Of a DNA stretch of 64,000 bases, positions 1-64,000 are shown one piece after another. Each line of letters opens with the position of its first letter. Positions within the stretch are counted from its first letter, which is position 1. The notes under the pieces were generated by a model that searched no databases, was not told where the DNA came from, and saw only the letters and a list, made by a program, of their open reading frames with translations. The position numbers were made by a program, and so were the translations under genes. The stretch comes from Geobacillus kaustophilus. GTDB lineage: Bacteria > Bacillota > Bacilli > Bacillales > Anoxybacillaceae. The stretch spans positions 620,001 to 684,000 of the forward strand of contig NZ_JYBP01000003.1 of the NCBI RefSeq assembly GCF_000948285.1. Reading direction: 5' to 3'.

Positions 1-44
1 TTAATCACTTTAAATTCTGGCAATCCTAGTGGTATAGAAAGCAC
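1..44 (-). CDS. ISL3-family transposase, N-terminal fragment cut by window edge
   Basis: A GTG start at 44-42 follows a strong ribosome binding site (AAGGAGGT, 7 nt upstream). The visible residues are M-L-S-I-P-L-G-L-P-E-F-K-V-I, which resembles the conserved opening of ISL3-family transposases as I remember them. Only 14 codons are inside the window, so the DDE domain cannot be judged. The location just inside an element terminus supports the call. Confidence 0.6.
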   Translation of the reverse strand, partial: MLSIPLGLPEFKVI

Positions 45-110
45 TTACGAGACCTCCTTAATGTTTATTTCACCGCTAACATTATTGCCAGGATCTCGTC
101 AGTGCTTTCT
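36..110 (-). promoter_or_regulatory. Inverted repeat that can pair over the transposase start codon
   Basis: The leader segment at 95-110 is complementary to 36-51 (15 of 16 positions); the latter contains the GTG start and the bases just after the Shine-Dalgarno. RNA entering from outside the element would carry both arms and could hide the start. A second pairing (83-90 with 17-24) would cross the first, so the two would be alternatives or a pseudoknot. Similar protection from read-in transcription is known for IS10 and IS50; its use here is inference. Confidence 0.45.
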
Positions 111-199
111 CTTTTTTGTCACTAAATCACAAAATTTGGTGATGAACCTTATTTTTTTAGGAGTATCCCTGACTCCTTTATCATCCGGATTCGGCATCG

Positions 200-415
200 T
201 TATTTGACCGTAATGGTCACGTATCCTCTTGAACCAACCGTTTGACCAACAATTTGGCCATAATATTTATCGCCTTCTTGTTGTGGAAAATTGCGCGTTT
301 CTTCTTGCCTAGGATTGAGCCAGTTGGTGGAGGCGACGACGCTGTCGGGCCACCAATTGATCAATTTGTAAGCATAGCCTCTTGTTTGGGTCGCGAAGCC
401 GTTATTTGCGGCCAA
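200..415 (-). pseudogene. Signal-less copy of the secreted peptide encoded at 4133-4531
   Basis: The 71-residue product from a TTG start aligns over its whole length with the C-terminal half of the secreted peptide: both have G-Y-A-x-K-x-I-N-W-W-P-D-S-x-V-A-S, a later Y-Y pair, and end in a T-V-K/T-V-N strand. There is no signal sequence, and an in-frame TGA lies two codons upstream of the TTG. It follows the 219-aa permease gene by 25 bp. It is either a decayed second peptide gene or a cytoplasmic partner, for example an immunity decoy. No cysteines are present. I lean towards a truncated gene. Confidence 0.5.
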
Positions 416-439
416 ACGTCAATGATACCCTGTCTGCTT

Positions 440-1099
440 TTATTGAGGTTTCCGATCTCCTTTGCGGATCCATACAATGGTGATACATGCTACTAGAAAG
501 ATGGACAGCGTTAACATGATGAATTTGTTGATGAGCATCGGTTCCCAAACCGGCGGCTCGAACAAAAAGATATGCGGCCAGGGCATGAACGTTCCTAATG
601 TGGCCACTTCAAGCACCGTATAAATAAAAATGACTGTCAGTGCGATATGGGTGTTTTTTGTAAGAACAAGGGCGGCAGTGCTGAAAAATAGGTAAAAGAA
701 CGTCAATAGAATGAAATGAATGAGATTCAAAAAAGACAAAGAAGAAACTCCGTATTTCCACATGAATGCCCCGCTTAGAGCGGCAACTCCTAATAAATGG
801 ATGGAAGAATAACGTACGACATCAATCCCAACCCATTTCCTATAGTAAGGGACAAGCGTTTCTTGCGCTCCATCTTCATACAGTTCACCGAATCGATAAA
901 TCAGGCACCATCCGGAAAACGGGATGAACAACCCTTGGATGACGATCACATCATCGTAAATGCTTGACGATTTCCGGGGAACAAGCAAAATAAGCAACAG
1001 CGATAGGATGAACATCGCTGGTGGGATAAAAAAGGCTCCGCCCATTGTCTTGCGGTCAAACACGAATGCGGTTCGCATCCATTCGATGTAAGCTTTCAT
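440..1099 (-). CDS. ABC-2-type permease-like membrane protein, 219 aa
   Basis: The protein has about six hydrophobic segments (roughly residues 22-40, 50-65, 95-112, 118-140, 145-165, 190-210) and no soluble domain, as expected of a small ABC-2 type permease. Its ATG overlaps the stop of the ATPase gene in an ATGA junction, so the two are translationally coupled. It is the last long gene of the cassette and probably pairs with the ATPase at 1096-1965. Substrate is unknown; the secreted peptide of the same operon is the natural candidate. No closer family was recognised. Confidence 0.65.
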   Translation of the reverse strand: MKAYIEWMRTAFVFDRKTMGGAFFIPPAMFILSLLLILLVPRKSSSIYDDVIVIQGLFIPFSGWCLIYRFGELYEDGAQETLVPYYRKWVGIDVVRYSSIHLLGVAALSGAFMWKYGVSSLSFLNLIHFILLTFFYLFFSTAALVLTKNTHIALTVIFIYTVLEVATLGTFMPWPHIFLFEPPVWEPMLINKFIMLTLSIFLVACITIVWIRKGDRKPQ

Positions 1100-1965
1100 C
1101 TTGGTTCCCCTCTTCGGACAACAGCCAAATAGCCATCGATCAATCGCGGTGCCACCGGTCTCCCCCCTGTTCCCCCATTTTTGGAAAACACCCGCGCGTG
1201 AATGCCATCCTCTTCTTCGAGAAGCTGCACCACTTCTCTCGTTGCGATCAAGTCATCCAATTCTTCGGGGCATATGCAATATTCCCACACACAGCCTTCT
1301 GCGCGGGACTTCAGCTCAGACGGCGTGCCTTCAAACAACACTTGCCCTTGTTTCAAAACCCCAATTTTGGTGCACAAAAACTCAATGTCTTCCACAATGT
1401 GCGAAGAAATGACAATCGTATGCTCGGAACCAAGCTGCTTGAGCAGATGGCGAAAGCGGATTCGCTCTTCAATATCCAAGCCGGCAGTCGGCTCGTCAAA
1501 CAGCAAGATGGACGGCTTTCGCGTCAATAAATGGGCAATTCCCACCCGCCGCCGCATGCCGCCGGACAGCTCGGACATTTTTTTCGTCTCATGGCCGTTC
1601 AAGTTCACTTTTTGAATCGCTTCGGCAACGGCCGCGTGCCGTTTGTGTTTGTCCATCATTCCTTGCAATAAAGCGAGATGGTCAAGCGTTTCTTCGACCG
1701 TAATGTTCGGATAGACCATGAAATCTTGCGGCAAATAACCGATCCGTTCATGAGCTTTCACATATTTTCCTTTGGTGCAGCTTTGTTTGCCGATCGCCAC
1801 TTGCCCTTCATCCATGGGCGTCAAGCCGGCCAATATTTTCATCAATGTCGTCTTGCCGGCTCCGTTCGGCCCGACTAACCCGTAAATCCCTTCCATGCAA
1901 AGCGATACGTTCGATAAAATGAGTTGTTTTTTGATTCGTTTCGTGACGCTGGATACATGGATCAT
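1096..1965 (-). CDS. ABC transporter ATP-binding protein, 289 aa
   Basis: This is a complete nucleotide-binding subunit: Walker A G-P-N-G-A-G-K-T-T near residue 33, Q-loop L-P-Q-D-F, signature L-S-G-G-M-R-R-R, Walker B I-L-L-F-D-E-P-T with D-loop A-G-L-D, and H-loop S-S-H. About 85 residues follow the core domain, as in multidrug or bacteriocin-immunity ATPases. ATGA overlaps join it to the 683-aa membrane protein before it and to the 219-aa permease after it, so it very likely powers a complex with one or both. It is the only catalytically intact ATPase in the cassette. Confidence 0.85.
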   Translation of the reverse strand: MIHVSSVTKRIKKQLILSNVSLCMEGIYGLVGPNGAGKTTLMKILAGLTPMDEGQVAIGKQSCTKGKYVKAHERIGYLPQDFMVYPNITVEETLDHLALLQGMMDKHKRHAAVAEAIQKVNLNGHETKKMSELSGGMRRRVGIAHLLTRKPSILLFDEPTAGLDIEERIRFRHLLKQLGSEHTIVISSHIVEDIEFLCTKIGVLKQGQVLFEGTPSELKSRAEGCVWEYCICPEELDDLIATREVVQLLEEEDGIHARVFSKNGGTGGRPVAPRLIDGYLAVVRRGEPR

Positions 1966-4013
1966 GTCTGTCCCTCCTGAACGATGCGGATAAGCTGTAT
2001 CGCTTTCTCCCAGCTGTTATCTGCTCCTTCATTTATTTGTTTGTACCATAAAGCCAAAAATTTTTGTTTTTTCTCATCGGATAAGCGTTCATACTCCCCA
2101 TACAGCTTCCTCAGCACTTCCTCTGTTTTCTTGTCAGGGGGATCCACTGACAAAGCCAAATCAAACGTCAAATCTCCTCCGGAATAGGGAAGGGCTAATT
2201 GTTGTTGGAACCATCTTGACAACAACGCTTGAAACACGTCTTTTTGCATTGATAAATGTGTTCCCCTCCAAAGAAGCCCTTCTGTGATGATTTCCGGCAA
2301 ATACATCAATGTTCCTTCTTGGGAGCGAAGGGAATATGGCGTATCAATTTGAAGAAGCAGGTGATCGCTGCTATATACACACCGTTGTTCACCATGGGGA
2401 GCGAGCAACACGATGTTTGTCGGCAACTTTGCCGCTTTTAAATCGAACATCTGCACGATATCATGGTGGATGCGCCGTACATGACGTTCGAAAATCGGCC
2501 AATCTTGCTTAAGATTCGGCCAGTCGGCAGGGTAAACGATCTGCCATGGCCCGATTTTTTCCTTCAAAAACATTCCTGCCACAGCTGTAATGCCGCCGGA
2601 TACAACTCCTTCGTACATTCCGTCGCTTCGGCGCGGCAAATTCGTATAAAATGGCGCCATTCCATAAAACGACAACGTATAGCGGATCGGATGGCTCGAT
2701 TGCATTGATACAGGCACCGGACTGGAATGAACGTTCACAAAGGCAAACGGAGCATGATTGGCTTTTGTCGGCACCCAGCTGAAATCGCTCGGTAAAAACA
2801 AATAGTGCGGTGAAACGGGAATTTGCGCGGAATCGTTCAATTGATACTCAAACGTCCATTTGTCAGTCAAGCGATTGGATAACCGTTTAACCGTGATGAC
2901 ATCCCCCTGTTGAGTAAAAGGAAGCTGGTTTCCAGTTTGATCGGTGATTCGCTTCAGAGCAAAATGATGATAAAGCACGAACGACAGCGTGTCGCCCCGA
3001 ATTTGGCGCAAGGTCACTTTCACTTTCGCATGTACACCGTTTTTGGCCTCCAGCTGAATGTCGTATCGCTCAATCGAATAGTGCAATGTGCTTGGTTGGA
3101 TGGTTGAATCATGAGTTTGGTAGTAAACGTTTTCTTGAGCCAAATCAGCGTAGCTGAACACCAGTTTGTTTCCAGTGAAAAGATGCGGAAACAACCAAGC
3201 ATCACCCGCCAAAAGCAAAACAACACCCGTAATAATGGCCGCTTTCTCCTTTGTCGTGCGGGCCGTTTTCCAAAGAATAGCCCATACCGCCATCATCGAC
3301 GATAGGATCCAAAACAATATTTTCATATACGTCGAAAGGCTGACATGGTACCCAATGACGTCACGAAATACATCGTCCATATTCAGCGGACCGATGTAAA
3401 ACAAACTACGGATGTCGGAAAAAGGGATTAGATGGAAATAACGGGAAAACAATTGTGTATTCATCGGGCCTATGGCCAGCCAAATGACCATCATCCAGGC
3501 AAAGCTTAATCGATTTTTCCCAAACAATAGAGCATTGAAAATACCAAGAAAAAAGGCAAATACGAACGGCAATAGCCAATATACGGCAATATACGATGCC
3601 GTTTCGGTATACAACGAAGAAAAGGGAAGACCCCATGTGCGGTAAAACTGCCATACAAGTACAACTTGCAGACCGGTGAAGAATGAAAGAAACAGCAAGT
3701 GATTCACGAACAAGGCGGCGATTTTCAACGCTGTGATGTGCAGTGAACCGGCAAACAAAAGATTGGCGCCAAATCGGTATTCATCAGAGAACAACTTATA
3801 AAAAAATACCATAAACAGTAGCATGGCTGCTTGGACGATTAACGTCATTTCCCCGACAAAGTTTCCATAATCCGTCTTGCCAAAGGAATCGTACTGGCGA
3901 ATGAGAAAGCGCATCATCAGCATGATGAACCAAAATGTGTATGTTCCCATATAGAGAATACTTTTTCCCATCTGTTTGGCGTAAAACCATGATAGGCGAG
4001 TAAACAAAGTCAT
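1962..4013 (-). CDS. Large membrane protein, ABC-2 permease fused to degenerate M1-peptidase-like domain, 683 aa
   Basis: The first ~285 residues hold about seven membrane segments; the remaining ~390 residues form a soluble region with beta-rich character (residues ~310-480) and a C-terminal helical part. This architecture recalls permease/M1-aminopeptidase fusions, but no H-E-x-x-H zinc motif is present, so any peptidase activity is unlikely. It is paralogous in layout to the 622-aa protein at 6918-8786. Its stop overlaps the ATPase start (ATGA). A peptide gene, a large membrane protein and an ATPase in this order also recalls lactococcin 972-type loci. The family assignment comes from architecture, not a database match. 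Confidence 0.6.
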   Translation of the reverse strand: MTLFTRLSWFYAKQMGKSILYMGTYTFWFIMLMMRFLIRQYDSFGKTDYGNFVGEMTLIVQAAMLLFMVFFYKLFSDEYRFGANLLFAGSLHITALKIAALFVNHLLFLSFFTGLQVVLVWQFYRTWGLPFSSLYTETASYIAVYWLLPFVFAFFLGIFNALLFGKNRLSFAWMMVIWLAIGPMNTQLFSRYFHLIPFSDIRSLFYIGPLNMDDVFRDVIGYHVSLSTYMKILFWILSSMMAVWAILWKTARTTKEKAAIITGVVLLLAGDAWLFPHLFTGNKLVFSYADLAQENVYYQTHDSTIQPSTLHYSIERYDIQLEAKNGVHAKVKVTLRQIRGDTLSFVLYHHFALKRITDQTGNQLPFTQQGDVITVKRLSNRLTDKWTFEYQLNDSAQIPVSPHYLFLPSDFSWVPTKANHAPFAFVNVHSSPVPVSMQSSHPIRYTLSFYGMAPFYTNLPRRSDGMYEGVVSGGITAVAGMFLKEKIGPWQIVYPADWPNLKQDWPIFERHVRRIHHDIVQMFDLKAAKLPTNIVLLAPHGEQRCVYSSDHLLLQIDTPYSLRSQEGTLMYLPEIITEGLLWRGTHLSMQKDVFQALLSRWFQQQLALPYSGGDLTFDLALSVDPPDKKTEEVLRKLYGEYERLSDEKKQKFLALWYKQINEGADNSWEKAIQLIRIVQEGQT

Positions 4014-4063
4014 AAGGGGTCACTCCATTGTCAGCATAGTCGTATCCATCAACGATAGCAGGG

Positions 4064-4112
4064 AAGCAAGCGAATGCCGGTGTGATGGAGCCGTGTTGAC
4101 ATTCGCTTGCTT
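4064..4112 (-). terminator. Intercistronic stem-loop between peptide gene and ABC genes
   Basis: Thirteen base pairs (AAGCAAGCGAATG with CATTCGCTTGCTT) close a 23-nt loop. There is no T-tract, so it is more likely a processing or partial attenuation structure than a full terminator. Such structures commonly let a peptide gene be expressed above its transporter genes. Confidence 0.5.
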
Positions 4113-4132
4113 GTTGAATAAAGCGTGCCAAC

Positions 4133-4531
4133 TTAATTCACGGTCACTTTTGCTTCGCCATAAATAGATGTCGCATTGGCCTGTGTGTATGCTTCAGCAT
4201 AGTAGAAAGACCCGTTTTCAGCTGTGAAAGATTTTTTTATTGTTTGTGATGGATAGGCTATTGCCGAAGCAACTGTTGAATCAGGCCACCAGTTAATTTG
4301 TTTTTTGGCATACCCTTGTACATAAAATGCTGGACCTGATGAAGAGACGACCAATGTTCCAGAGGCCCCAGTAGCTTTCACTGGTGTTCCTGTGGCAGAA
4401 CTAGCCCCCGGTGAAATATGCGCAATGGAAGTGCCGGAGGCATAAACAGATCCAGCAATGCTGAGAACCAACACTAAAATGAATAGTGGTAGCCCCTTAG
4501 CTTTCGTTTTACGTGCCTTATTGACAACCAT
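4133..4531 (-). CDS. Sec-secreted cysteine-free peptide, 132-aa precursor, putative bacteriocin-like
   Basis: The start at 4531 is set by a near-perfect Shine-Dalgarno (AAAGGAGGTGA, 6 nt away). A basic N-terminus (K-A-R-K-T-K-A-K) is followed by a hydrophobic stretch and a signal peptidase I site (S-V-Y-A before S-G), leaving about 100 residues. The mature protein starts with a Ser/Gly/Ala/Thr-rich linker, then a region with I-N-W-W-P-D-S and several Tyr. No cysteines argues against a disulfide or lanthionine peptide. It sits between two ABC-permease blocks and has a shortened copy at 200-415. Secreted bacteriocin is the best guess; a secreted matrix or signalling protein is possible. Confidence 0.65.
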   Translation of the reverse strand: MVVNKARKTKAKGLPLFILVLVLSIAGSVYASGTSIAHISPGASSATGTPVKATGASGTLVVSSSGPAFYVQGYAKKQINWWPDSTVASAIAYPSQTIKKSFTAENGSFYYAEAYTQANATSIYGEAKVTVN

Positions 4532-4682
4532 CCTTCTCACCTCCTTTTAAGGGTAGTAATTTGGTAGAATCAAGTTGATAAATGGGTTTAGGAAGCATTG
4601 TGAATATTTTTTCTATTCGATTTGTAAAGATGAGATAATGTGCATTCGAAAAATCATCTTTTAAGAAATAATAAAACTGTTC
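4518..4682 (-). pseudogene. C-terminal part of the split ABC-ATPase-like gene
   Basis: These codons, starting at the target duplication (G-A-A C-A-G T-T...), continue the reading frame of 6448-6921 exactly if the IS66-type element and one 8-bp duplication are removed: ...E-D-L-E-Q joins F-Y-Y-F-L-K-D-D-F-S-N. The segment includes the would-be H-loop, here I-F-T-N-R with Asn instead of His. Its TAA overlaps the start of the secreted peptide gene by 14 nt, which shows that the peptide gene was once directly downstream in the same operon. Confidence 0.8.
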
Positions 4683-4728
4683 GTAACTATTCACCCCGAT
4701 GCTAGTGTGTAAAGTAGCCCAGCACAAA

Positions 4729-4758
4729 TAGGGCATTTCTGTCATAGAAAATGCCCTA
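4729..4758 (-). terminator. Stem-loop at the 3' end of the IS66-type transposase gene
   Basis: The arms TAGGGCATTT and AAATGCCCTA pair perfectly around a 10-nt loop and overlap the transposase stop codon. The following bases are only weakly T-rich (TTTGTG), so termination may be partial. Confidence 0.5.
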
Positions 4759-6204
4759 CGTAGCGGAAAGAACACGATCTATCGTTTCGCCTGTCAACAG
4801 AAGACACAACGAGTCCCACACGTTTTTTTCGTGCTTGGTGAGTGTGGAAACGATGCTCCTTGCGATGCAAAACGACTGCGCGAACGTTTCCTGACGAAAT
4901 GTACCCGAGATGTTCTCTTTGACTTTGACCATGCGAAGATCCCGTTCGGCTTGGTTGTTGTCAAAAGGAACGTGAGCTTCACGCAAAAAGCGCAACGCTT
5001 CTTCCTTTCGTTTTTGAAGTCGCCGAACGAAGGAGAGCGCTTTTTTCGGCAACGGTGTCATCCCTTCCAACTGATGGTTGGCTTTCTCGAGTATGCGATC
5101 ATACACGTGCTCCCAACGTTTCGCTTCTTCTTCAGGAAGAAAGCCACCATGTTGTTCGACCACTTGTTTGGCATTTAATAGAAACGTGGTCATCCGTTTT
5201 GCCCATGTATGCCCTTGTTCGATGAATCCTTTCAAGTCACGTAAATGATGGGCATGACAAAGGGCATGTGTGGCTTCGGTGTATCTCGGGTATGTACCGA
5301 ATGCATCATGCATCATCGTTCCTTTATATCGTGGAAGAATCCCGATTTCATCGGTTGCTTTCTTTCCACGAGAAGCGTGAGGAGCTAAGTACGTATATGC
5401 GGATGTACAGGCGACATGAACCCAGGCCTGTTTGCCATCGATCCGCAAGCTCGTTTCATCGACATGCAAGATGTCCGATTGAAGCAATGCTTCCTCGATG
5501 ATGTCCATGTTTGGTTCGAGTGCTTCGCGACCTCGTTTGACCATATTGACAAGTGTTCCTGTGCTGATCGGATGTTGATATAGCTCTTCCATCATGTCAC
5601 GTAAACGTTGATATGGAATCATTTGTATGTTGTATAAATACACGACAAGCGCCGTGATCCGTGGACCATATTGCACATGATTGGTGACGTGTGATGGGAA
5701 CTCGGCTTGTTGCACGCATCGGCAATGTGGACATGATTTCACTTCGCGTTCATGTTGTGTCACTTCCATCGTCACGGGAGGCAGATCAAACACTTGACGG
5801 ACATCGACTTTGAACGGTTTTACGTCACGCAAAGAAGACCCGCATCCTTGACACGTATGTACGCGATGGACGACACGATGATGTGGATGTTCCACTTGAC
5901 GGAGCGTCGTTCCCTCATGTCCCTCCCGTCCGCCAGGCTTTTTGTCAGACGGTTCACGAGAGGAACGCTTTTTCTCAAAACGGTCAGAAGATGGGGGCAG
6001 ATGGCTATTAGAGCTGTTTTTTTTCGTGCGTGCTTCCAGCTCTTGAACACGATACTTCAGTTGTTCATTTTCTTTGCGTAGCTGTTTGTTTTCTTGACGC
6101 AAATGTTCATTTTCTTGAATGAGTTGATGAATGAGCTGTTTTTGTTGTTGGACTTTGCTGATTAAGCTTTCAACCGTCAATACAGCTTGTTGTACCGTCA
6201 ACAT
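4756..6204 (-). CDS. IS66-family transposase (ISBst12 type), 482 aa
   Basis: The start at 6204 follows AAGGAGGTGA at the right distance; a longer reading frame would begin inside that site. The N-terminus is a leucine-rich coiled coil (about residues 10-65), followed by a Ser/Lys-rich linker, a zinc-ribbon-like region (C-x-G-C and C-P-H-C-x-C), and the DDE core with H-V-D-E-T, D-x-F-G-T-Y and a final N-x-A-E-R-D-L-R. The frame is intact, so the element may still be active. It lies in the same direction as the interrupted operon. Confidence 0.9.
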   Translation of the reverse strand: MLTVQQAVLTVESLISKVQQQKQLIHQLIQENEHLRQENKQLRKENEQLKYRVQELEARTKKNSSNSHLPPSSDRFEKKRSSREPSDKKPGGREGHEGTTLRQVEHPHHRVVHRVHTCQGCGSSLRDVKPFKVDVRQVFDLPPVTMEVTQHEREVKSCPHCRCVQQAEFPSHVTNHVQYGPRITALVVYLYNIQMIPYQRLRDMMEELYQHPISTGTLVNMVKRGREALEPNMDIIEEALLQSDILHVDETSLRIDGKQAWVHVACTSAYTYLAPHASRGKKATDEIGILPRYKGTMMHDAFGTYPRYTEATHALCHAHHLRDLKGFIEQGHTWAKRMTTFLLNAKQVVEQHGGFLPEEEAKRWEHVYDRILEKANHQLEGMTPLPKKALSFVRRLQKRKEEALRFLREAHVPFDNNQAERDLRMVKVKENISGTFRQETFAQSFCIARSIVSTLTKHEKNVWDSLCLLLTGETIDRVLSAT

Positions 6205-6260
6205 GCGATTCACCTCCTTGTCTATCAATATTCACATCATAGACAGGAAAACCAAAAAAT

Positions 6261-6408
6261 GGATCTTCACCACACAGTGTACTTGACAAAGAAAGACGAT
6301 CATGATAAAGAAAACCAAAACAGCATTTTTTTATACCACACATCTCTTTGAGCAACATTGCTATCATGTTTGTCTTTAAAAGTCAAGTACATCTTTTGGT
6401 GATGAACC
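6261..6408. mobile_element. 148-bp ISL3-type MITE nested in the IS66 element
   Basis: Imperfect terminal inverted repeats of about 50 bp begin GGATCTTCACCA (left) and GGTTCATCACCA (right, other strand) and both contain TGTACTTGAC and CATGATA. The element is flanked by a perfect 8-bp duplication CAAAAAAT (6253-6260, 6409-6416). The terminus matches the ISL3-family element at 1-148, which is the likely source of the transposase. No coding capacity. Confidence 0.88.
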
Positions 6409-6409
6409 C

Positions 6410-6446
6410 AAAAAATATTCAGCTCACTTTATGAGGTGGCTGAATA
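6410..6446 (-). terminator. Terminator inside the IS66 right end facing the interrupted operon
   Basis: On the minus strand TATTCAGC...GCTGAATA closes a hairpin with an additional CAC/GTG pairing and is followed by TTTTTT. It lies 2 bp beyond the stop that the element gives to the split gene, so transcripts coming from 8786 should end here. The MITE inserted in its T-tract. Confidence 0.65.
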
Positions 6447-6447
6447 G

Positions 6448-6921
6448 TTACAACTGTTCTAAGTCTTCGAAGTCAAAGTGTTTCGTCGGCTGATCGAAAA
6501 TGAATACTGTGCGATTTAGCGACTGTCCAAGAGAAACAAGATAAATCAGCCGTTGAAACATCGTCAATGAATCGATGGATGCATGGGAAGGGAGGCGATA
6601 TTTTTTCCATAGTGCCGATTGCTGAAAAGGACGATTCAGCCATATCGAAATATCTTGCAAACGATAGTTTCTCCACAGTTGGTGGTAGTTCTCAGGAATC
6701 ACGAAAAATACGGTTTTATTCGGTTTTCCTTTTGCTGCCTGTTCATTGAAATGGATTTCCCCTTCATCGATAGGATGAAAGCCGGCAAGCGCTTTGGCGA
6801 CAATATCTGTGCGAATGTGATTTTTGGCTAGAATGATGGATTGGGAAGGAAGATTGACGGAACAATGATGCAAAATAAGTTGGCGATGGTGCTTGAGGGT
6901 CACATTTTTTAATTCCATCAT
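6448..6921 (-). pseudogene. N-terminal part of split ABC-ATPase-like protein lacking catalytic motifs
   Basis: The start at 6921 overlaps the stop of the 622-aa gene (ATGA) and has AAGGAG 5 nt upstream. The 157 codons align with the active ATPase at 1096-1965 (e.g. A-L-A-G-F-H-P-I-D-E-G-E-I), but Walker A is replaced by A-K-N-H-I-R-T-D, the signature by D-S-L-T-M-F-Q-R, and Walker B reads F-I-F-D-Q-P-T with Gln for the catalytic Glu. The frame ends in a TAA supplied by the IS66 end; the original C-terminus is at 4518-4682, giving about 208 aa. The motif decay predates the insertion, since the frame was otherwise open. Confidence 0.75.
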
Positions 6922-8786
6922 TTGTCTCCTTCCCCCCTTTCTTGCGCTAGTTGAATCAATATGTTTTCTTTTTCTTTTATGGATAGTGCCATGTAGTGCT
7001 CCCACGTTGTTGAGTCGATGGAGGATTTTTCCGCTATCCTGTTTCCATATCCGATAGATGGAATATGTAGTTTTTCCATTAAATACAAGCCGACAAAGAG
7101 ACTGATCTGTTCGTTTTCGAACAATCGGTACGGGATGGAAAACGCAGCCAACTCCTGAATATGTTTGGTTGCCGGAGTGCCATTGACGTCCAAGAACGGA
7201 TCAACATAAAACGTGTAGTTTCCGTCAGCCACCGTGCTGTCGTACAGCGAAAGGTTTGTGGTGTTGATGCTTTTTGGGATGATTGAGACGCTCTTGACTT
7301 CTTTTGTGCAATAATCTGTATTTGCAAGATTCGGAAACAAGTGGCATAGCTCATTGCGGATGGAAACGAGTTGATGCTTCAATTCCATATAATTTCTTGT
7401 TGTAGTGAGAAATGGTTTATAAACAAGGAAACGAGTATGTTGCACTTGAATTTGTTTGTAAGGACCATTGATCACGGAGAGACAAGGGAGATGGTCCCCA
7501 TGCCAACGGTACTTTTCCTTTCCGACAATCATGTTGACTCGTGTACATGTTTTCGTTTCCACATTGGAATGAAGCGTTCCGGATGAGTCGATATCGTAAA
7601 GCGTTGAATCCATGGACTGCGGATACCAGTTGGCTTCAAATGGCAACAACGTGACGCCCGATGTCAACGGATAAAAGGTTGAGCCGAACGTATGCCGATA
7701 ATAGATCGTCATGGATGGGGCACCGTTGGTCTGCACCTGAACAACGTTTCCTTGTTGTTGAAAGGGGAAACGCTTCCCTCCGCCTTGGATGTGATCGATT
7801 TGAAATTGCTCGTTGATCGAAAAACGAACGGTGTGTTCTTTCGGATGCAGAGAGAGTGTGGCTTTGATCGGATACGTGGATTTCGGATTCACCTCGATCT
7901 CCTTGATTTTCCAATATCCATGCAACGGGATGTTCTTGGGCTGAGCCTGATGTTTGATTTGTTGATAGAGTTTGACGTCGTTTGCCAACAGAATGTCATC
8001 CAACTGGAATTTTGATTGTGCATGTTGAAGGAAAAATGTTACGAAAATAACGAGAGTCACACTAGCCGCAAGCCCCGCGAAGGATCGCCGCATGCTTCGA
8101 AAAACGCCATAAACGGCGATGGAAGAAAGAATATACGCCAATTTGATCAGCACGCGTTCTTTTTGGAAGGTTAGGCTGAATAACGGGTCAATGTAAGGCC
8201 AACGATGGTTTCTCCACAAGGAGAAGGATGGATTGCGATATTCCAAAGAAAACAGCACGATGATCCACAAAACAAACACACCAACGAGCAACATCGCTTT
8301 TTTCGAAGAATGATAGGCGTAAACAGCGCCTGTGGACAATCCGATCATCCACGCCCATAGAAATGGTAGAAGAAAATGAATCAAATACAATGGAAACAGA
8401 AAGGCGAAAAGATCCCAACCCGCTGAATAGTTGATCACCACCGCACCGGCGATGATCCCGGCCAAGGCCAGTTGCCAAGCGAAAAAACAAATAAATGCGA
8501 TCAAAGCTTGGCAGAAGACGATCTTTTGCGGGTTTGGCATGATGTCATTCATCGCGATCCAGTGAATTGGAGTCGAAGTGAACAACGAAACATGCAAGCG
8601 GAAGCTGAAGAGCAGCCAGACGGCCATTCCAATCGGAACCAAGTATTTCGTATATAAGATCCACTCCGCTGGATTGATGGTATGGGGATTGAGGCAAACA
8701 AACATCAAAACCCCAGAAAATACGAATATGAAACTAGCTTCTGCTTTTAAGCGGGACGCCATTCTTGAAATGAACACCCATTTCAT
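6918..8786 (-). CDS. Large membrane protein, ABC-2 permease with degenerate M1-like region, 622 aa
   Basis: Residues 1-260 contain about seven membrane spans; residues ~270-620 are soluble and beta-rich, then helical, like the 683-aa protein at 1962-4013. No H-E-x-x-H metal site is seen. It is the first gene of the reconstructed operon and is translationally coupled to the ATPase-like gene. It is less conserved with the 683-aa protein in sequence than in layout, so the pair may form a heterodimeric permease. GC content is below that of the conserved genes to the right, consistent with transfer. Function is unknown; a role in peptide export or immunity is inferred from context. Confidence 0.6.
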   Translation of the reverse strand: MKWVFISRMASRLKAEASFIFVFSGVLMFVCLNPHTINPAEWILYTKYLVPIGMAVWLLFSFRLHVSLFTSTPIHWIAMNDIMPNPQKIVFCQALIAFICFFAWQLALAGIIAGAVVINYSAGWDLFAFLFPLYLIHFLLPFLWAWMIGLSTGAVYAYHSSKKAMLLVGVFVLWIIVLFSLEYRNPSFSLWRNHRWPYIDPLFSLTFQKERVLIKLAYILSSIAVYGVFRSMRRSFAGLAASVTLVIFVTFFLQHAQSKFQLDDILLANDVKLYQQIKHQAQPKNIPLHGYWKIKEIEVNPKSTYPIKATLSLHPKEHTVRFSINEQFQIDHIQGGGKRFPFQQQGNVVQVQTNGAPSMTIYYRHTFGSTFYPLTSGVTLLPFEANWYPQSMDSTLYDIDSSGTLHSNVETKTCTRVNMIVGKEKYRWHGDHLPCLSVINGPYKQIQVQHTRFLVYKPFLTTTRNYMELKHQLVSIRNELCHLFPNLANTDYCTKEVKSVSIIPKSINTTNLSLYDSTVADGNYTFYVDPFLDVNGTPATKHIQELAAFSIPYRLFENEQISLFVGLYLMEKLHIPSIGYGNRIAEKSSIDSTTWEHYMALSIKEKENILIQLAQERGEGDK

Positions 8787-8838
8787 GTGGAATGCCCTCT
8801 CTGATCATCAATTTCAAATGTTTGTAAAATTCAATGGC

Positions 8839-8864
8839 ATTATAAAAAAAAAAGAAGATGTCAA
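8839..8864 (-). promoter_or_regulatory. Possible promoter of the peptide/ABC operon
   Basis: TTGACA and TATAAT are both perfect on the minus strand, but only 14 bp apart with an A/T run between them, 3 bp short of the usual spacing. It lies about 50 bp before the start at 8786. A regulator that twists or bends the spacer could be needed, or the true promoter is elsewhere. Confidence 0.35.
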
Positions 8865-9082
8865 CCTTTTACATGGAAATTCACAGTATATTCGCAAATA
8901 ATAGGAAAATCGTATTATCATGATAGTTTTTGGCCAATTTCGCGCCTTTAGATGCAGGGAGTGTCCATTGTGTGACGTGCTTTTTTTCGATGCGCTGAAC
9001 GAAAGTGTTAGACATGAAATCGAGTGCGACGGGAAAACGATTTATGAAAAAGCCCGCTCATAAACCATGTCTTTTTGTCTAG

Positions 9083-9121
9083 GACGGTCTGTCCCCATAT
9101 TAGCGGACAGCCGTCTTTTTT
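9083..9121 (+). terminator. Orphan plus-strand terminator at the island boundary
   Basis: GACGGtCTGTCC pairs with GGACAGCCGTC (one bulged T) and is followed by six T. No plus-strand gene precedes it; only a 22-codon frame (9014-9082) ends at its foot. It probably belonged to a gene lost when the island to the left arrived. Confidence 0.65.
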
Positions 9122-9259
9122 GCTTCTCCGCGGCTGTTTGGGCAAGATGGGCTTCCGAGCGGCGTGTGAGGCCAGGATTGTCCGTTTTTTCCTTGCACCG
9201 AAAGCGCCGTCATCGGTACAATGAAGTCGGCAAACGTTGGCAAAGGGGAACTGCACGTC

Positions 9260-10240
9260 ATGAAAATCGGCTATCGAACGCTAAAAACTGCCGTCGGCGC
9301 GGCGTTGGCGATCGCCATCACCCAATGGCTTGGGTTGCACAATTTTGCTTCTGCCGGCATTATCGTCATTTTGTGCGTGCAAGTGACGAAAAAGCGGTCG
9401 CTTGAGACCGCCCGGGCGCGTTTTGCGGCGTGCGTCGTCGCGATCGGGTTTGCGGCGTTGTTTTTTACCGTCTTCGGCTATTATCCGTGGACGATTGGGC
9501 TGTTGCTGCTTTTGTTTATTCCCGTGACGGTCCGGCTGAAAATAAACGAAGGCATTGCGACAAGCTCGGTCATTATTTTGCATTTGTATGCGGCCAAGGA
9601 AATGACGTGGGGATTGGTCGCCAATGAACTGTTGTTGGTGGCTGTCGGCATCGGGGTGGCGCTCATCGTCAATATGTACATGCCGAGCGCCGAGAAGCAG
9701 CTCAAAGAGTACCAGCGCATTGTCGAAGATTTGTTCCGCATCATTTTAAAAGAAATCGTCCGCTACTTGCGCACGAATGAACTCGATTGGGACGGCAAAG
9801 AGCTGCCGCTCGCCGCGGAGGCGCTCGACAAAGCGAAAAAACTCGCCATGCGCCACGCCGACAACCAATTATGGCGTAATGAAGATGAATATGTCCGCTA
9901 CTTCCGCATGCGTGAGCGGCAGTTGGAAATCATCGAGCATATGCTTCCGCTTGTGACGTCGCTTACGTACACGGTTGAGCAGCGGATGATGATCGCCGAT
10001 TTTATCGATGAATTAAGCGACGCCATTCACCCGGGAAATACGGCGGACCGTTTTTTGCGGCGTCTTGCCGAGATGCGCGAACAGTTTAAGGCGATGCCGC
10101 TGCCAAAGACGCGCGAGCAGTTTGAAGAGCGAGCGGCGTTGTTTCATTTAGTGCGGGAATTGGAGCGATATTTAATCATTAAAAGCGAATTTCATCCCGG
10201 AAGCGAACCGAGACGGCGGCTTGAAAAGTCGGTGATTTAA
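9260..10240 (+). CDS. yqjA: Aromatic acid exporter family membrane protein (YqjA-like), 326 aa
   Basis: The start at 9260 is chosen because AAAGGGGA lies 10 nt upstream; 13 extra codons in front lack a binding site. Four or five membrane segments fill the first ~140 residues (M-K-I-G-Y-R-T-L-K-T opening, G-L-H-N-F-A-S-A), followed by a long helical cytoplasmic domain ending near 326. This is the layout of the DUF939/ArAE half-size proteins such as B. subtilis YqjA. Gene order (yqjA, yqjC, yqjD, yqjE) matches B. subtilis. Substrate is not known for these family members. Confidence 0.8.
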   Translation: MKIGYRTLKTAVGAALAIAITQWLGLHNFASAGIIVILCVQVTKKRSLETARARFAACVVAIGFAALFFTVFGYYPWTIGLLLLLFIPVTVRLKINEGIATSSVIILHLYAAKEMTWGLVANELLLVAVGIGVALIVNMYMPSAEKQLKEYQRIVEDLFRIILKEIVRYLRTNELDWDGKELPLAAEALDKAKKLAMRHADNQLWRNEDEYVRYFRMRERQLEIIEHMLPLVTSLTYTVEQRMMIADFIDELSDAIHPGNTADRFLRRLAEMREQFKAMPLPKTREQFEERAALFHLVRELERYLIIKSEFHPGSEPRRRLEKSVI

Positions 10241-10432
10241 TCGGATATAGAGCTTCACAGCAGTGTTTTCCAAATTGAAAAACCTTGCAACATCGCGTTT
10301 TTTTCCACGATTCCTCATGGATCGAGGAAATGGATTGTCTTTCACCAGTCTTTTAAGGCATGAAAACGGGGCATATGTCCATCCGTTTTGGCGCACACTA
10401 TAGCCAAACATTCAAGCAAAGGATGGACTTAT

Positions 10433-10939
10433 ATGCGGGTATGGTTGGCCATTTGTCTCGTGATAACCGCAGTGTTGGGGGCGCCTTTCCAGACAGCGGC
10501 GGAGGCGAAGCCGCTCGTGATTGTGAACAAAGCGATCAATAAGCTCGCGCTCGTCCGCGACGGCCGCATCGAAGCCGTTTATCCGGTGGCGACCGGGGTC
10601 AATACCGATTTGACGCCGGAAGGAATGTTTACGGTGACGGTGAAGGCGAAACACCCGTATTATCGGAAAAAGAACATCCCGGGCGGGGCGCCGAACAATC
10701 CGCTCGGCACAAGGTGGATCGGCTTTAACGCGCGCGGGACGGACGGGCGCACGTACGGCATTCATGGCACGAACAACCCGGCGTCGATTGGCGGCTACGT
10801 TTCGCAAGGCTGTGTGCGCATGCACAACCGCGATGTCGAGCAGCTGTATGAACGGGTGCCCATCGGCGCCAACGTGCTCATTCTCCGCAGCAACGAATCG
10901 TTTTACGCCATTGCCAAACGGTACGGCGCTGTCCAATGA
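10433..10939 (+). CDS. L,D-transpeptidase (YkuD family), secreted, 168 aa
   Basis: The start at 10433 has AAAGGA 9 nt upstream and opens a signal peptide ending near A-E-A-K (residue ~27). The catalytic domain follows at once: T-P-E-G-x-F substrate strand, H-G-T-N-N, and the active-site motif S-Q-G-C-V-R-M with catalytic Cys. There is no LysM domain at the N-terminus, although the last 15 residues (S-F-Y-A-I-A-K-R-Y-G) look like a truncated LysM-like tail. It should cross-link or anchor peptidoglycan outside the membrane. Similar short enzymes occur in Bacillus spores and cell walls. Confidence 0.85.
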   Translation: MRVWLAICLVITAVLGAPFQTAAEAKPLVIVNKAINKLALVRDGRIEAVYPVATGVNTDLTPEGMFTVTVKAKHPYYRKKNIPGGAPNNPLGTRWIGFNARGTDGRTYGIHGTNNPASIGGYVSQGCVRMHNRDVEQLYERVPIGANVLILRSNESFYAIAKRYGAVQ

Positions 10940-10940
10940 A

Positions 10941-10976
10941 AAACGCAAGCTTCCGGTTTCGGAGCTTGCGTTTTTT
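10941..10976. terminator. Bidirectional terminator after the L,D-transpeptidase gene
   Basis: AACGCAAGCT(T) pairs with AGCTTGCGTT, with six T on the plus side and five on the minus side. It serves the transpeptidase gene and the convergent prli42 gene. Confidence 0.85.
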
Positions 10977-10990
10977 ACGCCGGATCGCGC

Positions 10991-11083
10991 TTAAAACCAC
11001 ATGCTGATGCCGGCGAGGAGCGTCGTCAGCAGCATGCAAATGAGCATTAAATATACGACCAACTTTTGCGTTTTGCGCGACAA
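10991..11083 (-). CDS. prli42: Stressosome-associated membrane protein Prli42, 30 aa
   Basis: A TTG start 8 nt after AAGGAGG begins a 30-residue protein: a basic head (S-R-K-T-Q-K), then V-V-Y-L-M-L-I-C-M-L-L-T-T-L-L-A-G and S-M-W-F. This pattern matches Prli42, the tiny membrane anchor of the stressosome described in Listeria and conserved in Bacillales, which has the same V-V-Y-L-M and T-T-L-L-A-G signature as I remember it. It should link RsbR-type stressosomes to the membrane for general stress sensing. It lies between yqjA/the transpeptidase and yqjC on the opposite strand. Confidence 0.85.
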   Translation of the reverse strand: MSRKTQKLVVYLMLICMLLTTLLAGISMWF

Positions 11084-11233
11084 CGGTCCGTCCTCCTTCC
11101 CGTCCGCTGTTCTAGATTTATTGTAACGTCAAATAGAGGGGCGGACAAGGAAAAATAAAAGAAGGATTTTTTGTCGAAATGGCGAATTATAAATTGTTGG
11201 CCTCATCATTTTGCAGCAAAGGGGATCAAGACG

Positions 11234-11659
11234 ATGCAGGTGAAAAAAGTCGACCATATCGGCATCGCTGTCCGCTCGATCGAGAAAGCGCTTCCGTTCT
11301 ATACGGATGTGCTCGGCCTGCCGTTTCTCGGCATTGAGGAAGTCGAGTCGGAACAGGTGAAAGTGGCGTTTTTGCAGGCTGGCGAGGCGAAACTGGAGCT
11401 GCTGGAGCCGCTGTCGCCAGAGAGCGCGGTGGCGAAATTTATCGAAAAGCGCGGCGAAGGGATCCATCACGTCGCCCTTGGCGTCGATGATATCACCGAA
11501 CGCATCCGTGAGCTGAAAGAGCGCGGCATCCGCATGATTCAAGATGCGCCAAAACGCGGCGCCGGCGGGGCGTGGGTGGCCTTCATGCATCCGAAATCGA
11601 CCGGCGGCGTGTTGTACGAACTTTGTGAACGGACGAACCGAACGGAGGGACACCAATGA
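11234..11659 (+). CDS. mce: Methylmalonyl-CoA epimerase (YqjC), 141 aa
   Basis: The start at 11234 follows AAAGGGGAT; the frame is open 21 codons further upstream but without a site. The VOC fold is seen as two halves, with metal ligands H in V-D-H-I-G-I-A, E in K-L-E-L-L-E, H in G-I-H-H-V-A and E in G-V-L-Y-E-L. The enzyme interconverts the (R) and (S) forms of methylmalonyl-CoA in propionyl-CoA metabolism. Its stop overlaps the start of the carboxyltransferase gene (ATGA), supporting a joint role. Confidence 0.9.
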   Translation: MQVKKVDHIGIAVRSIEKALPFYTDVLGLPFLGIEEVESEQVKVAFLQAGEAKLELLEPLSPESAVAKFIEKRGEGIHHVALGVDDITERIRELKERGIRMIQDAPKRGAGGAWVAFMHPKSTGGVLYELCERTNRTEGHQ

Positions 11660-13206
11660 GCGACATGTACGACAAAATCAACGAACTGTATGACCGTCGC
11701 CGCGAAATCGAGCTTGGCGGCGGCGATGAGAAAATTGAACAGCAGCACGCGAAAGGGAAGCTGACGGCGCGCGAGCGGATTGACTTGCTTTTGGATGAAG
11801 GAACGTTTGTCGAACTCAATCCGTTCATCGAGCACCGCTGCACCGATTTTGGCCTGGGGGAAAAGAAGGGGCCGGGTGACGGGGTTGTGACCGGCTACGG
11901 GAAGATCAACGGCCGCACCGTATTTGTGTTCTCGCAAGATTTCACCGTCTTCGGCGGGGCGCTTGGGGAAATGCATGCGAAAAAGATCACGAACATCATG
12001 GATTTGGCGGCGAAAACCGGGGCGCCGATCATCGGCTTGAACGATTCGGGCGGCGCTCGCATTCAAGAAGGGGTCTTGTCGCTTGACGGGTACGGGCACA
12101 TTTTTTACCGCAACGCCATTTATTCCGGCGTCATCCCGCAAATTTCCGTCATTATGGGGCCGTGCGCCGGCGGGGCCGTCTACTCGCCGGCCATCACCGA
12201 TTTTGTGTTCATGGTCGAAAAAACGAGCCAAATGTTCATCACCGGCCCGAAAGTGATTGAAGCGGTGACCGGGGAGAAAATCAGCGCCGAAGATTTAGGC
12301 GGCGCCCGCGTGCACAACACGATCAGCGGCAACGCCCATTTTGCGGCGGCGAATGAAGAGGAGGCGCTCGCCGAGGTGCGGCGGCTCTTGGGCTATTTGC
12401 CGTCCAACAATAACGAAAAGCCGCCGTTTGGCCCGATTCCGGACGGGGACGACTACCGCCCCGATTTGGCCGATGTCGTGCCGATTGACGCCGTCCGCCC
12501 GTACGATGTGCGCCACGTCATCGCCCAAGTCGTCGATGACGGATCATTTATGGAAGTGCAAAAAGATTTCGCCAAAAACATCGTGATCGGCTTTGCCCGC
12601 ATCAAAGGCGAAGTGGTGGGGCTTGTGTGCAACCAGCCGAAGTTTATGGCCGGAGGGCTGGACATCGACTCATCCGACAAGGCGGCGCGGTTTATCCGCT
12701 TTTGCGATTCGTTCAACATCCCGATCATTACGTTTGAGGATGTCACCGGCTTTTTCCCGGGCGTCAAGCAGGAGCACGGCGGCATCATCCGCCACGGGGC
12801 GAAAATTTTGTACGCCTACTCGGAAGCAACGGTGCCGAAAATTACGGTCATTTTGCGCAAAGCGTACGGCGGCGCGTACGTTGCCTTAAACAGCAAATCG
12901 ATCGGCGCCGATGTCGTCTATGCGTGGCCGAACGCCGAAGTGGCCGTCATGGGGCCGCAAGGGGCGGCGAACATCATTTTCGCGAGCGAAATTGAAAAAA
13001 GTCCGAATCCGGAAGAAACGCGGGCGCAAAAAATTGAAGAATACCGCGAGAAATTCGCCAATCCGTACGTCGCGGCGAAATACGGCATGATCGATGACGT
13101 CATCGACCCGCGCGACACGAGAATCAAGCTCATTCAGGCGCTCGAGATGCTTCGAAATAAACACGAAGAACGGCCGAAGAAAAAGCATGGCAACATTCCA
13201 CTGTAA
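11656..13206 (+). CDS. yqjD: Acyl-CoA carboxylase beta (carboxyltransferase) subunit, YqjD, 516 aa
   Basis: A full-length biotin-dependent carboxyltransferase, propionyl-CoA type: N-terminal half with G-A-R-I-Q-E-G and the oxyanion motif G-P-C-A-G-G-A-V-Y, C-terminal half with D-V-T-G-F-F-P-G and R-K-A-Y-G-G-A-Y. No biotin carboxylase or biotin carrier gene is adjacent, so partners must be elsewhere, or it works as a methylmalonyl-CoA decarboxylase-like subunit. Coupling to the epimerase gene places it in propionyl/methylmalonyl-CoA metabolism. Synteny with B. subtilis yqjCD is clear. Confidence 0.9.
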   Translation: MSDMYDKINELYDRRREIELGGGDEKIEQQHAKGKLTARERIDLLLDEGTFVELNPFIEHRCTDFGLGEKKGPGDGVVTGYGKINGRTVFVFSQDFTVFGGALGEMHAKKITNIMDLAAKTGAPIIGLNDSGGARIQEGVLSLDGYGHIFYRNAIYSGVIPQISVIMGPCAGGAVYSPAITDFVFMVEKTSQMFITGPKVIEAVTGEKISAEDLGGARVHNTISGNAHFAAANEEEALAEVRRLLGYLPSNNNEKPPFGPIPDGDDYRPDLADVVPIDAVRPYDVRHVIAQVVDDGSFMEVQKDFAKNIVIGFARIKGEVVGLVCNQPKFMAGGLDIDSSDKAARFIRFCDSFNIPIITFEDVTGFFPGVKQEHGGIIRHGAKILYAYSEATVPKITVILRKAYGGAYVALNSKSIGADVVYAWPNAEVAVMGPQGAANIIFASEIEKSPNPEETRAQKIEEYREKFANPYVAAKYGMIDDVIDPRDTRIKLIQALEMLRNKHEERPKKKHGNIPL

Positions 13207-13208
13207 AC

Positions 13209-13233
13209 AAAAGGGGGCGAGGTGCCCCTTTTT
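13209..13233 (+). terminator. Terminator after yqjD
   Basis: AAAAGGGG pairs with CCCCTTTT around an 8-nt loop, five T at the end. Confidence 0.8.
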
Positions 13234-13376
13234 GTTTCCTGTTTGCGAGGAAATTCATGCGCGTCAGGGGCGTTCCCATCGCTCTTCCCCTACGGCCCCA
13301 CATTGGATCCGTCCGCGGCGGCCCGGGACAGGCGCGTGTCGATGCGTCCTGAACGTGCGGGGCGTGTGCGGCCGGT

Positions 13377-13406
13377 TTGGCTCTTGGTGGAACATTTCGG
13401 TATACT
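13377..13406 (+). promoter_or_regulatory. Sigma-A-like promoter of the PepT-like peptidase gene
   Basis: TTGGCT and TATACT are separated by 18 bp, about 35 bp before the start at 13441. The intervening 234 bp after yqjD otherwise hold only the terminator and GC-rich sequence without a recognisable gene. Confidence 0.5.
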
Positions 13407-13440
13407 TGAGGTGGAATACATAGACGGGAGGAAGAAAACC

Positions 13441-14565
13441 ATGGTGAATGAACAGCGTCTTGTCGATGAATTTTTAGAGCTCGTGCAAATCGACTCGGAA
13501 ACGAAGCATGAGGGAGCCATCGCCAAAGTGTTGAAACAAAAATTTGAAGCGCTCGGCCTTGAGGTGATCGAAGACGATGCCGCCGCGAAAACGGGGCATG
13601 GGGCGGGCAACTTGATTTGCACACTCCCGGCGACAAAAGACGGGGTGGATCCGATTTATTTCACGTCTCATATGGATACGGTCGTGCCCGGCAAAGGGGT
13701 GAAACCGTCGATTCAAGACGGCTATATCGTCACCGACGGGACGACGATTTTAGGCGCGGACGATAAAGCGGGCTTGGCGGCGATGTTGGAAGCGATTCGG
13801 GTGTTGAACGAGCAAAACATCCCGCACGGCGTGATCCAGTTTATCATCACCGTCGGAGAAGAGTCGGGGCTTGTCGGAGCGAAGGCGCTTGACCCGTCGC
13901 TCATTCAAGCGAAATACGGCTATGCGTTGGACAGCGACGGAAAAGTCGGCAACATCGTCGTCGCCGCGCCGACGCAGGCGAAGCTGAAAGTGGTGGTGCA
14001 CGGCAAAACGGCGCACGCCGGCGTCGCACCGGAGCGAGGGGTTTCCGCCATTACGATTGCGGCGAAAGCGATCGCGAAAATGCCGCTCGGCCGCATCGAC
14101 GAGGAAACAACGGCCAACATCGGCCGCTTCGAGGGCGGCACGCAAACGAACATCGTCTGCGACCGCGTCGATATTTTAGCCGAAGCCCGCTCGCTTGTCC
14201 CAGAAAAAATGGAAGACCAAGTGGCGAAAATGAAAGAGGCGTTTGAAACGGTCGCCGCGGAAATGGGCGGCCGCGCCGATGTCGAGGTGGAAGTGATGTA
14301 CCCGGGCTTTACGTTCAGCGACGGCGACCATGTCGTGGAAATCGCCAAACGGGCGGCGGCGAAAATCGGCCGGCCGTGCAAGCTCGAGCGAAGCGGCGGC
14401 GGCAGCGATGCCAACATCATCGCTGGCTTCGGCATTCCGACGGTCAACCTCGCTGTCGGCTATGAAGAAATCCATACGACGAACGAGCGGATGCCGATTG
14501 AAGAATTGGTCAAACTGACGGAAATGGTCATCGCCATTGTCGAAGAAGTCGCCAATGCCGGGTGA
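13441..14565 (+). CDS. yqjE: M20 family peptidase, PepT-like (YqjE), 374 aa
   Basis: The start at 13441 has GGGAGGAAG upstream; 73 codons further left are open but lack a site and overlap the promoter. Metal and catalytic motifs are in order: F-T-S-H-M-D-T-V (His ligand), L-G-A-D-D-K-A-G-L-A (bridging Asp), G-E-E-S-G-L-V-G (Glu pair), D-S-D-G, and H-T-T-N-E-R (final His). The dimerisation domain lies between about residues 180 and 290. It is a cytosolic dinuclear zinc aminopeptidase of the tripeptidase T group, matching B. subtilis YqjE. Confidence 0.88.
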   Translation: MVNEQRLVDEFLELVQIDSETKHEGAIAKVLKQKFEALGLEVIEDDAAAKTGHGAGNLICTLPATKDGVDPIYFTSHMDTVVPGKGVKPSIQDGYIVTDGTTILGADDKAGLAAMLEAIRVLNEQNIPHGVIQFIITVGEESGLVGAKALDPSLIQAKYGYALDSDGKVGNIVVAAPTQAKLKVVVHGKTAHAGVAPERGVSAITIAAKAIAKMPLGRIDEETTANIGRFEGGTQTNIVCDRVDILAEARSLVPEKMEDQVAKMKEAFETVAAEMGGRADVEVEVMYPGFTFSDGDHVVEIAKRAAAKIGRPCKLERSGGGSDANIIAGFGIPTVNLAVGYEEIHTTNERMPIEELVKLTEMVIAIVEEVANAG

Positions 14566-14592
14566 GCATCCGGGCGCTGGATGCTCTTTTTT
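14564..14592 (+). terminator. Terminator after yqjE
   Basis: GAGCATCC pairs with GGATGCTC around a 7-nt loop, followed by six T; it overlaps the stop codon. Confidence 0.85.
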
Positions 14593-14678
14593 CTTTCAAC
14601 GTTGAAATGCAGTGAAAAACAACCTGGAATCGGCCGATAAAAAAAGCAGAATGCCAATCACGAAAGAGGTGGCGGGGG

Positions 14679-15173
14679 ATGGACAAATACGTGGTCTTTC
14701 GCGTCGAGCGGGAACAGTACGCCGTCTCGATCGCGTATGTTGTCTCGATTGAAAAAATGACGGCGCCGACCGCCGTGCCGCATATGCCGAACGCCATGGC
14801 GGGCGTCGCACGCATCCGTGGTGAGCTCGTGCCGGTGCTTGATATGCGAAAGCTCCTATACGGGCGGACGATCGAAGAAACCGAGCAGACGCGTCTTGTC
14901 GTCGCCGCGGTCGACGGGTTGTCGGTCGCGTTTATCGTCGATGAAGCGAAGGAAATCGTGGATATTGAGCCCGGGGCGATCAAGCCGCTGCAACTCGTAT
15001 CCGCGGAGCGCACGCCGTATGTTGTCGGGATCGCGACGATGCCTGAGCGGCTGCTGACGGTGCTTGATCCGCGCGTGTTGTTTGCCCATTTGGAGGAAGC
15101 GGACGCGATTCGCGAGCAAGTGGCTGCCGCCCAGGCCGCGGCCCAGGCGATCCAAGAAGGAGAGACGGTATAG
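14679..15173 (+). CDS. Stand-alone CheW-domain chemotaxis coupling protein, 164 aa
   Basis: The start follows AAAGAGGTGG. The whole length is one CheW domain: Y-V-V-F-R-V-E-x-E-x-Y-A-V-S-I, the V-P-H-M-P-N motif, and R-G-E-L-V-P-V-L-D-M-R-K. CheW links chemoreceptors to the CheA kinase. The main che operon is not in the window, so this is an additional coupling protein placed between yqjE and gndA as a single gene with its own terminator. A phosphorylatable receiver domain is absent, so it is not CheV. The Ala/Gln-rich tail (residues ~150-164) is unusual. Confidence 0.85.
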   Translation: MDKYVVFRVEREQYAVSIAYVVSIEKMTAPTAVPHMPNAMAGVARIRGELVPVLDMRKLLYGRTIEETEQTRLVVAAVDGLSVAFIVDEAKEIVDIEPGAIKPLQLVSAERTPYVVGIATMPERLLTVLDPRVLFAHLEEADAIREQVAAAQAAAQAIQEGETV

Positions 15174-15195
15174 GTGTTTGCCTATACCGTTTTTT
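15165..15195 (+). terminator. Terminator after the cheW-like gene
   Basis: ACGGTATAGG pairs perfectly with CCTATACCGT and six T follow. It overlaps the stop codon and the -35 element of the next promoter. Confidence 0.85.
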
Positions 15196-15212
15196 CTTCC
15201 GCGCATATCCTA
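15186..15212 (+). promoter_or_regulatory. Sigma-K-like promoter of the Gly/Tyr-rich gene
   Basis: AC at 15186-15187, 16 bp, then CATATCCTA at 15204-15212 fits the sigma-K pattern AC-N16-CATAnnnTA exactly. The start codon is 41 bp downstream. This predicts late mother-cell expression. Confidence 0.6.
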
Positions 15213-15252
15213 ACCATGGAAATGAACTTCAAATCCAAAGGAGGCGCATTCC

Positions 15253-15444
15253 ATGGTTCGACCGTTCGGCCCATATATGGGCGGCTTTTACCCGCCTTAC
15301 TATGGCGGCTACGGCCACTATCCGTATGGCTACTATCCTTATTGGCACGGAGGCTACGGCGGCTATCACCACTTTCCATACGGGATGCATGATGGCCACT
15401 ATCCGTTTTCGCCGTACGGCTTCCCGCACTATGGAGGCTATTAA
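15253..15444 (+). CDS. Gly/Tyr/Pro/His-rich small protein, probable spore coat component, 63 aa
   Basis: AAAGGAGG lies 8 nt before the ATG. The product is almost only G, Y, P, H and F, with repeated Y-G-G-Y, P-Y-G-Y-Y and H-Y-P-F units and no Cys or Lys. Such tyrosine- and glycine-rich low-complexity proteins are typical of spore coat or crust layers and can be cross-linked through tyrosine. The upstream sigma-K-like promoter supports this. I do not recognise a named homologue; a short secreted or structural protein with another role is possible. It is followed by a repeat element that ends in a hairpin. Confidence 0.7.
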   Translation: MVRPFGPYMGGFYPPYYGGYGHYPYGYYPYWHGGYGGYHHFPYGMHDGHYPFSPYGFPHYGGY

Positions 15445-15450
15445 TCATGA

Positions 15451-15570
15451 GGGGCTGACCCAAAAGCGTCATTCTTCTCAAACGAAATACAACATATTGC
15501 GCATGATTCATTGTTTCGTGGCGATATATGGTGATGAGCAAGGGTGTCCCGATCCTTTTGGGACACCCCC
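15451..15570. repeat. MITE-like repeat copy A, 120 bp, ending in a terminator hairpin
   Basis: The ends are inverted: GGGGCTGACCCAAAAG at the left, GGGGGTGTCCCAAAAG read from the right (14 of 16 identical). The right end folds into GGGTGTCCC/GGGACACCC, which can end transcription of the Gly/Tyr-rich gene. Copy B at 33268-33381 shares the termini and the whole right hairpin. Confidence 0.7.
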
Positions 15571-15705
15571 TTTCCATATGAACATGTCAAGCAAAGCTCG
15601 TCGTGCAGCCCCGTTCCTAAATCGGTTTAGAAAAACTTGCAGGCAAACGCAAACGTATGGTATGTTGTTTGATGAACAAACCAAAACGGAAAGGGACGTT
15701 GGACA

Positions 15706-17115
15706 ATGGCGAAACAGCAAATCGGCGTCATCGGACTGGCGGTCATGGGGAAAAACTTGGCGTTGAACATTGAGAGCAAAGGCTATTCGGTGGCGGTATA
15801 CAACCGTTCGCGCGAAAAAACGGACGAATTTTTGCAGGAAGCGAAAGGAAAAAACATCGTCGGTACATACAGCATCGAAGAATTCGTCAACGCCCTCGAA
15901 AAACCGCGGAAAATTTTGCTGATGGTGAAAGCGGGAGCGCCGACGGACGCGACGATCGAACAGCTGAAGCCGCATCTGGAAAAAGGCGATATTTTAATTG
16001 ACGGGGGCAACACGTATTTTAAAGATACGCAGCGCCGCAATAAAGAACTGGCTGAACTCGGCATTCACTTTATCGGCACGGGCGTTTCCGGCGGCGAGGA
16101 AGGGGCGTTGAAAGGTCCGTCGATCATGCCGGGCGGGCAAAAAGAAGCGCATGAGCTCGTGCGTCCGATCTTTGAAGCCATCGCCGCCAAAGTCGACGGC
16201 GAGCCGTGCACGACGTACATCGGTCCGGACGGCGCCGGGCACTACGTTAAAATGGTGCATAACGGCATCGAATACGGCGACATGCAGCTGATCGCGGAAG
16301 CCTACTTCCTGCTCAAACATGTGCTCGGCATGGATGCGAACGAGTTGCATGAAGTGTTCGCCGACTGGAACAAAGGGGAATTGAACAGCTATTTAATCGA
16401 GATCACCGCTGACATTTTCACGAAAATCGATGAAGAGACGGGCAAGCCGTTGGTCGATGTTATTCTGGACAAAGCCGGGCAAAAAGGGACGGGCAAATGG
16501 ACGAGCCAAAACGCCCTTGATTTGGGCGTGCCGCTGCCGATCATCACGGAATCGGTGTTTGCCCGTTTCATCTCGGCGATGAAAGACGAGCGCGTGAAAG
16601 CAAGCAAAGTCCTCTCCGGCCCGGCGGTCAAGCCGTTTGAAGGCGACCGCGCCCACTTCATCGAAGCCGTGCGCCGTGCGCTTTATATGAGCAAAATTTG
16701 CTCATACGCCCAAGGGTTTGCGCAAATGAAGGCGGCTTCTGAGGAATACAACTGGAACTTGCGGTATGGCGATATCGCCATGATCTTCCGCGGCGGCTGC
16801 ATTATCCGCGCGCAATTTTTGCAAAAAATTAAAGAGGCGTACGACCGCGATCCAGAGCTGCCGAACTTGCTCTTGGATCCGTATTTCCAAGACATTGTCG
16901 AACGCTACCAAGACGCCTTGCGCGAAATTGTCGCCATCGCGGCGATGCGCGGCATTCCGACGCCAGGGTTCGCAAGCGCCCTCGCCTATTACGACAGCTA
17001 CCGCACCGCGGTGCTCCCGGCCAACTTAATCCAAGCGCAGCGCGACTACTTCGGCGCCCACACGTACGAACGCGTCGACAAAGAAGGCATTTTCCATACG
17101 GAATGGTTGAAATAA
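15706..17115 (+). CDS. gndA: NADP-dependent 6-phosphogluconate dehydrogenase, decarboxylating, 469 aa
   Basis: The third enzyme of the oxidative pentose phosphate pathway, yielding ribulose 5-phosphate, CO2 and NADPH. The Rossmann motif [10 protein letters not shown] is at residues 8-17, with N-R-S-R-E-K-T after it as expected for NADP specificity; the substrate motif [10 protein letters not shown] is near residue 125, and catalytic K-M-V-H-N-G-I-E-Y near 183. Length is normal. A TTGCAG/TATGTT pair (18 bp spacing) just upstream is a possible promoter. It corresponds to B. subtilis gndA (yqjI); zwf follows 9 kb later, separated by accessory genes. Confidence 0.95.
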
Positions 17116-17120
17116 GCGAA

Positions 17121-17154
17121 AAACCCTTAGAGCTGTGGGCGGCTCTAAGGGTTT
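17121..17154 (+). terminator. Terminator after gndA
   Basis: AAACCCTTAGAGC pairs perfectly with GCTCTAAGGGTTT; the T-tract is short. Confidence 0.75.
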
Positions 17155-17164
17155 ACATATATCT

Positions 17165-17318
17165 GGCTCTTCACCACAAACTGTATTTGACAAATAAAGA
17201 CGATCATGATAGAGAAAATCAAAACAGCATTTTTTCCTTTTAATACCATACGTCTCTTTGAGCAACATTGCTATCATGTTTGTCTTTAAAAGTCAAGCAC
17301 ATCTTTTGGTGATGAACC
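17165..17318. mobile_element. 154-bp ISL3-type MITE, second copy
   Basis: It has the same ends (GGCTCTTCACCACA and, from the right, GGTTCATCACCAAAAG) and the same interior as the copy at 6261-6408, with a 6-bp insertion and scattered substitutions. The flanking 8-mers differ, so no target duplication remains; it may be older or recombined. It marks the left edge of the accessory segment that separates gndA from zwf. Confidence 0.8.
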
Positions 17319-17356
17319 AAAATAAAGACAAAAAAATATAATAATATACCCTTGGG

Positions 17357-17382
17357 CTAGTTAAGCGCTAGCGCTCAACTAG
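17357..17382 (-). terminator. Palindromic terminator candidate for the Bce-type operon
   Basis: CTAGTTGAGCGC/GCGCTTAACTAG form a near-perfect palindrome on the minus strand, followed 13 nt later by a T-rich stretch. The 17319-17506 gap holds nothing else recognisable. Confidence 0.45.
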
Positions 17383-17506
17383 CACCACGGGTTGATGAAA
17401 AACCTTGAAAACACCAATTAACCAAAAACCCCCCTCACTTAGCCTTCGGAATTAAATGGGCCAATGCCGGAGCGGTTTTGGTTCTTCCTTCACTCACCGC
17501 ATCGTT

Positions 17507-19432
17507 TTAAAGCGCCTCGCGAATAAGCTTTTTGTGATAACGAACGGACAATACGCCAAACAGCGAATAGCAGACCGTGTAAATCGCCATCACCGTCAAC
17601 ATCGGCGTCCACAGTTCGGTGCCGAAAAAGAACCAGCCGGAACGGACAGCGAAATAGCTGTGAGACAATCCGAGCAGCAACGGAACGCCAAAGTAGAACA
17701 GCTGTTTCCGCCGGATGCCCCCGAGCAAGTCGCTTTCGGTGAAGCCGAGCTTGCGCAAAATCGTGTAGTTCGGTCGTTCTTCTTCTCCGGCCCCCATTTG
17801 CTTGAAGTAGAGAATGCAGCCGGAGGTGACCAAAAAGGCGAGCCCTAAAAAGGTGACGACAAACATGATCAACCCGAACGTCTGCTTTTGGTGGCGGCTC
17901 ATCGCCAGGCGCGAATCGGCGATGGAGGCGAACTCCATACGTTGGAACAGTTGATCGGCTCGGTCGATGCTTGTTTCATCGGTCAGATGAACGCCGATGT
18001 GAACCTTTTTCTTTTGAGGATCGATCCCTTTTTGCAGACGGGCGAACATCGTTTGATCGATGACGACCGTCGGCATGCCGTACGTGAAATGGTAGTTGAT
18101 GTAATAGTCTTTTTTCATTCCAACGTAATGCAGAGGGATCATGCGCCCGTTTTCTTCCAGCCGAATCGTTCCCGTTTCTTTAAAGGGAAGGAATTGGCGA
18201 AGAAAGTCCTGATATCCCGTAAGCAGCGCTTCCCCAGGCTTGACATCGATGCGGCCTGTACTCGTGTCGCTGATCACCGATAACGGTGTGGCGGACGGGT
18301 GAAACTGGAGTCGGCTTTGGTCGGCGACGTCCAAAATCATGGAAATATCAGTCGGTACTTCCATGACGTCAATGACGGTTTCCCGATAATGAATATCATG
18401 CGATCGCAACGCAGCTGTGAAACGGGCGGCGTCCTTTTTGTCGGTGAACGCGAAATCGGCGGCGACGTTGTTTTGCGCGGATTGCTCGGCTGAATAGTAG
18501 GAAATATAGCTTAGCGAGATCAACCCGATCGCGACGGCCGACACGGTCGTGATGATGGTGAGCAGCAATGCATTTGATTTCATGCGAAACATGAGCGATG
18601 ACAGCGACAGTACGTCGTTGATCGACAAATAGCCGCCTTTGCGCTTCCGCCATAGGTGGAACAGAAAGCTGATCGTTCCTTTGAAGAACAAATAGGTGCC
18701 GATGATGACAGCGCCTAAAATGAACGCCATAGCCATGAATAATCCTTGAACGGACTTCCAGTCGCTGCTAAACAATTTCGTCGATATACCATAGCCGCTG
18801 CCGATGAGGATGATCCCTGCCAGCCCCACGACCATGTTCCAGGCAGAGATGTGTTTCGCCTCGGTCGCCGATATGGAGCGGAACAAGGATAAAATCGTTT
18901 GTTTTTGGAGAAACAGGCGGTTCATCCCCATCATGAAGGTATAAATTACACTAAACACGATCAACGTTTGTCCCAATGCCTGAACGGAAAAGGATAGGGA
19001 CGCCGTTAAGTGAATATCGATGATTTTAAACAAAATCATCATCAGCAGCTTAGAAGCGGCAAATCCCATTAAAATGCCAATGATCAGTGTACCGTAATAG
19101 AGAAGGAAATTTTCAGCGGCCAACATGAAAAAGATCGTTCTTTTCGTCAACCCGATCAATTGCAGCAAAGCAATTTCGGTGCCGCGCCGTTGGATAAACA
19201 GGGCGTTGGCGTACAAAAGAAAGACGCCGACGATGACGATCAGAAGCATCGAGCCGGCGCGAACCGCTGCCGCCCCTTTTACTCCCCCTTTGATGGCATC
19301 CAAGGCCGGATCATATTGCAACGTCACGAACGAGAAATACAAGGCCGAAGCAAACATCAAGGCAAACACGTACAAATAATAATGTTGAATGTTTTGTTTG
19401 ATGTTCCGAAACAGAAGCCGTTTCATGTTCAT
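17507..19432 (-). CDS. BceB-type ABC transporter permease, 641 aa
   Basis: FtsX/MacB-type permease with ten membrane segments and a large extracellular loop between about residues 305 and 510, the hallmark of BceB/PsdB/YxdM permeases. These bind cell-wall-active peptides such as bacitracin or lantibiotics and relay flux information to the partner histidine kinase. The start overlaps the stop of the ATPase gene (ATGA). All four parts of a Bce module are present in the order regulator, kinase, ATPase, permease. The peptide specificity cannot be told from sequence. Confidence 0.88.
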
Positions 19433-20184
19433 GGACGGACACCGCCCAGCACGCCTTGCGTTTGCATAATGGCTTGGAAAAATTGTTGCTGCGTTTCTTC
19501 CCCTTTATACAACTGGGTATACAATTGTCCATCTTTGATAAACACGACACGGCTCGAGAAACTGGCCGCAGCTGGGTCGTGGGTGACCATGATGATCGTC
19601 GCCTTCCGTTTTTGATTCAATTGCTGCAATTTGTGCAGCAAATCAGAAGCGGATTTCGAATCGAGCGCGCCGGTCGGCTCATCAGCAAAAATGATGCTCG
19701 GTTCATGGATGAATGCCCGCGCTGCGGCGGTGCGCTGTTTTTGCCCGCCGGAAATCTCGCTCGGGTAGTGGTGTTGGATCTCGTCAATGCCAAACTCGGC
19801 CGCCAGTTCTGCAAATCGTCTCTCCGCCTCTTGTTTGGGCGTTTTCGTAATCGATAAAGGCAGAAGGACGTTCTCTTTGACCGTCAGTGTGTCAAGCAAA
19901 TGATACTCTTGAAAGATGAATCCGACATGGCGTTTGCGAAATTCGGCCAGTTCTCGGTCTTTCATGGCGGCGATGTTCGCTCCTCCGATGAAAATGGCGC
20001 CCTCGCTCACCCGGTCGATCGAGGAAAGAACGTTCAGCAGCGTCGTTTTCCCTGATCCGGAAGGCCCCATGATCGCGAGAAACTCCCCCCTCTCCACACG
20101 CAGATCGATGCCTTTGAGCACCTCTTGTCGGTTCTTTTTCGTTCCGTAAATTTTGTGAATGTTGGTTGCTTCCAATATGACCAT
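19429..20184 (-). CDS. BceA-type ABC transporter ATPase, 251 aa
   Basis: A MacB/LolD-class ATPase: Walker [10 protein letters not shown] at residues 40-48, Q-loop F-Q-E-Y, signature I-S-G-G-Q-K-Q-R, Walker B I-I-F-A-D-E-P-T with G-A-L-D, H-loop V-T-H-D. It drives the BceB-type permease at 17507-19432. It starts 93 bp after the kinase gene, and a possible regulator site lies in that gap, so the transporter genes may be induced separately from the two-component genes. Confidence 0.9.
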
Positions 20185-20265
20185 ATCGTTTTCCCTCCTT
20201 CGTTTCCATCATAAGCAATGGTGCTGGTTTTTTCCTGCGTTTGGCCGAACAAAATGAAACCGCAT

Positions 20266-20281
20266 GTGACAAAATCGTCAC
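20266..20281 (-). promoter_or_regulatory. Candidate BceR-type operator before the transporter genes
   Basis: The inverted repeat GTGAC-N6-GTCAC fits the BceR-like consensus TnACA-N4-TGTnA with one mismatch. It overlaps the kinase stop codon and lies about 80 bp before the ATPase start. B. subtilis bceAB is driven from a BceR-dependent promoter in the same place. Confidence 0.45.
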
Positions 20282-21282
20282 ATGCAGTGCGTGCGGATGA
20301 TGTCATTTTCTTGCGGAAATATGATCGTAAACGTCGTTCCGCGCCCAGGGGTGGATTCGACATGAAAGTCAAGAAGGAGCGGCTTGGCTGCTTTTTTCGC
20401 CAAATACAGCCCCATCCCTGTCGCTGCTTTATTTTGATGTTCGGTGGTGGAGGTGAAGCCTTTCTCAAAAATGCGCGGCAAGTCCTTTGGATCAATGCCG
20501 CGGCCGAAATCTTGAATTTGCAAGCAGGCATGCCGGCTTTCCATAAAGCTTTTCACGACAATATCGGATGACTCGCTGTATTTCACCGCGTTCGTGATGA
20601 TCTGCCTGATGATGAACGAAAGCCATTTGGCATCGCTCAGGACGGAGCGGACGTCTAATTGAAGGTCAAAGCCGATGCCTTTTTGCATACACCACGATTG
20701 CAATGGCTGAATCTCATTGACGAGAAGCGGCTCAAGCTCGACTTGTTCGATATATAAATCGTTTTCCATGCGCGGCAGCCGTTGTTGATGAAGCTGCTGA
20801 TCGAGAAGCAGGTGAATGCGCAGCCACTCATACAAGAGCGGAGACTTGGTGTTTTCATCCTCGACCCGTTCGATGATGAGCCGCATGGCCGTAAGCGGCG
20901 TTTTCATTTCGTGAATCCATGACAACCATTCATCTTTCTCTTGTTCCAATGTAGCGCGGTGTTCCGCCTGTTCTTGTTTCCATTGGTCCGTTTGGCTGGC
21001 GATGACGCGCTCAACGATTCTCTCGAACGGACTTGCCGCCCGCAGGACAGAGACAGGATCGAGACCGAATTCCCACTCTTGCAAACGTTGATAAAACGCC
21101 GTTTCTTTTTTCCAGCGGATGATGACAAAGACAACAAAGATGATGGTCGTTAAAAAGACGATATAAAGGGCGGAGGAGAAGGGAATCGTCGGATCCAGAT
21201 AAGCGACAAACAAGATGAACAGCTCCAGAAAGAGAAAGAGGGCCATCCAGCTTTTTCGTTCCCACAAATAGTCTTTGATCAT
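20278..21282 (-). CDS. BceS-type intramembrane-sensing histidine kinase, 334 aa
   Basis: Two N-terminal membrane helices (about 12-30 and 35-57) with almost no loop between them, then a dimerisation segment with S-W-I-H-E-M-K-T-P-L (His124) and an ATPase domain with N-A-V-K-Y-S, D-F-G-R-G-I and G-M-G-L-Y-L. Kinases of this type have no extracellular sensor and read the state of their BceAB transporter. The start overlaps the regulator stop by 1 nt (TGATG). Confidence 0.88.
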   Translation of the reverse strand: MIKDYLWERKSWMALFLFLELFILFVAYLDPTIPFSSALYIVFLTTIIFVVFVIIRWKKETAFYQRLQEWEFGLDPVSVLRAASPFERIVERVIASQTDQWKQEQAEHRATLEQEKDEWLSWIHEMKTPLTAMRLIIERVEDENTKSPLLYEWLRIHLLLDQQLHQQRLPRMENDLYIEQVELEPLLVNEIQPLQSWCMQKGIGFDLQLDVRSVLSDAKWLSFIIRQIITNAVKYSESSDIVVKSFMESRHACLQIQDFGRGIDPKDLPRIFEKGFTSTTEHQNKAATGMGLYLAKKAAKPLLLDFHVESTPGRGTTFTIIFPQENDIIRTHCM

Positions 21283-21968
21283 CAGTGGCTCCCTTCTTCC
21301 GTTGCCATATAGCCTTGTCCGACTTTTGTTTCAATGAAGCGTCCCAAGTCGAGTTCGTCGAGTTTTTTCCGCAGGCGGTTGACGTTGACGGTCAGCGTGT
21401 TGTCGCTCACAAACCGCTCGTCCTGCCACAGCCGTTTGATCAGCTCCGTGCGAGTGACGATTTGGTTTTTCTTCGTTAATAAATGTTTCAAAATCAACAG
21501 TTCGTTTTTTGTCAGCTCCACTGTTCCGCGTTCATTCGAGACCGTGCTTTTCTCATAGTCGATCGTGGCTCCAAGCCATGTTTGCAGCTGAATGGGTCCG
21601 GCGTTGTAGTGGTACACGCGGCGAAACAGCGCCTGGATTTTGGCGATCAGCACGTCAAAATGAAACGGCTTTTGGATGTAATCATCCGCCCCAAGCTGCA
21701 TCGACATAACCATGTCGGTCGGGTGGTCGCGCGAGGATAAAAACAAAATCGGGACGTTCGAATGCGCACGAATTTGCCGGCACCAGTGGAATCCATCAAA
21801 TTTCGGCAACTGGATGTCAATGATGACCAAATGCGGCTTGCAATCCGAAAACTCTTCCATCACACGGCTGAAATCGCGGATGCCGCAAACGTTGTATGAC
21901 CATTGTTCGAGACGTTCTTTGATTTCTTGAAACAACGTTGCGTCATCTTCAATGAGCAAAATGTTCAA
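21282..21968 (-). CDS. BceR-type response regulator, OmpR family, 228 aa
   Basis: A TTG start at 21968 with GGTGAGG upstream gives L-N-I-L-L-I-E-D-D, the normal beginning of a receiver domain; the longer frame has no site. Phosphoacceptor is Asp51 (I-I-D-I-Q-L-P), the conserved Lys lies in I-Q-K-P-F. The C-terminal winged helix follows (residues ~130-225, T-L-T-V-N-V-N-R-L-R-K-K). A TATAAT at 22011-22016 (minus strand) marks a probable -10 element about 40 bp upstream. Confidence 0.88.
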   Translation of the reverse strand: MNILLIEDDATLFQEIKERLEQWSYNVCGIRDFSRVMEEFSDCKPHLVIIDIQLPKFDGFHWCRQIRAHSNVPILFLSSRDHPTDMVMSMQLGADDYIQKPFHFDVLIAKIQALFRRVYHYNAGPIQLQTWLGATIDYEKSTVSNERGTVELTKNELLILKHLLTKKNQIVTRTELIKRLWQDERFVSDNTLTVNVNRLRKKLDELDLGRFIETKVGQGYMATEEGSH

Positions 21969-22296
21969 CTTTGCCTCACCCCACTTGTTTCTATTGGGAG
22001 TTCCGTTTTCATTATATTTGTTTGACCGTTCGGGGAAAAGGAGGTTCAAAATGGAAAGCATGAAAATGTATTAGACAGCAAAGCGATGGCCGCTGTTCGT
22101 GATCGGCGGCGGTTGGTGTATGCGGCCGAACGGGGTGCGTATGGCAAAAAGAGCTTGAAGTGATGATCAACGATGGGCTATCATGGATATGGAGGATGGA
22201 GAAGGAATGGCCAAATGGTGGTGCTTGATTGTTTGAGCTATGCTATGCGCAAGGAATGTATAGGAGTTAGAAATCATCGTTTGACGGAGGATTGGA

Positions 22297-23044
22297 ATGG
22301 GAACAACATTTAGGAAAGGTTTTTTATTTTGTCTCTTCTTGTTTATCTGTCTTCTCCATGTGTCTCCTTCCGCTAAAGCGGAAGCGGCCGGACCGCGTAC
22401 GCAACAGCTTCCTGGGCGCGTGCTCGATTGGGTCATGGATGATCAAAATGGGTATATTTATGCGCTCACGGAAAAGGGGATGTTATTATTTATTGAAGCG
22501 AGCACATTGGCGATCGGGGGCGGGAAAATTTTCTTCACGGACAATAGCCTCACGTTGACGGGAATCGATTGCCGTTTATGATATGAAGACGAAAAAACAA
22601 TAGCGGATCCCAAAGGTATTCATCAATCCAATGATTGTGTATGACAAAAAACAAAATGTATTGTATGTCGGACAGGAAGGAACATCGGATCACGCTCTGT
22701 ATGCGGTGCGGCTTTCTGATTGGCATGTTTCGGAACTGTTGTCCTTCCCTGGAGGGGACGATGCCTTTTTTATGAACGGCGGGGAGATTTTTTACGGAAA
22801 GGCGCGCATCAATCCAGCCCAGCCCGGCGCATTGGTGGCCGCTGAATTTCCGGAGCCGCTGCGGGCGGCGAGCGGTCAATATATCATCACCAGCCGAGCC
22901 ATTTATAACCGGGCAACAGAAACGAAAATCGCCGATTTGTCATCTGAAGCGTTGCTCGCAACGGCTGGGGATGATGGAATGATCTTCACGTATCGAAAAG
23001 TGGCTACGGACCATTATTTGATTAAGCAAAAACCGTCTCGATAA
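22297..23044 (+). pseudogene. Decayed gene for a secreted beta-propeller-like protein
   Basis: A good ribosome binding site (GGAGG) and a signal peptide (to about A-K-A-E-A) start the gene, but the frame shifts shortly before 22562 and meets an in-frame TAG at 22601; from 22562 the frame E-S-I-A-V-Y-D-M-K-T-K-K-Q-stop-R-I-P-K-V-F-I-N-P continues to 23044. Repeating strand patterns (V-Y-D-K-K-Q-N-V-L-Y-V-G) suggest a WD/NHL-like propeller of about 240 residues. One frameshift and one nonsense codon are enough to explain the present state. The original function is unknown. Confidence 0.65.
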
Positions 23045-23126
23045 ACCGCCGCTGCTGGGGGAGCGTTGGTGCTTCGCCAGAGCGGCATGGAAAATAAGCT
23101 AACCAAAAAAGTTTTCACAACGTCTT

Positions 23127-23157
23127 GACGGGATCGTACCTCCGCCCGTCTAGTTTT
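23127..23157 (+). terminator. Possible terminator after the decayed secreted-protein gene
   Basis: GACGGG pairs with CCCGTC over a 12-nt loop, then TAGTTTT. Short stem, so only moderate support. Confidence 0.4.
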
Positions 23158-23248
23158 ATAAAGAAGCAAATATGTCATAATGAGGATGATGTCCAAGGGT
23201 GAACTTTCCAAGGCGTTCAATCACTTAAACACGTCCGTTCACAGATAG

Positions 23249-24627
<1,379 letters not shown>

Positions 24628-24628
<1 letters not shown>

Positions 24629-24656
24629 AAAGAGGCGGGGAAGCCCCCGCCTTTTT
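24628..24656. terminator. Shared terminator of the GH1 gene and the PIN toxin gene
   Basis: AGGCGGGG pairs with CCCCGCCT, with five T on the plus side and A-runs giving T on the minus side; it separates two convergent genes. Confidence 0.8.
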
Positions 24657-25071
24657 ACCAGTCTTTAGGGCGACCGTGGCGAATGTTCAATCGTTTAAAA
24701 TGTTTGTCCCAAGTAACGACATCTTCTGGGGGATTCGCTTTTGCATGAGCGGCGATATACGCGTCAATGAAATCCACCTTTTTCTCGCCATAATCTCGAA
24801 GCGCCTGTTGCACAACATCTTTTTCCTCTGTTTCGATCCCGATCCCGTTGGTAAACTTTAATAAGGCGGCGGAAATGTCGGACGGCGATGCTTGATAGAC
24901 GGAGGCCAGCACCCAGCAACATTCTGCGACGACGAGCGGATTAAGGCGCAAAATCAATTCTCCTGCTTCTACTTTCTGCAACATGTCGCCAACTTCTTCC
25001 GCAAGCTCTTGGGGATGGCCGGTCATGATTCGAATCACCACATTTGTGTCAATCCACAGCTTGCGAGTCAC
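24655..25071 (-). CDS. PIN-domain ribonuclease toxin, VapC-like, 138 aa
   Basis: A GTG start directly abuts the antitoxin stop (TAAGTG), with GGGGAGG at the end of the antitoxin gene as binding site. Acidic PIN residues are visible: D in W-I-D-T-N near residue 8, E about residue 46, D in F-I-D-A-Y-I-A, and D in V-T-W-D-K-H-F. VapC enzymes cleave tRNA or rRNA when not held by the antitoxin; the target here is unknown. Pairing with an AbrB-type antitoxin is common. Confidence 0.85.
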   Translation of the reverse strand: MTRKLWIDTNVVIRIMTGHPQELAEEVGDMLQKVEAGELILRLNPLVVAECCWVLASVYQASPSDISAALLKFTNGIGIETEEKDVVQQALRDYGEKKVDFIDAYIAAHAKANPPEDVVTWDKHFKRLNIRHGRPKDW

Positions 25072-25383
25072 TTAGTTTTCCTCCCCGTCTTTCAATTCTT
25101 TTGCTCCCATCGTACGATAGACTTCATCTCGGATTTCCTCAACGGGGCGGAACGGCTGATTGGTTTTGAGAATGCCGATTAATTCTGACAAGCGATATTT
25201 CTTCGTGACTTCGACTTTGATTTCCCCATCTTCATTTACAATAAACGTAAGATCGTCGCCTTCAGCAAGGCCTAATGTTTTTCGGATTTCAGCAGGAATG
25301 ACCACTTGCCCTCGGCTAGACAGTTTGCTTGTCGCTTTCATGACGATCGGCGATGGTTGATCCGAAACATTCATTTTCTCCAT
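25072..25383 (-). CDS. AbrB/MazE-type antitoxin, 103 aa
   Basis: The start at 25383 is preceded by GGAAGGAG. The DNA-binding swapped-hairpin domain covers residues ~15-60 (K-L-S-S-R-G-Q-V-V-I-P-A-E-I-R-K-x-L-G-L), and the acidic C-terminus (residues 65-103) would bind the PIN toxin. Such antitoxins repress their own promoter; a strong promoter with an A/T-rich surrounding lies just upstream (25428-25457). Confidence 0.85.
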   Translation of the reverse strand: MEKMNVSDQPSPIVMKATSKLSSRGQVVIPAEIRKTLGLAEGDDLTFIVNEDGEIKVEVTKKYRLSELIGILKTNQPFRPVEEIRDEVYRTMGAKELKDGEEN

Positions 25384-25427
25384 TGGTGCGTTTCGCTCCT
25401 TCCTACACACTTTTTATACTTACTTTT

Positions 25428-25457
25428 ATTATATGTCTTATTTTTGTGTTTAATCAA
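25428..25457 (-). promoter_or_regulatory. Sigma-A promoter of the toxin-antitoxin operon
   Basis: TTGATT, 18 bp, TATAAT on the minus strand; transcription would start near 25421, about 38 nt before the antitoxin ATG. The rest of 25458-25591 has no recognisable gene. Confidence 0.65.
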
Positions 25458-25591
25458 TCATTGAAAATCATATTATTTTTGGTGTGGTAAGAAGTTGTGT
25501 GGGGGACAACAACAATGATGAGAATGGACATTGAACGCCCTCCTACCTACGCTCATGCGTGGAAGAGGGGGGCTTCTCGGTTTGGAATGAT

Positions 25592-25621
25592 AAAAAAGCC
25601 GGTCCCATCAAGGGACCAGCT
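25592..25621 (-). terminator. Terminator after the cyclase gene
   Basis: On the minus strand AGCTGGTCCC pairs with GGGACCGGCT (one T-G wobble), followed by six T. Confidence 0.85.
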
Positions 25622-25625
25622 GTTT

Positions 25626-26243
25626 TCACGGCTCGCGGTCAAACAGCAAGACGCGCGCCGGGGCGGCGTCGGTGCCGACGAGTTTGAGCGGGGCGGCGAC
25701 CATGAAATAGCGGCCTTCGGGGACCTCTTTTAGCCGCAGCCCTTCGATGACGATGACGCCGGCGCCAAACAGCGTTTTATGGGTCGGGTGGCCTTCTTGC
25801 GCTCGCTCAATGCCAAGGGCGTCGATGCCGACGCCGCGGATCCGTTTGTCGGCCAAATAACGAGCCGCCTCTTCGGCGACGAAAATAAACTCGAAATGGA
25901 ACGCATCTTCCAACGAGTTTTTTGTTTTGAACAAAACGAAGTCGCCTTCTTGAATATCAAGGTGGGCGATATCGTTTTTTGTGATCCGGTCATTGACGTC
26001 GGTTAAGTCAAACAATTTGCACGGGCCGACAAGGTGGTCAATGGGAATCGTTTCAAATGTCGCTCCGCCTTCGACCATATGGAGGGGCGCGTCAATATGC
26101 GTGCCGGTGTGCACGTCCATGTCAATGCGCGATTCGGTCACATAGCCGTTTGTGACGGTGGTGCGCTTCGGCTGTTTTTCCGGTTTGTTTTTATACACGG
26201 GCATGCCCTCGTAAATCGGGGCGGTGACGTCATACACCTTCAT
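25626..26243 (-). CDS. Cyclase family protein (kynurenine formamidase-like), 205 aa
   Basis: The metal motif H-T-G-T-H-I-D-A-P-L-H at residues ~46-56 defines the cyclase/KynB superfamily (PF04199), with downstream G-V-G-I-D and a C-terminal P-A-R-V-L-L. Members hydrolyse N-formylkynurenine or related amide/ester substrates. No other tryptophan-degradation gene is nearby, so the substrate is open. AAAGGAG precedes the ATG. It lies downstream of zwf on the same strand, separated from it by hairpins. Confidence 0.8.
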   Translation of the reverse strand: MKVYDVTAPIYEGMPVYKNKPEKQPKRTTVTNGYVTESRIDMDVHTGTHIDAPLHMVEGGATFETIPIDHLVGPCKLFDLTDVNDRITKNDIAHLDIQEGDFVLFKTKNSLEDAFHFEFIFVAEEAARYLADKRIRGVGIDALGIERAQEGHPTHKTLFGAGVIVIEGLRLKEVPEGRYFMVAAPLKLVGTDAAPARVLLFDREP

Positions 26244-26270
26244 CGTTCATTCGCTCCTTTGCATGAGGGA

Positions 26271-26342
26271 TAAAAGGGGCAAGCGCCCCAAGTTGGTTTG
26301 TCAAAGAGGACGCGATGGGCGCAACGGAAGGGCCATCGCGTC
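26271..26342 (-). terminator. Two hairpins after zwf
   Basis: GACGCGATGG/CCATCGCGTC (26309-26342) lies 1 bp after the zwf stop, and GGGGC/GCCCC followed by TTTT (26271-26290, minus strand) is closer to the cyclase gene. Together they should uncouple zwf from the cyclase gene. Confidence 0.7.
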
Positions 26343-26343
26343 T

Positions 26344-27837
26344 TTACGACCGCGGATGCTCGATCGGCCACCAGTGGAAGCCGTCTTTTTTGAGCAGCTC
26401 GTCCGCGGCCGCCGGGCCCATGGAGCCGGCCGCGTAGTTTGGAAAGTCGGCCGCTTTCGTGTTCGCCCACACTTCAGAAATCGGGTCGACGAACTGCCAT
26501 GACGCCGCCACCTCGTCCCAGTGGGTGAAGTTCGTCGCATCGCCGCGCATGCAGTCGTACAGCAGTTTTTCGTATGCTTCCGGCGTGTTGATGCCGTCGA
26601 TGCAGTTGTTGCAATAGTCGAGTTGAAAGGGAGCTGTTATGGTCGTCGATTCGCCCGTTTTTTTGCCGTTTAAATGAAGGGTGATCCCTTCATCCGGCTG
26701 GATGTGGATGACGAGCAAGTTCGGGGCGATCGTCTCATTCGTCCGGTAATACAAGTTCATCGGCACATCTTTAAATTGGACGACGATTTTCGTCGATTTT
26801 TCCGCCATCCGTTTGCCGGTGCGAATGTAAAACGGCACTCCGGCCCAACGGAAGTTGTCGATCAGGAGTTTTCCGGCGACAAACGTTTCCGTGTTCGAGT
26901 CCGGGGCGACGTTTGGCTCCTCGCGGTACGCCGGCACGTTTTTGCCGTGGATCACCCCGCGCCCGTATTGGCCGCGTACGAAATAGCGGTCGACTTCATC
27001 GTGCACAATGGGGCGCAAGGCGCGCAGCACTTTCACTTTTTCATGGCGGATGTCATCGGTCGTCAATTTAATCGGCGGTTCCATCGCCAACAGGGCGACC
27101 ATTTGCAGCATATGGTTTTGCACCATGTCGCGCAGCGCCCCAGAATGGTCGTAGTAGCGGCCGCGGTCTTCAACGCCGAGCGTTTCGCTCGATGTGATTT
27201 GAATATTGGCGATGAACCGGTTGTTCCAAAGTGGCTCGAAAATGGCATTTGAGAAGCGGATGACCTCGATGTTTTGCACCATTTCTTTGCCGAGGTAATG
27301 GTCGATCCGGTAAATTTCCCGCTCGGAAAAGACGCGGCGAATCTCGCCATTCAGCTTCTTGGCGCTCGCCAAATCATGGCCGAACGGCTTTTCGATGACG
27401 AGCCGCTTAAAGCCACGCGTTTCCGTCAATCCTTCCGACTGCAAGCGGGACGTGACGGTGCCGAAAAATTCCGGAGCCATCGCCAAGTAAAAGATGCGGT
27501 TGCCTTCGGTCTCGTATGTGCCGTCGAGCTGTTCAAGGAGCGACTTTAAGCGCTGGTACGACTCGGCTTCCGTCACGTCGAACGGATGGTAATAGAAATG
27601 GGAGGTGAAACGCTCGTCGACGAGCTTTTGCTGAAACGCCGTTTCCACCGAGTCGCGCACATAATTTCGAAACTCTTCCGGCGATAACGGGCGGCGCGCG
27701 ACGCCGACGACGGCAAATTGTTCGTTCAAATGCCCTTTTTCATACAGGCGGTAAAGGGACGGAAACAGCTTCCGTTTTGCCAAATCTCCCGTCGCTCCGA
27801 AAATGACGATGATCGATTTCGGGTTCATGTTGTCCAC
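26344..27837 (-). CDS. zwf: Glucose-6-phosphate dehydrogenase, 497 aa
   Basis: First enzyme of the oxidative pentose phosphate pathway. Coenzyme motif G-A-T-G-D-L-A-K-R-K-L at residues ~14-24, and substrate/active-site motif R-I-D-H-Y-L-G-K-E near residue 180. The GTG at 27837 has GAGGT 8 nt upstream and is preferred over the ATG three codons later. Length is as expected. It is divergent from rnz, as in B. subtilis. Confidence 0.95.
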   Translation of the reverse strand: MDNMNPKSIIVIFGATGDLAKRKLFPSLYRLYEKGHLNEQFAVVGVARRPLSPEEFRNYVRDSVETAFQQKLVDERFTSHFYYHPFDVTEAESYQRLKSLLEQLDGTYETEGNRIFYLAMAPEFFGTVTSRLQSEGLTETRGFKRLVIEKPFGHDLASAKKLNGEIRRVFSEREIYRIDHYLGKEMVQNIEVIRFSNAIFEPLWNNRFIANIQITSSETLGVEDRGRYYDHSGALRDMVQNHMLQMVALLAMEPPIKLTTDDIRHEKVKVLRALRPIVHDEVDRYFVRGQYGRGVIHGKNVPAYREEPNVAPDSNTETFVAGKLLIDNFRWAGVPFYIRTGKRMAEKSTKIVVQFKDVPMNLYYRTNETIAPNLLVIHIQPDEGITLHLNGKKTGESTTITAPFQLDYCNNCIDGINTPEAYEKLLYDCMRGDATNFTHWDEVAASWQFVDPISEVWANTKAADFPNYAAGSMGPAAADELLKKDGFHWWPIEHPRS

Positions 27838-27891
27838 CGTATGTACCTCGCTTTAGCCAAATTTGTCTCTTCAATGAAATCATTGTAGAGG

Positions 27892-27937
27892 TTTGCCGGC
27901 GGGAACGCAAACACTTTGTTGCGTTCCCGCCGGCAAA
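27892..27937. repeat. Perfect 19-bp inverted repeat between zwf and rnz
   Basis: TTTGCCGGCGGGAACGCAA and its exact complement flank an 8-nt loop. Neither side is followed by a T-tract, and it lies upstream of both divergent genes, so it is not a normal terminator. It would form a very stable cruciform or, in the leader of either gene, an RNA hairpin. Confidence 0.8.
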
Positions 27938-28065
27938 GCGCCTATGTTCATGAAAGAGTCGGGTGTCAGCCCGGTGTTTTTGAGCGAAAAAGAAAGTTGA
28001 AAAGCCGTTCCGACATTGGTACGCTAACAACAGGCAATGATGAGCGAGATAAGGAGTGAAGCGCG

Positions 28066-28992
28066 TTGGAACTGTTGTTTTTAGGCACCGGCGCCGGCGT
28101 GCCGGCGAAAGAGCGCAACGTATCGTCCGTCGCTTTGCAGCTGCTTGACGAGCGGGGGGCGACATGGCTGTTTGATTGCGGCGAAGCGACGCAGCATCAA
28201 ATTTTGCATACTGCCATTCGCCCGCGCCGCATTGAGCATATTTTTATTACTCACTTGCATGGCGACCATTTGTTCGGGTTGCCTGGATTGCTCGGCAGCC
28301 GTTCGTTTCAAAGCGGCGAGACGCCGCTTACAGTCTTTGGCCCGAGCGGTCTGCGCGCGTTTGTCGAAACGGCCCTTGCCGTCAGCGGGACAAAGCTCCG
28401 GTATGAACTGAACATTGTTGAGATCGATGAGGGCGTCATTTTTGACGACGACCGGTTTACCGTCATGGCCAAGCGTCTCGACCACGGCATGCCGTCATAC
28501 GGTTTCCGCGTCGTCGAAAAAGATTTGCCCGGCCCGCTGTTGGTCGATCGATTGCAAGCGCTCGGCGTCCGTCCCGGCCCGATTTACCAACAAATCAAGC
28601 AGGGGAAAACGGTCGTGCTCGAGGACGGCACGGCCATCGACGGGCGCGAATTTGTCGGGCCGCCGCAAAAGGGGAGAATCGTCGCCGTGTTGGGCGACAC
28701 CCGTTTTTGCGAAGCGGCGATTGAACTCGCCCGCGATGCCGATGTCGTCGTCCACGAGGCGACGTTTGCCGCGGCGGAACAGCGGCAGGCCCATGACTAT
28801 TTTCATTCCACGACCATCGACGCAGCCGAGGTGGCGAGGCGGGCCGGGGCGAAGCGGCTTATTTTGACCCATATCAGCTCTCGCTACCAAGGTGCGGCGG
28901 CATGGCAGCTCGTCGCCGAGGCGCGCGGCGTGTTTCCGAATACCGAACTGGCCGCTGATTTCGCCTCGTTTCCCATTCCGCGCGAAAAATAG
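28066..28992 (+). CDS. rnz: Ribonuclease Z, 308 aa
   Basis: Metallo-beta-lactamase fold tRNA 3' endonuclease. The zinc motif T-H-L-H-G-D-H has His63, His65, Asp67 and His68; later ligands are in D-T-R-F-C and L-T-H-I-S-S-R. The long exosite arm (residues ~150-205, with G-x-P-G-P-I-Y) is present, typical of the short form of the enzyme. The TTG start has AAGGAG 9 nt upstream. It matures tRNA precursors lacking encoded CCA. Confidence 0.93.
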
Positions 28993-28995
28993 AGG

Positions 28996-30018
28996 CTAGA
29001 ACCGCCAGCCGCGCTCATATTGGACTGGAGCTTCGATTTTCACGCCCAGCTCTCTCGCCGCGGCGTATGGCCAATACGGGTTGCGCAGCAGCTCGCGCGC
29101 CAAAAAGACGAGGTCAGCGCGGCCGTTATGCAAAATTTCTTCCGCCTGCCAGCCGGACGTAATGAGGCCGACGGCGCCGGTCGGAATGTCCGCTTCGCGG
29201 CGGATCAGTTCGGCAAACGGCACTTGGTAGCCGGGATAGGCGTCAATAGCAGCCGGCACGACCGCGCCGGAGCTGACATCGACGAGGTCGACGCCTTGTT
29301 CTTTCATCCGCTTGGCGTATGGGACATAATCTCTCGCCGTCAGCCCGTCCGGATGGTAGTCGGATGCCGAGATGCGGACAAAAAGCGGTCCGTCCCACAC
29401 TTCGCGGACGGCGTCGATTACTTCGCCCAAGAAACGGTAACGGTTTTCCGGCGAACCGCCGTACTCGTCTTGGCGTCGGTTGGATAAAGGCGACAAAAAT
29501 TCATTGATTAAGTAGCCGTGGGCGGCGTGGATTTCGATGACGTCGAAACCAGCTTCCTTCGCGCGCCGTGCGCCATTTTGGAACGCCTGCACCGTCTCTT
29601 CAATGTCGGCTTTCGTCATTTCTTTCGGCGTCCGCGACGATTCGTTGAACGGGATGGCCGACGGGGCGATGATCTCCCCTGGCACTTCCGACTTCCGGCC
29701 AGCGTGGGCGAGCTGGATGCCGATGGCCGCGCCATGCTCTTTCACAAGTCCGACGAGTTCGCGAAGCCCCGAGATATGGTCATCGCTCCAAATGCCTAAG
29801 TCGCGTTCGGAAATGCGGCCTTGCGGGGTGACACCGGTCGCTTCGACGATAATCAAGCCGACTTGGCCGACAGCGCGCGTTGGGTAGTGGATTTTATGCC
29901 ACGTGCGTACGGCGCCGTCTTTCGTGTCGCACGAATACATGCACATTGGCGACATGACAATTCGGTTTTTCAGCGTCAGCCCGCGGATCGTATACGGCGA
30001 AAACAACATCGTGTTCAT
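28996..30018 (-). CDS. namA: NADPH dehydrogenase NamA (YqjM), old yellow enzyme family, 340 aa
   Basis: FMN-dependent ene-reductase. The opening [22 protein letters not shown] carries the Cys that tunes FMN in the YqjM subclass; [14 protein letters not shown] and R-x-S-A-S-D-Y are the substrate-binding motifs. It reduces activated C=C bonds of electrophiles and nitro compounds, with a role in detoxification. AAAGGAG precedes the ATG. A palindrome at 30042-30056 in its promoter region may be an operator. Confidence 0.93.
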
Positions 30019-30041
30019 GACAAGCAGCTCCTTTCTATGAC

Positions 30042-30056
30042 AATGAATAGTTCATT
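30042..30056. promoter_or_regulatory. Palindromic operator candidate before namA
   Basis: AATGAA-TAG-TTCATT lies 24 bp before the namA start. A site with the same half-sites overlaps the yqjP promoter at 31435-31452. Confidence 0.4.
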
Positions 30057-30158
30057 ACTGAATGATAGCACGCTGCTTATCAAAAACAAAATGAAACGGA
30101 TTGTTGCCGTGTTCGGACTAGGCGGGAAAGCGAGCGGCGCGCTCCGGAGGTCCGCTCT

Positions 30159-30998
30159 TTACGCTTCGGCGATGGCAGCGAGAAGAGCGCTGCCGAGCTC
30201 TTCGGAACGGGCCGTCGCCCGGCGGATGCAGGCGATGACCGCCTCTTGGAACCGGTATTGCTCAAGCACCTTGATGCCGGCTTCGGTCGTGCCGCCCGGG
30301 CTTGTGACTTCGCGGCGCAGGACGGACGGGTGCTTATCGGATGCTTTCAACATTTCCGCTGCACCGATGATCGTCTGTAAAATGAGCGTTTTGGCAATAT
30401 CGCGCTCGAGGCCGATGTCGGCTGCCGCTTTTTCCATGGCTTCGACCAAGTAATAGACATACGCCGGACCGCTCCCGGACAGGCCGGTGACTGCATGCAA
30501 ATCGCGCTCCGGCACGACGGCGACGATGCCGACCGTTTCAAACAGCTGTTTCGCGACGTCAAGATGCTCTTTGGAAGCAAAACGGCCGCCGGCGATCGCG
30601 GTCGCCGATAAGCTGACAGCGGCCGACGTGTTCGGCATGGCGCGCACGACAGGGACGTCGCATCCGGCGAGCTGTTCGATCGTTTCGGTCGTGATGCCGG
30701 CGAGCAGCGAGAGAATAAGCTGGTTTGCGCGAAGGGCCGGCGCGATGGCGTTCATGGCTTCCGCGACATCTTTCGGCTTCATCGCCAAAATGACGACATC
30801 CGCCTGTTTGACGGCTTCTTGCGCCGAGCCCGCCGTGCGGACGCCGTATTGGCGCGCAAGCGCCTCGAGCCGGGCGCGGTTTTGTCGGTTGGTGACGATA
30901 ATGTGCGCTGGATGGCAAAATGCTTTCGTCATGCCGGCGATGAGCGCTTCTGCCATCGAACCGGCTCCGATCAACGCGATTGTCCGTTCGTTGTTCAT
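30159..30998 (-). CDS. proI: Pyrroline-5-carboxylate reductase ProI, 279 aa
   Basis: Last step of proline synthesis. The start at 30998 has GGAGGAG upstream; an open stretch of 43 codons before it lies inside the T-box leader. Rossmann motif I-G-A-G-S-M-A-E-A-L at residues ~9-18, and the family signature V-T-S-P-G-G-T-T-E-A-G in the C-terminal helical domain. Expression is expected to rise when uncharged tRNA-Pro accumulates (see T-box). Confidence 0.93.
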   Translation of the reverse strand: MNNERTIALIGAGSMAEALIAGMTKAFCHPAHIIVTNRQNRARLEALARQYGVRTAGSAQEAVKQADVVILAMKPKDVAEAMNAIAPALRANQLILSLLAGITTETIEQLAGCDVPVVRAMPNTSAAVSLSATAIAGGRFASKEHLDVAKQLFETVGIVAVVPERDLHAVTGLSGSGPAYVYYLVEAMEKAAADIGLERDIAKTLILQTIIGAAEMLKASDKHPSVLRREVTSPGGTTEAGIKVLEQYRFQEAVIACIRRATARSEELGSALLAAIAEA

Positions 30999-31042
30999 CG
31001 TTCGACTCCTCCTTGCATTGGCGTATAAAGTCAGGCAAAAGA

Positions 31043-31281
31043 AAAAGGTTTTCCGCCCTGCAAAAGGACGGAAAACCTTCGTTTCCGCGGTACCACCTTT
31101 TTTGGCCCGATTTGGCCCAAGCGCCAAACAGGCCCGACTCTGCCCCGATAACGCCGGGGTGGCGTTTAGGTTGGCCTAACAGCTCCTAGGGTAGGTTCAA
31201 CCGCAAAGAGGGCAGCAAAGCCTTCCAGCCGCGGGCTTCGCTCTCTGTTGCCGTTTGCGGTTTACTGGCCCTGTTCATCGC
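31043..31281 (-). ncRNA. Proline-specific T-box leader of proI
   Basis: The T-box sequence AGGTGGTACCGCG is at 31098-31086, with the T-G-G-T bulge that would pair with the acceptor end of a tRNA with discriminator A. Stem I has a CCGCAAA/TTTGCGG helix and a specifier loop G-A-A-C-C-T-A whose codon CCT (31195-31193) reads proline. The terminator arms AAGGTTTTCCG and CGGAAAACCTT, followed by T-rich sequence, lie at 31043-31080. All parts fit control of a proline gene. Confidence 0.92.
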
Positions 31282-31312
31282 CGGTTTTGCCGTATCCGTG
31301 ATTTTACTTGCC

Positions 31313-31342
31313 ATTATGCCGTGGGACAGGCGCGATTGTCAA
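31313..31342 (-). promoter_or_regulatory. Sigma-A promoter of the proI T-box transcript
   Basis: TTGACA, 18 bp, CATAAT on the minus strand; the transcript would start near 31306, giving a ~300-nt leader. Confidence 0.8.
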
Positions 31343-31431
31343 GAGAGGAGCATGAATTTTTTTGCAATTCCGGCGTGCGGAAGAAAAAGGCATGACAAAC
31401 GGATGAAATCGGTGTAAACTGTAAAATAAAA

Positions 31432-31452
31432 TATAATGAATAACCATTCATT
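31432..31452 (+). promoter_or_regulatory. -10 element and overlapping palindromic operator of yqjPQ
   Basis: TATAAT at 31432-31437 overlaps the palindrome AATGAAT-AACC-ATTCATT (31435-31452). A repressor bound here would block polymerase. The half-site resembles TetR-family FadR-type operators and recurs before namA. The -35 region is weak. Confidence 0.5.
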
Positions 31453-31512
31453 TTGGCGATGAAACGGCTCGAACGGGATGGTTCACGAACTTTGAGGAAA
31501 GAAGGGAATGGA

Positions 31513-32484
31513 ATGAACGAGGAACGAGTGTACCGGATCACGGTGCCGACGCCGTTTCCGGTCGGTGACGTGCATATGTATGTGATCGCCGGCGACCGGC
31601 TGACGTTGGTCGACGCCGGAGTGAAAACAGAGGAAGCGTGGCAGCTGTTTGTGAAGCAGCTTGGTGAGATTGGCTATGCGCCAAAGGATATTGAACAAGT
31701 TGTCATCACTCATCATCATCCGGACCATATCGGCTTGCTTGACTATTTTCCGCATGCGCCGATCATCGGCCATCCGAAAGCTGATCCGTTTTTGCGCCGC
31801 GAACGTTCGTTTATGGATCGGTACGTCCAATTTTTTCAGGAATTTTTTACAGAATGCGGCGTCGACCGCCGCTTGTTCAGCCAGCTGTCCAAAGAAGGCG
31901 GATCGCTTCGCTACGCAAGTCGGCGCGGGCTTGACATCATGGTGACGGAAGGGAACGCGGTGCCGGGGATGCCTGGGTGGCAGGTCATCGAAACGCCGGG
32001 GCATGCGCAAAGCCATATCGCGCTCTACCGCGAGGAGGATGGGCTGTTGATTGCCGGCGACCATTTGCTCGTTCATATTTCCCCCAACCCGATGATGGAG
32101 CCGCCGGCGGAAGGGGAGACGGAGCGGCCGAAACCGTTATTGCAATACAACGAATCGCTGCAAAAAATGCTGCAATACGACATCGTTCGTTCGTTAAACG
32201 GCCATGGCGACGATGCGACCGATATTCCGGCGCTCGTTCGCGAGCGGCTTGCCAAGCAGCGCCAGCGCGCCGAGCGGGTGCTCGAAATGGTGCAAGAGCG
32301 TCCGCACACCGTGTTTGAAGTGTGCCAAAAGCTGTTCCCGGCCGTGTATGAACGTCAGCTCATGCTGACGATGTCCGAGACGATCGGCCAGCTTGACTAT
32401 TTAGAAGCGAACGGATATGTGACGAAAAAGCAAGAAGACGGCCATTACGTTTATGAAGCGGCGGGGGTGTCGGTGTGCGGCTGA
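31513..32484 (+). CDS. yqjP: MBL-fold metallohydrolase (YqjP), 323 aa
   Basis: The start at 31513 has AAGGGA upstream and places the conserved T-V-P-T-P-F-P-V-G at the N-terminus. The zinc motif T-H-H-H-P-D-H is near residue 80, with further ligands in T-P-G-H-A-Q-S-H and I-A-G-D-H; the C-terminal ~80 residues form a winged-helix-like tail (F-E-V-C-Q-K-L-F-P), as in the LACTB2/YqjP group. The substrate is unknown. The stop overlaps the next gene, yqjQ. Confidence 0.85.
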   Translation: MNEERVYRITVPTPFPVGDVHMYVIAGDRLTLVDAGVKTEEAWQLFVKQLGEIGYAPKDIEQVVITHHHPDHIGLLDYFPHAPIIGHPKADPFLRRERSFMDRYVQFFQEFFTECGVDRRLFSQLSKEGGSLRYASRRGLDIMVTEGNAVPGMPGWQVIETPGHAQSHIALYREEDGLLIAGDHLLVHISPNPMMEPPAEGETERPKPLLQYNESLQKMLQYDIVRSLNGHGDDATDIPALVRERLAKQRQRAERVLEMVQERPHTVFEVCQKLFPAVYERQLMLTMSETIGQLDYLEANGYVTKKQEDGHYVYEAAGVSVCG

Positions 32485-33263
32485 AGGGGCGCCATGTCGT
32501 CATTACCGGAGCGTCGGGAGGTCTCGGTGAGCAAATTGCCTATGAAGCAGCGCGCCAAGGGGCGATGCCGGTGCTGTGCGCGCGCAATGAAGAAAGGTTG
32601 AAAGAAATCAGCGCGCGAATTGAAGCGCAAACCGGCATTCGCGCCCCGTATGCGCCGCTTGATGTCAGCGATCGCGATATGGTCGACGCTGTATTTTCTC
32701 GGTTCATCGCTGAACTTGGCGCGATCGATGTGCTGGTCAACAATGCCGGGTTTGGCGTCTTCCGCTATGTCGAGGATATCAACTTGGATGAAATGGAGCG
32801 AATGTTTGCTGTCAACGTCTTCGGCCTCATCGCCTGCACGAAGGCGGTGTATCCACATATGAAAGAGAGAAAAAGCGGTCATATTATCAACATCGCCTCG
32901 CAAGCAGGCAAAATCGCGACGCCGAAGTCAAGCGTCTACTCAGCGACGAAACACGCGGTTCTCGGTTTTACCGACGGCCTTCGCCTCGAGGCGGAGCGCT
33001 TTGGCATTTTCGTTACGGCCGTCAATCCGGGGCCGGTGGAGACAAACTTTTTTTCGACGGCTGACGAATCGGGAGAGTATGTGCGCAATGTCTCGCGCTG
33101 GATGCTGCGGCCGGAAGTGGTGGCTAGGTGCGTTGTCGCTGCGATGATGACGCCAACGCGCGAAGTGAGCATGCCGCGCTGGATGGATCTCGGCGGCCGC
33201 TTGTACCGGCTCGCCCCCGGCCTTGTCGAAAAAGTGGCGAAACGGGCGTTTTTCCAAAAGTAA
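32475..33263 (+). CDS. yqjQ: Short-chain dehydrogenase/reductase (YqjQ), 262 aa
   Basis: A GTG start overlaps the yqjP stop by 10 nt. Classical SDR features: T-G-A-S-G-G-L-G near residue 11, N-N-A-G near 90, the active-site Ser, and Y-x-x-x-K in V-Y-S-A-T-K-H-A. About 40 residues after P-G-P-V-E-T-N-F are extended, as in YqjQ-type enzymes. Substrate unknown. Co-transcribed with yqjP under the palindromic operator. Confidence 0.87.
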   Translation: MRLKGRHVVITGASGGLGEQIAYEAARQGAMPVLCARNEERLKEISARIEAQTGIRAPYAPLDVSDRDMVDAVFSRFIAELGAIDVLVNNAGFGVFRYVEDINLDEMERMFAVNVFGLIACTKAVYPHMKERKSGHIINIASQAGKIATPKSSVYSATKHAVLGFTDGLRLEAERFGIFVTAVNPGPVETNFFSTADESGEYVRNVSRWMLRPEVVARCVVAAMMTPTREVSMPRWMDLGGRLYRLAPGLVEKVAKRAFFQK

Positions 33264-33267
33264 GCGA

Positions 33268-33381
33268 GGGGGATGACCCAAAAGGGTCATTTTCCTTAAA
33301 TGAAACACAACTTATTGTTTTTAATAGTGGTTTTATGCCTATAGCAATAGGAAAGGGTGTCCCGATCCTTTTGGGACACCC
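33268..33381. repeat. MITE-like repeat copy B, 114 bp, with a hairpin at each end
   Basis: Same family as 15451-15570. The left end folds as ATGACCC-AAAA-GGGTCAT followed by TTTTCC and should end the yqjPQ transcript; the right end repeats the GGGTGTCCC/GGGACACCC hairpin found in copy A. The interior is about 60 percent similar between copies by eye. Confidence 0.7.
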
Positions 33382-33477
33382 TTTCGGATCATCGGATAGA
33401 CGCGCGAAATGCCTTTCCTCTTCTTGAAGAAAGATGGCCTTTGGGGCCAGCCCTGTGTTCGTTTGACACGAGCCGGG

Positions 33478-33675
33478 TCAAGCGCTGGTGATGAACTGGT
33501 AGACGGCGTCATGGACAAGTTCATAAATGTCCGCGTTTGGCTGCCTCTCTTTGGCGGCGGCAATGCGGATGCAAAGCTCGCGCCAATCGTTTTCGTCAAG
33601 CGGCATCATGTCATCATCACAGCCATAACGCCGCAGACAGTTGCGCACCTGTTTTTGCAGCCAACGTTCATCCAT
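33478..33675 (-). CDS. yqzH: YqzH-like small protein, 65 aa
   Basis: A 65-residue protein (68 if the GTG at 33684 is used) beginning M-D-E-R-W-L-Q-K-Q-V, with a conserved-looking C-L-R-R-Y-G and Y-E-L-V-H-D-A-V-Y-Q-F. Size and position after yqjQ match B. subtilis yqzH, a family of unknown function. GGTGA upstream favours the ATG. A weak hairpin with T-rich tail follows at about 33425-33455. Confidence 0.65.
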   Translation of the reverse strand: MDERWLQKQVRNCLRRYGCDDDMMPLDENDWRELCIRIAAAKERQPNADIYELVHDAVYQFITSA

Positions 33676-33690
33676 TGGCTTCACCGTCCG

Positions 33691-33909
33691 TTACTGTCCG
33701 TTGGTTTCCGTGGACGGAGCGCGGACGACCGACTGAAAGCGGCCTTTGTGCGAACCGTCGCAAAACGGTTTGTTATTCGACAGCCCGCACCGACAGAGCG
33801 AAAACGTTTGTTTCGTCACAAACGGCTTTCCTTCTCCATCGAGCAGTTCAACATCGCCGGTGACGCGCAGCGAGCCGTTGTCGTTCACTTTGATTTGCAC
33901 TTTTGCCAT
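33691..33909 (-). CDS. CDGSH-type iron-sulfur protein, 72 aa
   Basis: The signature C-x-C-x2-S-x3-P-x-C-D-G-S-H is seen as C-R-C-G-L-S-N-N-K-P-F-C-D-G-S-H near residues 38-53; three Cys and one His bind a redox-active 2Fe-2S cluster. The start at 33909 has GAGGTGG 8 nt away. It lies between yqzH and the divergent yqkB, which encodes another iron-sulfur-linked protein. The exact role in bacteria is unknown. Confidence 0.85.
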   Translation of the reverse strand: MAKVQIKVNDNGSLRVTGDVELLDGEGKPFVTKQTFSLCRCGLSNNKPFCDGSHKGRFQSVVRAPSTETNGQ

Positions 33910-33996
33910 CGCTTTTTCCACCTCGCTTTGTTTTGACAGCTTATTATGTTGGCAGGTAAAATGAATAAGGAAATCAAAGGGAAAAAGGAGCCAGCT

Positions 33997-34341
33997 ATGA
34001 GTCTGTACATCACGTTTACGGATGCAGCCAAACGGGCGCTTGCCTCTATTGTAGCGAAATCCGGACGGCAGTTAAAGCTGATGTTTGACACTGACGGCTG
34101 CGGCTGTTTGGTCGACGGCGTGCCGGCGCTATGGCTTGTCGACAAGGCCGATGACGATGATTTGGCCGTCGAGACGAATTTTGTGCCGGTGCTCGTGGAA
34201 CGGTCGCGACTCATCTTTTTTGATGAAACGATGACGATTGACGTCAAGCCGGGGACGACTGTTTTTCAGCTCAAAAGCCCAGGGCAAACGTTGAATGGGC
34301 ATATGCCGCTTGTCGAGGTGAAATCTGGCCATGGACGGTAA
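33997..34341 (+). CDS. yqkB: HesB/IscA-related protein YqkB, 114 aa
   Basis: The start at 33997 follows AAGGAG. A HesB-like fold is suggested by I-T-F-T-D-A-A-K-R-A-L and G-C-G-C near residue 38, but the usual C-terminal C-G-C of A-type carriers is missing, as in the YqkB/DUF1027-like group. It may handle iron-sulfur clusters or iron. The reading frame overlaps the start of yqkC by 11 nt. Confidence 0.75.
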   Translation: MSLYITFTDAAKRALASIVAKSGRQLKLMFDTDGCGCLVDGVPALWLVDKADDDDLAVETNFVPVLVERSRLIFFDETMTIDVKPGTTVFQLKSPGQTLNGHMPLVEVKSGHGR

Positions 34342-34570
34342 GTTAGAGCAGCTTGCAAAGACGGCGAAGCAAAAAACATGGGTGTCGTTCACCCATGAAA
34401 ACGATCCGTACAGCTTGCTTCATTGGTCGGTCGCCGGCCCGTATCATGAAGCGAAAGACGTCTGGCTGCTGCAAAACGAAATGACGTTTGAAACGAAAGA
34501 GTTTCCGACGCTGGAGGCGGCGATCGCCTGGCTTGGCGAACATATGCCGCACATCACTGAGGTGTTGTAA
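34331..34570 (+). CDS. yqkC: YqkC family small protein, 79 aa
   Basis: A 79-residue acidic protein of the DUF2552 family by length, position and pattern (T-W-V-S-F-T-H-E-N-D-P-Y-S-L-L-H-W-S), with an L-E-A-A-I-A-W-L tail. Translation is coupled to yqkB. Function unknown. Confidence 0.75.
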   Translation: MDGKLEQLAKTAKQKTWVSFTHENDPYSLLHWSVAGPYHEAKDVWLLQNEMTFETKEFPTLEAAIAWLGEHMPHITEVL

Positions 34571-34615
34571 AGGGGCCGCCCCTAAGCCATTTTCGGCCGG
34601 GGGGCGCCCCTTTCC
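34569..34615 (+). terminator. Terminator after yqkBC
   Basis: AAAGGGGC and GCCCCTTT close a long GC-rich hairpin; T-tract short. Confidence 0.65.
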
Positions 34616-34659
34616 ATAGTTAGAAGCCGCGTTTTGCGCCGAACGGCGCTTTCCAAATG

Positions 34660-34779
34660 TTATTGCGGACTGTTTTGCCGCTTCGTCGGGTGGATTGCTT
34701 TTTCCAATTCTTCTTTTGCGATCACCGGCTTCACCGTATCGGCCGACGGTTTCCCTTTTTGGGCGCTGTTTTTCGCCAT
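34660..34779 (-). CDS. Small Lys-rich protein of unknown function, 39 aa
   Basis: AAAGGAGAG lies 9 nt before an ATG that opens 39 codons: M-A-K-N-S-A-Q-K-G-K-P-S..., then E-E-L-E-K-A-I-H and a polar tail. No membrane segment, no Cys. It is between yqkC and the yqkE remnant on the opposite strand. The good binding site is the main support; I recognise no family. Confidence 0.5.
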   Translation of the reverse strand: MAKNSAQKGKPSADTVKPVIAKEELEKAIHPTKRQNSPQ

Positions 34780-34859
34780 TGGTCATCTCTCCTTTTTGCT
34801 GTTGTTTAGTTGTATCGTTTGACAAAATGACAACTGTTATGCAAAGGGGGGCATAAACA

Positions 34860-35018
34860 GTGAAAAAACAAGAAAAGCAGAAAAAAAGAGAGGACGATCA
34901 AAGATGGATGCTTGCCGACCGGCTCGGTGCCGAGTTGGAAGCGAAGCTGCTTGCGAAAAAACGGGCGCTCGTCGAGGAGGAAGCCCGGCGTCGGGCGGCG
35001 GAAGAGGCGCGGCGCCGG
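34860..35018 (+). pseudogene. yqkE: yqkE remnant (DUF3886-like), C-terminus lost
   Basis: A GTG start after a purine-rich site opens a charged helix: L-A-D-R-L-G-A-E-L-E-A-K-L, then an E/R/A-rich stretch to about codon 53. This fits YqkE/DUF3886 proteins, whose C-terminal N-K-S-F-x-E-L-L block is absent here. After ~35018 the sequence belongs to an MFS transporter in another frame. Position before yqkF matches B. subtilis yqkE. Confidence 0.6.
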
Positions 35019-35268
35019 CATGGCGTTTTCGCTGGCGATGATGCTGTTTACGTTGCGCACGCGTCGTCCGCTCGCCGCCGCCCAATTGTCCGCCATGGCG
35101 CAATCGGTCGGCTATTTGCTTGCGGCGTCTGGTCCGCCGCTATTCGGCGTATTGTATGATGCGTCCGGACAGTTTACCGCCCCGCTTGGCATGTTGTTGG
35201 TCGTTTGTGCAGCCATGATGGTGTTCGGCTTAGGGGCAGCGAGGAATCAGTATGTGGAAGAGGATTGA
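35016..35268 (+). pseudogene. C-terminal remnant of an MFS transporter (CynX/NimT-like)
   Basis: The last ~80 residues of an MFS protein (A-M-A-Q-S-V-G-Y-L-L-A-A, G-P-P-L-F-G-V-L-Y-D-A-S-G, two hydrophobic helices) begin abruptly at M-A-F-S-L-A. The 5' three quarters are missing. It is joined out of frame to the yqkE remnant, as expected of a deletion that removed about 1 kb of a former yqkD/MFS region. The normal terminator after it is retained. Confidence 0.7.
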
Positions 35269-35300
35269 TCGGCTTTTGTGGAGCGACCGGTCCATTTGGA

Positions 35301-35344
35301 AAAAAGAGCCCGTAACGGCCCTTGGCAGCCGTTGGGCTCTTTTG
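35301..35344 (+). terminator. Terminator after the MFS remnant
   Basis: AAAAGAGCCC and GGGCTCTTTT close a hairpin with an inner ACGGC/GCCGT pairing. The 35345-35496 stretch has no gene. Confidence 0.8.
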
Positions 35345-35496
35345 GTTTGTTTTTTCGTTTTGTCTCTTGTCAGCGCTATGGCCGCCGGCAAGTTCAGTGA
35401 CGCACATAGGCAGGGAATAGAGGCAAGCAGCGGCCTGCGGTTACCGGCTTCGCCGGCAATCGGCGTCCCAATTGAGTCCGATGGCGCGCCCTGCGC

Positions 35497-36417
35497 TTAT
35501 CGGTGCGCCTCATACACCGAGCGCTTTGTCGCTTGTTTCAGCCATTCGTATTCGTCGCGGCCAAGCGGCGGAGCGGAAGCGGCCGCGATGTTTTCTTCGA
35601 GCTGCCGAAGCCGGCTTGCGCCTGGAATGACGGCGGCAACGACCGGGTCATGGAGGCAAAATTGCAGCGCGGTCGCGGTCAATGAACGGCGCCCGGCCGT
35701 TTTTTCCTTCAGTTTCGGAATGAGCGTTTGCAGTTCTTTGTAGGAATAGTCGAGGTAGCCGTGTTCTTTCACCGCGCTGCTCGCTTGTTCAAGCGGGCGG
35801 TCGGTGAGCAAGCCTCTAGCAATCGGTCCGCGGGCGATAACGCTGATATGATGTTCGCGAAGAAGCGGGAACCATTCTTCCGGCCGGCGATCGAGCAAGC
35901 TGTATTGCATCATGACGCTGACGATGTTCGAGCGCTTCACATATTCGCGAATGACGTTTGGGCGGATCGAGGAGATGCCGTACCAACGGATGACGCCTTC
36001 TTGCTTCAGCTCTTCGAATGCTTCGATCGTCTCGTCGATCGGGTCGTCGATCGTGCCGCCGTGGAGCTGGTATAAGTCAATGTAGTCCGTTTGCAGACGG
36101 CGCAGGCTCTCTTTGACCGCTTGTTTGATATAGGCTTTTGACGGATCCCAGTCCCAGCCGCTTCCGTCTCGGCGCCAACGGTTGCCGACTTTTGTCGCGA
36201 TGATGACTTGGTCGCGCTTCCCTTTCACCGCTTTGCCGACAAATTCCTCGTTTAAGCCGCGGTCGTATAAATCGGCTGTATCCAAGTAGTTGATGCCGCG
36301 CTCCAATGCTTCATGGATGAGATAGATGGCATGGTTTTCATCAGTGCCGAGCGACATGCAGCCGAGTCCAATTTCGCTGACGTATAAGTCTGATGTGCCG
36401 ATGCGGCGTTTGTTCAT
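35497..36417 (-). CDS. yqkF: Aldo/keto reductase (YqkF), 306 aa
   Basis: NADPH-dependent barrel enzyme with the AKR tetrad: D in N-Y-L-D-T-A-D-L-Y, the Tyr of that motif, K in I-A-T-K-V-G, and H in L-Y-Q-L-H-G-G. Coenzyme loop near I-P-G-A-S-R-L-R-Q-L-E-E-N. It corresponds to B. subtilis YqkF upstream of nudF. Substrate not defined. AAAGGGGG precedes the ATG. Confidence 0.87.
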   Translation of the reverse strand: MNKRRIGTSDLYVSEIGLGCMSLGTDENHAIYLIHEALERGINYLDTADLYDRGLNEEFVGKAVKGKRDQVIIATKVGNRWRRDGSGWDWDPSKAYIKQAVKESLRRLQTDYIDLYQLHGGTIDDPIDETIEAFEELKQEGVIRWYGISSIRPNVIREYVKRSNIVSVMMQYSLLDRRPEEWFPLLREHHISVIARGPIARGLLTDRPLEQASSAVKEHGYLDYSYKELQTLIPKLKEKTAGRRSLTATALQFCLHDPVVAAVIPGASRLRQLEENIAAASAPPLGRDEYEWLKQATKRSVYEAHR

Positions 36418-36537
36418 CTTTTGCGCCCCCTTTCGCGATCGATGAGGATATGTTCATTGTACAACGGAAGCGAAAAATTGGCCAAACATGTAGTACAATG
36501 AAAAAGAGTCCATCTATATCGATAGGGGAGAAACAGA

Positions 36538-37098
36538 ATGAAGCTGTATGAAAAAACGATTCGCAAAGAGAAGCTGTTCAGCGGCCGCATCATTGACTTG
36601 TATATGGAGGAAGTCGAGTTGCCAAATGGGAAAACGAGCCGGCGCGAGGTGGTCAAACATCCGGGGGCGGTGGCGGTGCTGCCGCTGTTGCCGGACGGGA
36701 AAATCGTTCTTGTCCGCCAGTACCGAAAAGCGCTGGAGCGCGCATTAGTCGAGATTCCGGCGGGCAAGCTAGAACATGGGGAAGAGCCGCTCGCTTCCGC
36801 ACACCGCGAGCTCGAAGAAGAGACTGGCTACCGCGCCCAATCGATGCGCCATCTCATTTCTTTTTATACATCCCCAGGGTTTGCCGATGAACTCATCTAT
36901 TTGTATGTCGCCGAGGGGCTGGAAAAAGCGGAGGATGGCGCCGGTTTGGATGAGGACGAATTCGTCGAATTATTGGAAGTGACGTTGGAGGAGGCGCTTC
37001 GTATGCTTGAGCGACGCGAAATTTATGATGCAAAAACGGCGTATGCCTTGCAATATTTGCAGCTGCGCCGCGCGCTGGGGGAGCAAAATGCCGAATAA
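36538..37098 (+). CDS. nudF: ADP-ribose pyrophosphatase, Nudix family, 186 aa
   Basis: The Nudix box G-K-L-E-H-G-E-E-P-L-A-S-A-H-R-E-L-E-E-E-T-G-Y fits G-x5-E-x7-R-E-U-x-E-E-x-G-U at residues ~81-103. It hydrolyses ADP-ribose to AMP and ribose 5-phosphate. GGGGAG lies before the ATG. Its end overlaps the next gene by 11 nt. Confidence 0.92.
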   Translation: MKLYEKTIRKEKLFSGRIIDLYMEEVELPNGKTSRREVVKHPGAVAVLPLLPDGKIVLVRQYRKALERALVEIPAGKLEHGEEPLASAHRELEEETGYRAQSMRHLISFYTSPGFADELIYLYVAEGLEKAEDGAGLDEDEFVELLEVTLEEALRMLERREIYDAKTAYALQYLQLRRALGEQNAE

Positions 37099-38278
37099 AA
37101 AAAACGAGCGCGGCCTCGGCCGTTATTACGCTGATTTACATATTCACATCGGCCGCACCGCCTCGGGCCGCCCGGTGAAAATTACCGGGGCGCGGACGTT
37201 GACGCTTGAGAACATCTTGCATGAGGCGGCTGAGGTGAAAGGGATCGACCTTGTCGGCGTCATTGACAGCCATGTGCCGGAAGTGCTGGACGAGCTCGAG
37301 CGGGCAATGGAGAAGCACGGTTGGCGCGAACATGAGGGGGGTGGCGTCAGCGCCGGAAAGGTGACGCTTTTGTTAGGCAGTGAAATCGAAGTATATGACG
37401 ACCATTGCCATGGACCGATCCACGTGCTCGTTTTTTTGCCGACTGTGCAGGCGATGCGCATGTTTTCCGGTTGGCTTGGCAAACGAGTAAAGAACGTGTC
37501 GCTCAGTTCACAGCGCATTTACGTGTCCGGCCGTGAGCTGCAAGCTGCCGCGAAAGAGCAGGGCGGCTGGTTCATTCCCGCGCACGCGTTCACCCCGTTT
37601 AAAAGCTTGTACGGAAAAGGGGTCAAGCACAGCCTGACAGAAGTGTTTGAACCGGATCGGATTGATGCCATTGAACTTGGGTTAAGCGCCGATACGGCGA
37701 TGGCGGACCAGATCGCTGAATTGCATCGCTACCCGTACTTAACGAATTCCGATGCCCATTCGCTGCGGAAAATCGCCCGCGAATATGAAGAGGTGCGGCT
37801 CGCCGCCCCGACGTTTGCCGAATTTGAAAAAGCGCTGCGCGGTGAAGACGGGCGCGCGATTGTTGCCAACTACGGTTTAAATCCTAAACTCGGAAAATAT
37901 CACCAGACAGTGTGCGAGCGCTGCCTTGCGCCGGCTGCACCGGACGTCGACAGCTGTGCGGCATGCGGCCATCATCGCTTCGTGAAAGGCGTGTTTGACC
38001 GGCTTGCGGAGCTGAAAACGGCGGAACGCGGGCCGAAACGGCCGCCGTACATTTATCAAGTGCCGCTTGAATTCATCCCCGGCCTTGGTCCAAAAGCGTA
38101 TGAAAAGCTGCTCGACCGTTTTGGCACGGAAATGCGCGTTCTTCATGAGGCCGCGGTGGAAGAGATCGCGGAGACGGTGGGAGAAAAGTTGGCCCAACTG
38201 ATCGTCTTTGCCCGCAGCGGTGCGCTCCATATCGAGGCTGGGGGCGGTGGGAGATACGGGAAAGTGCGGGAGGGGTAA
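37088..38278 (+). CDS. yqxK: Endonuclease Q family DNA repair protein (YqxK), 396 aa
   Basis: The start at 37088 has GGGGGAG 6 nt upstream and lies inside the end of nudF. An N-terminal PHP-type phosphoesterase domain begins D-L-H-I-H-I-G and contains I-D-S-H and N-S-D-A-H; a four-Cys zinc module (C-x2-C...C-x2-C, residues ~275-300) and a helix-hairpin-helix (I-P-G-L-G-P-K-A) follow. EndoQ enzymes nick DNA 5' of deaminated bases and abasic sites, useful in a thermophile. Older annotation as a helicase is not supported. Confidence 0.88.
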   Translation: MPNKKNERGLGRYYADLHIHIGRTASGRPVKITGARTLTLENILHEAAEVKGIDLVGVIDSHVPEVLDELERAMEKHGWREHEGGGVSAGKVTLLLGSEIEVYDDHCHGPIHVLVFLPTVQAMRMFSGWLGKRVKNVSLSSQRIYVSGRELQAAAKEQGGWFIPAHAFTPFKSLYGKGVKHSLTEVFEPDRIDAIELGLSADTAMADQIAELHRYPYLTNSDAHSLRKIAREYEEVRLAAPTFAEFEKALRGEDGRAIVANYGLNPKLGKYHQTVCERCLAPAAPDVDSCAACGHHRFVKGVFDRLAELKTAERGPKRPPYIYQVPLEFIPGLGPKAYEKLLDRFGTEMRVLHEAAVEEIAETVGEKLAQLIVFARSGALHIEAGGGGRYGKVREG

Positions 38279-38439
38279 CCACTCGGGCAGCGCTCCTGCC
38301 GTTCATCATCATGCCGTGCGTGCTGCTTGGCCCAGCCCGGCCATGCGCCAGTGGACCGAGGCGTCGTGCCGTCCGTGGAGTCGGCCACACGTCGGGTTGA
38401 GCTGCTTTTTCATTACATTACCGGCCTTTTCGAAAAACA

Positions 38440-38468
38440 GTCATACCGAAAGCGGATGGACATACAAT
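38440..38468 (+). promoter_or_regulatory. Sigma-E promoter of spoIIM
   Basis: GTCATACC, 13 bp, CATACAAT; the -10 matches the sigma-E consensus. It lies 34 bp before the spoIIM start. The 38279-38439 stretch is GC-rich without a gene. Confidence 0.7.
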
Positions 38469-38501
38469 CTACTAAGAGACAAAGTAGGAGGACGAAGCAC
38501 A

Positions 38502-39167
38502 ATGAGAACCCATCCGCTGAAATCGGCTATCGCTGTCCATTGGCGTGAACATGCTTCATTGTATGTGTTTGTCATCGTCCTGTTTCTCATGGGCGTCGTT
38601 TTCGGCGCCATTGTCGTCAACAGCCTCGGTTTCAGTCAAAAGCAAGACTTGTACTATTACTTGACGCAATTTTTTGGACAAGTGTCAAAAGACAATATCG
38701 CAAGCGCCCATGATATGTTCCGGCAAAGCTATATGCACAACGTCAAATATACCGCGTTGATGTGGGTGCTTGGCATTTCTGTCATTGGCTTGCCGATCAT
38801 TCTTGTTTTGCTGTTTTTCAAAGGCGTCGTCGTCGGCTTTACGGTTGGCTTTTTAGTCAACCAAATGGGTTGGCGGGGGTTTCTTTTGTCGTTTGTGTCC
38901 ATCATGCCGCAAAACTTGGTGGCCCTTCCACTCATGATCGTCATGGGCGTCATTTCGATTTCGTTTTCCTTGCACATGGTGCGCAACCAGTTTATGAAGC
39001 GGCCGCATGGATCGATGTTTCCGATGGTGATGCGCTATGCGGCAGCGATGGCGGCTGTCGCCCTTGGGCTGCTTCTTTCCTCAGCGGTCGAGGCGTATCT
39101 TTCGCCCGCATTGATGAAACAGGCGGTTCAATGGACAATGAGTTTCATCATAATGAATATTATATAG
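38502..39167 (+). CDS. spoIIM: Stage II sporulation protein M, 221 aa
   Basis: The start at 38502 follows AGGAGGAC. Five membrane segments (about 20-45, 85-110, 112-135, 140-160, 180-200) as in SpoIIM, which with SpoIID and SpoIIP forms the peptidoglycan-remodelling complex that drives engulfment of the forespore. Expression from a sigma-E promoter in the mother cell agrees with this. Confidence 0.92.
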   Translation: MRTHPLKSAIAVHWREHASLYVFVIVLFLMGVVFGAIVVNSLGFSQKQDLYYYLTQFFGQVSKDNIASAHDMFRQSYMHNVKYTALMWVLGISVIGLPIILVLLFFKGVVVGFTVGFLVNQMGWRGFLLSFVSIMPQNLVALPLMIVMGVISISFSLHMVRNQFMKRPHGSMFPMVMRYAAAMAAVALGLLLSSAVEAYLSPALMKQAVQWTMSFIIMNII

Positions 39168-39203
39168 TAACCATTATCATTTCTTCATAATAGTGATTTT
39201 ACT

Positions 39204-39233
39204 TTGATACTTCCCTCGTGCATTTGTTATAAT
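39204..39233 (+). promoter_or_regulatory. Sigma-A promoter of fur
   Basis: TTGATA, 18 bp, TATAAT. Just upstream, 39150-39190 is A/T-rich and holds a partial TGATAAT-type Fur half-site on the minus strand (around 39173), so autoregulation is possible. Confidence 0.7.
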
Positions 39234-39264
39234 GATGGGTGAACGGCGAGGGAGGAATGAAAAG

Positions 39265-39720
39265 ATGGAAGATCGTGTGGAACGAATCAAGAAGCAGCTG
39301 CATTCGGCGGGTTACAAGCTGACGCCGCAGCGGGAAGCGACGGTAAGAGTCCTGCTTGAACATGAAGAAGACCATTTAAGCGCGGAAGACGTCTACCTCC
39401 TCGTGAAAGAAAAATCCCCGGAAATCGGGTTGGCGACCGTTTACCGGACGCTCGAGCTGTTAACCGAGCTGAAAATTGTTGATAAAATCAATTTCGGGGA
39501 CGGGGTGTCGCGCTATGACCTCCGCAAGGAAGGGGCGGCCCATTTCCATCACCACCTCATCTGCTTGGAATGCGGATCGGTGGCGGAAATTCAAGAAGAT
39601 TTGCTTGAGGATGTCGAAGCGATCGTCGAGGAGAAGTGGAAATTTCAAATTAAAGACCATCGTTTGACGTTCCATGGCATTTGCCACCGTTGCCAGCAAA
39701 AGCGCGAAGAAGAAAAATAA
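39265..39720 (+). CDS. fur: Ferric uptake regulator Fur, 151 aa
   Basis: The start at 39265 follows GGGAGGA. The winged helix contains Y-K-L-T-P-Q-R and A-T-V-Y-R-T-L; the metal region has A-H-F-H-H-H and two C-x2-C zinc pairs (C-L-E-C, C-H-R-C). Of the Fur/PerR/Zur set, proximity to xerD and nudF matches B. subtilis fur. It represses iron uptake genes with Fe(II). Confidence 0.92.
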   Translation: MEDRVERIKKQLHSAGYKLTPQREATVRVLLEHEEDHLSAEDVYLLVKEKSPEIGLATVYRTLELLTELKIVDKINFGDGVSRYDLRKEGAAHFHHHLICLECGSVAEIQEDLLEDVEAIVEEKWKFQIKDHRLTFHGICHRCQQKREEEK

Positions 39721-39750
39721 AAAAACCTTTTCCAGCGGGAAAGGTTTTTT
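39719..39750 (+). terminator. Terminator after fur
   Basis: AAAAAACCTTT(TCC) pairs with GGAAAGGTTTTTT over a short loop. Confidence 0.85.
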
Positions 39751-39822
39751 GCGTATAAACAACGAAACAAATGGCATATCCTCATACTAGCAAGCTGACA
39801 AGCAGCTGATAGGGAGGATGCC

Positions 39823-40035
39823 ATGAAAACCGTTTGGCAAATGGTGAAAGTGTTTCTTTTATTTACGGGATGCACCATTTTATTTTATTATAGTCTTGTA
39901 TGGTTTAACCGCGAGTACGAGTATTACCACCGATACGATGAGCCGAAGGGATCGGCGGTCAAAGTATCGGCGGCGGAAAGCGCGCCGCCAAGTTGGCTCG
40001 ACCGGCTGTTATTTTTTTATCGCGATGGGGAGTAG
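39823..40035 (+). CDS. yqzK: YqzK family small membrane protein, 70 aa
   Basis: GGGAGGA lies before the ATG. One N-terminal membrane helix (residues ~8-27, F-L-L-F-T-G-C-T-I-L-F-Y-Y), then Y-E-Y-Y-H-R-Y and a short C-terminal region W-L-D-R-L. Size and position between fur and xerD match DUF4227/YqzK. Function unknown. Confidence 0.8.
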   Translation: MKTVWQMVKVFLLFTGCTILFYYSLVWFNREYEYYHRYDEPKGSAVKVSAAESAPPSWLDRLLFFYRDGE

Positions 40036-40041
40036 AGAGCG

Positions 40042-40938
40042 TTGGAATACGAGTTGAAAGATTTTCTGCATTATTTGACGGTGGAGCGGAATTTGGCGCA
40101 CAATACGATTGTTTCATATGAACGCGATTTGAAAAAATACGTCCGCTATTTGCGCCAAGTCGAGCAGCTTCAGGCGTGGGGCGAAGTGGAGCGCCTCCAT
40201 ATTCTCCATTTTTTAAAGTTTTTAAGCGAACAAGGGCAATCAGCAAGGACAGTCGCCCGCCATTTGGCGTCGATCCGTTCGTTTCATCAGTTTTTGCTAA
40301 GGGAGAAAATTGCGGCGCAAGACCCGACCGTCCATATCGAAACGCCGCAGTTTGAACGGACGCTGCCGAAAGTGCTGTCGGTCGAGGAAGTCGAGGCGCT
40401 GCTTGCGGCGCCGCAAGTGAGTACACCGTTTGGGCTGCGCGATAAGGCGATGCTTGAGCTGTTGTATGCGACCGGCATGCGCGTCAGTGAGCTTGTGCAG
40501 CTCAACTTAAGCGACGTGCATTTGACGATGGGGTTCGTCCGCTGCTATGGAAAAGGGCGGAAAGAGCGGATCGTGCCGATCGGGCGCATGGCGATTGAAG
40601 CGCTTACCCGCTATTTGGAGCACGGGCGCCCGCAGCTTGTCAATCCGCGCCGGCGGGCGGCGGAGGCGCTGTTTTTGAACCATTACGGCCAGCGGTTGAC
40701 ACGGCAAGGGTTTTGGAAAATTTTAAAGCGGCTCGCGAAAGAAGCCGGCATCGAAAAAGAGTTGACGCCGCATACGCTTCGTCATTCGTTTGCGACGCAT
40801 CTGCTTGAGAACGGGGCTGATTTGCGCGCCGTTCAAGAGCTGCTTGGGCACGCTGACATTTCGACGACGCAAATATATACGCATGTCACGAAAACGCGCC
40901 TAAAAGACGTGTACAAACAGTACCACCCACGTGCCTAG
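40042..40938 (+). CDS. xerD: Tyrosine recombinase XerD, 298 aa
   Basis: The TTG start has GGGGAG upstream. Core-binding domain residues 1-90, catalytic domain with R in T-G-M-R-V-S-E-L, K in [24 protein letters not shown] and nucleophile Y in Q-I-Y-T-H-V. With XerC (CodV) it resolves chromosome dimers at dif. It is the housekeeping copy by context, not a phage integrase. Confidence 0.95.
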
Positions 40939-40977
40939 CAGCTGCCGTATGCTAGGCGCTTGCCTGTCGTTTTAGTT

Positions 40978-40991
40978 GTCAGACTTCTGAC
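40978..40991. promoter_or_regulatory. Palindromic operator candidate before deoB-punA-pdp
   Basis: GTCAGA-CT-TCTGAC is a perfect 6-bp inverted repeat with a 2-bp centre, 84 bp before deoB, next to a TTGGCT that could be a -35 element. GntR- or DeoR-type regulators bind such sites; identity unknown. Confidence 0.4.
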
Positions 40992-41074
40992 CAGTTGGCT
41001 ATAGGCGTGTTTTTGCGAAAATACGGGAACGATAGAAATAGACTCCATTTTCATTGCAGGCAGGGGGAATGAGC

Positions 41075-42256
41075 ATGAAAGCGACGTACCGGCGCGTCTT
41101 TTTGATTGTGATGGATTCGGTCGGCATCGGCGAGGCGCCGGATGCCGAGAAATACAACGACAAAGGGGCGGATACGCTCGGCCACATCGCCGAGCATCGC
41201 GGCGGCCTCCATATGCCGAATATGGCGAAGCTCGGCTTAAGCCATATTCGCGAAATCAAAGGGGTGCCGAAAGTCGACCGTCCGCTCGCGTACTATACAA
41301 AAATGAAGGAAGCATCGGCTGGCAAAGATACGATGACTGGCCATTGGGAGTTGATGGGCCTTCGCATCGACAAGCCGTTCCGCGTCTTTCCGAACGGGTT
41401 CCCAGATGAATTGATCGCTGAGCTCGAGCGTCGCACCGGCCGGAAAGTGATCGGCAACAAGCCGGCGAGCGGAACAGCGATCATCGAAGAGCTTGGCGAA
41501 GAGCATATGAAAACAGGGGCAATCATCGTTTATACATCAGCCGACTCCGTCTTGCAAATCGCCGCCCATGAACAAGTTGTGCCGCTTGAGGAATTGTACC
41601 GCATTTGTGAAATCGCCCGCGAATTGACGCGCGATGAGCCGTACATGGTCGGGCGCGTCATCGCCCGCCCGTTCATCGGCGCGCCCGGCCATTTTGAGCG
41701 GACGGCGAATCGCCACGACTATGCGTTGAAACCGTTCGGCCGCACGGTGATGAATGAATTGAAAGACGCCGGTTATGAAGTGATTGCCATCGGGAAGATC
41801 GCCGATATTTACGACAATGAAGGAGTTACTCAGTCGTTGCGAACGACATCCAATATGGACGGAATGGATAAGCTCATCGACACGCTCGACATGGACTTTA
41901 CCGGGTTGAGTTTCGTCAATCTCGTCGATTTTGACGCTAAATACGGCCATCGCCGCGACCCAAACGGTTATGGCGATGCGCTCGAAGAGTTCGACGCCCG
42001 GCTTGCCGATGTGTTGCCGCGGCTGAAAGAGGATGACTTGCTCATCATCACCGCTGACCATGGCAACGACCCGATCCACCACGGAACCGACCATACGCGC
42101 GAATACGTTCCGCTTTTGGTGTACAGCCCGCGCTTTCACGGCGGCAAGCCGCTCCCGGTCCGCGAGACGTTTGCCGATGTCGGCGCAACGATTGCGGATA
42201 ACTTTCGAGTCAATCGGCCGCCGTACGGAACAAGCTTTTTGGCTGATTTGGCCTAA
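41075..42256 (+). CDS. deoB: Phosphopentomutase, 393 aa
   Basis: The ATG at 41075 is preferred over the one 6 nt upstream, which touches the AGGGGGA site. Alkaline-phosphatase fold: [20 protein letters not shown], and I-T-A-D-H-G-N-D-P with D-H-T-R-E-Y. It interconverts (deoxy)ribose 1- and 5-phosphates, feeding nucleoside sugars into central metabolism, together with the two phosphorylases that follow. Confidence 0.95.
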
Positions 42257-42286
42257 CTTCATAAAGAACGATGAGAGGGGAAAAGA

Positions 42287-43114
42287 ATGGATCGACAAGC
42301 GATTGAAAAAGCCGCCAGTTATTTGCGCCCATTCATGCCGACGCCGCCTGAAATCGGCCTCATTCTCGGCTCCGGTCTCGGCATGCTCGCTGATGAAATC
42401 GAAGAGGCGGCTCGCATTCCGTATGAACATATTCCCGGATTTCCAGTGTCGACCGTTGAAGGACACGCTGGGCGGCTCGTATATGGGCGGCTTGAGGGGG
42501 CGACCGTTGTCGCCATGCAAGGGCGGTTTCATTATTATGAAGGGTATTCGCTTCAGGAAGTGACGTTTGCCGTCCGGGTGATGAAGGCGCTTGGCGTCCG
42601 CGAATTGATCGTGACAAACGCTGCGGGCGGCATCAACGAACGGTTCCAACCCGGCGATTTCATGATCATTTCCGACCACATCAACTTGCTGGGGGCAAAT
42701 CCGCTCATTGGTCCGAACGATCCGGAGCTTGGCCCGCGCTTTCCGGACATGACGGAAGCGTACAGCCGGCGGCTGCGCGAGCTCGCCAAGGAAACGGCGG
42801 CGAGACTTGGCGTTCGTGTGCATGAAGGAGTATATGTCGCCAATACGGGGCCGTCGTACGAAACGCCGGCGGAAATCCGCATGATTCGTACGCTCGGCGG
42901 CGATGCGGTCGGCATGTCGACCGTGCCGGAAGTGATCGTCGCCCGCCATGCGGGCATTGAGGTGCTTGGCATTTCGTGCATTTCGAATATGGCGGCAGGG
43001 ATGTCGGACGCTCCGCTTCACCATGATGAAGTGGTCGAAACGGCCGAGCGGGTGAAGACGGATTTTTTGCGGCTCGTGAAAGCGATTGTTGCCGAAATGG
43101 CGAAATCAAAATGA
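42287..43114 (+). CDS. punA: Purine-nucleoside phosphorylase, trimeric type, 275 aa
   Basis: Motifs G-S-G-L-G near residue 28, H-x-G-R phosphate site (G-H-A-G-R-L-V-Y-G), catalytic E-G-Y and N-A-A-G-G-I-N near residue 115, and the M-S-T-V-P-E-V-I substrate site. It cleaves purine nucleosides with phosphate. The gene follows deoB by 30 bp and overlaps the region before pdp. Confidence 0.94.
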
Positions 43115-43128
43115 AAAAGGTGATCGCG

Positions 43129-44430
43129 ATGCGAATGGTCGATTTGATTGCCAAAAAGCGCGACGGCAAGGCGCTGACGAAGGAAGAAATTGAGTGGATC
43201 ATCCGTGGGTATACAAACGGGGACATTCCCGATTACCAAATGAGTGCGCTCGCGATGGCGATTTATTTCCGCGGCATGACCGAGGAGGAAACGGCGGCTC
43301 TCACGATGGCGATGGTGCACTCCGGCGAGGTGCTCGATTTGTCAGGCATTCGCGGTGTGAAAGTCGATAAACATTCGACTGGCGGGGTCGGCGATACGAC
43401 GACGCTCGTTTTAGGGCCGCTTGTCGCTTCTGTCGGCGTGCCGGTGGCGAAAATGTCTGGGCGCGGCCTCGGCCATACGGGCGGCACGATCGACAAACTG
43501 GAGTCCGTGCCGGGATTTCATGTCGAGATCAGCAAAGACGAGTTTATTCGACTCGTAAATGAAAACAAAATCGCCATTATCGGCCAAACGGGCGACTTAA
43601 CGCCAGCTGACAAAAAGCTATATGCGCTTCGCGATATAACGGCGACGGTCAACAGCATTCCGCTTATTGCTTCGTCGATCATGAGCAAAAAAATCGCTGC
43701 TGGGGCGGATGCCATTGTCTTGGATGTGAAAACAGGCGCTGGAGCATTTATGAAAGAGCTTGACGAGGCGCGCCGCCTCGCGCGGGCGATGGTGGACATC
43801 GGCAAGCGCGTCGGCCGCCGGACGATGGCCGTCATCTCCGACATGAATCAGCCCCTTGGCTATGCGATCGGAAACGCCCTCGAAGTGAAAGAGGCTATTG
43901 AGACGTTGAAAGGAAAGGGTCCGCACGATTTAACCGAACTTTGTTTGACGCTCGGCAGCCATATGGTCTATTTGGCGGAGAAGGCTCCATCGCTTGATGA
44001 GGCGCGCCGTTTGCTCGAAGAGGCGATTCGCAGCGGGGCCGCCATCGCGGCGTTCAAAACGTTTTTGGCCGCTCAAGGTGGAGATGAATCGGTCGTCGAC
44101 GACCTGGATAAATTGCCAAAGGCGGCCTATACGTCGACCGTCACGGCGGCTGCCGATGGCTATGTCGCCGAGATGGCCGCCGATGACATCGGCACGGCCG
44201 CCATGTGGCTCGGCGCCGGCCGGGCGAAAAAAGAAGACACGATCGATCTGGCGGTCGGCATTGTGCTCCATAAAAAAATCGGCGACCGCGTGCAGAAAGG
44301 GGAAGCGCTCGCCACGATTCACAGCAACCGTCCAAATGTGGTTGACGTGAAAGAAAAGATCGAGGCGGCTATTCATCTGTCGCCGCAGCCGGTTGCTCGG
44401 CCGCCGCTCATTTATGAGACCATCGTATAG
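43129..44430 (+). CDS. pdp: Pyrimidine-nucleoside phosphorylase, 433 aa
   Basis: The start at 43129 has AGGTGAT upstream. Signature K-H-S-T-G-G-V-G-D near residue 81, [10 protein letters not shown], and K-T-G-A-G-A-F-M. Length and motifs match the G. stearothermophilus enzyme, active on uridine and thymidine. The C-terminal alpha/beta domain is complete. With deoB and punA it forms a nucleoside salvage operon. Confidence 0.95.
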
Positions 44431-44478
44431 AGAAGGACGCCTGGCGATCCGCAAGGAAAAAAGCAGTTGTTCAAGAAG

Positions 44479-44510
44479 ACGCCTGAAACGCGTGTTTCGG
44501 GCGTTTTTTT
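44479..44510 (+). terminator. Terminator after pdp
   Basis: ACGCCTGAAAC pairs with GTTTCGGGCGT (one wobble), then seven T. Confidence 0.85.
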
Positions 44511-44536
44511 GTTTTTTGGAAAATGAGCTGTTTTTT

Positions 44537-44564
44537 GTATAAAAATATATCTACTGGAAAAAAT
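44537..44564 (+). promoter_or_regulatory. Sigma-F/sigma-G promoter of dacF
   Basis: GTATA, 14 bp, GGAAAAAAT fits the forespore pattern GYWTA-N14..16-GGnnAnnnT, 30 bp before dacF. In B. subtilis dacF-spoIIA is read from a sigma-F promoter here. Confidence 0.7.
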
Positions 44565-44593
44565 GTCATGTATAAAGAATGGAGGTTTGGGAG

Positions 44594-45769
44594 ATGAAAA
44601 CGACAGTCACTCGTCTTCTTTTATTGCCGTTTCTTCTTTTTCTTCCTCTTTCTGCCCATGCCGAGGCGAAAGAGATGAAGGAGGCGAAAGTGAAGCTGGC
44701 CGATGAAGCGAGATCAGCCATTTTGATTGAACGCGACACCGGCAAAGTATTGTATGAAAAAAATGCCCATGAACCATTGCCGCCGGCAAGCATGACGAAA
44801 ATTATGACGATGCTGCTAGTCATGGAAGCCATCGATGAAGGAAAGCTGTCCTACGATGAAAAAGTGCGGGCGAGCGAATACGCCGCGTCAATGGGTGGAT
44901 CGCAAATTTTCCTCGAGCCGGGCGAGGAAATGACCGTCGATGAGCTGCTGCGCGGCATTGCCATCGGTTCGGCCAACGACGCGTCGGTCGCTATGGCTGA
45001 GCAGATCGCCGGGTCGGAAGAAGCATTTGTCGAGATGATGAATGAAAAAGCGAAACAGCTCGGCTTAAAAAACACCCATTTCGCCAATGCGACCGGTCTG
45101 CCGGCGGAACATCACTACAGCAGCGCTTATGATATGGCCATGATGGCGCGCGAACTGTTGAAATATGAAGATATTACGAAATATACGAGCAAATACGAAG
45201 ACTATTTGCGCGAAAATACGGACAAAAAATTTTGGCTCGTCAATACGAACCGGCTTGTCAAATTTTATCCGGGCGTTGACGGCCTGAAAACCGGATATAC
45301 AGCCGAAGCGAAATATTGCTTGACCGCCACGGCGAAAAAGAACGGCATGCGCGTCATCGCTGTTGTGTTCGGAGCGCCGACGCCGAAATCGCGCAATGCG
45401 CAAATTACGAAGATGCTCGATTACGCGTTTTCCCAATATCGAACTCACCCCGTGTACAAACGGAATGAAACAGTCGCCCGCGTCAACATAAGCAAAGGCA
45501 AACGGTCATCCGTCGAAGCGGTGACGTCGGAGCCGGTGTCGGTGCTGACGAAAAAAGGGCAGTCGGTCGAGCAGATCGAGAAAGTGATCAAAGTGAAAGA
45601 CAATGTGAAAGCACCCATTCGCAAAGGCGATGAGCTTGGCGTCCTCATTTTAAAACAGGATGGAAAAGAAATTTTGCACAGCCCGATCGTCGCCAAGCAA
45701 ACGGTCGAAGAAGCGAGCTTTTGGGACTTGTTTAAGCGGGTGTTTGGCCGCTTCGTGCAGGCGGGATAA
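44594..45769 (+). CDS. dacF: D-alanyl-D-alanine carboxypeptidase DacF, 391 aa
   Basis: The start at 44594 follows GGAGG and opens a signal peptide (to A-H-A-E). Penicillin-binding motifs S-M-T-K, S-A-N and K-T-G occur in order; a PBP5-type C-terminal beta domain and an amphipathic tail (F-W-D-L-F-K-R-V-F-G-R-F) follow. It trims peptidoglycan side chains during spore cortex formation. Confidence 0.93.
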   Translation: MKTTVTRLLLLPFLLFLPLSAHAEAKEMKEAKVKLADEARSAILIERDTGKVLYEKNAHEPLPPASMTKIMTMLLVMEAIDEGKLSYDEKVRASEYAASMGGSQIFLEPGEEMTVDELLRGIAIGSANDASVAMAEQIAGSEEAFVEMMNEKAKQLGLKNTHFANATGLPAEHHYSSAYDMAMMARELLKYEDITKYTSKYEDYLRENTDKKFWLVNTNRLVKFYPGVDGLKTGYTAEAKYCLTATAKKNGMRVIAVVFGAPTPKSRNAQITKMLDYAFSQYRTHPVYKRNETVARVNISKGKRSSVEAVTSEPVSVLTKKGQSVEQIEKVIKVKDNVKAPIRKGDELGVLILKQDGKEILHSPIVAKQTVEEASFWDLFKRVFGRFVQAG

Positions 45770-45828
45770 TGTCAAGTTTTGCGGTCTTTTCGCTCTCTTT
45801 GGCGAACGACCACTAGTTTTGTCGGGCG

Positions 45829-45858
45829 GCAGGATTTCGGGCGGACAGCAGCGAAATG
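45829..45858 (+). promoter_or_regulatory. Sigma-H promoter of the spoIIA operon
   Basis: GCAGGATTT, 12 bp, AGCGAAATG matches RnAGGAwWW-N12-RnnGAATWW with one main mismatch. TTTGGCGAAC near 45800 and TTTTGTCGGG near 45816 resemble Spo0A boxes. Both agree with Spo0A- and sigma-H-dependent control known for spoIIA. Confidence 0.65.
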
Positions 45859-45894
45859 TCTCCATATCCTGAAATGGACAAGGGGGAACACGCT

Positions 45895-46245
45895 GTGAGT
45901 CTCGCGATCGACTTGGAAGTGAAGCAAGACGTGCTCATCGTTCGCCTGTCTGGGGAGCTTGACCATCATACAGCCGAAGAATTGCGTGAACAAGTGACGG
46001 ATGTGCTCGAAAACCGAGCGATCCGCCACATCGTGCTCAATTTAGGACAATTGACGTTCATGGACAGCTCTGGCCTCGGCGTCATTCTCGGACGCTATAA
46101 ACAAATCAAAAACGTCGGCGGGCAGATGGTTGTATGCGCCGTATCGCCCGCCGTCAAACGGCTGTTTGACATGTCGGGTCTGTTTAAAATCATCCGCGTT
46201 GAGGCGGATGAGCAATTCGCCTTGCAAGCATTGGGGGTGGCGTAA
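45895..46245 (+). CDS. spoIIAA: Anti-sigma F factor antagonist SpoIIAA, 116 aa
   Basis: The GTG at 45895 has AGGGGGA upstream and gives [10 protein letters not shown], the known N-terminus of the G. stearothermophilus protein. The STAS domain has the regulatory serine in F-M-D-S-S-G-L-G (about Ser57). Unphosphorylated SpoIIAA binds SpoIIAB and frees sigma-F. The stop is directly followed by the spoIIAB ATG. Confidence 0.95.
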
Positions 46246-46686
46246 ATGCGAAACGAAATGCACCTCCAATTTTCCGCCCGCAGCGAAAATGAATCGTTCG
46301 CCCGTGTGACCGTGGCGGCGTTCGTCGCCCAGCTTGACCCGACGATGGACGAACTGACGGAAATTAAAACGGTTGTCTCTGAGGCGGTGACAAATGCGAT
46401 CATTCACGGCTACAACAACGATCCGAACGGCATCGTCTCCATTTCGGTCATCATTGAAGACGGTGTCGTCCATTTGACGGTGAGAGACGAGGGAGTCGGC
46501 ATTCCTGACATCGAAGAAGCGCGCCAGCCGTTGTTTACGACAAAGCCCGAGCTCGAGCGGTCAGGGATGGGCTTTACCATTATGGAAAACTTCATGGACG
46601 AAGTCATCGTCGAATCAGAAGTGAACAAAGGGACGACTGTGTATTTGAAAAAGCATATTGCGAAAAGCAAAGCGTTATGTAACTGA
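46246..46686 (+). CDS. spoIIAB: Anti-sigma F factor SpoIIAB, 146 aa
   Basis: GHKL serine kinase and anti-sigma factor: N-box N-A-I-I-H-G-Y, G1 D-E-G-V-G-I, G2 G-M-G-F-T-I-M. It holds sigma-F inactive and phosphorylates SpoIIAA. Start and stop are tightly packed in the operon (TAAATG junction). Confidence 0.95.
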
Positions 46687-46699
46687 GGGAGACATGCCT

Positions 46700-47452
46700 A
46701 TGGATGTCGATGTCAAGCAAGATCAGTCGCCAATCAAAGATCAGGAGATGAAAGAGCTGATCCGCCGCAGCCAAGAAGGCGATCAAGAAGCGCGTGATGA
46801 AATTATTGAAAAAAACATGCGCCTCGTCTGGTCGGTCGTTCAACGTTTTTTAAACCGCGGCTATGAAGCGGACGACTTGTTTCAAATCGGCTGCATCGGC
46901 TTGTTAAAGTCGGTCGACAAGTTTGACCTGTCGTATGACGTCAAGTTTTCGACGTACGCCGTGCCGATGATCATTGGGGAGATTCAGCGGTTTCTTCGCG
47001 ACGACGGCACCGTCAAAGTGAGCCGTTCGCTGAAAGAGATGGGCAACAAAATCCGCAAGGCGAAAGACGAGCTGTCAAAAACGCGCGGGCGGGCGCCGAC
47101 GGTTACGGAAATCGCCGACCATTTAGGCATTTCGCCAGAAGACGTCGTTCTGGCTCAAGAGGCGGTCCGCTCGCCGACATCGATTCACGAAACGGTGTAC
47201 GAAAACGACGGCGATCCGATTACGCTGCTTGATCAAATCGCTGACGCCGACGAGGCGTCATGGTTTGACAAAATCGCCTTAAAAAAAGCGATCGAAGAAC
47301 TCGACGAGCGCGAGAGGCTGATCGTCTATTTGCGCTATTACAAAGACCAAACCCAGTCCGAAGTGGCATCGAGGCTCGGCATCTCTCAAGTCCAAGTATC
47401 CCGGCTGGAAAAGAAAATATTGCAGCACATAAAGGACAAAATGGACGGATAG
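46700..47452 (+). CDS. sigF: RNA polymerase sigma-F factor, 250 aa
   Basis: The start at 46700 (M-D-V-D-V-K) fits the B. subtilis N-terminus; an ATG two codons earlier is only 3 nt from the binding site. Region 2 contains E-K-N-M-R-L-V-W-S-V-V-Q-R-F and Y-E-A-D-D-L-F-Q-I-G; region 4 ends with S-Q-V-Q-V-S-R-L-E-K-K. First forespore-specific sigma factor. Its last codons are copied into the tandem repeats that follow. Confidence 0.96.
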   Translation: MDVDVKQDQSPIKDQEMKELIRRSQEGDQEARDEIIEKNMRLVWSVVQRFLNRGYEADDLFQIGCIGLLKSVDKFDLSYDVKFSTYAVPMIIGEIQRFLRDDGTVKVSRSLKEMGNKIRKAKDELSKTRGRAPTVTEIADHLGISPEDVVLAQEAVRSPTSIHETVYENDGDPITLLDQIADADEASWFDKIALKKAIEELDERERLIVYLRYYKDQTQSEVASRLGISQVQVSRLEKKILQHIKDKMDG

Positions 47453-47649
47453 TCCATTTTGTCCGCACTTGGGCGGCAACAAAATGGACGGATCGACCAT
47501 TTTGTCCGCACTTGGGCGGCAACAAAATGGACGGATCGACCATTTTGTCCGCACTTGGGCGGCAACAAAATGGACGGATCGACCATTTTGTCCGCACTTG
47601 GGCGGGGATAACACGGACGGATGTCGATCTATTTTCCGCACTTTAGCAG
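47435..47649 (+). repeat. Five tandem 43-bp hairpin repeats derived from the sigF 3' end
   Basis: Units start at 47435, 47478, 47521, 47564 and (degenerate) 47607. The first contains the last codons and TAG of sigF. Each unit carries arms ACAAAATGG and CCATTTTGT plus a CCGCACTTGGGCGG-type spacer; in unit 1 the arms extend to GGACAAAATGGAC/GTCCATTTTGTCC. Units 2-4 are identical. The rest of 47650-47827 has T-runs but no gene I can support. Confidence 0.9.
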
Positions 47650-47827
47650 CGAAAATGGGTCGAGTTCGTCTTTTTTTTTGGCGGACAAGAGAAGCGAAGG
47701 AGCATCTTTGCACCGCTTTTTCCGGAGCAAAACGACAACAATCGTTTCCCCTTGAAAAAGAACGGTCGTTTTTTTTTTGCCCATTCTTTTCTATTTTTAT
47801 GAAATCGATGGTGAACGACAACAGGCC

Positions 47828-47857
47828 GCATGATCGGTGTTTTTGCCAGCCAAACTA
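47828..47857 (+). promoter_or_regulatory. Sigma-G-like promoter of the spoVA operon
   Basis: GCATG, 18 bp, CAAACTA resembles GnATR-N18-CATnnTA with one mismatch in the -10, 36 bp before the spoVAA start. Sigma-G control of spoVA is known in B. subtilis. Confidence 0.5.
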
Positions 47858-47892
47858 AAGAAAAACAAAATGGGGGCAAAGGTGTGAAGCAA

Positions 47893-48516
47893 ATGGCCAA
47901 CACCGTATTTATCAAGCCGCGCCATCGCGTGCAAGTCGAGCCGGGGGCGGTGGTGACGCTCGGGCAGACAGCGCAAATCGCCGCGCCGGATGGCGGGCTC
48001 ATTCGGCGGTTGAAGACGATTCCGCTCTATCGCATCCAGCCCAGCGATAAAAATATCGTCATCATTGATATGATGCAAATGATCCAGGCTGTGTTTGACG
48101 TGGATTCCTCGCTTGATGTGCAGATGATCGGCCCATCGCAGACGATCATTGAAGTCGTCTATGAAAAACGGAAGGTTTCGGCCGCTTCCTTCGTTCTCGT
48201 TTGGCTTCTTTTGTTCGTCGGTTCGGCGATGGCGATCATGAACTTTCACGAGGACGTCAGCATGCAGCAAGTGCATCGCCATCTGTACGAAATGATGACC
48301 GGCCAAGCGGTCGACAAACCGTTGCTTTTGCAAATTCCGTATTCGCTTGGGCTTGGCATCGGGATGATTTTATTTTTCAACCATTGGTTCCGCAAACGAA
48401 TCAACGAGGAGCCCAGCCCTCTTGAAGTCGAAATGTTCAACTACCAGCAATCGATTGATCAGTACGTCATTTTGCATGAAAACAAAGAAAGCTTGAGGCC
48501 CCTTGACGACGCTTGA
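47893..48516 (+). CDS. spoVAA: Stage V sporulation protein AA, 207 aa
   Basis: The ATG at 47893 is 8 nt after AAAGGTG; a GTG three codons earlier is too close. An N-terminal soluble domain (residues 1-90) precedes two membrane segments (~98-115 and ~150-170). First gene of the spoVA operon, whose products form the forespore inner-membrane channel for dipicolinic acid. Confidence 0.9.
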   Translation: MANTVFIKPRHRVQVEPGAVVTLGQTAQIAAPDGGLIRRLKTIPLYRIQPSDKNIVIIDMMQMIQAVFDVDSSLDVQMIGPSQTIIEVVYEKRKVSAASFVLVWLLLFVGSAMAIMNFHEDVSMQQVHRHLYEMMTGQAVDKPLLLQIPYSLGLGIGMILFFNHWFRKRINEEPSPLEVEMFNYQQSIDQYVILHENKESLRPLDDA

Positions 48517-48934
48517 AATTTTGCTGGTAGTGTTCGTCGGCTTCGCCGGAGGGCTGGCGGTCGGAACCGGATTTGTCGCCTTTTTGGTCGTGCTTGGCGT
48601 CATTCCGCGCCTGACGCAGCTGACGAAAACGATGAAACGCGTTCATGCCTATGAATGGGGGGCGGTGGCTGGCGCCACCGTTGGCGGCTGGATGAGTTTG
48701 CGCCATTCGGTCTGGCATTTGTCCAAATATTGGCTGGCGCCGATCGGATTGCTGCATGGCGTGTTCATCGGAATGCTCGCTGCCGCTTTAACAGAGGTGT
48801 TGAACGTTTGGCCGATTTTAGCGAAGCGGATCGGCGTCGATGATAAAATCGTCATTTTACTTATGGCCATTGCCTTTGGCAAAGTGGCCGGTTCGTTGTT
48901 TCATTGGCTTTATTTTGTCGATCACTTCCGCTGA
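48503..48934 (+). CDS. spoVAB: Stage V sporulation protein AB, 143 aa
   Basis: The TTG start lies within the end of spoVAA (14-nt overlap) after GAGG. Five hydrophobic segments cover most of the protein, with A-G-A-T-V-G-G-W-M and H-G-V-F-I-G-M. Integral membrane part of the dipicolinic acid transport system. Confidence 0.9.
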   Translation: MTTLEILLVVFVGFAGGLAVGTGFVAFLVVLGVIPRLTQLTKTMKRVHAYEWGAVAGATVGGWMSLRHSVWHLSKYWLAPIGLLHGVFIGMLAAALTEVLNVWPILAKRIGVDDKIVILLMAIAFGKVAGSLFHWLYFVDHFR

Positions 48935-48951
48935 CAAAGGGGGAAGGAACC

Positions 48952-49383
48952 GTGGGATTAAAGTCCGATTATGTCCGGGAGGTGAAGGCGTTTCAGCCTT
49001 CTCCCCCATACGCCGCCAATGCGGTAAAAGCGTTTCTTGTCGGTGGGGCGTTTTGTGCGTTGGCGCAATGGCTTGCTGATTGGTATGGCGGCACGTTTGC
49101 CGCTTCGCCGGTCGAGGCCCATCTGTGGGCGTCTATGGTGATGGCCGGATTGGCGATTGTGCTGACGGCCGTCGGGAAATATGACGATTTCAGCCAATTT
49201 GCCGGTGCGGGGGCGACGATGCTCATTACAGGGCTGGCCAATGCGATCGCCAGCGCCGCCATCGAGCATCGAAGCGAAGGATGGACGGCCGGGGTGGCCG
49301 GGCAGATGTTCAAAGCTGGCGGGGCATCGGTCATTTATGGCTTGATTGCCGCTTATGTGCTTGGCCTTGTTTGGCCGTGGTGA
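48952..49383 (+). CDS. spoVAC: Stage V sporulation protein AC, 143 aa
   Basis: A GTG start 6 nt after GGAAGG gives V-G-L-K-S-D-Y-V-R-E-V. Four membrane segments; G-A-G-A-T-M-L-I-T-G-L-A-N is shared with SpoVAEB. In B. subtilis SpoVAC acts as a mechanosensitive channel for DPA release. The gene follows spoVAB by 17 bp. Confidence 0.92.
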   Translation: MGLKSDYVREVKAFQPSPPYAANAVKAFLVGGAFCALAQWLADWYGGTFAASPVEAHLWASMVMAGLAIVLTAVGKYDDFSQFAGAGATMLITGLANAIASAAIEHRSEGWTAGVAGQMFKAGGASVIYGLIAAYVLGLVWPW

Positions 49384-49398
49384 AAAGAGGGATTGGCC

Positions 49399-50427
49399 AT
49401 GAAACGTGTCGGAAAGCAGACATGGGTGTTCGATGACGGCGTTTACATTCAAGCGGCCGCTGCCGCGGTCGGACCGCTTGAAGCAGACGGCCCGCTCGGG
49501 AGCTATTTTGACATTTGCCATCGCGACTTATATTGCGGCGAAGAGACGTGGGAGCTGGCCGAGCGGCGGCTGATGCGGGAGGCGGTGGACTGCTGCTTGC
49601 AAAAGGCGGGCGTCTCTGCCGAAGAAGTCGATCTGTTTTTGGCCGGTGATTTGTTAAACCAAAATGCGACATCGAACTATGTCGCCCGCGAGCTGCCCAT
49701 TCCGTTTTTATGCTTGTTCGGCGCCTGTTCGACCTCGATGCAGACGTTGGCGGCAGCTGCTGCGTTTGTCGCTGGTGGATTGGCTGATCGGGCGCTTGCG
49801 GCGACAAGCAGTCATAACGCGACGGCCGAACGGCAGTTTCGCTACCCGACTGAACTTGGGGTGCAAAAGCCGAAAACGGCGACGTTCACCGTCACGGGCG
49901 CCGGCGCCGCGCTCGTTGGCCGCGCGCCGGGACGTTGGCGCGTCCGGGCGGCGACGATCGGCAAAGTCGTTGACGCCGGGCTGAAAAACCCACTCGACAT
50001 GGGGGCGGCGATGGCTCCGGCTGCGGCCGATACGATCGAGCAACATTTCCGTGACTTAGGCGCCTCGCCGGGCGATTACGATTTGATCGTCACCGGCGAC
50101 TTGTCGCGCGTCGGCAGCGTCATCGTCCGCGAGTTGCTTGCTGAATCAGGCTACGATGTGACCGACGTTTACAACGATTGCGGGCTGATGATTTACCGGC
50201 CAGATCAAAAGGTGTTCGCTGGCGGCAGCGGCTGCGCCTGCTCGGCGGTTGTCACGTACGGGTATTTGCTTCAAGAGCTCGCCCGCGGAACGTTTCGACG
50301 TCTGTTTGTCGTCGCTACCGGGGCGCTCTTGAGTCAAACGATGGTGCAACAAAAACAGTCGATCCCAGCGATCGCTCACGGCGTCGTCATCGAAGCGGCT
50401 GGACAGGAGCCGGATTTGCCGCCGTAG
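49399..50427 (+). CDS. spoVAD: Stage V sporulation protein AD, 342 aa
   Basis: Thiolase-like fold without catalytic activity that binds dipicolinic acid. The Cys-containing G-A-C-S-T-S-M-Q-T and the G-G-S-G-C-A-C-S-A-V region are present. The start at 49399 has GAGGG 7 nt upstream. Central soluble subunit of the SpoVA complex. Confidence 0.93.
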   Translation: MKRVGKQTWVFDDGVYIQAAAAAVGPLEADGPLGSYFDICHRDLYCGEETWELAERRLMREAVDCCLQKAGVSAEEVDLFLAGDLLNQNATSNYVARELPIPFLCLFGACSTSMQTLAAAAAFVAGGLADRALAATSSHNATAERQFRYPTELGVQKPKTATFTVTGAGAALVGRAPGRWRVRAATIGKVVDAGLKNPLDMGAAMAPAAADTIEQHFRDLGASPGDYDLIVTGDLSRVGSVIVRELLAESGYDVTDVYNDCGLMIYRPDQKVFAGGSGCACSAVVTYGYLLQELARGTFRRLFVVATGALLSQTMVQQKQSIPAIAHGVVIEAAGQEPDLPP

Positions 50428-50466
50428 GACGTCTTTTATTTGGGAACGATCAGGAGGGAATGTCAT

Positions 50467-50817
50467 ATGGAATACGTCCGTGCCTTTCTCGCCGGCGGGC
50501 TGCTGTGCGCCATCGTTCAGCTCATCATCGACCGCGGCAAATGGACGCCGGCTGGCATCGCCGGTTCGCTTGTCGTCCTTGGCGTACTCCTTGGCTTTGG
50601 CGGTGTCTATGATCCATTCGTCGCTTGGGCTGGCGCCGGGGCGACGATGCCGCTGAGCGGATTTGGGTATTGGTTGGCGAAAGGGGCCATGGCAGAACCG
50701 CGGCCGGAGGGATTTGTCGAAACCGGAGCAGCGGTGTTCCGATTTGCCGGCGCCTTGTTCGCTTTTATCGTGGCTGGCTCGTTTGCCGCGGCGCTCACTT
50801 GCAAACCGAAAGGGTAG
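50467..50817 (+). CDS. spoVAEB: Stage V sporulation protein AEB, 116 aa
   Basis: AGGAGGG precedes the ATG by 8 nt. Four membrane segments; [13 protein letters not shown] parallels SpoVAC. Membrane subunit of the DPA channel. Confidence 0.92.
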
Positions 50818-50822
50818 AGATG

Positions 50823-51434
50823 ATGGAAAAACGACGAGTCATTTTAGTAACGGATGGGGACGAGTTCGCCTGCCGGGCGATTGAGCGGGTCGCCGCCGAG
50901 ATCGGCGGCCGTTGCATTTCCCGCTCGCAAGGCAATCCGACGAAACTGAGCGGTGAACAGTTGGTCGAACTCATTTTGCAAACGCCGTACGATCCAGTGT
51001 TTGTCATGTTTGACGATTGCGGCGCCCTCGGGGAGGGGGCCGGAGAGCAGGCGCTTCGCTATGTGGCGACGCATGAGCAAATCGAAGTGCTCGGGGCGCT
51101 GGCGGTTGCCTCCAATACGCGCCAGCATGAATGGACAAAAGTGCATGTGAGCATCGACCGTGACGGCGTGATGATCGAATATGGGGTCGATAAAGAAGGC
51201 GTCCGGGATCTCGAGATCGGGCGGATCAATGGCGATACCGTCTACTGCCTTGACCGGCTGAACATTCCGCTCATCGTCGGCATCGGCGACATCGGCAAAA
51301 TGGGATACCGCGACCATGCGAAATATGGAGCGCCGATTACGCGCAAGGCGGTCGAGTTGATTCTCGAAAGGAGTGGTGGCCATGCCGGAAAAAGAAAAGA
51401 AACCGAAAGCGCCGATCGCGAAGCGGCTCGTTGA
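50823..51434 (+). CDS. spoVAEA: Stage V sporulation protein AEA, 203 aa
   Basis: A soluble protein beginning [13 protein letters not shown], with a DUF1510-independent, SpoVAEA-typical core and D-D-C-G near residue 62. An ATG directly before it is also possible. The end overlaps spoVAF by 53 nt in another frame, so the C-terminus is slightly longer than needed for the fold. Length equals the B. subtilis protein. Confidence 0.88.
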
Positions 51435-52860
51435 CAACGAGAAGTTTTTGCAACAGCGGATCGGCGTCGGGACAAGCTTTGATTTAGGCGTGCGGAAAAT
51501 CTATGTCCTAAACCGGGAAGTACATATTTACTACTGCAACGGTTTATGCGACACGCAATACATTATCGAATTGTTAAAACAAATCGTGCGCATCAACGAT
51601 GATGAACGCCAGGCGTCCCAAGCGTGGCAGATCATCGAAAATCGACTCGTTCATCAGCAAGTCAGTCCGGTGACGAGCCTTGACGAAACGGTTGACAAGC
51701 TGCTGTCGGGCTTGATCATCGTCTTGATTGAAGGCGAATCGACCGGGTTTGCCGTCGATGTCCGCAGCTATCCAGGCAGGCAGCCGCAGGAGCCGGACAC
51801 GGAAAAAGTCGTGCGCGGCGCCCGCGACGGGTATGTTGAAAACATTATTGTCAATACGGCGCTCACCCGCCGCCGCATCCGCGACGAGCGGCTGCGCTTT
51901 GAAATTTTGCAAGTCGGCGAGCGGTCAAAAACGGACGTATGCATCGCCTACATTAAAGACGTCGCTGACCCAGGGCTTGTTGAACTCGTCAAGAAAGAGC
52001 TGCAGCAAATCAACGTCGATGGGCTGACGATGGGCGACAAAACAGTCGAAGAGTTTTTAGTCAAGCAAGGATACAACCCGTACCCGCTCGTCCGCTATAC
52101 GGAGCGGCCGGACGTCGCAGCGACGCACTTGCTTGAAGGGCACGTGCTCATTATGGTTGATACATCGCCAAGCGTCATCATCACGCCGACAACATTTTTC
52201 CACCACGTCCAGCATGCCGAGGAATACCGGCAGTCGCCAGGGGTCGGGACGTTTGTGCGCTGGGTGCGGTTTTTAGGCATTTTGACGTCGTTGTTTTTGC
52301 TGCCGCTGTGGGTGCTGTTCGTCCTTGAACCGTCGTTGCTGCCCGAATCATGGGCGTTTATTGGGCCGAACAAACAAACGAACATCCCGATCATTGTGCA
52401 AATTTTGCTCGCTGATTTTGGGATTGAGTTTTTGCGGATGGCAGCCATTCATACGCCGACGCCGCTGTCAACCGCGATGGGTTTGATTGCCGCCGTCTTG
52501 ATCGGACAAATCGCCATCGATGTCGGGCTGTTTGTGCCGGAAGTGATTTTATACATTTCGGTGGCGGCGATCGGTTCATTTGCGACGCCAAGCTATGAGT
52601 TGAGCGTGGCGAATAAGATTTCTCGATTGGCATTGGTCATTCTTGTTGCCTTGTTTAAAGTGCCTGGGCTCGTCATCGGCACGACCGTTTATTTGCTTTG
52701 GCTGGCCAGCATCCGCTCGCTTAATACGCCGTACTTATGGCCGTTCATCCCGTTCGATCCAGCAGCATTTATGCAAATTGTCGTCCGCCGTTCGGTCGCC
52801 GGAGCGAGAGTGCGCCCGAGCATCGTTCACCCGCAAGACCGGCAAAAACAGCCGTCATGA
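51382..52860 (+). CDS. spoVAF: Spore germination/stage V protein AF, GerA family, 492 aa
   Basis: The start at 51382 follows AAAGGAG. A GerA-type protein: N-terminal soluble domain of ~290 residues, then five to six membrane segments (about 295-315, 385-405, 415-440, 445-465). In B. subtilis SpoVAF works with other germination proteins. Last gene of the operon, followed by a strong terminator. Confidence 0.92.
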
Positions 52861-52878
52861 CGCGAACGATCCATTTGG

Positions 52879-52914
52879 AAGCGGCCGTTTCCATCGATTG
52901 GCGGCCGCTTTTTT
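52879..52914 (+). terminator. Terminator of the spoVA operon
   Basis: AAGCGGCCG pairs perfectly with CGGCCGCTT and six T follow. Confidence 0.88.
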
Positions 52915-52936
52915 CGTTTAAGCGCTATTGCAACTT

Positions 52937-52965
52937 TTGTATAATTATGATAAGTTATATATAAT
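52937..52965 (+). promoter_or_regulatory. Sigma-A promoter of lysA
   Basis: TTGTAT, 17 bp, TATAAT, giving a leader of about 187 nt before lysA. Confidence 0.6.
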
Positions 52966-53084
52966 TGCTTGCACTGATGGCGCTTGTCTCAGCGCTTCGC
53001 ACGTTTGCATGGCCCAGCGCGGGGTGTGCGGCCTTCCGTTTCAAGGCAGAGACGATGGCGCTCTGCGGTTTTCCATTTTGTAAA

Positions 53085-53116
53085 GGCAGTTGCCGATTTT
53101 GCAAACTGTCTTTTTT
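53085..53116 (+). terminator. Terminator inside the lysA leader (attenuator candidate)
   Basis: GGCAGTTGC pairs with GCAAACTGTC (one wobble, one bulge) and six T follow, 42 nt before the lysA start. Upstream, GCGC-TT-GTCTC near 52981-52991 can pair with GAGAC-GATG-GCGC near 53049-53061, so the leader can fold into a larger structure. It lacks the known lysine-riboswitch landmarks. Confidence 0.6.
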
Positions 53117-53158
53117 GCTTTTGCCATGCGATTTCGATAGAGGAATGAGGGGTTTGTG

Positions 53159-54478
53159 ATGTTTCTTCACGGGACAAGCCGCGTGAATGAACAAGGGCAT
53201 TTGGAAATCGGCGGCGTCGATGTGGTCGAGTTGGCCAAAACGTATGGAACGCCGCTTTATATTTATGACGTTGCGCTGATCCGCGCGCGGGCGCGCGCGT
53301 TTAAAGAAGCATTCCAGCGCCGCGGCGTGCGGGCGCAAGTCGCGTATGCCAGCAAGGCGTTTTCCGCCGTCGCCATCGTGCAGCTGGCCGCTGAGGAGGG
53401 ATTGTCGCTTGATGTTGTCTCAGGCGGTGAGCTGTATACGGCGATCGCGGCTGGTTTTCCGCCTGAGCGCATCCATTTTCATGGTAACAACAAAAGCCGG
53501 GGCGAATTGGCGATGGCGCTTGAACACGGCATCGGCTGCATCGTTGCTGACAACTTTTACGAACTCGAGCTGATTGAAGAGCTGGCGGAGCCATCCGGCC
53601 GGACGGTGCCGATTTTGCTCCGCGTCACGCCGGGGATCGAGGCGCATACGCACGATTACATTTTAACCGGACAGGAAGATTCAAAGTTCGGCTTTGACTT
53701 AAACAACGGTCAGGCAGACGAGGCGTTTCGGCGCGTCATGGCGTCGGCCGCGTTTCAGCTGCTCGGCGTCCATTGCCATATCGGATCGCAAATTTTTGAA
53801 ACAGCTGGGTTTGTGCTGGCGGCGCAAAAAGTGTTTGCCAAGCTGGCCGCGTGGAACAAAGCGAATGGATTTGTTCCCGCGGTCGTCAATCTCGGCGGGG
53901 GCTTCGGCATCCGTTATACCGAGGAAGATGATCCGATTCCAGTGACAGCGTACGTCGACTGCATCGTGGAAGAGGTGAAAAGGCAGGCCGAAGCTTGCCG
54001 TTTGCCGTTGCCGGAAATTTGGATCGAGCCGGGCCGTTCGCTTGTGGGTGATGCCGGAACGACGATTTATACGATCGGCTCGCGCAAAGAGGTGCCCAAT
54101 GTCCGCACGTATATCGCCGTTGACGGCGGCATGAGCGACAACATTCGGCCTGCCCTCTACGGGGCGAAATACGAAGCCGTGCTGGCGAATCGAGTGTTGG
54201 ATGAGCGGACGGAAGTGGTGTCCATCGCTGGGAAATGCTGTGAGTCGGGGGATATGCTCATTTGGGACATTGCGTTGCCGGAGGCGAAGCCGGGCGATTA
54301 TTTAGCGGTTTTTTGCACGGGCGCTTACGGCTATTCCATGGCGAACAATTATAACCGTCTGCCGCGCCCAGCCGTTGTGTTCGTTGAAAACGGCGACGCC
54401 CAGCTCGTTGTGAAGCGCGAGACGTATGAAGATTTGATTCAATATGATTTGCCGCTGAAAACGAAAGTGAAAAAATAA
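53159..54478 (+). CDS. lysA: Diaminopimelate decarboxylase, 439 aa
   Basis: The ATG at 53159 is 6 nt after GAGGGG. PLP-dependent alanine racemase-fold enzyme: lysine in V-A-Y-A-S-K-A-F, G-G-G-F-G-I phosphate site, E-P-G-R-S and the C-terminal C-E-S-G-D (Cys active site). Last step of lysine synthesis. Same position after spoVAF as in B. subtilis. Confidence 0.95.
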   Translation: MFLHGTSRVNEQGHLEIGGVDVVELAKTYGTPLYIYDVALIRARARAFKEAFQRRGVRAQVAYASKAFSAVAIVQLAAEEGLSLDVVSGGELYTAIAAGFPPERIHFHGNNKSRGELAMALEHGIGCIVADNFYELELIEELAEPSGRTVPILLRVTPGIEAHTHDYILTGQEDSKFGFDLNNGQADEAFRRVMASAAFQLLGVHCHIGSQIFETAGFVLAAQKVFAKLAAWNKANGFVPAVVNLGGGFGIRYTEEDDPIPVTAYVDCIVEEVKRQAEACRLPLPEIWIEPGRSLVGDAGTTIYTIGSRKEVPNVRTYIAVDGGMSDNIRPALYGAKYEAVLANRVLDERTEVVSIAGKCCESGDMLIWDIALPEAKPGDYLAVFCTGAYGYSMANNYNRLPRPAVVFVENGDAQLVVKRETYEDLIQYDLPLKTKVKK

Positions 54479-54516
54479 AGGCCGTTGGTTTGAAAGAAAA
54501 CGGTTCTTTACCAAGG

Positions 54517-54551
54517 AAAAGGCGCCCGTTGCTCGTTGGGCGCCTTTTCTT
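54517..54551. terminator. Bidirectional terminator between lysA and ypuA
   Basis: AAAAGGCGCCC pairs with GGGCGCCTTTT; T-runs on both strands. Confidence 0.85.
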
Positions 54552-55428
54552 ATTGATTGCTTGATGAAAACGCTGATTTAATGGCGTTCCAAATTTCTTT
54601 CAAGATGTCAATGAGATTTTGGATGAACGTTTTCCCTTCCTCCGACTGCAAAAAGGCCGACAGCTGTTCTTTCGCCTTGCTCAGCTGATCGTTCACTTGA
54701 TCCCAATTAATATGGGCGTTTTGCATTTTATGGAAAAGAGAAATCAGGTTGTTCATTTCATTCTCACTCAGCGTAATGCCAAGGTCGTTGGCGATTTTTT
54801 CAATAAGGGCGCGCAAATCAGCGTCCGTCTGCGGCGGGTTGTTGGCGATTTCTTGTTTGATTTTCGCCAGCAGGGCGACCGCTTTGTCCGCGCCGATCGA
54901 ATCGGCGAGCTTCGCCGTCTGCACCATTTCCTCGTTCGCCACTTTTTTGACATCATCAGGGATGGCTTGGTCCGAGGAAATTTCATACGCCTTCATCAGC
55001 CCCGTCAGCGCTGCGGTGCCGGAAACCGGGAACGGAGCGGTGATGTAAATATCGGCATCTTTCACCCCTGCGGTGATCAAGGCGTTTGTATACATCTCTT
55101 TCGTCACCCACGTGATGTTGTGCGTTTCGACATGAAGCCCCGAGCCCGGCTCTTTTATCGTGATCATCGACGACGAGATGGCGCGCGTGCCGATTTGCGC
55201 TTTCGGAATGAGTCCGTCCAAATATTTATGCTCTTCAACGTTTGAGACCGTGATCGTTTGCGCCCCGTCCGGCGCCTTCATTTCGTCGAGCACTTTTTGC
55301 TTTTGTGCATTCGTTAAGTTTTCCCCGAGCGTCACAATGACATCGCCCGGCGCGGCATCAGCCGCTGCGATGCCCGGAGATGCCAGCAGCACCGCCCAAA
55401 GCAGTGATGAAGCGATCGTTCGTTTCAC
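54550..55428 (-). CDS. ypuA: YpuA, DUF1002 secreted/membrane-associated protein, 292 aa
   Basis: A GTG start 8 nt after GGAGG opens a signal peptide ending near I-A-A-A-D-A. The DUF1002 domain follows (V-T-L-G-E-N-L-T-N-A-Q-K), then long helices and a low-complexity tail ending S-S-S-N-Q. Function unknown; in B. subtilis ypuA is linked to the cell-envelope stress response. Confidence 0.85.
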   Translation of the reverse strand: MKRTIASSLLWAVLLASPGIAAADAAPGDVIVTLGENLTNAQKQKVLDEMKAPDGAQTITVSNVEEHKYLDGLIPKAQIGTRAISSSMITIKEPGSGLHVETHNITWVTKEMYTNALITAGVKDADIYITAPFPVSGTAALTGLMKAYEISSDQAIPDDVKKVANEEMVQTAKLADSIGADKAVALLAKIKQEIANNPPQTDADLRALIEKIANDLGITLSENEMNNLISLFHKMQNAHINWDQVNDQLSKAKEQLSAFLQSEEGKTFIQNLIDILKEIWNAIKSAFSSSNQ

Positions 55429-55613
55429 ATAGCTCGCCTCCTGTTTACGAAAATGCATTATCATTATACCGTACGCTCGCCTGCTTGGCTATCGGAAAAG
55501 CGCGGCGCGGTCAGGCGGGCTCACGAATTTGAAAAGACATTTTTTGTTTTGTTTCATTTGGCAATCATGGTATGATAAAAGCAGTTTCGATGTCGAAAAG
55601 GAGCGGGATGCTT

Positions 55614-56054
55614 GTGGCGAAAAAAGGATATATTTTAATGGAAAATGGAGAAAAAATCGAATTTGAGCTGTTTCCGAATGAAGCGCCAATAACAGTCGCC
55701 AATTTTGAAAAACTGGCGAATGAAGGATTTTATAACGGGTTGACGTTTCATCGCGTCATCCCTGGATTTGTCAGCCAAGGAGGATGTCCGCGCGGCAACG
55801 GAACGGGCGATGCCGGCTACACGATCCCGTGCGAGACGGACAACAATCCGCACCGACATGTCACCGGGGCGATGTCGATGGCGCACCGCGGCCGCGACAC
55901 CGGCAGCTGCCAGTTTTTCATCGTCCACGAGCCGCAGCCGCACTTGGACGGGGTGCATACTGTCTTTGGCCAAGTGATATCCGGCATGGACGTCGTCAAG
56001 GCGATGAAAAGCGGCGACGTGATGAAGGAAGTGAAAATATTTGACGAACCGTAA
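55614..56054 (+). CDS. ppiB: Peptidyl-prolyl cis-trans isomerase B (cyclophilin), 146 aa
   Basis: The GTG at 55614 is 10 nt after AAAGGAG and gives V-A-K-K-G-Y-I-L-M; an ATG two codons earlier is only 4 nt from the site. Cyclophilin motifs [13 protein letters not shown] and H-T-V-F-G-Q-V are present. A TATGAT at 55572-55577 is a likely -10 element. Confidence 0.93.
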
Positions 56055-56061
56055 ACAGCGC

Positions 56062-56169
56062 ATGAGCGAGGATGATCGGACTGTTCGAAACAACTGGCGC
56101 TTGTTTTTCTTTTTGCTTGCGGCCAGCCTGTTGTGGGGAGCAGCATATTGGCTTTGGGTCGCCAATTGA
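56062..56169 (+). CDS. Small membrane protein of unknown function, 35 aa
   Basis: Eight bases after ppiB, an ATG opens M-S-E-D-D-R-T-V-R-N-N-W-R then a single hydrophobic helix rich in F, L, A and W, ending in A-N. The frame is open to a TTG at 56041, inside ppiB, with AAGGAAGTG before it, so 42 aa is also possible. Co-transcription with ppiB is likely. Not recognised. Confidence 0.5.
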   Translation: MSEDDRTVRNNWRLFFFLLAASLLWGAAYWLWVAN

Positions 56170-56189
56170 TGATGCCTTGCTGTGAAATG

Positions 56190-56198
56190 TGGTATAAT
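56190..56198 (+). promoter_or_regulatory. Extended -10 promoter of the rib operon
   Basis: TGGTATAAT is an extended -10 element; no good -35 is seen. It overlaps nothing and lies 21 bp before the FMN riboswitch. Confidence 0.6.
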
Positions 56199-56218
56199 GA
56201 GCATAATGAATATAGCGA

Positions 56219-56350
56219 TGCATCCTTCGGGGCAGGGTGAAATTCCCGACCGGCGGTGATGGGGCTTTCCGCCCCTCAGCCCGCGAGCCGAAAGGCAGGA
56301 TCCGGTGCGATTCCGGAGCCGACAGTATAGTCTGGATGGGAGAAGGATGC
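56219..56350 (+). ncRNA. FMN riboswitch (RFN element)
   Basis: All conserved parts are present: GGGGCAGGGTGAAATTCCCG near 56229, ACCGGCGGT, AGCCCGCGAGCC, GGCAGGATCCGGTGCGATTC and GGATGGGAGAAGGATG, closed by the pairing of GCATCC and GGATGC ends. FMN binding should cut transcription of ribDEBAHT. The expression platform continues to the hairpin at 56512. Confidence 0.97.
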
Positions 56351-56511
56351 CAATATGCGCACGGCTGTTTTTGGCCGGTTCAGACTGCATGGGCAGCGTC
56401 TGTCGGCCGACTAGGCATGGCAGTGTCTTTTGCTTCCGACCGGCCTGTATAGCTCGCTTAACGAACATGTGTTTGTTTGCGCATCATTGGCCATTCTCTC
56501 AACAACAATAA

Positions 56512-56540
56512 GACCCCCGGGGGATTCCCGGGGGTTTGAT
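56512..56540 (+). terminator. Riboswitch-controlled terminator before ribD
   Basis: ACCCCCGGG pairs with CCCGGGGGT, followed by TTTGATCGTT. It sits 16 bp before the ribD start and is the probable OFF structure. The 56351-56511 stretch holds the antiterminator partners but no gene. Confidence 0.7.
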
Positions 56541-56555
56541 CGTTAAGGGGGGAAT

Positions 56556-57701
56556 GTGGTGCATAACGATGAACATTATATGCGGCTCGCCCTCGATGTG
56601 GCCAAAGCTGGAGTCGGGCAAACGTCCCCCAATCCTGCCGTTGGCGCGGTCGTTGTCAACGATGGGACGGTCGTTGGGCTTGGCGCCCATTTGAAAGCGG
56701 GTGAGCCGCACGCTGAAGTCTATGCGATCCGCATGGCTGGCGAGAAGGCGCGCGGTGCGACGGTGTACGTGACGCTTGAGCCGTGCAGCCATTATGGAAA
56801 AACGCCGCCATGCGCCGATTTGCTCATCCAAGCGGGCGTTCGTCGCGTCGTCGTTGCCACGACCGACCCGAATCCGCTTGTCGCGGGAAAAGGGATTGCC
56901 AAGCTGCGCCAAGCGGGCATTGACGTTGATGTCGGCGTATTAAAAGACGAAGCGGACGAATTGAATCGGATGTTTTTCCACTATATCGCTGCAAAAACGC
57001 CGTTTGTCACGTTGAAGTTTGCATGCAGCCTCGACGGCAAAATCGCGACGGCGACGGGGGAAAGCAAATGGATTACGTCCGAAGCGGCGCGCGAAGACGT
57101 GCACCGCCTCCGCGCCCGGCATGACGCCATTTTGGTCGGCGTCAACACCGTTTTGACCGACAACCCGAAGCTGACCGTCCGTCTTGGGGAAAAGCGGAAA
57201 AACCCGCTGCGCATCATTTTGGATACAACATTGCGTACACCGCTTGACGCCCATGTCGTCGCTGACAAGGAGGCAGAAACGTGGATCATCACCGGCGCCG
57301 TCAGTCGGGAACAAGCGGCGGCGTATGAGCGCCTTGGGGTGCGCGTATTTTCGATGCCGGCGGCCCAGATCGATGTACGCGATGTGCTCCGTCTGCTTGG
57401 GGAGCAGGGAGTCATGTCGCTGTTTGTCGAAGGCGGCTCGCGCGTTCATGACAGCTTCCTCCGCGCGGGAGCAGTCAATGAGGTCATCGCCTATATCGCT
57501 CCGAAGCTGATCGGCGGCCGCGGGGCGCCGACGCCGGTCGGCGGCCTTGGCTTCGCCCGGCTTGCTGAAGCGGTGGAGCTTGACATCCGCCGCATCGAGA
57601 CGATCGGCCCGGACATCAAAATCGTCGCCGCGCCGAAACGGAAGGAGGAATCGTTGTGTTCACTGGCATTATTGAAGAGATCGGCACGATCGAACAAATG
57701 A
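56556..57701 (+). CDS. ribD: Bifunctional riboflavin deaminase/reductase RibD, 381 aa
   Basis: A GTG start after AAGGGGGG. N-terminal deaminase with zinc motif H-A-E-V and E-P-C-S-H-Y-G-K-T-P-P-C; C-terminal NADPH reductase with K-I-A-T-A-T-G-E-S-K-W-I-T and G-G-S-R-V-H. It performs the second and third steps from GTP to riboflavin. The stop lies 46 nt inside ribE in another frame. Confidence 0.95.
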   Translation: MVHNDEHYMRLALDVAKAGVGQTSPNPAVGAVVVNDGTVVGLGAHLKAGEPHAEVYAIRMAGEKARGATVYVTLEPCSHYGKTPPCADLLIQAGVRRVVVATTDPNPLVAGKGIAKLRQAGIDVDVGVLKDEADELNRMFFHYIAAKTPFVTLKFACSLDGKIATATGESKWITSEAAREDVHRLRARHDAILVGVNTVLTDNPKLTVRLGEKRKNPLRIILDTTLRTPLDAHVVADKEAETWIITGAVSREQAAAYERLGVRVFSMPAAQIDVRDVLRLLGEQGVMSLFVEGGSRVHDSFLRAGAVNEVIAYIAPKLIGGRGAPTPVGGLGFARLAEAVELDIRRIETIGPDIKIVAAPKRKEESLCSLALLKRSARSNK

Positions 57702-58300
57702 AGCAAACCGGCGACGCCATCGTGATGACGATTGGCGCCAAGCGGGTGCTCGAAGATGTGCGGCTTGGCGACAGCATCGCCGTCAACGGCGTCTGCTTGA
57801 CCGTCACATCGTTCACCGAACGGCAGTTTACGGTCGATGTCATGCCGGAGACGGTGAAAGCGACGGCGCTAAAGACATTAAAGCCGGGGGCGAAGGTGAA
57901 TTTGGAGCGGGCAATGGCGGCTGGAGGACGGTTTGGCGGCCATTTCGTCACCGGGCATGTGGACGGCGTCGGGCGCATCATCCGGCAGTGGCCGAAAGCG
58001 AACGCCGTCTACTATGAAATCGAAGTGCCGGCCTCGCTGCGCGCCTATATGATTGAGAAAGGATCGGTCGCAGTCGATGGGACGAGCTTGACGATTTTCG
58101 GTCTGAGCGAGCGCACGTTCATCGTTTCACTCATTCCGCATACGCGTGAGGCGACGATTTTAGGCGAAAAGCGGCCGGGCGATCTCGTCAATATCGAGTG
58201 CGACATGATCGGCAAGTACGTCGCCGCTTTCCTCACCGCGAAAGCGACGCCGACCTCCAAATTGACGGTCGAATTTTTGGAGCAGCACGGCTATAAATAG
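57656..58300 (+). CDS. ribE: Riboflavin synthase alpha chain, 214 aa
   Basis: A GTG start ([11 protein letters not shown]) after GGAGGAA. Two related beta-barrel halves: V-N-G-V-C-L-T-V in the first and V-D-G-T-S-L-T-I in the second. It dismutates two lumazine molecules into riboflavin and its pyrimidine precursor. Confidence 0.95.
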
Positions 58301-58320
58301 TGGAAAAGGGGGCAAGCTTG

Positions 58321-59514
58321 ATGTTTGACACGATTGAAGCAGCGCTTTCGGCGCTGAAAAACGGAGAAGTGATCATCGTTTGCGATGACGAAGACCGCGA
58401 AAATGAAGGCGATTTTGTCGCGCTGGCCGAAAAAGCGACGCCGGATGTCATTAACTTTATGATCACTCATGGCCGCGGGCTTGTCTGCGTGCCGATTACG
58501 GAGGAGTTGTCGGAGCGGCTCGAGCTTGAGCCGATGGTCACTCATAACACCGACGCGCACGGCACAGCGTTTACTGTCAGCATTGACTACAAAACGACGA
58601 CGACAGGAATCAGCGCCTATGAACGGGCGGCCACGATTCAGGCGCTGCTTGATCCGAATGTGAAAGCAAGCGACTTTAGACGGCCTGGACACATTTTTCC
58701 ATTGATTGCGAAAAAGGGCGGCGTTCTTCGGCGCGCCGGCCATACAGAAGCGGCGGTCGATTTGGCCCGTTTGTGCGGCGCGAAGCCGGCCGGCGTCATT
58801 TGCGAAATCATTAAAGAGGACGGGACGATGGCTCGCGTTCCTGATTTACGGCAAATCGCCGACCAGTTCGGATTGAAAATGATCACGATCAAAGATTTGA
58901 TCGCCTACCGGAGCCAGCGGGAAAAGCTCGTGAAACGGGAGGTGGACGTTTGGCTGCCGACCGAATTCGGCGAATTTCGCGCCATCGGCTACACAAACGT
59001 GCTCGACGGAAAAGAGCATGTGGCGCTTGTCAAAGGAGAAATCATCCCGGATGAGCCGATCTTGGTGCGCGTCCATTCCGAATGCTTAACCGGCGATGTG
59101 TTTGGCTCGTACCGGTGCGACTGCGGTCCGCAGCTGCATGCGGCGCTCAGGCAAATCGAGTCGGAAGGGAGAGGGGTGTTGCTTTACATGCGCCAAGAAG
59201 GGCGCGGCATCGGCCTTATGAACAAGCTGCGCGCTTACAAGCTGCAGGAGCAAGGTTATGACACAGTCGAGGCGAACGAAAAGCTCGGCTTTCCGGCCGA
59301 TTTGCGCGATTATGGCATCGGGGCGCAAATTTTGAAAGATCTCGGTGTAACGAAAATGCGCCTGCTCACGAACAACCCGCGCAAAATCGCCGGTTTAAAA
59401 GGGCATGGACTCGAAGTGGTCGAACGGGTGCCCATTCAGATGCCAGCGAAAAAGGAAAATGAAAAATATTTGCGCACAAAACACGAAAAATTAGGGCATA
59501 TGCTTCATTTTTAA
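58321..59514 (+). CDS. ribBA: Bifunctional DHBP synthase / GTP cyclohydrolase II, 397 aa
   Basis: The start at 58321 follows AAGGGGG. N-terminal DHBP synthase has [10 protein letters not shown] and T-G-I-S-A; the C-terminal GTP cyclohydrolase II has zinc ligands in C-L-T-G-D and C-D-C-G and the [11 protein letters not shown] motif. It makes both starting compounds of the pathway. Confidence 0.95.
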
Positions 59515-59534
59515 AGACGAAAGGAGCAGCGAAC

Positions 59535-59999
59535 ATGCGCATCATTGAAGGAAATTTAGTCGGCACTGGACTGAAAATCGGCATTGTCGTCTCGCGTTTT
59601 AACGAGTTCATCACGGGCAAGCTTTTATCTGGGGCGATCGACGGCTTAACGCGCCATGGCGTGAGCGACAGCGACATCACTGTCGCCTGGGTGCCGGGTG
59701 CGTTTGAAATCCCGCTTGTGGCGAAAAAAATGGCGGAATCGAAGCAGTTTGACGCTGTCATTACGCTTGGCGCCGTCATCCGTGGGGCAACGAGCCATTT
59801 TGACTACGTCTGCAGCGAGGCGGCCAAAGGCGTCTCCCACGCGGCGCTTGCAAGCGGTGTTCCGGTCATTTTCGGCGTGTTGACGACGGACACCATTGAA
59901 CAGGCGATCGAGCGGGCCGGCACGAAAGCGGGCAATAAAGGATGGGAAGCGGCGGTGTCGGCGATCGAAATGGCGAACGTCTTGCGGACATTTGCGTAA
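59535..59999 (+). CDS. ribH: 6,7-dimethyl-8-ribityllumazine synthase, 154 aa
   Basis: V-S-R-F-N at residues 16-20, [19 protein letters not shown] and G-N-K-G-W-E-A are the active-site motifs of the capsid-forming enzyme. AAAGGAG precedes the ATG. Confidence 0.95.
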
Positions 60000-60014
60000 A
60001 AAGGCATGAAATGG

Positions 60015-60043
60015 TTCACAATATCGGTGAGAATGTTTATAAT
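60015..60043 (+). promoter_or_regulatory. Promoter between ribH and ribT
   Basis: TTCACA, 17 bp, TATAAT. It would let ribT be expressed apart from the riboswitch-controlled genes. Confidence 0.6.
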
Positions 60044-60101
60044 ACGTATAGAGAAAATGACAAAAACTTTTCCATTTCGGAAAAGCGTTTGTCGATAATG
60101 A

Positions 60102-60467
<366 letters not shown>

Positions 60468-60489
60468 CGAAACTAGCGCGGCGCCGTGC

Positions 60490-61029
60490 TCAGGCGGGCG
60501 GCGGAGGGGGAGGGAAGCCAACTCCTTCCGCTTTGGCCCGTTTTTTTTGTTCGCGTGCGGCGATGACGTCCGAGCGGTCGCGGCGCCGGTGTTTATCCAC
60601 AAGATCAAGATTTGCTAGGTCGCTTGCTTGCCCCCAAACGAGCTGCCGGCGGACGCAGGCGGCTTGGCATTGCTCATAAAGGGAACGGTCGCGAATCGGC
60701 AGTTCGACGCTTTCGTACGGTTCGCCGCGAGTGATCCGCCGTGCCGTCTCGTCGAGCAAGCGGGCGAGCGCCTCGTCATCGAGGCCGAGCCGCCGGATCA
60801 TCTCTTGCGCTTCGTCAAGCAGCGCCCGCGCCCGTCGAATGAGGCGCAGCGCTCCCGAGATGTTGCCGCGCCGGTAATGGTAAAAAGCGACTGCCATTTG
60901 AATGAGCACAAGCCAACCGTTGTTTCGACCGTCTTGTTTCCAATGCTCCTCCAAAATTTCGTGGCATTCAAAATAATCGCGGTCGCTATGGAAATGGACC
61001 AAATATTCGATATACGCTTTTGGATACAT
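60490..61029 (-). CDS. ypuF: YpuF, DUF309 protein, 179 aa
   Basis: DUF309 core at residues ~10-95: F-H-S-D-R-D-Y-F-E-C-H-E-I-L-E-E-H-W, then Q-M-A-V-A-F-Y-H-Y-R-R-G-N. The C-terminus is basic and ends with a run of six prolines. AAAGGAACG precedes the ATG. Function unknown; the gene is divergent from scpA as in B. subtilis. Confidence 0.85.
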   Translation of the reverse strand: MYPKAYIEYLVHFHSDRDYFECHEILEEHWKQDGRNNGWLVLIQMAVAFYHYRRGNISGALRLIRRARALLDEAQEMIRRLGLDDEALARLLDETARRITRGEPYESVELPIRDRSLYEQCQAACVRRQLVWGQASDLANLDLVDKHRRRDRSDVIAAREQKKRAKAEGVGFPPPPPPA

Positions 61030-61215
61030 CGGCCATCGTTCCTTTCAAAAGTGGGCCGCACTATGTGAAGGCGGACCGCTCTTCTTCAATTATACGACTT
61101 CGGCGGCTTGCGTCGCAAAAAAGAGGCTGTTTTCCGTCCGCTTCGTTATGATACAATAAATGTACTGCAGCTCGAGACGAGCCTCCCGGGCGGTGGTTCT
61201 GGAAAAAATGGTGGG

Positions 61216-61971
61216 ATGGATGTGCAATTGCCGTACAACGTCAAAATCGAAGCGTTTGAAGGGCCGCTTGATCTGCTTTTGCATTTGATCAACCGTTATG
61301 AAATTGATATTTACGATATTCCGGTCGCGCAAATTACGGAGCAGTATATGGCGTACATTCACGCCATGCAGGAGCTTGAGTTGGATATCGCCAGCGAATA
61401 TTTAGTGATGGCGGCCGCCTTGCTTGCGATCAAAAGCAAAATGCTGTTGCCGCCCTCCAATGAGGAAGCTGTCGACGACGACATCGAGTGGAGCGGTGAC
61501 GGGGACCCGCGCGAGGAGCTGACGCAGCGGCTGCTTGAATATAAAAAGTTTAAAGAGGCGGCGCGCGAGTTGAAGCGGCGCGAAGAGGAGCGGGCGCTTT
61601 TGTTTACAAAGCCGCCGAGCGACTTAAGCGCATACGCGGATGAGAAAAAGGCGGCGCCGCTGGATGTGAACGTATACGATATGCTTGGCGCCTTGTCGAA
61701 GCTGTTGCGCCGCAAAAAACTGCAAAAACCGATGCGGGCGAAAATCGCCCGCCAAGATATTTCCGTCGAACAGCGCATGGCGGAAATTTTGCATGAACTA
61801 AAGCAGGCGAACGGGCGGAAAAACTTTTACGAGCTGTTTCCGTCCTACGATCGTTCGTATATCATCGTGACGTTTTTGGCCATTTTAGAGTTGATGAAGC
61901 AAGACGAAATCATCGTTGAGCAAGAACGGAATTTCAGCGATTTGTTTCTTGCGGTGAAACCAGCCGGTTGA
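61216..61971 (+). CDS. scpA: Segregation and condensation protein A, 251 aa
   Basis: The start at 61216 gives 251 residues, the normal length; the frame is open further upstream without support. Kleisin pattern: V-K-I-E-A-F-E-G-P-L-D-L-L-L-H-L-I at the N-terminus and a C-terminal winged helix (I-V-T-F-L-A-I-L-E-L-M-K). It bridges SMC heads in chromosome condensation. Confidence 0.93.
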   Translation: MDVQLPYNVKIEAFEGPLDLLLHLINRYEIDIYDIPVAQITEQYMAYIHAMQELELDIASEYLVMAAALLAIKSKMLLPPSNEEAVDDDIEWSGDGDPREELTQRLLEYKKFKEAARELKRREEERALLFTKPPSDLSAYADEKKAAPLDVNVYDMLGALSKLLRRKKLQKPMRAKIARQDISVEQRMAEILHELKQANGRKNFYELFPSYDRSYIIVTFLAILELMKQDEIIVEQERNFSDLFLAVKPAG

Positions 61972-62155
61972 GATGGTGCGGTTTGGCCGCGGCGGTTCGC
62001 TGCGGCGGACCGCTTTCCTTTTGTTGGCCGTTTGGCCCATGCCGTGATGAGGCGGAGGGGTAGGCCAAGGACGACAGTGGAACGGACGTTGGAAAACGAC
62101 GGAGACAGGCGGAAAGGAGGAGGGGCGCCAACGAGTTTGGCGCGGCAGAAGGGCG

Positions 62156-62812
62156 ATGGAACAAAACGAAACGGAAAAAACGGGCGGCGCCGGCGCGCTC
62201 AAGCCGGCGAAGGCGATTGTCGAAGCGTTGTTGTTTGCCGCTGGTGACGAAGGACTGTCGCTTTCGCAAATCGCTTCTGTGTTGGAAGTCAGCGAGCTGG
62301 AAGCAAAGGCGGTGATCGCTGAACTGCAGGAGGACTACCGCCGCGAAGAACGCGGCATTCAACTGATGGAGCTGGCCGGCGTGTTTTTGCTGGCGACGAA
62401 AAAAGAGCACGCTCCATACTTGAAAAAGTTGGTCGAGGCGCCGGGGGCGTCGCCGCTGTCGCAGGCGGCGCTTGAGACGCTCGCCATTATCGCATACCGC
62501 CAGCCGATTACGCGCGCGGAGATTGAGGAAATTCGCGGCGTAAAAAGCGACAAGCCATTGCAGACGCTGATGGCGCGGGCGCTCATTCAAGAGGTTGGAC
62601 GAGCCGAAGGAACCGGGCGGCCGATTTTGTACGGGACAACCCCGGAATTTCTCGATTATTTCGGGCTAAAAACGCTCGAGGAGCTGCCGCCGCTGCCGGA
62701 ATGGGCGGACGATGGCGAATCCGAGCGGGAAGCGGATTTATTTTTCGAAAAATTAGCAGAAAATTTGAGCGACAGGCAGCCGGAATATGGTAAACTAAAG
62801 AAAAATGGCTGA
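62156..62812 (+). CDS. scpB: Segregation and condensation protein B, 218 aa
   Basis: Two winged-helix domains: [14 protein letters not shown] in the first, [16 protein letters not shown] in the second, with [12 protein letters not shown]. Dimer that binds ScpA. It follows scpA after 184 bp in which I see no gene, a wider gap than in B. subtilis. Confidence 0.93.
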
Positions 62813-62830
62813 TCGGGAAGGAGAGCGCTC

Positions 62831-63232
62831 ATGAACGTTTGCCGCCTGTATGGTGAAGAGCTGCAAAAGTCGCAATCGAACACGTTTGAAGACTATTTCA
62901 ACCGCTCGGAAGTCACGTACCGCGACGGGGGCGAAGAGCGGACGCTGTCTGTGTTGTATTTGCGCCATTTTGAGGCGGCGCTGCTTGATGGGCTGCCGTA
63001 TGAAAGCGATCCACTGTTTACGGCCAACGGGCGCGACATTTATTTGCGCGACATCATTGCTCTTGTCTGTTTATGGAAAAATCCGGCGTATCGGAAGCGA
63101 AAGCGCGTCTATATTCACGATGAAGAGGAATTGCGCCGTTATTTTGCTGAGGTAGACGCCAAAACGCTGCAGGCGCTCGTCAGCGAATGGGCGGAAACCG
63201 GCGAGTGCCGCTTGCCTGAATGGTCGGCGTAA
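62831..63232 (+). CDS. Hypothetical protein downstream of scpB, 133 aa
   Basis: GGAAGGAG lies 9 nt before the ATG, 18 bp after scpB. The protein is soluble and charged: F-E-D-Y-F-N-R-S-E-V-T-Y-R-D-G, Y-L-R-H-F-E-A-A-L-L-D-G-L-P-Y, then an R-K-R-K-R-V-Y-I-H-D-E-E-E basic/acidic stretch. It is not YpuI, which holds this place in B. subtilis. No family recognised. Operon position hints at a chromosome-related role, but that is weak. Confidence 0.7.
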   Translation: MNVCRLYGEELQKSQSNTFEDYFNRSEVTYRDGGEERTLSVLYLRHFEAALLDGLPYESDPLFTANGRDIYLRDIIALVCLWKNPAYRKRKRVYIHDEEELRRYFAEVDAKTLQALVSEWAETGECRLPEWSA

Positions 63233-63233
63233 C

Positions 63234-63262
63234 GAGAAAATGCGGTTGGCGCCGCATTTTCT
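63234..63262 (+). terminator. Hairpin after the scpAB-linked gene
   Basis: AGAAAATGCGG pairs with CCGCATTTTCT; no long T-tract. Confidence 0.6.
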
Positions 63263-63331
63263 GTGCGTCCGGATCAGGAAACCGTTTGGTGCAGCCGGCA
63301 GTTTGCCAAAGCAGCCTGTCTTTTTCAGAAA

Positions 63332-63383
63332 AAATCGGGCTGACCCAAAACATATCCGCGTTTTGGGTCAGCCCGATTTTTTT
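63332..63383 (+). terminator. Perfect 19-bp palindrome with T-tract, related to the MITE ends
   Basis: AAATCGGGCTGACCCAAAA and its exact complement flank a 10-nt loop, followed by TTTT. Its core GGGCTGACCCAAAA is the end sequence of the repeats at 15451 and 33268. The rest of 63263-63571 shows no gene. Confidence 0.85.
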
Positions 63384-63571
63384 GAGCGGTTTATCTATGG
63401 CTCATTTGCAGACCCGCCGCAGGGAAGCATCACGACGGTTCTGTTCTTCCTTGCTGTCTTTTCCCAAGATGAACTCCCGAGCGGCCGGGAATTTGGGTAA
63501 ACGCGGACAAGAACGATTTCCCCATGACAGCATACGATATGGCGAACAAAACAGGAGGAGGTTTTTACCAA

Positions 63572-64000
63572 ATGGACGATCGGGAGTTGTTCGCCCAATA
63601 TGCGGCTAAGGTGAACGAATGGGGAAATCAAGTCAAGGAAACGCTCGCTTTGCGTGGGGCAAGCACGGATGGCGCTTCGTCGCTGCTCGAGTTTATTGCC
63701 GAGCATGACGGCGAGTGGACGGAAGAGGACGTCCGCAAGCTTCAGCGCCTTGCCGATGACGTGTATGTCGGTGCGCTTCGCCAGTATGTCATGGAAGCGG
63801 CTGCGTGGGGAAGACAAGTTGAACAGGCGCTGTCTGCACGCAGGATGGCTGAGGATGTTGGGCTTTCGTCTTTGTTGGCGTACATCGATGGATACGGCGA
63901 TGAATGGACCGAAGAAGCGATTTACGAGCTCCAGCGTCTTGTCGATGACGTATACACTCGGGCCGTCCGCCTGGCTGATTCGTCAGCTGCCGAGCGGGAA
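63572..64000 (+). CDS. Repeat-containing protein, N-terminal 143 aa (cut by window edge)
   Basis: AGGAGGAGG lies upstream of the ATG and the frame is open to the window end. Two copies of a ~70-residue module are visible: S-S-L-L-E-F-I-A-E-H-D-G-E-W-T-E-E-D with L-Q-R-L-A-D-D-V-Y (residues ~36-68), and S-S-L-L-A-Y-I-D-G-Y-G-D-E-W-T-E-E-A with L-Q-R-L-V-D-D-V-Y (~103-135). The product is acidic and soluble so far. I do not recognise the family; a scaffold or binding protein built of helical repeats is possible. Confidence 0.65.
   Translation, partial: MDDRELFAQYAAKVNEWGNQVKETLALRGASTDGASSLLEFIAEHDGEWTEEDVRKLQRLADDVYVGALRQYVMEAAAWGRQVEQALSARRMAEDVGLSSLLAYIDGYGDEWTEEAIYELQRLVDDVYTRAVRLADSSAAERE

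What the first reader, a model, noticed from the sequence alone, without database searches (positions are those of the whole stretch)
200..8786. A broken but reconstructable secreted-peptide/ABC operon with two giant permeases
Removing the IS66-type element restores one minus-strand operon: 622-aa permease, ATPase-like protein, Sec-secreted peptide, 683-aa permease, active ATPase, 219-aa permease, second peptide copy. Junctions are ATGA overlaps or a 14-nt overlap, apart from the 119-bp hairpin gap after the peptide gene and the 25-bp gap before the second copy. Peptide with signal sequence, large membrane protein and ATPase recall lactococcin 972-type loci, but the peptide shows no clear similarity and two permease systems surround it. 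It may be an undescribed secreted antimicrobial or signalling system.
Basis: partly seen in the sequence, partly recalled or inferred. Interest (0 to 1): 0.85.

Follow-up and report, generated by a model that had tools for sequence, protein, structure and literature searches.

The report
Mobile secreted-protein and ABC-transporter cassette
A heat-loving Geobacillus carries, twice, a gene cluster that makes a small secreted protein together with an unusual membrane pump; the same pair recurs in some Bacillus relatives and on plasmids and looks like an unrecognised bacterial weapon with its own protection system, though no activity has been tested.

Summary
The operon is real. The same genome holds a near-identical twin without the IS66 element, in the ileS-lspA interval, so IS66 (window 4683-6451, 8-bp target repeat) is a late insertion into the degenerate-ATPase gene. 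Relatives keep the order perm622, dead ATPase, secreted protein, large permease, ATPase, small permease. The large "permeases" have about 280 membrane residues plus a soluble part that resembles M1 aminopeptidases (low-confidence model) without HExxH. The secreted protein is cysteine-free, a predicted beta-sandwich of about 100 mature residues. Apart from the active ATPase, no cassette protein of the window matches Pfam or NCBIfam above cut-off; kinship with lactococcin 972 was tested and not found. Peptide sequence lies beside ABC genes in 11 of 11 genomes where found, and in 5 of 8 plasmid loci reached by the permease alone. In Geobacillus a type-1 cassette displaced the 5' half of a type-2 peptide gene, leaving a fragment and, in several strains, an intact transporter, as in toxin/orphan-immunity arrays. 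Most likely a bacteriocin-like protein with a self-protection ABC transporter (about 0.5); activity is untested, and two loci with intact peptide but broken permease speak against. The window's second "peptide copy" is only a 3' fragment.

The parts
6918..8786 (-). perm622: membrane part plus soluble domain; paralogue of the 683-aa protein
   Evidence: profile comparison with the 683-aa family, probability 99.3%
6452..6921 (-). ATPB, 5' part of the degenerate ABC ATPase gene, cut by IS66 (twin: ORF of 236 aa, about 207 aa from the likely ATG)
4518..4682 (-). ATPB, 3' part, on the other side of IS66 (not joined here)
4683..6451 (-). IS66-family element (transposase 4756-6228), 11-bp terminal inverted repeats, 8-bp target repeats at 4675-4682 and 6452-6459
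   Evidence: IS66 transposase; flanks
4133..4531 (-). Secreted protein, type 1: Sec-type N-terminus then a cysteine-free predicted beta-sandwich of about 100 residues
4064..4112 (-). Hairpin in the gap between peptide gene and permease gene (13-bp stem)
   Evidence: whole gap z -2.05
1962..4013 (-). permL (683 aa): ABC permease with an M1-aminopeptidase-like soluble domain lacking HExxH
1096..1965 (-). ATPA: intact ABC ATPase (GPNGAGKTT, LSGGM, FDEP, SSH)
440..1099 (-). permS: small membrane subunit (219 aa)
200..415 (-). 3' fragment of a second peptide gene (type 2, from about codon 68), without start region and signal sequence
8839..8864 (-). Promoter-like TTGACA/TATAAT pair with 14-nt spacer (17 nt in the twin)

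Best explanation
The cluster is a bacteriocin-like module. SHOWN: a small cysteine-free protein with a Sec-type N-terminus is encoded directly before, and co-varies with, an ABC transporter made of a large permease with a soluble M1-aminopeptidase-like domain that lacks the zinc motif, an active-looking ATPase and a small permease. A second, paralogous pair (perm622 plus an ATPase that has lost its catalytic motifs) precedes it in one branch. INFERRED: the protein leaves by Sec, folds as a beta-sandwich and attacks the envelope of related bacteria. The ABC transporter protects the producer: its dead-peptidase domain, placed outside, captures the protein (or its bound target) and ATP hydrolysis drives it off. 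The inactive pair cannot power transport and probably acts as a fixed binding, sensing or assembly partner shared by different cassettes. New peptide-ABC cassettes enter by recombination between the end of the dead-ATPase gene and the resident peptide gene; the old peptide is decapitated and its transporter kept as orphan protection.
For: Gene order kept in relatives. Peptide profile found in 11 of 299 order genomes: 10 of the 11 also have a permL match, and the 11th (G106) has a divergent permease and an ATPase beside the peptide; in G017 only damaged peptide copies remain. perm622 at E<=1e-20 in 8 genomes, all 8 with a peptide match. Out-of-sample: of 11 plasmid records found by the permease alone, 8 were opened and 5 have a peptide-like gene beside or inside the cassette (E 1e-4 to 3e-17); one plasmid is typed conjugative. 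All 13 aligned peptides are cysteine-free with a Sec-like N-terminus. Peptide and permL distances correlate (r 0.93, 12 loci); with 10 loci and ATPase distance removed r is 0.53-0.62. perm622/ATPB are 61-62% identical between Geobacillus and Anoxybacillus while peptide, permL and permS are 26-38% and ATPA 58%. Breakpoint in ATPB (90-base windows at 86-100%, then 62, 57, 36%) and in the second peptide gene near codon 68. Intact transporter ORFs with damaged peptide: L006 cassette 2, L024 cassette 1, L026, L027 (both), L028 cassette 2; and 8 loci with no peptide found (L071, L075, L076, L077, L085, L116, L121, L122).
Against: No activity data. Two cassettes have an intact peptide but a broken permL (L024 type 2, L074), which an obligatory protection system should not tolerate unless the peptide is silent or another transporter covers it. 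In L022 cassette 2 and in a third permL copy of L024 both peptide and permL are damaged. The shared second-peptide fragment reflects one ancestral event, not five. Co-variation is partly phylogeny, and before correction the permL soluble domain is the part that correlates least with the mature peptide (0.85, against 0.88 ATPA, 0.90 membrane part, 0.92 permS), which does not favour it as the capture site. The peptide is more conserved than permL in most pairs, so no arms-race signature. The permL model is poor (pLDDT 52), and the tool warns that matches of such models can be meaningless. The hairpin after the peptide gene has z<=-2 in 11 of 12 gaps, but so have 13 of 26 other gaps.
Confidence: 0.5

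Rival explanations
1. Secreted signal: the protein is a pheromone or envelope-stress ligand and the ABC transporter is its sensor or clearance pump, wired to transcription.
For: ECF sigma and/or Sigma_reg-type anti-sigma genes lie beside relatives: L071 (sigma and anti-sigma) and L073 (anti-sigma) by Pfam; L074 and L078 by look-alike sequences only; plasmids L117, L119 (sigma only), L120, L123 as annotated.
Against: The window genome has no Sigma_reg_C match (0 of 1) and no regulator in the operon; a beta-sandwich of about 100 residues is large for a pheromone; cassette displacement is not expected.
Confidence: 0.15
2. Extracellular structural or surface protein: the beta-sandwich is a secreted building block and the ABC/M1-like complex helps its folding, assembly or turnover.
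For: Generic jelly-roll matches, among them the Bacillus endospore fibre protein Ena2A (rank 8, TM 0.41/0.46); two tandem peptide genes in L069.
Against: Matches are unspecific (TM on the query at most 0.51 in the 50 PDB rows listed); no cysteines; patchy and plasmid-borne (8 of 41 family genomes; 11 of 299); ABC sets kept without a peptide.
Confidence: 0.15
3. The ABC transporter exports the peptide (dedicated exporter, as NCBI's name for the lactococcin 972 ATPase suggests).
For: Constant neighbourhood; ATPA gives a below-cut-off match to TIGR03608 (120.6 bits against 254.85).
Against: The peptide has its own Sec-type N-terminus; no processing-peptidase domain was found by Pfam; transporters persist without peptide.
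Confidence: 0.1
4. Lactococcin 972-family bacteriocin locus.
For: Similar outline: Sec-secreted protein, large membrane protein, ATPase.
Against: No PF09683/TIGR01653 match; profile comparison probability 0.2-2.6%; membrane proteins not TIGR01654 (control loci L102 and L103 match, L105 below cut-off, L101 not); profile comparison 6% and 1%.
Confidence: 0.02

Closest known systems
Lactococcin 972-type loci (PF09683/TIGR01653, TIGR01654, TIGR03608)
   Same: Sec-secreted protein followed by a large membrane protein and an ABC ATPase (L102, L103); a true lactococcin 972 gene even exists on another contig of the same genome (L101)
   Different: No detectable homology in peptide or membrane protein; here a three-part transporter with an M1-like domain, plus a second degenerate ABC pair
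Polymorphic toxin / CDI loci with orphan toxin-immunity modules (PMC9086364, passages seen)
   Same: New toxin-protection pair displaces the resident one, leaving a toxin fragment without start codon and a downstream protection gene
   Different: Here the unit is a complete small secreted protein and a three-gene ABC transporter; no modular toxin tip and no contact-dependent carrier
Self-protection ABC transporters of lantibiotic producers (recalled: NisFEG, BceAB with a large extracellular domain)
   Same: ABC machinery beside a secreted peptide; ATPA matches TIGR03740 (lantibiotic protection) below its cut-off (138.9 against 309.75 bits)
   Different: Sec-secreted protein, no modification enzymes seen in the cassette; domain of M1-peptidase type rather than BceB type (BceB recalled)
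M1/M61 aminopeptidases (gluzincins)
   Same: Foldseek ranks 1-18 for the 683-aa model are all M1/M61 enzymes (E 4e-4 to 1.4e-2, 3 at E<=0.001)
   Different: No HExxH in 22 of 23 family members; the one hit (L075, residue 377) lies in the N-terminal beta region (alignment)

Membership tests
Lactococcin 972 family | Peptide matches PF09683 / TIGR01653 | tested here: not met
   Window peptide: no such hit; 13 relatives: no such Pfam hit; hhalign against 5 true members probability 0.2-2.6% (small alignments)
Lactococcin 972 family | Membrane protein of TIGR01654 type and ATPase above the TIGR03608 cut-off | tested here: not met
   No TIGR01654 hit for 622/683/219 aa; ATPase 120.6 bits against cut-off 254.85. 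Controls: L102 and L103 pass TIGR01654, L105 is below its cut-off, L101 has no hit; L102 passes TIGR03608
Bacteriocin with dedicated protection | Secreted small protein encoded with a cognate protein set | tested here: met
   Neighbourhood in 11 of 11 genomes and 5 of 8 opened plasmid loci; co-variation
Bacteriocin with dedicated protection | Kills or inhibits other bacteria; producer protected by the neighbouring genes | not testable with these tools
   Needs an assay
ABC transporter, active ATPase (ATPA) | Walker A, signature, Walker B with catalytic Glu, H-loop | tested here: met
   GPNGAGKTT, LSGGM, FDEP, SSH; PF00005 E 3.5e-33
ABC transporter, active ATPase (ATPB) | Same motifs | tested here: not met
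   In four lineages read: Walker A lost; signature LTMFQ, LTAFQ, LTKFQ or FTNFG; FDEP to FDQP (LDQP in G090); SSH to FTN. Still under purifying selection, e.g. dN 0.22, dS 1.71
M1 peptidase | Fold of M1 N-domain and catalytic domain | tested here: inconclusive
   Foldseek ranks 1-18 M1/M61 but model pLDDT 52 and TM at most 0.28 there; Pfam Peptidase_M1_N in 1 of 23 at E 0.04
M1 peptidase | Zinc motif HExxH | tested here: not met
   Absent in 22 of 23, misplaced in one

The most novel reading that the evidence does not exclude
An undescribed class of secreted beta-sandwich bacteriocins in Bacillales. Its self-protection is an ABC transporter whose sensing domain is a retired M1 aminopeptidase, helped by a conserved pseudo-ABC pair with a dead ATPase. 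Loci evolve by cassette displacement that leaves orphan protection transporters: an orphan-immunity array built from whole ABC transporters rather than single immunity genes (I found no precedent, which cover only the held library).
Probability: 0.35. Interest if true: 0.82.

Novelty: new variant of a known kind. Interest (0 to 1): 0.62.

Why it matters
A recurring, sometimes plasmid-borne secreted-protein/ABC cassette that the family libraries used here do not recognise would escape bacteriocin mining. A published in-silico bacteriocin screen of Geobacillus lists G. icigianus G1w1 as encoding none (PMC6160750, one table passage seen), although that strain carries two sets of these transporters with damaged peptide genes (L027/L093). 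If the protection role holds, peptidase-derived domains and dead ATPases would be new parts of ABC-type self-protection, and the cassette junctions give a direct way to test toxin-displacement evolution in Gram-positive bacteria. If the peptide is not toxic, the system is still an unexplained conserved module.

Tried and rejected
Rejected: lactococcin 972 membership. Rejected: separate unrelated loci for the two halves. Not used as strong evidence: the hairpin after the peptide gene as a bacteriocin-type attenuator; the excess over other gaps is modest (11 of 12 against 13 of 26 at z<=-2). Rejected: PADLOC defence system; matches only for the active ATPase. No solved relative by sequence for permL or peptide; PHROGs one weak hit in 1 of 13. 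Fold matches of the peptide in the PDB and viral libraries are generic beta-sandwiches, TM on the query at most 0.51 and 0.55 among the 50 rows listed in each. The Pfam M1_N search of 41 and 119 genomes found no true M1 enzyme to compare with, so no profile comparison with M1 was made. Literature: 9 searches listed no paper that I recognised as describing this system; I saw listings with starts of abstracts, and passages of three papers (PMC6160750, PMC8538875, PMC9086364). Errors of mine: the ATPB row of L025, and one ATPB seed, were read in a wrong frame; that row was ignored and the frame corrected (its motifs were read). Dropped before counts: the peptide-peptide gap of L069 from the hairpin count (12 of 13 folded gaps counted), L074 and L106-type divergent G106 from the 10-locus test (both were in the 12-locus test), 3 of 11 plasmid records not opened.
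Full report
Observation. The window is bases 620001-684000 of contig 3 of a 3.68-Mb, 3-contig genome; the 9 related loci that the search for related loci named are from Geobacillus, Anoxybacillus and one Bacillus. IS66 occupies 4683-6451 with 11-bp inverted ends and an 8-bp target repeat, and splits only the ATPase-like gene. The same genome holds a twin at C3:1,925.7-1,932.8 kb, 99.9% identical over 4692 bases and 99.4% over 2465 bases, without IS66, in the interval between ileS and lspA. The interval also holds an ISL3-type transposase and a further transporter set. The twin answers the 'reconstructable' question with a natural copy. Its promoter-like site is a perfect TTGACA-17-TATAAT; the window copy has a 14-nt spacer and is not listed by the same scan, so the twin is probably the working copy (inference).

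Anatomy. (1) Secreted protein: 132 aa, 5 K/R in the first 18 residues, hydrophobic core, A-x-A-like cleavage region, no cysteine; the 13 aligned relatives share the hydrophobic N-terminus and lack of cysteine (hydropathy only, no signal-peptide predictor was available). AlphaFold2 from six sequences gives eight strands, mean pLDDT 67.8, block means 68-88 from residue 41 on. Fold matches are generic jelly-roll/beta-sandwich proteins in the 50 rows listed per library. (2) permL (683 aa): membrane segments lie in the first 280 residues or so. The low-confidence model (pLDDT 52) still ranks M1/M61 aminopeptidases 1 to 18 in the PDB. HExxH is missing in 22 of 23 family members. Pfam ABC2_membrane_4 matches 3 of 23 and Peptidase_M1_N 1 of 23 (E 0.04). 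(3) ATPA has the ABC motifs. (4) permS, 219 aa, membrane protein. (5) perm622 is a remote paralogue of permL along nearly its whole length (hhalign probability 99.3%, 554 columns). (6) ATPB has lost Walker A, signature, catalytic Glu (F/LDQP) and H-loop in the Geobacillus, Anoxybacillus, FJAT-47783 and G090 versions, yet dN is well below dS where dS can be estimated (for example 0.22 against 1.71), so it is kept as a dead subunit.

Relatives. The six-gene order occurs in Anoxybacillus mongoliensis (L025/L090), Bacillus sp. FJAT-47783 (L070/L089), G090 (L069, with two tandem peptide genes) and the twin L006. A core version, peptide-permL-ATPA-permS, occurs in L073, L078, L079 and L080; L074 has a 5'-truncated permL, L072 has part of perm622 at a contig start, and L084 and L081 have divergent versions. 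In samples of 299 genomes of the order, the permL profile matches 24 (E<=1e-6), the peptide profile 11 (E<=0.001) and perm622 11 (E<=1e-6), of which 8 have E<=1e-20. Ten of the 11 peptide genomes are among the 24; the eleventh, G106, has a divergent permease and an ATPase next to the peptide. In G017 only damaged peptide copies are left. As an out-of-sample test I searched plasmids with the 683-aa protein only: 11 records. Of the 8 opened, 5 carry a peptide-like gene: L117, L118 and L119 directly upstream, L120 between permL and ATPase, L123 two on the other strand. Three do not (L116, L121, L122; the last two look like close sisters). pGeo12b (L117) is typed conjugative.

Cassette logic. Between the Geobacillus locus and Anoxybacillus, perm622 and ATPB are 61-62% identical, but peptide, permL and permS are only 31, 26 and 38% and ATPA 58%: the downstream module is a different type. 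Another Geobacillus locus (L023, G. zalihae) has the Anoxybacillus-like type 2. Comparing L006 with L023 in 90-base windows, identity is 86-100% through the second half of perm622 and most of ATPB, then 62, 57 and 36% from about L006 14370 on; similarity returns at 97% over 239 bases in the second peptide gene from near codon 68. So a type-1 cassette (end of ATPB, peptide 1, permL1, ATPA, permS1) took the place of the 5' half of peptide 2. The same junction is visible in the window (and so its twin), L022, L024 and L028, and in altered, shorter form in L027, hence probably one ancestral event. What remains is a peptide fragment without start and, in L006, L027 and L028, an intact type-2 transporter, the pattern described for displaced toxin/immunity modules in CDI loci (PMC9086364, passages seen). 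Damage: intact transporter ORFs with dead peptide in L006 cassette 2, L024 cassette 1, L026, L027 (both), L028 cassette 2; transporter with no peptide found at E<=1e-3 in L071, L075, L076, L077, L085, L116, L121, L122 (a very divergent peptide could be missed); intact peptide with broken permL in L024 (type 2) and L074; both damaged in L022 cassette 2 and a third copy in L024. The class with intact peptide and broken permL speaks against a strict toxin-protection pair and is not explained.

Co-variation. Over 12 loci, peptide and permL distances correlate with r 0.93 (Mantel p 0.0001), peptide and ATPA 0.85. Over 10 loci the mature peptide correlates with permS 0.92, permL membrane part 0.90, ATPA 0.88 and permL soluble domain 0.85; with ATPA distance removed, 0.55, 0.62 and 0.53 remain for permS, membrane part and soluble domain (p 0.0022, 0.0004, 0.0016). 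This indicates linkage or matching, not contact; it does not single out the soluble domain, and shared ancestry is only partly removed.

Not lactococcin 972. The peptide profiles do not match, the membrane proteins do not match, and the NCBIfam models that recognise real loci (L102, L103) do not recognise these proteins. L101's own membrane protein is also not recognised, so those models are not complete.

Mechanism and verdict. The protein has its own Sec-type N-terminus, so the ABC machine should not be needed for export (inference). The co-variation with the peptide, the persistence of transporters after peptide loss, and the patchy, partly plasmid-borne distribution fit self-protection against a bacteriocin-like protein. 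The role of the dead pair is open. The finding is a real, conserved system that I did not find described in the held library; its function needs an assay.

Noticed in passing
L073 10061-10822, L074 12505-13167, L078 6096-6854, L079 4166-4879, L084 10813-11520, L117 9691-9927 (cut), L118 7462-8280, L119 7403-8143, L120 8678-9436: A phospholipase A2-like protein of about 220-270 aa (GCLPGGYxWCG, CCxxHDxCY; weak Pfam PLA2 matches, best E about 1e-3) lies near 9 core-type cassettes (the profile was built from 5 of them, so 4 are new finds) and near none of the other 20 loci scanned in that call. Its part in the system is unexplained.
   Followed up: partly
L071, L073, L074, L078; plasmids L117, L119, L120, L123: ECF sigma factor and/or Sigma_reg_N/C anti-sigma genes beside the cassettes (L074 and L078 by look only); the window genome has no Sigma_reg_C protein.
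   Followed up: partly
L082, L083, L086: A distant 751-755 aa permL-like protein with an ABC ATPase next to a gene that looks like an ECF sigma factor (by eye, not scanned) in other Bacillales; no peptide gene found there.
   Followed up: no
L101 8790-9161 (own genome, contig 1): A true lactococcin 972-family gene (PF09683) followed by a 663-aa membrane protein that matches no NCBIfam model at E<=0.01.
   Followed up: partly
window 1-8910 and L006 8371-16847: Two sites of this genome (the window's, with methylmalonyl-CoA mutase-like genes on its left, and the ileS-lspA interval) carry nearly identical copies including an ISL3-type transposase, whereas G. zalihae has different cassettes in two loci (L022, L023): recent copying between sites.
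   Followed up: partly
L078 6986-7189: A 67-aa extra peptide fragment upstream of the full peptide gene (E 1.5e-7), possibly a second remnant of displacement.
   Followed up: no
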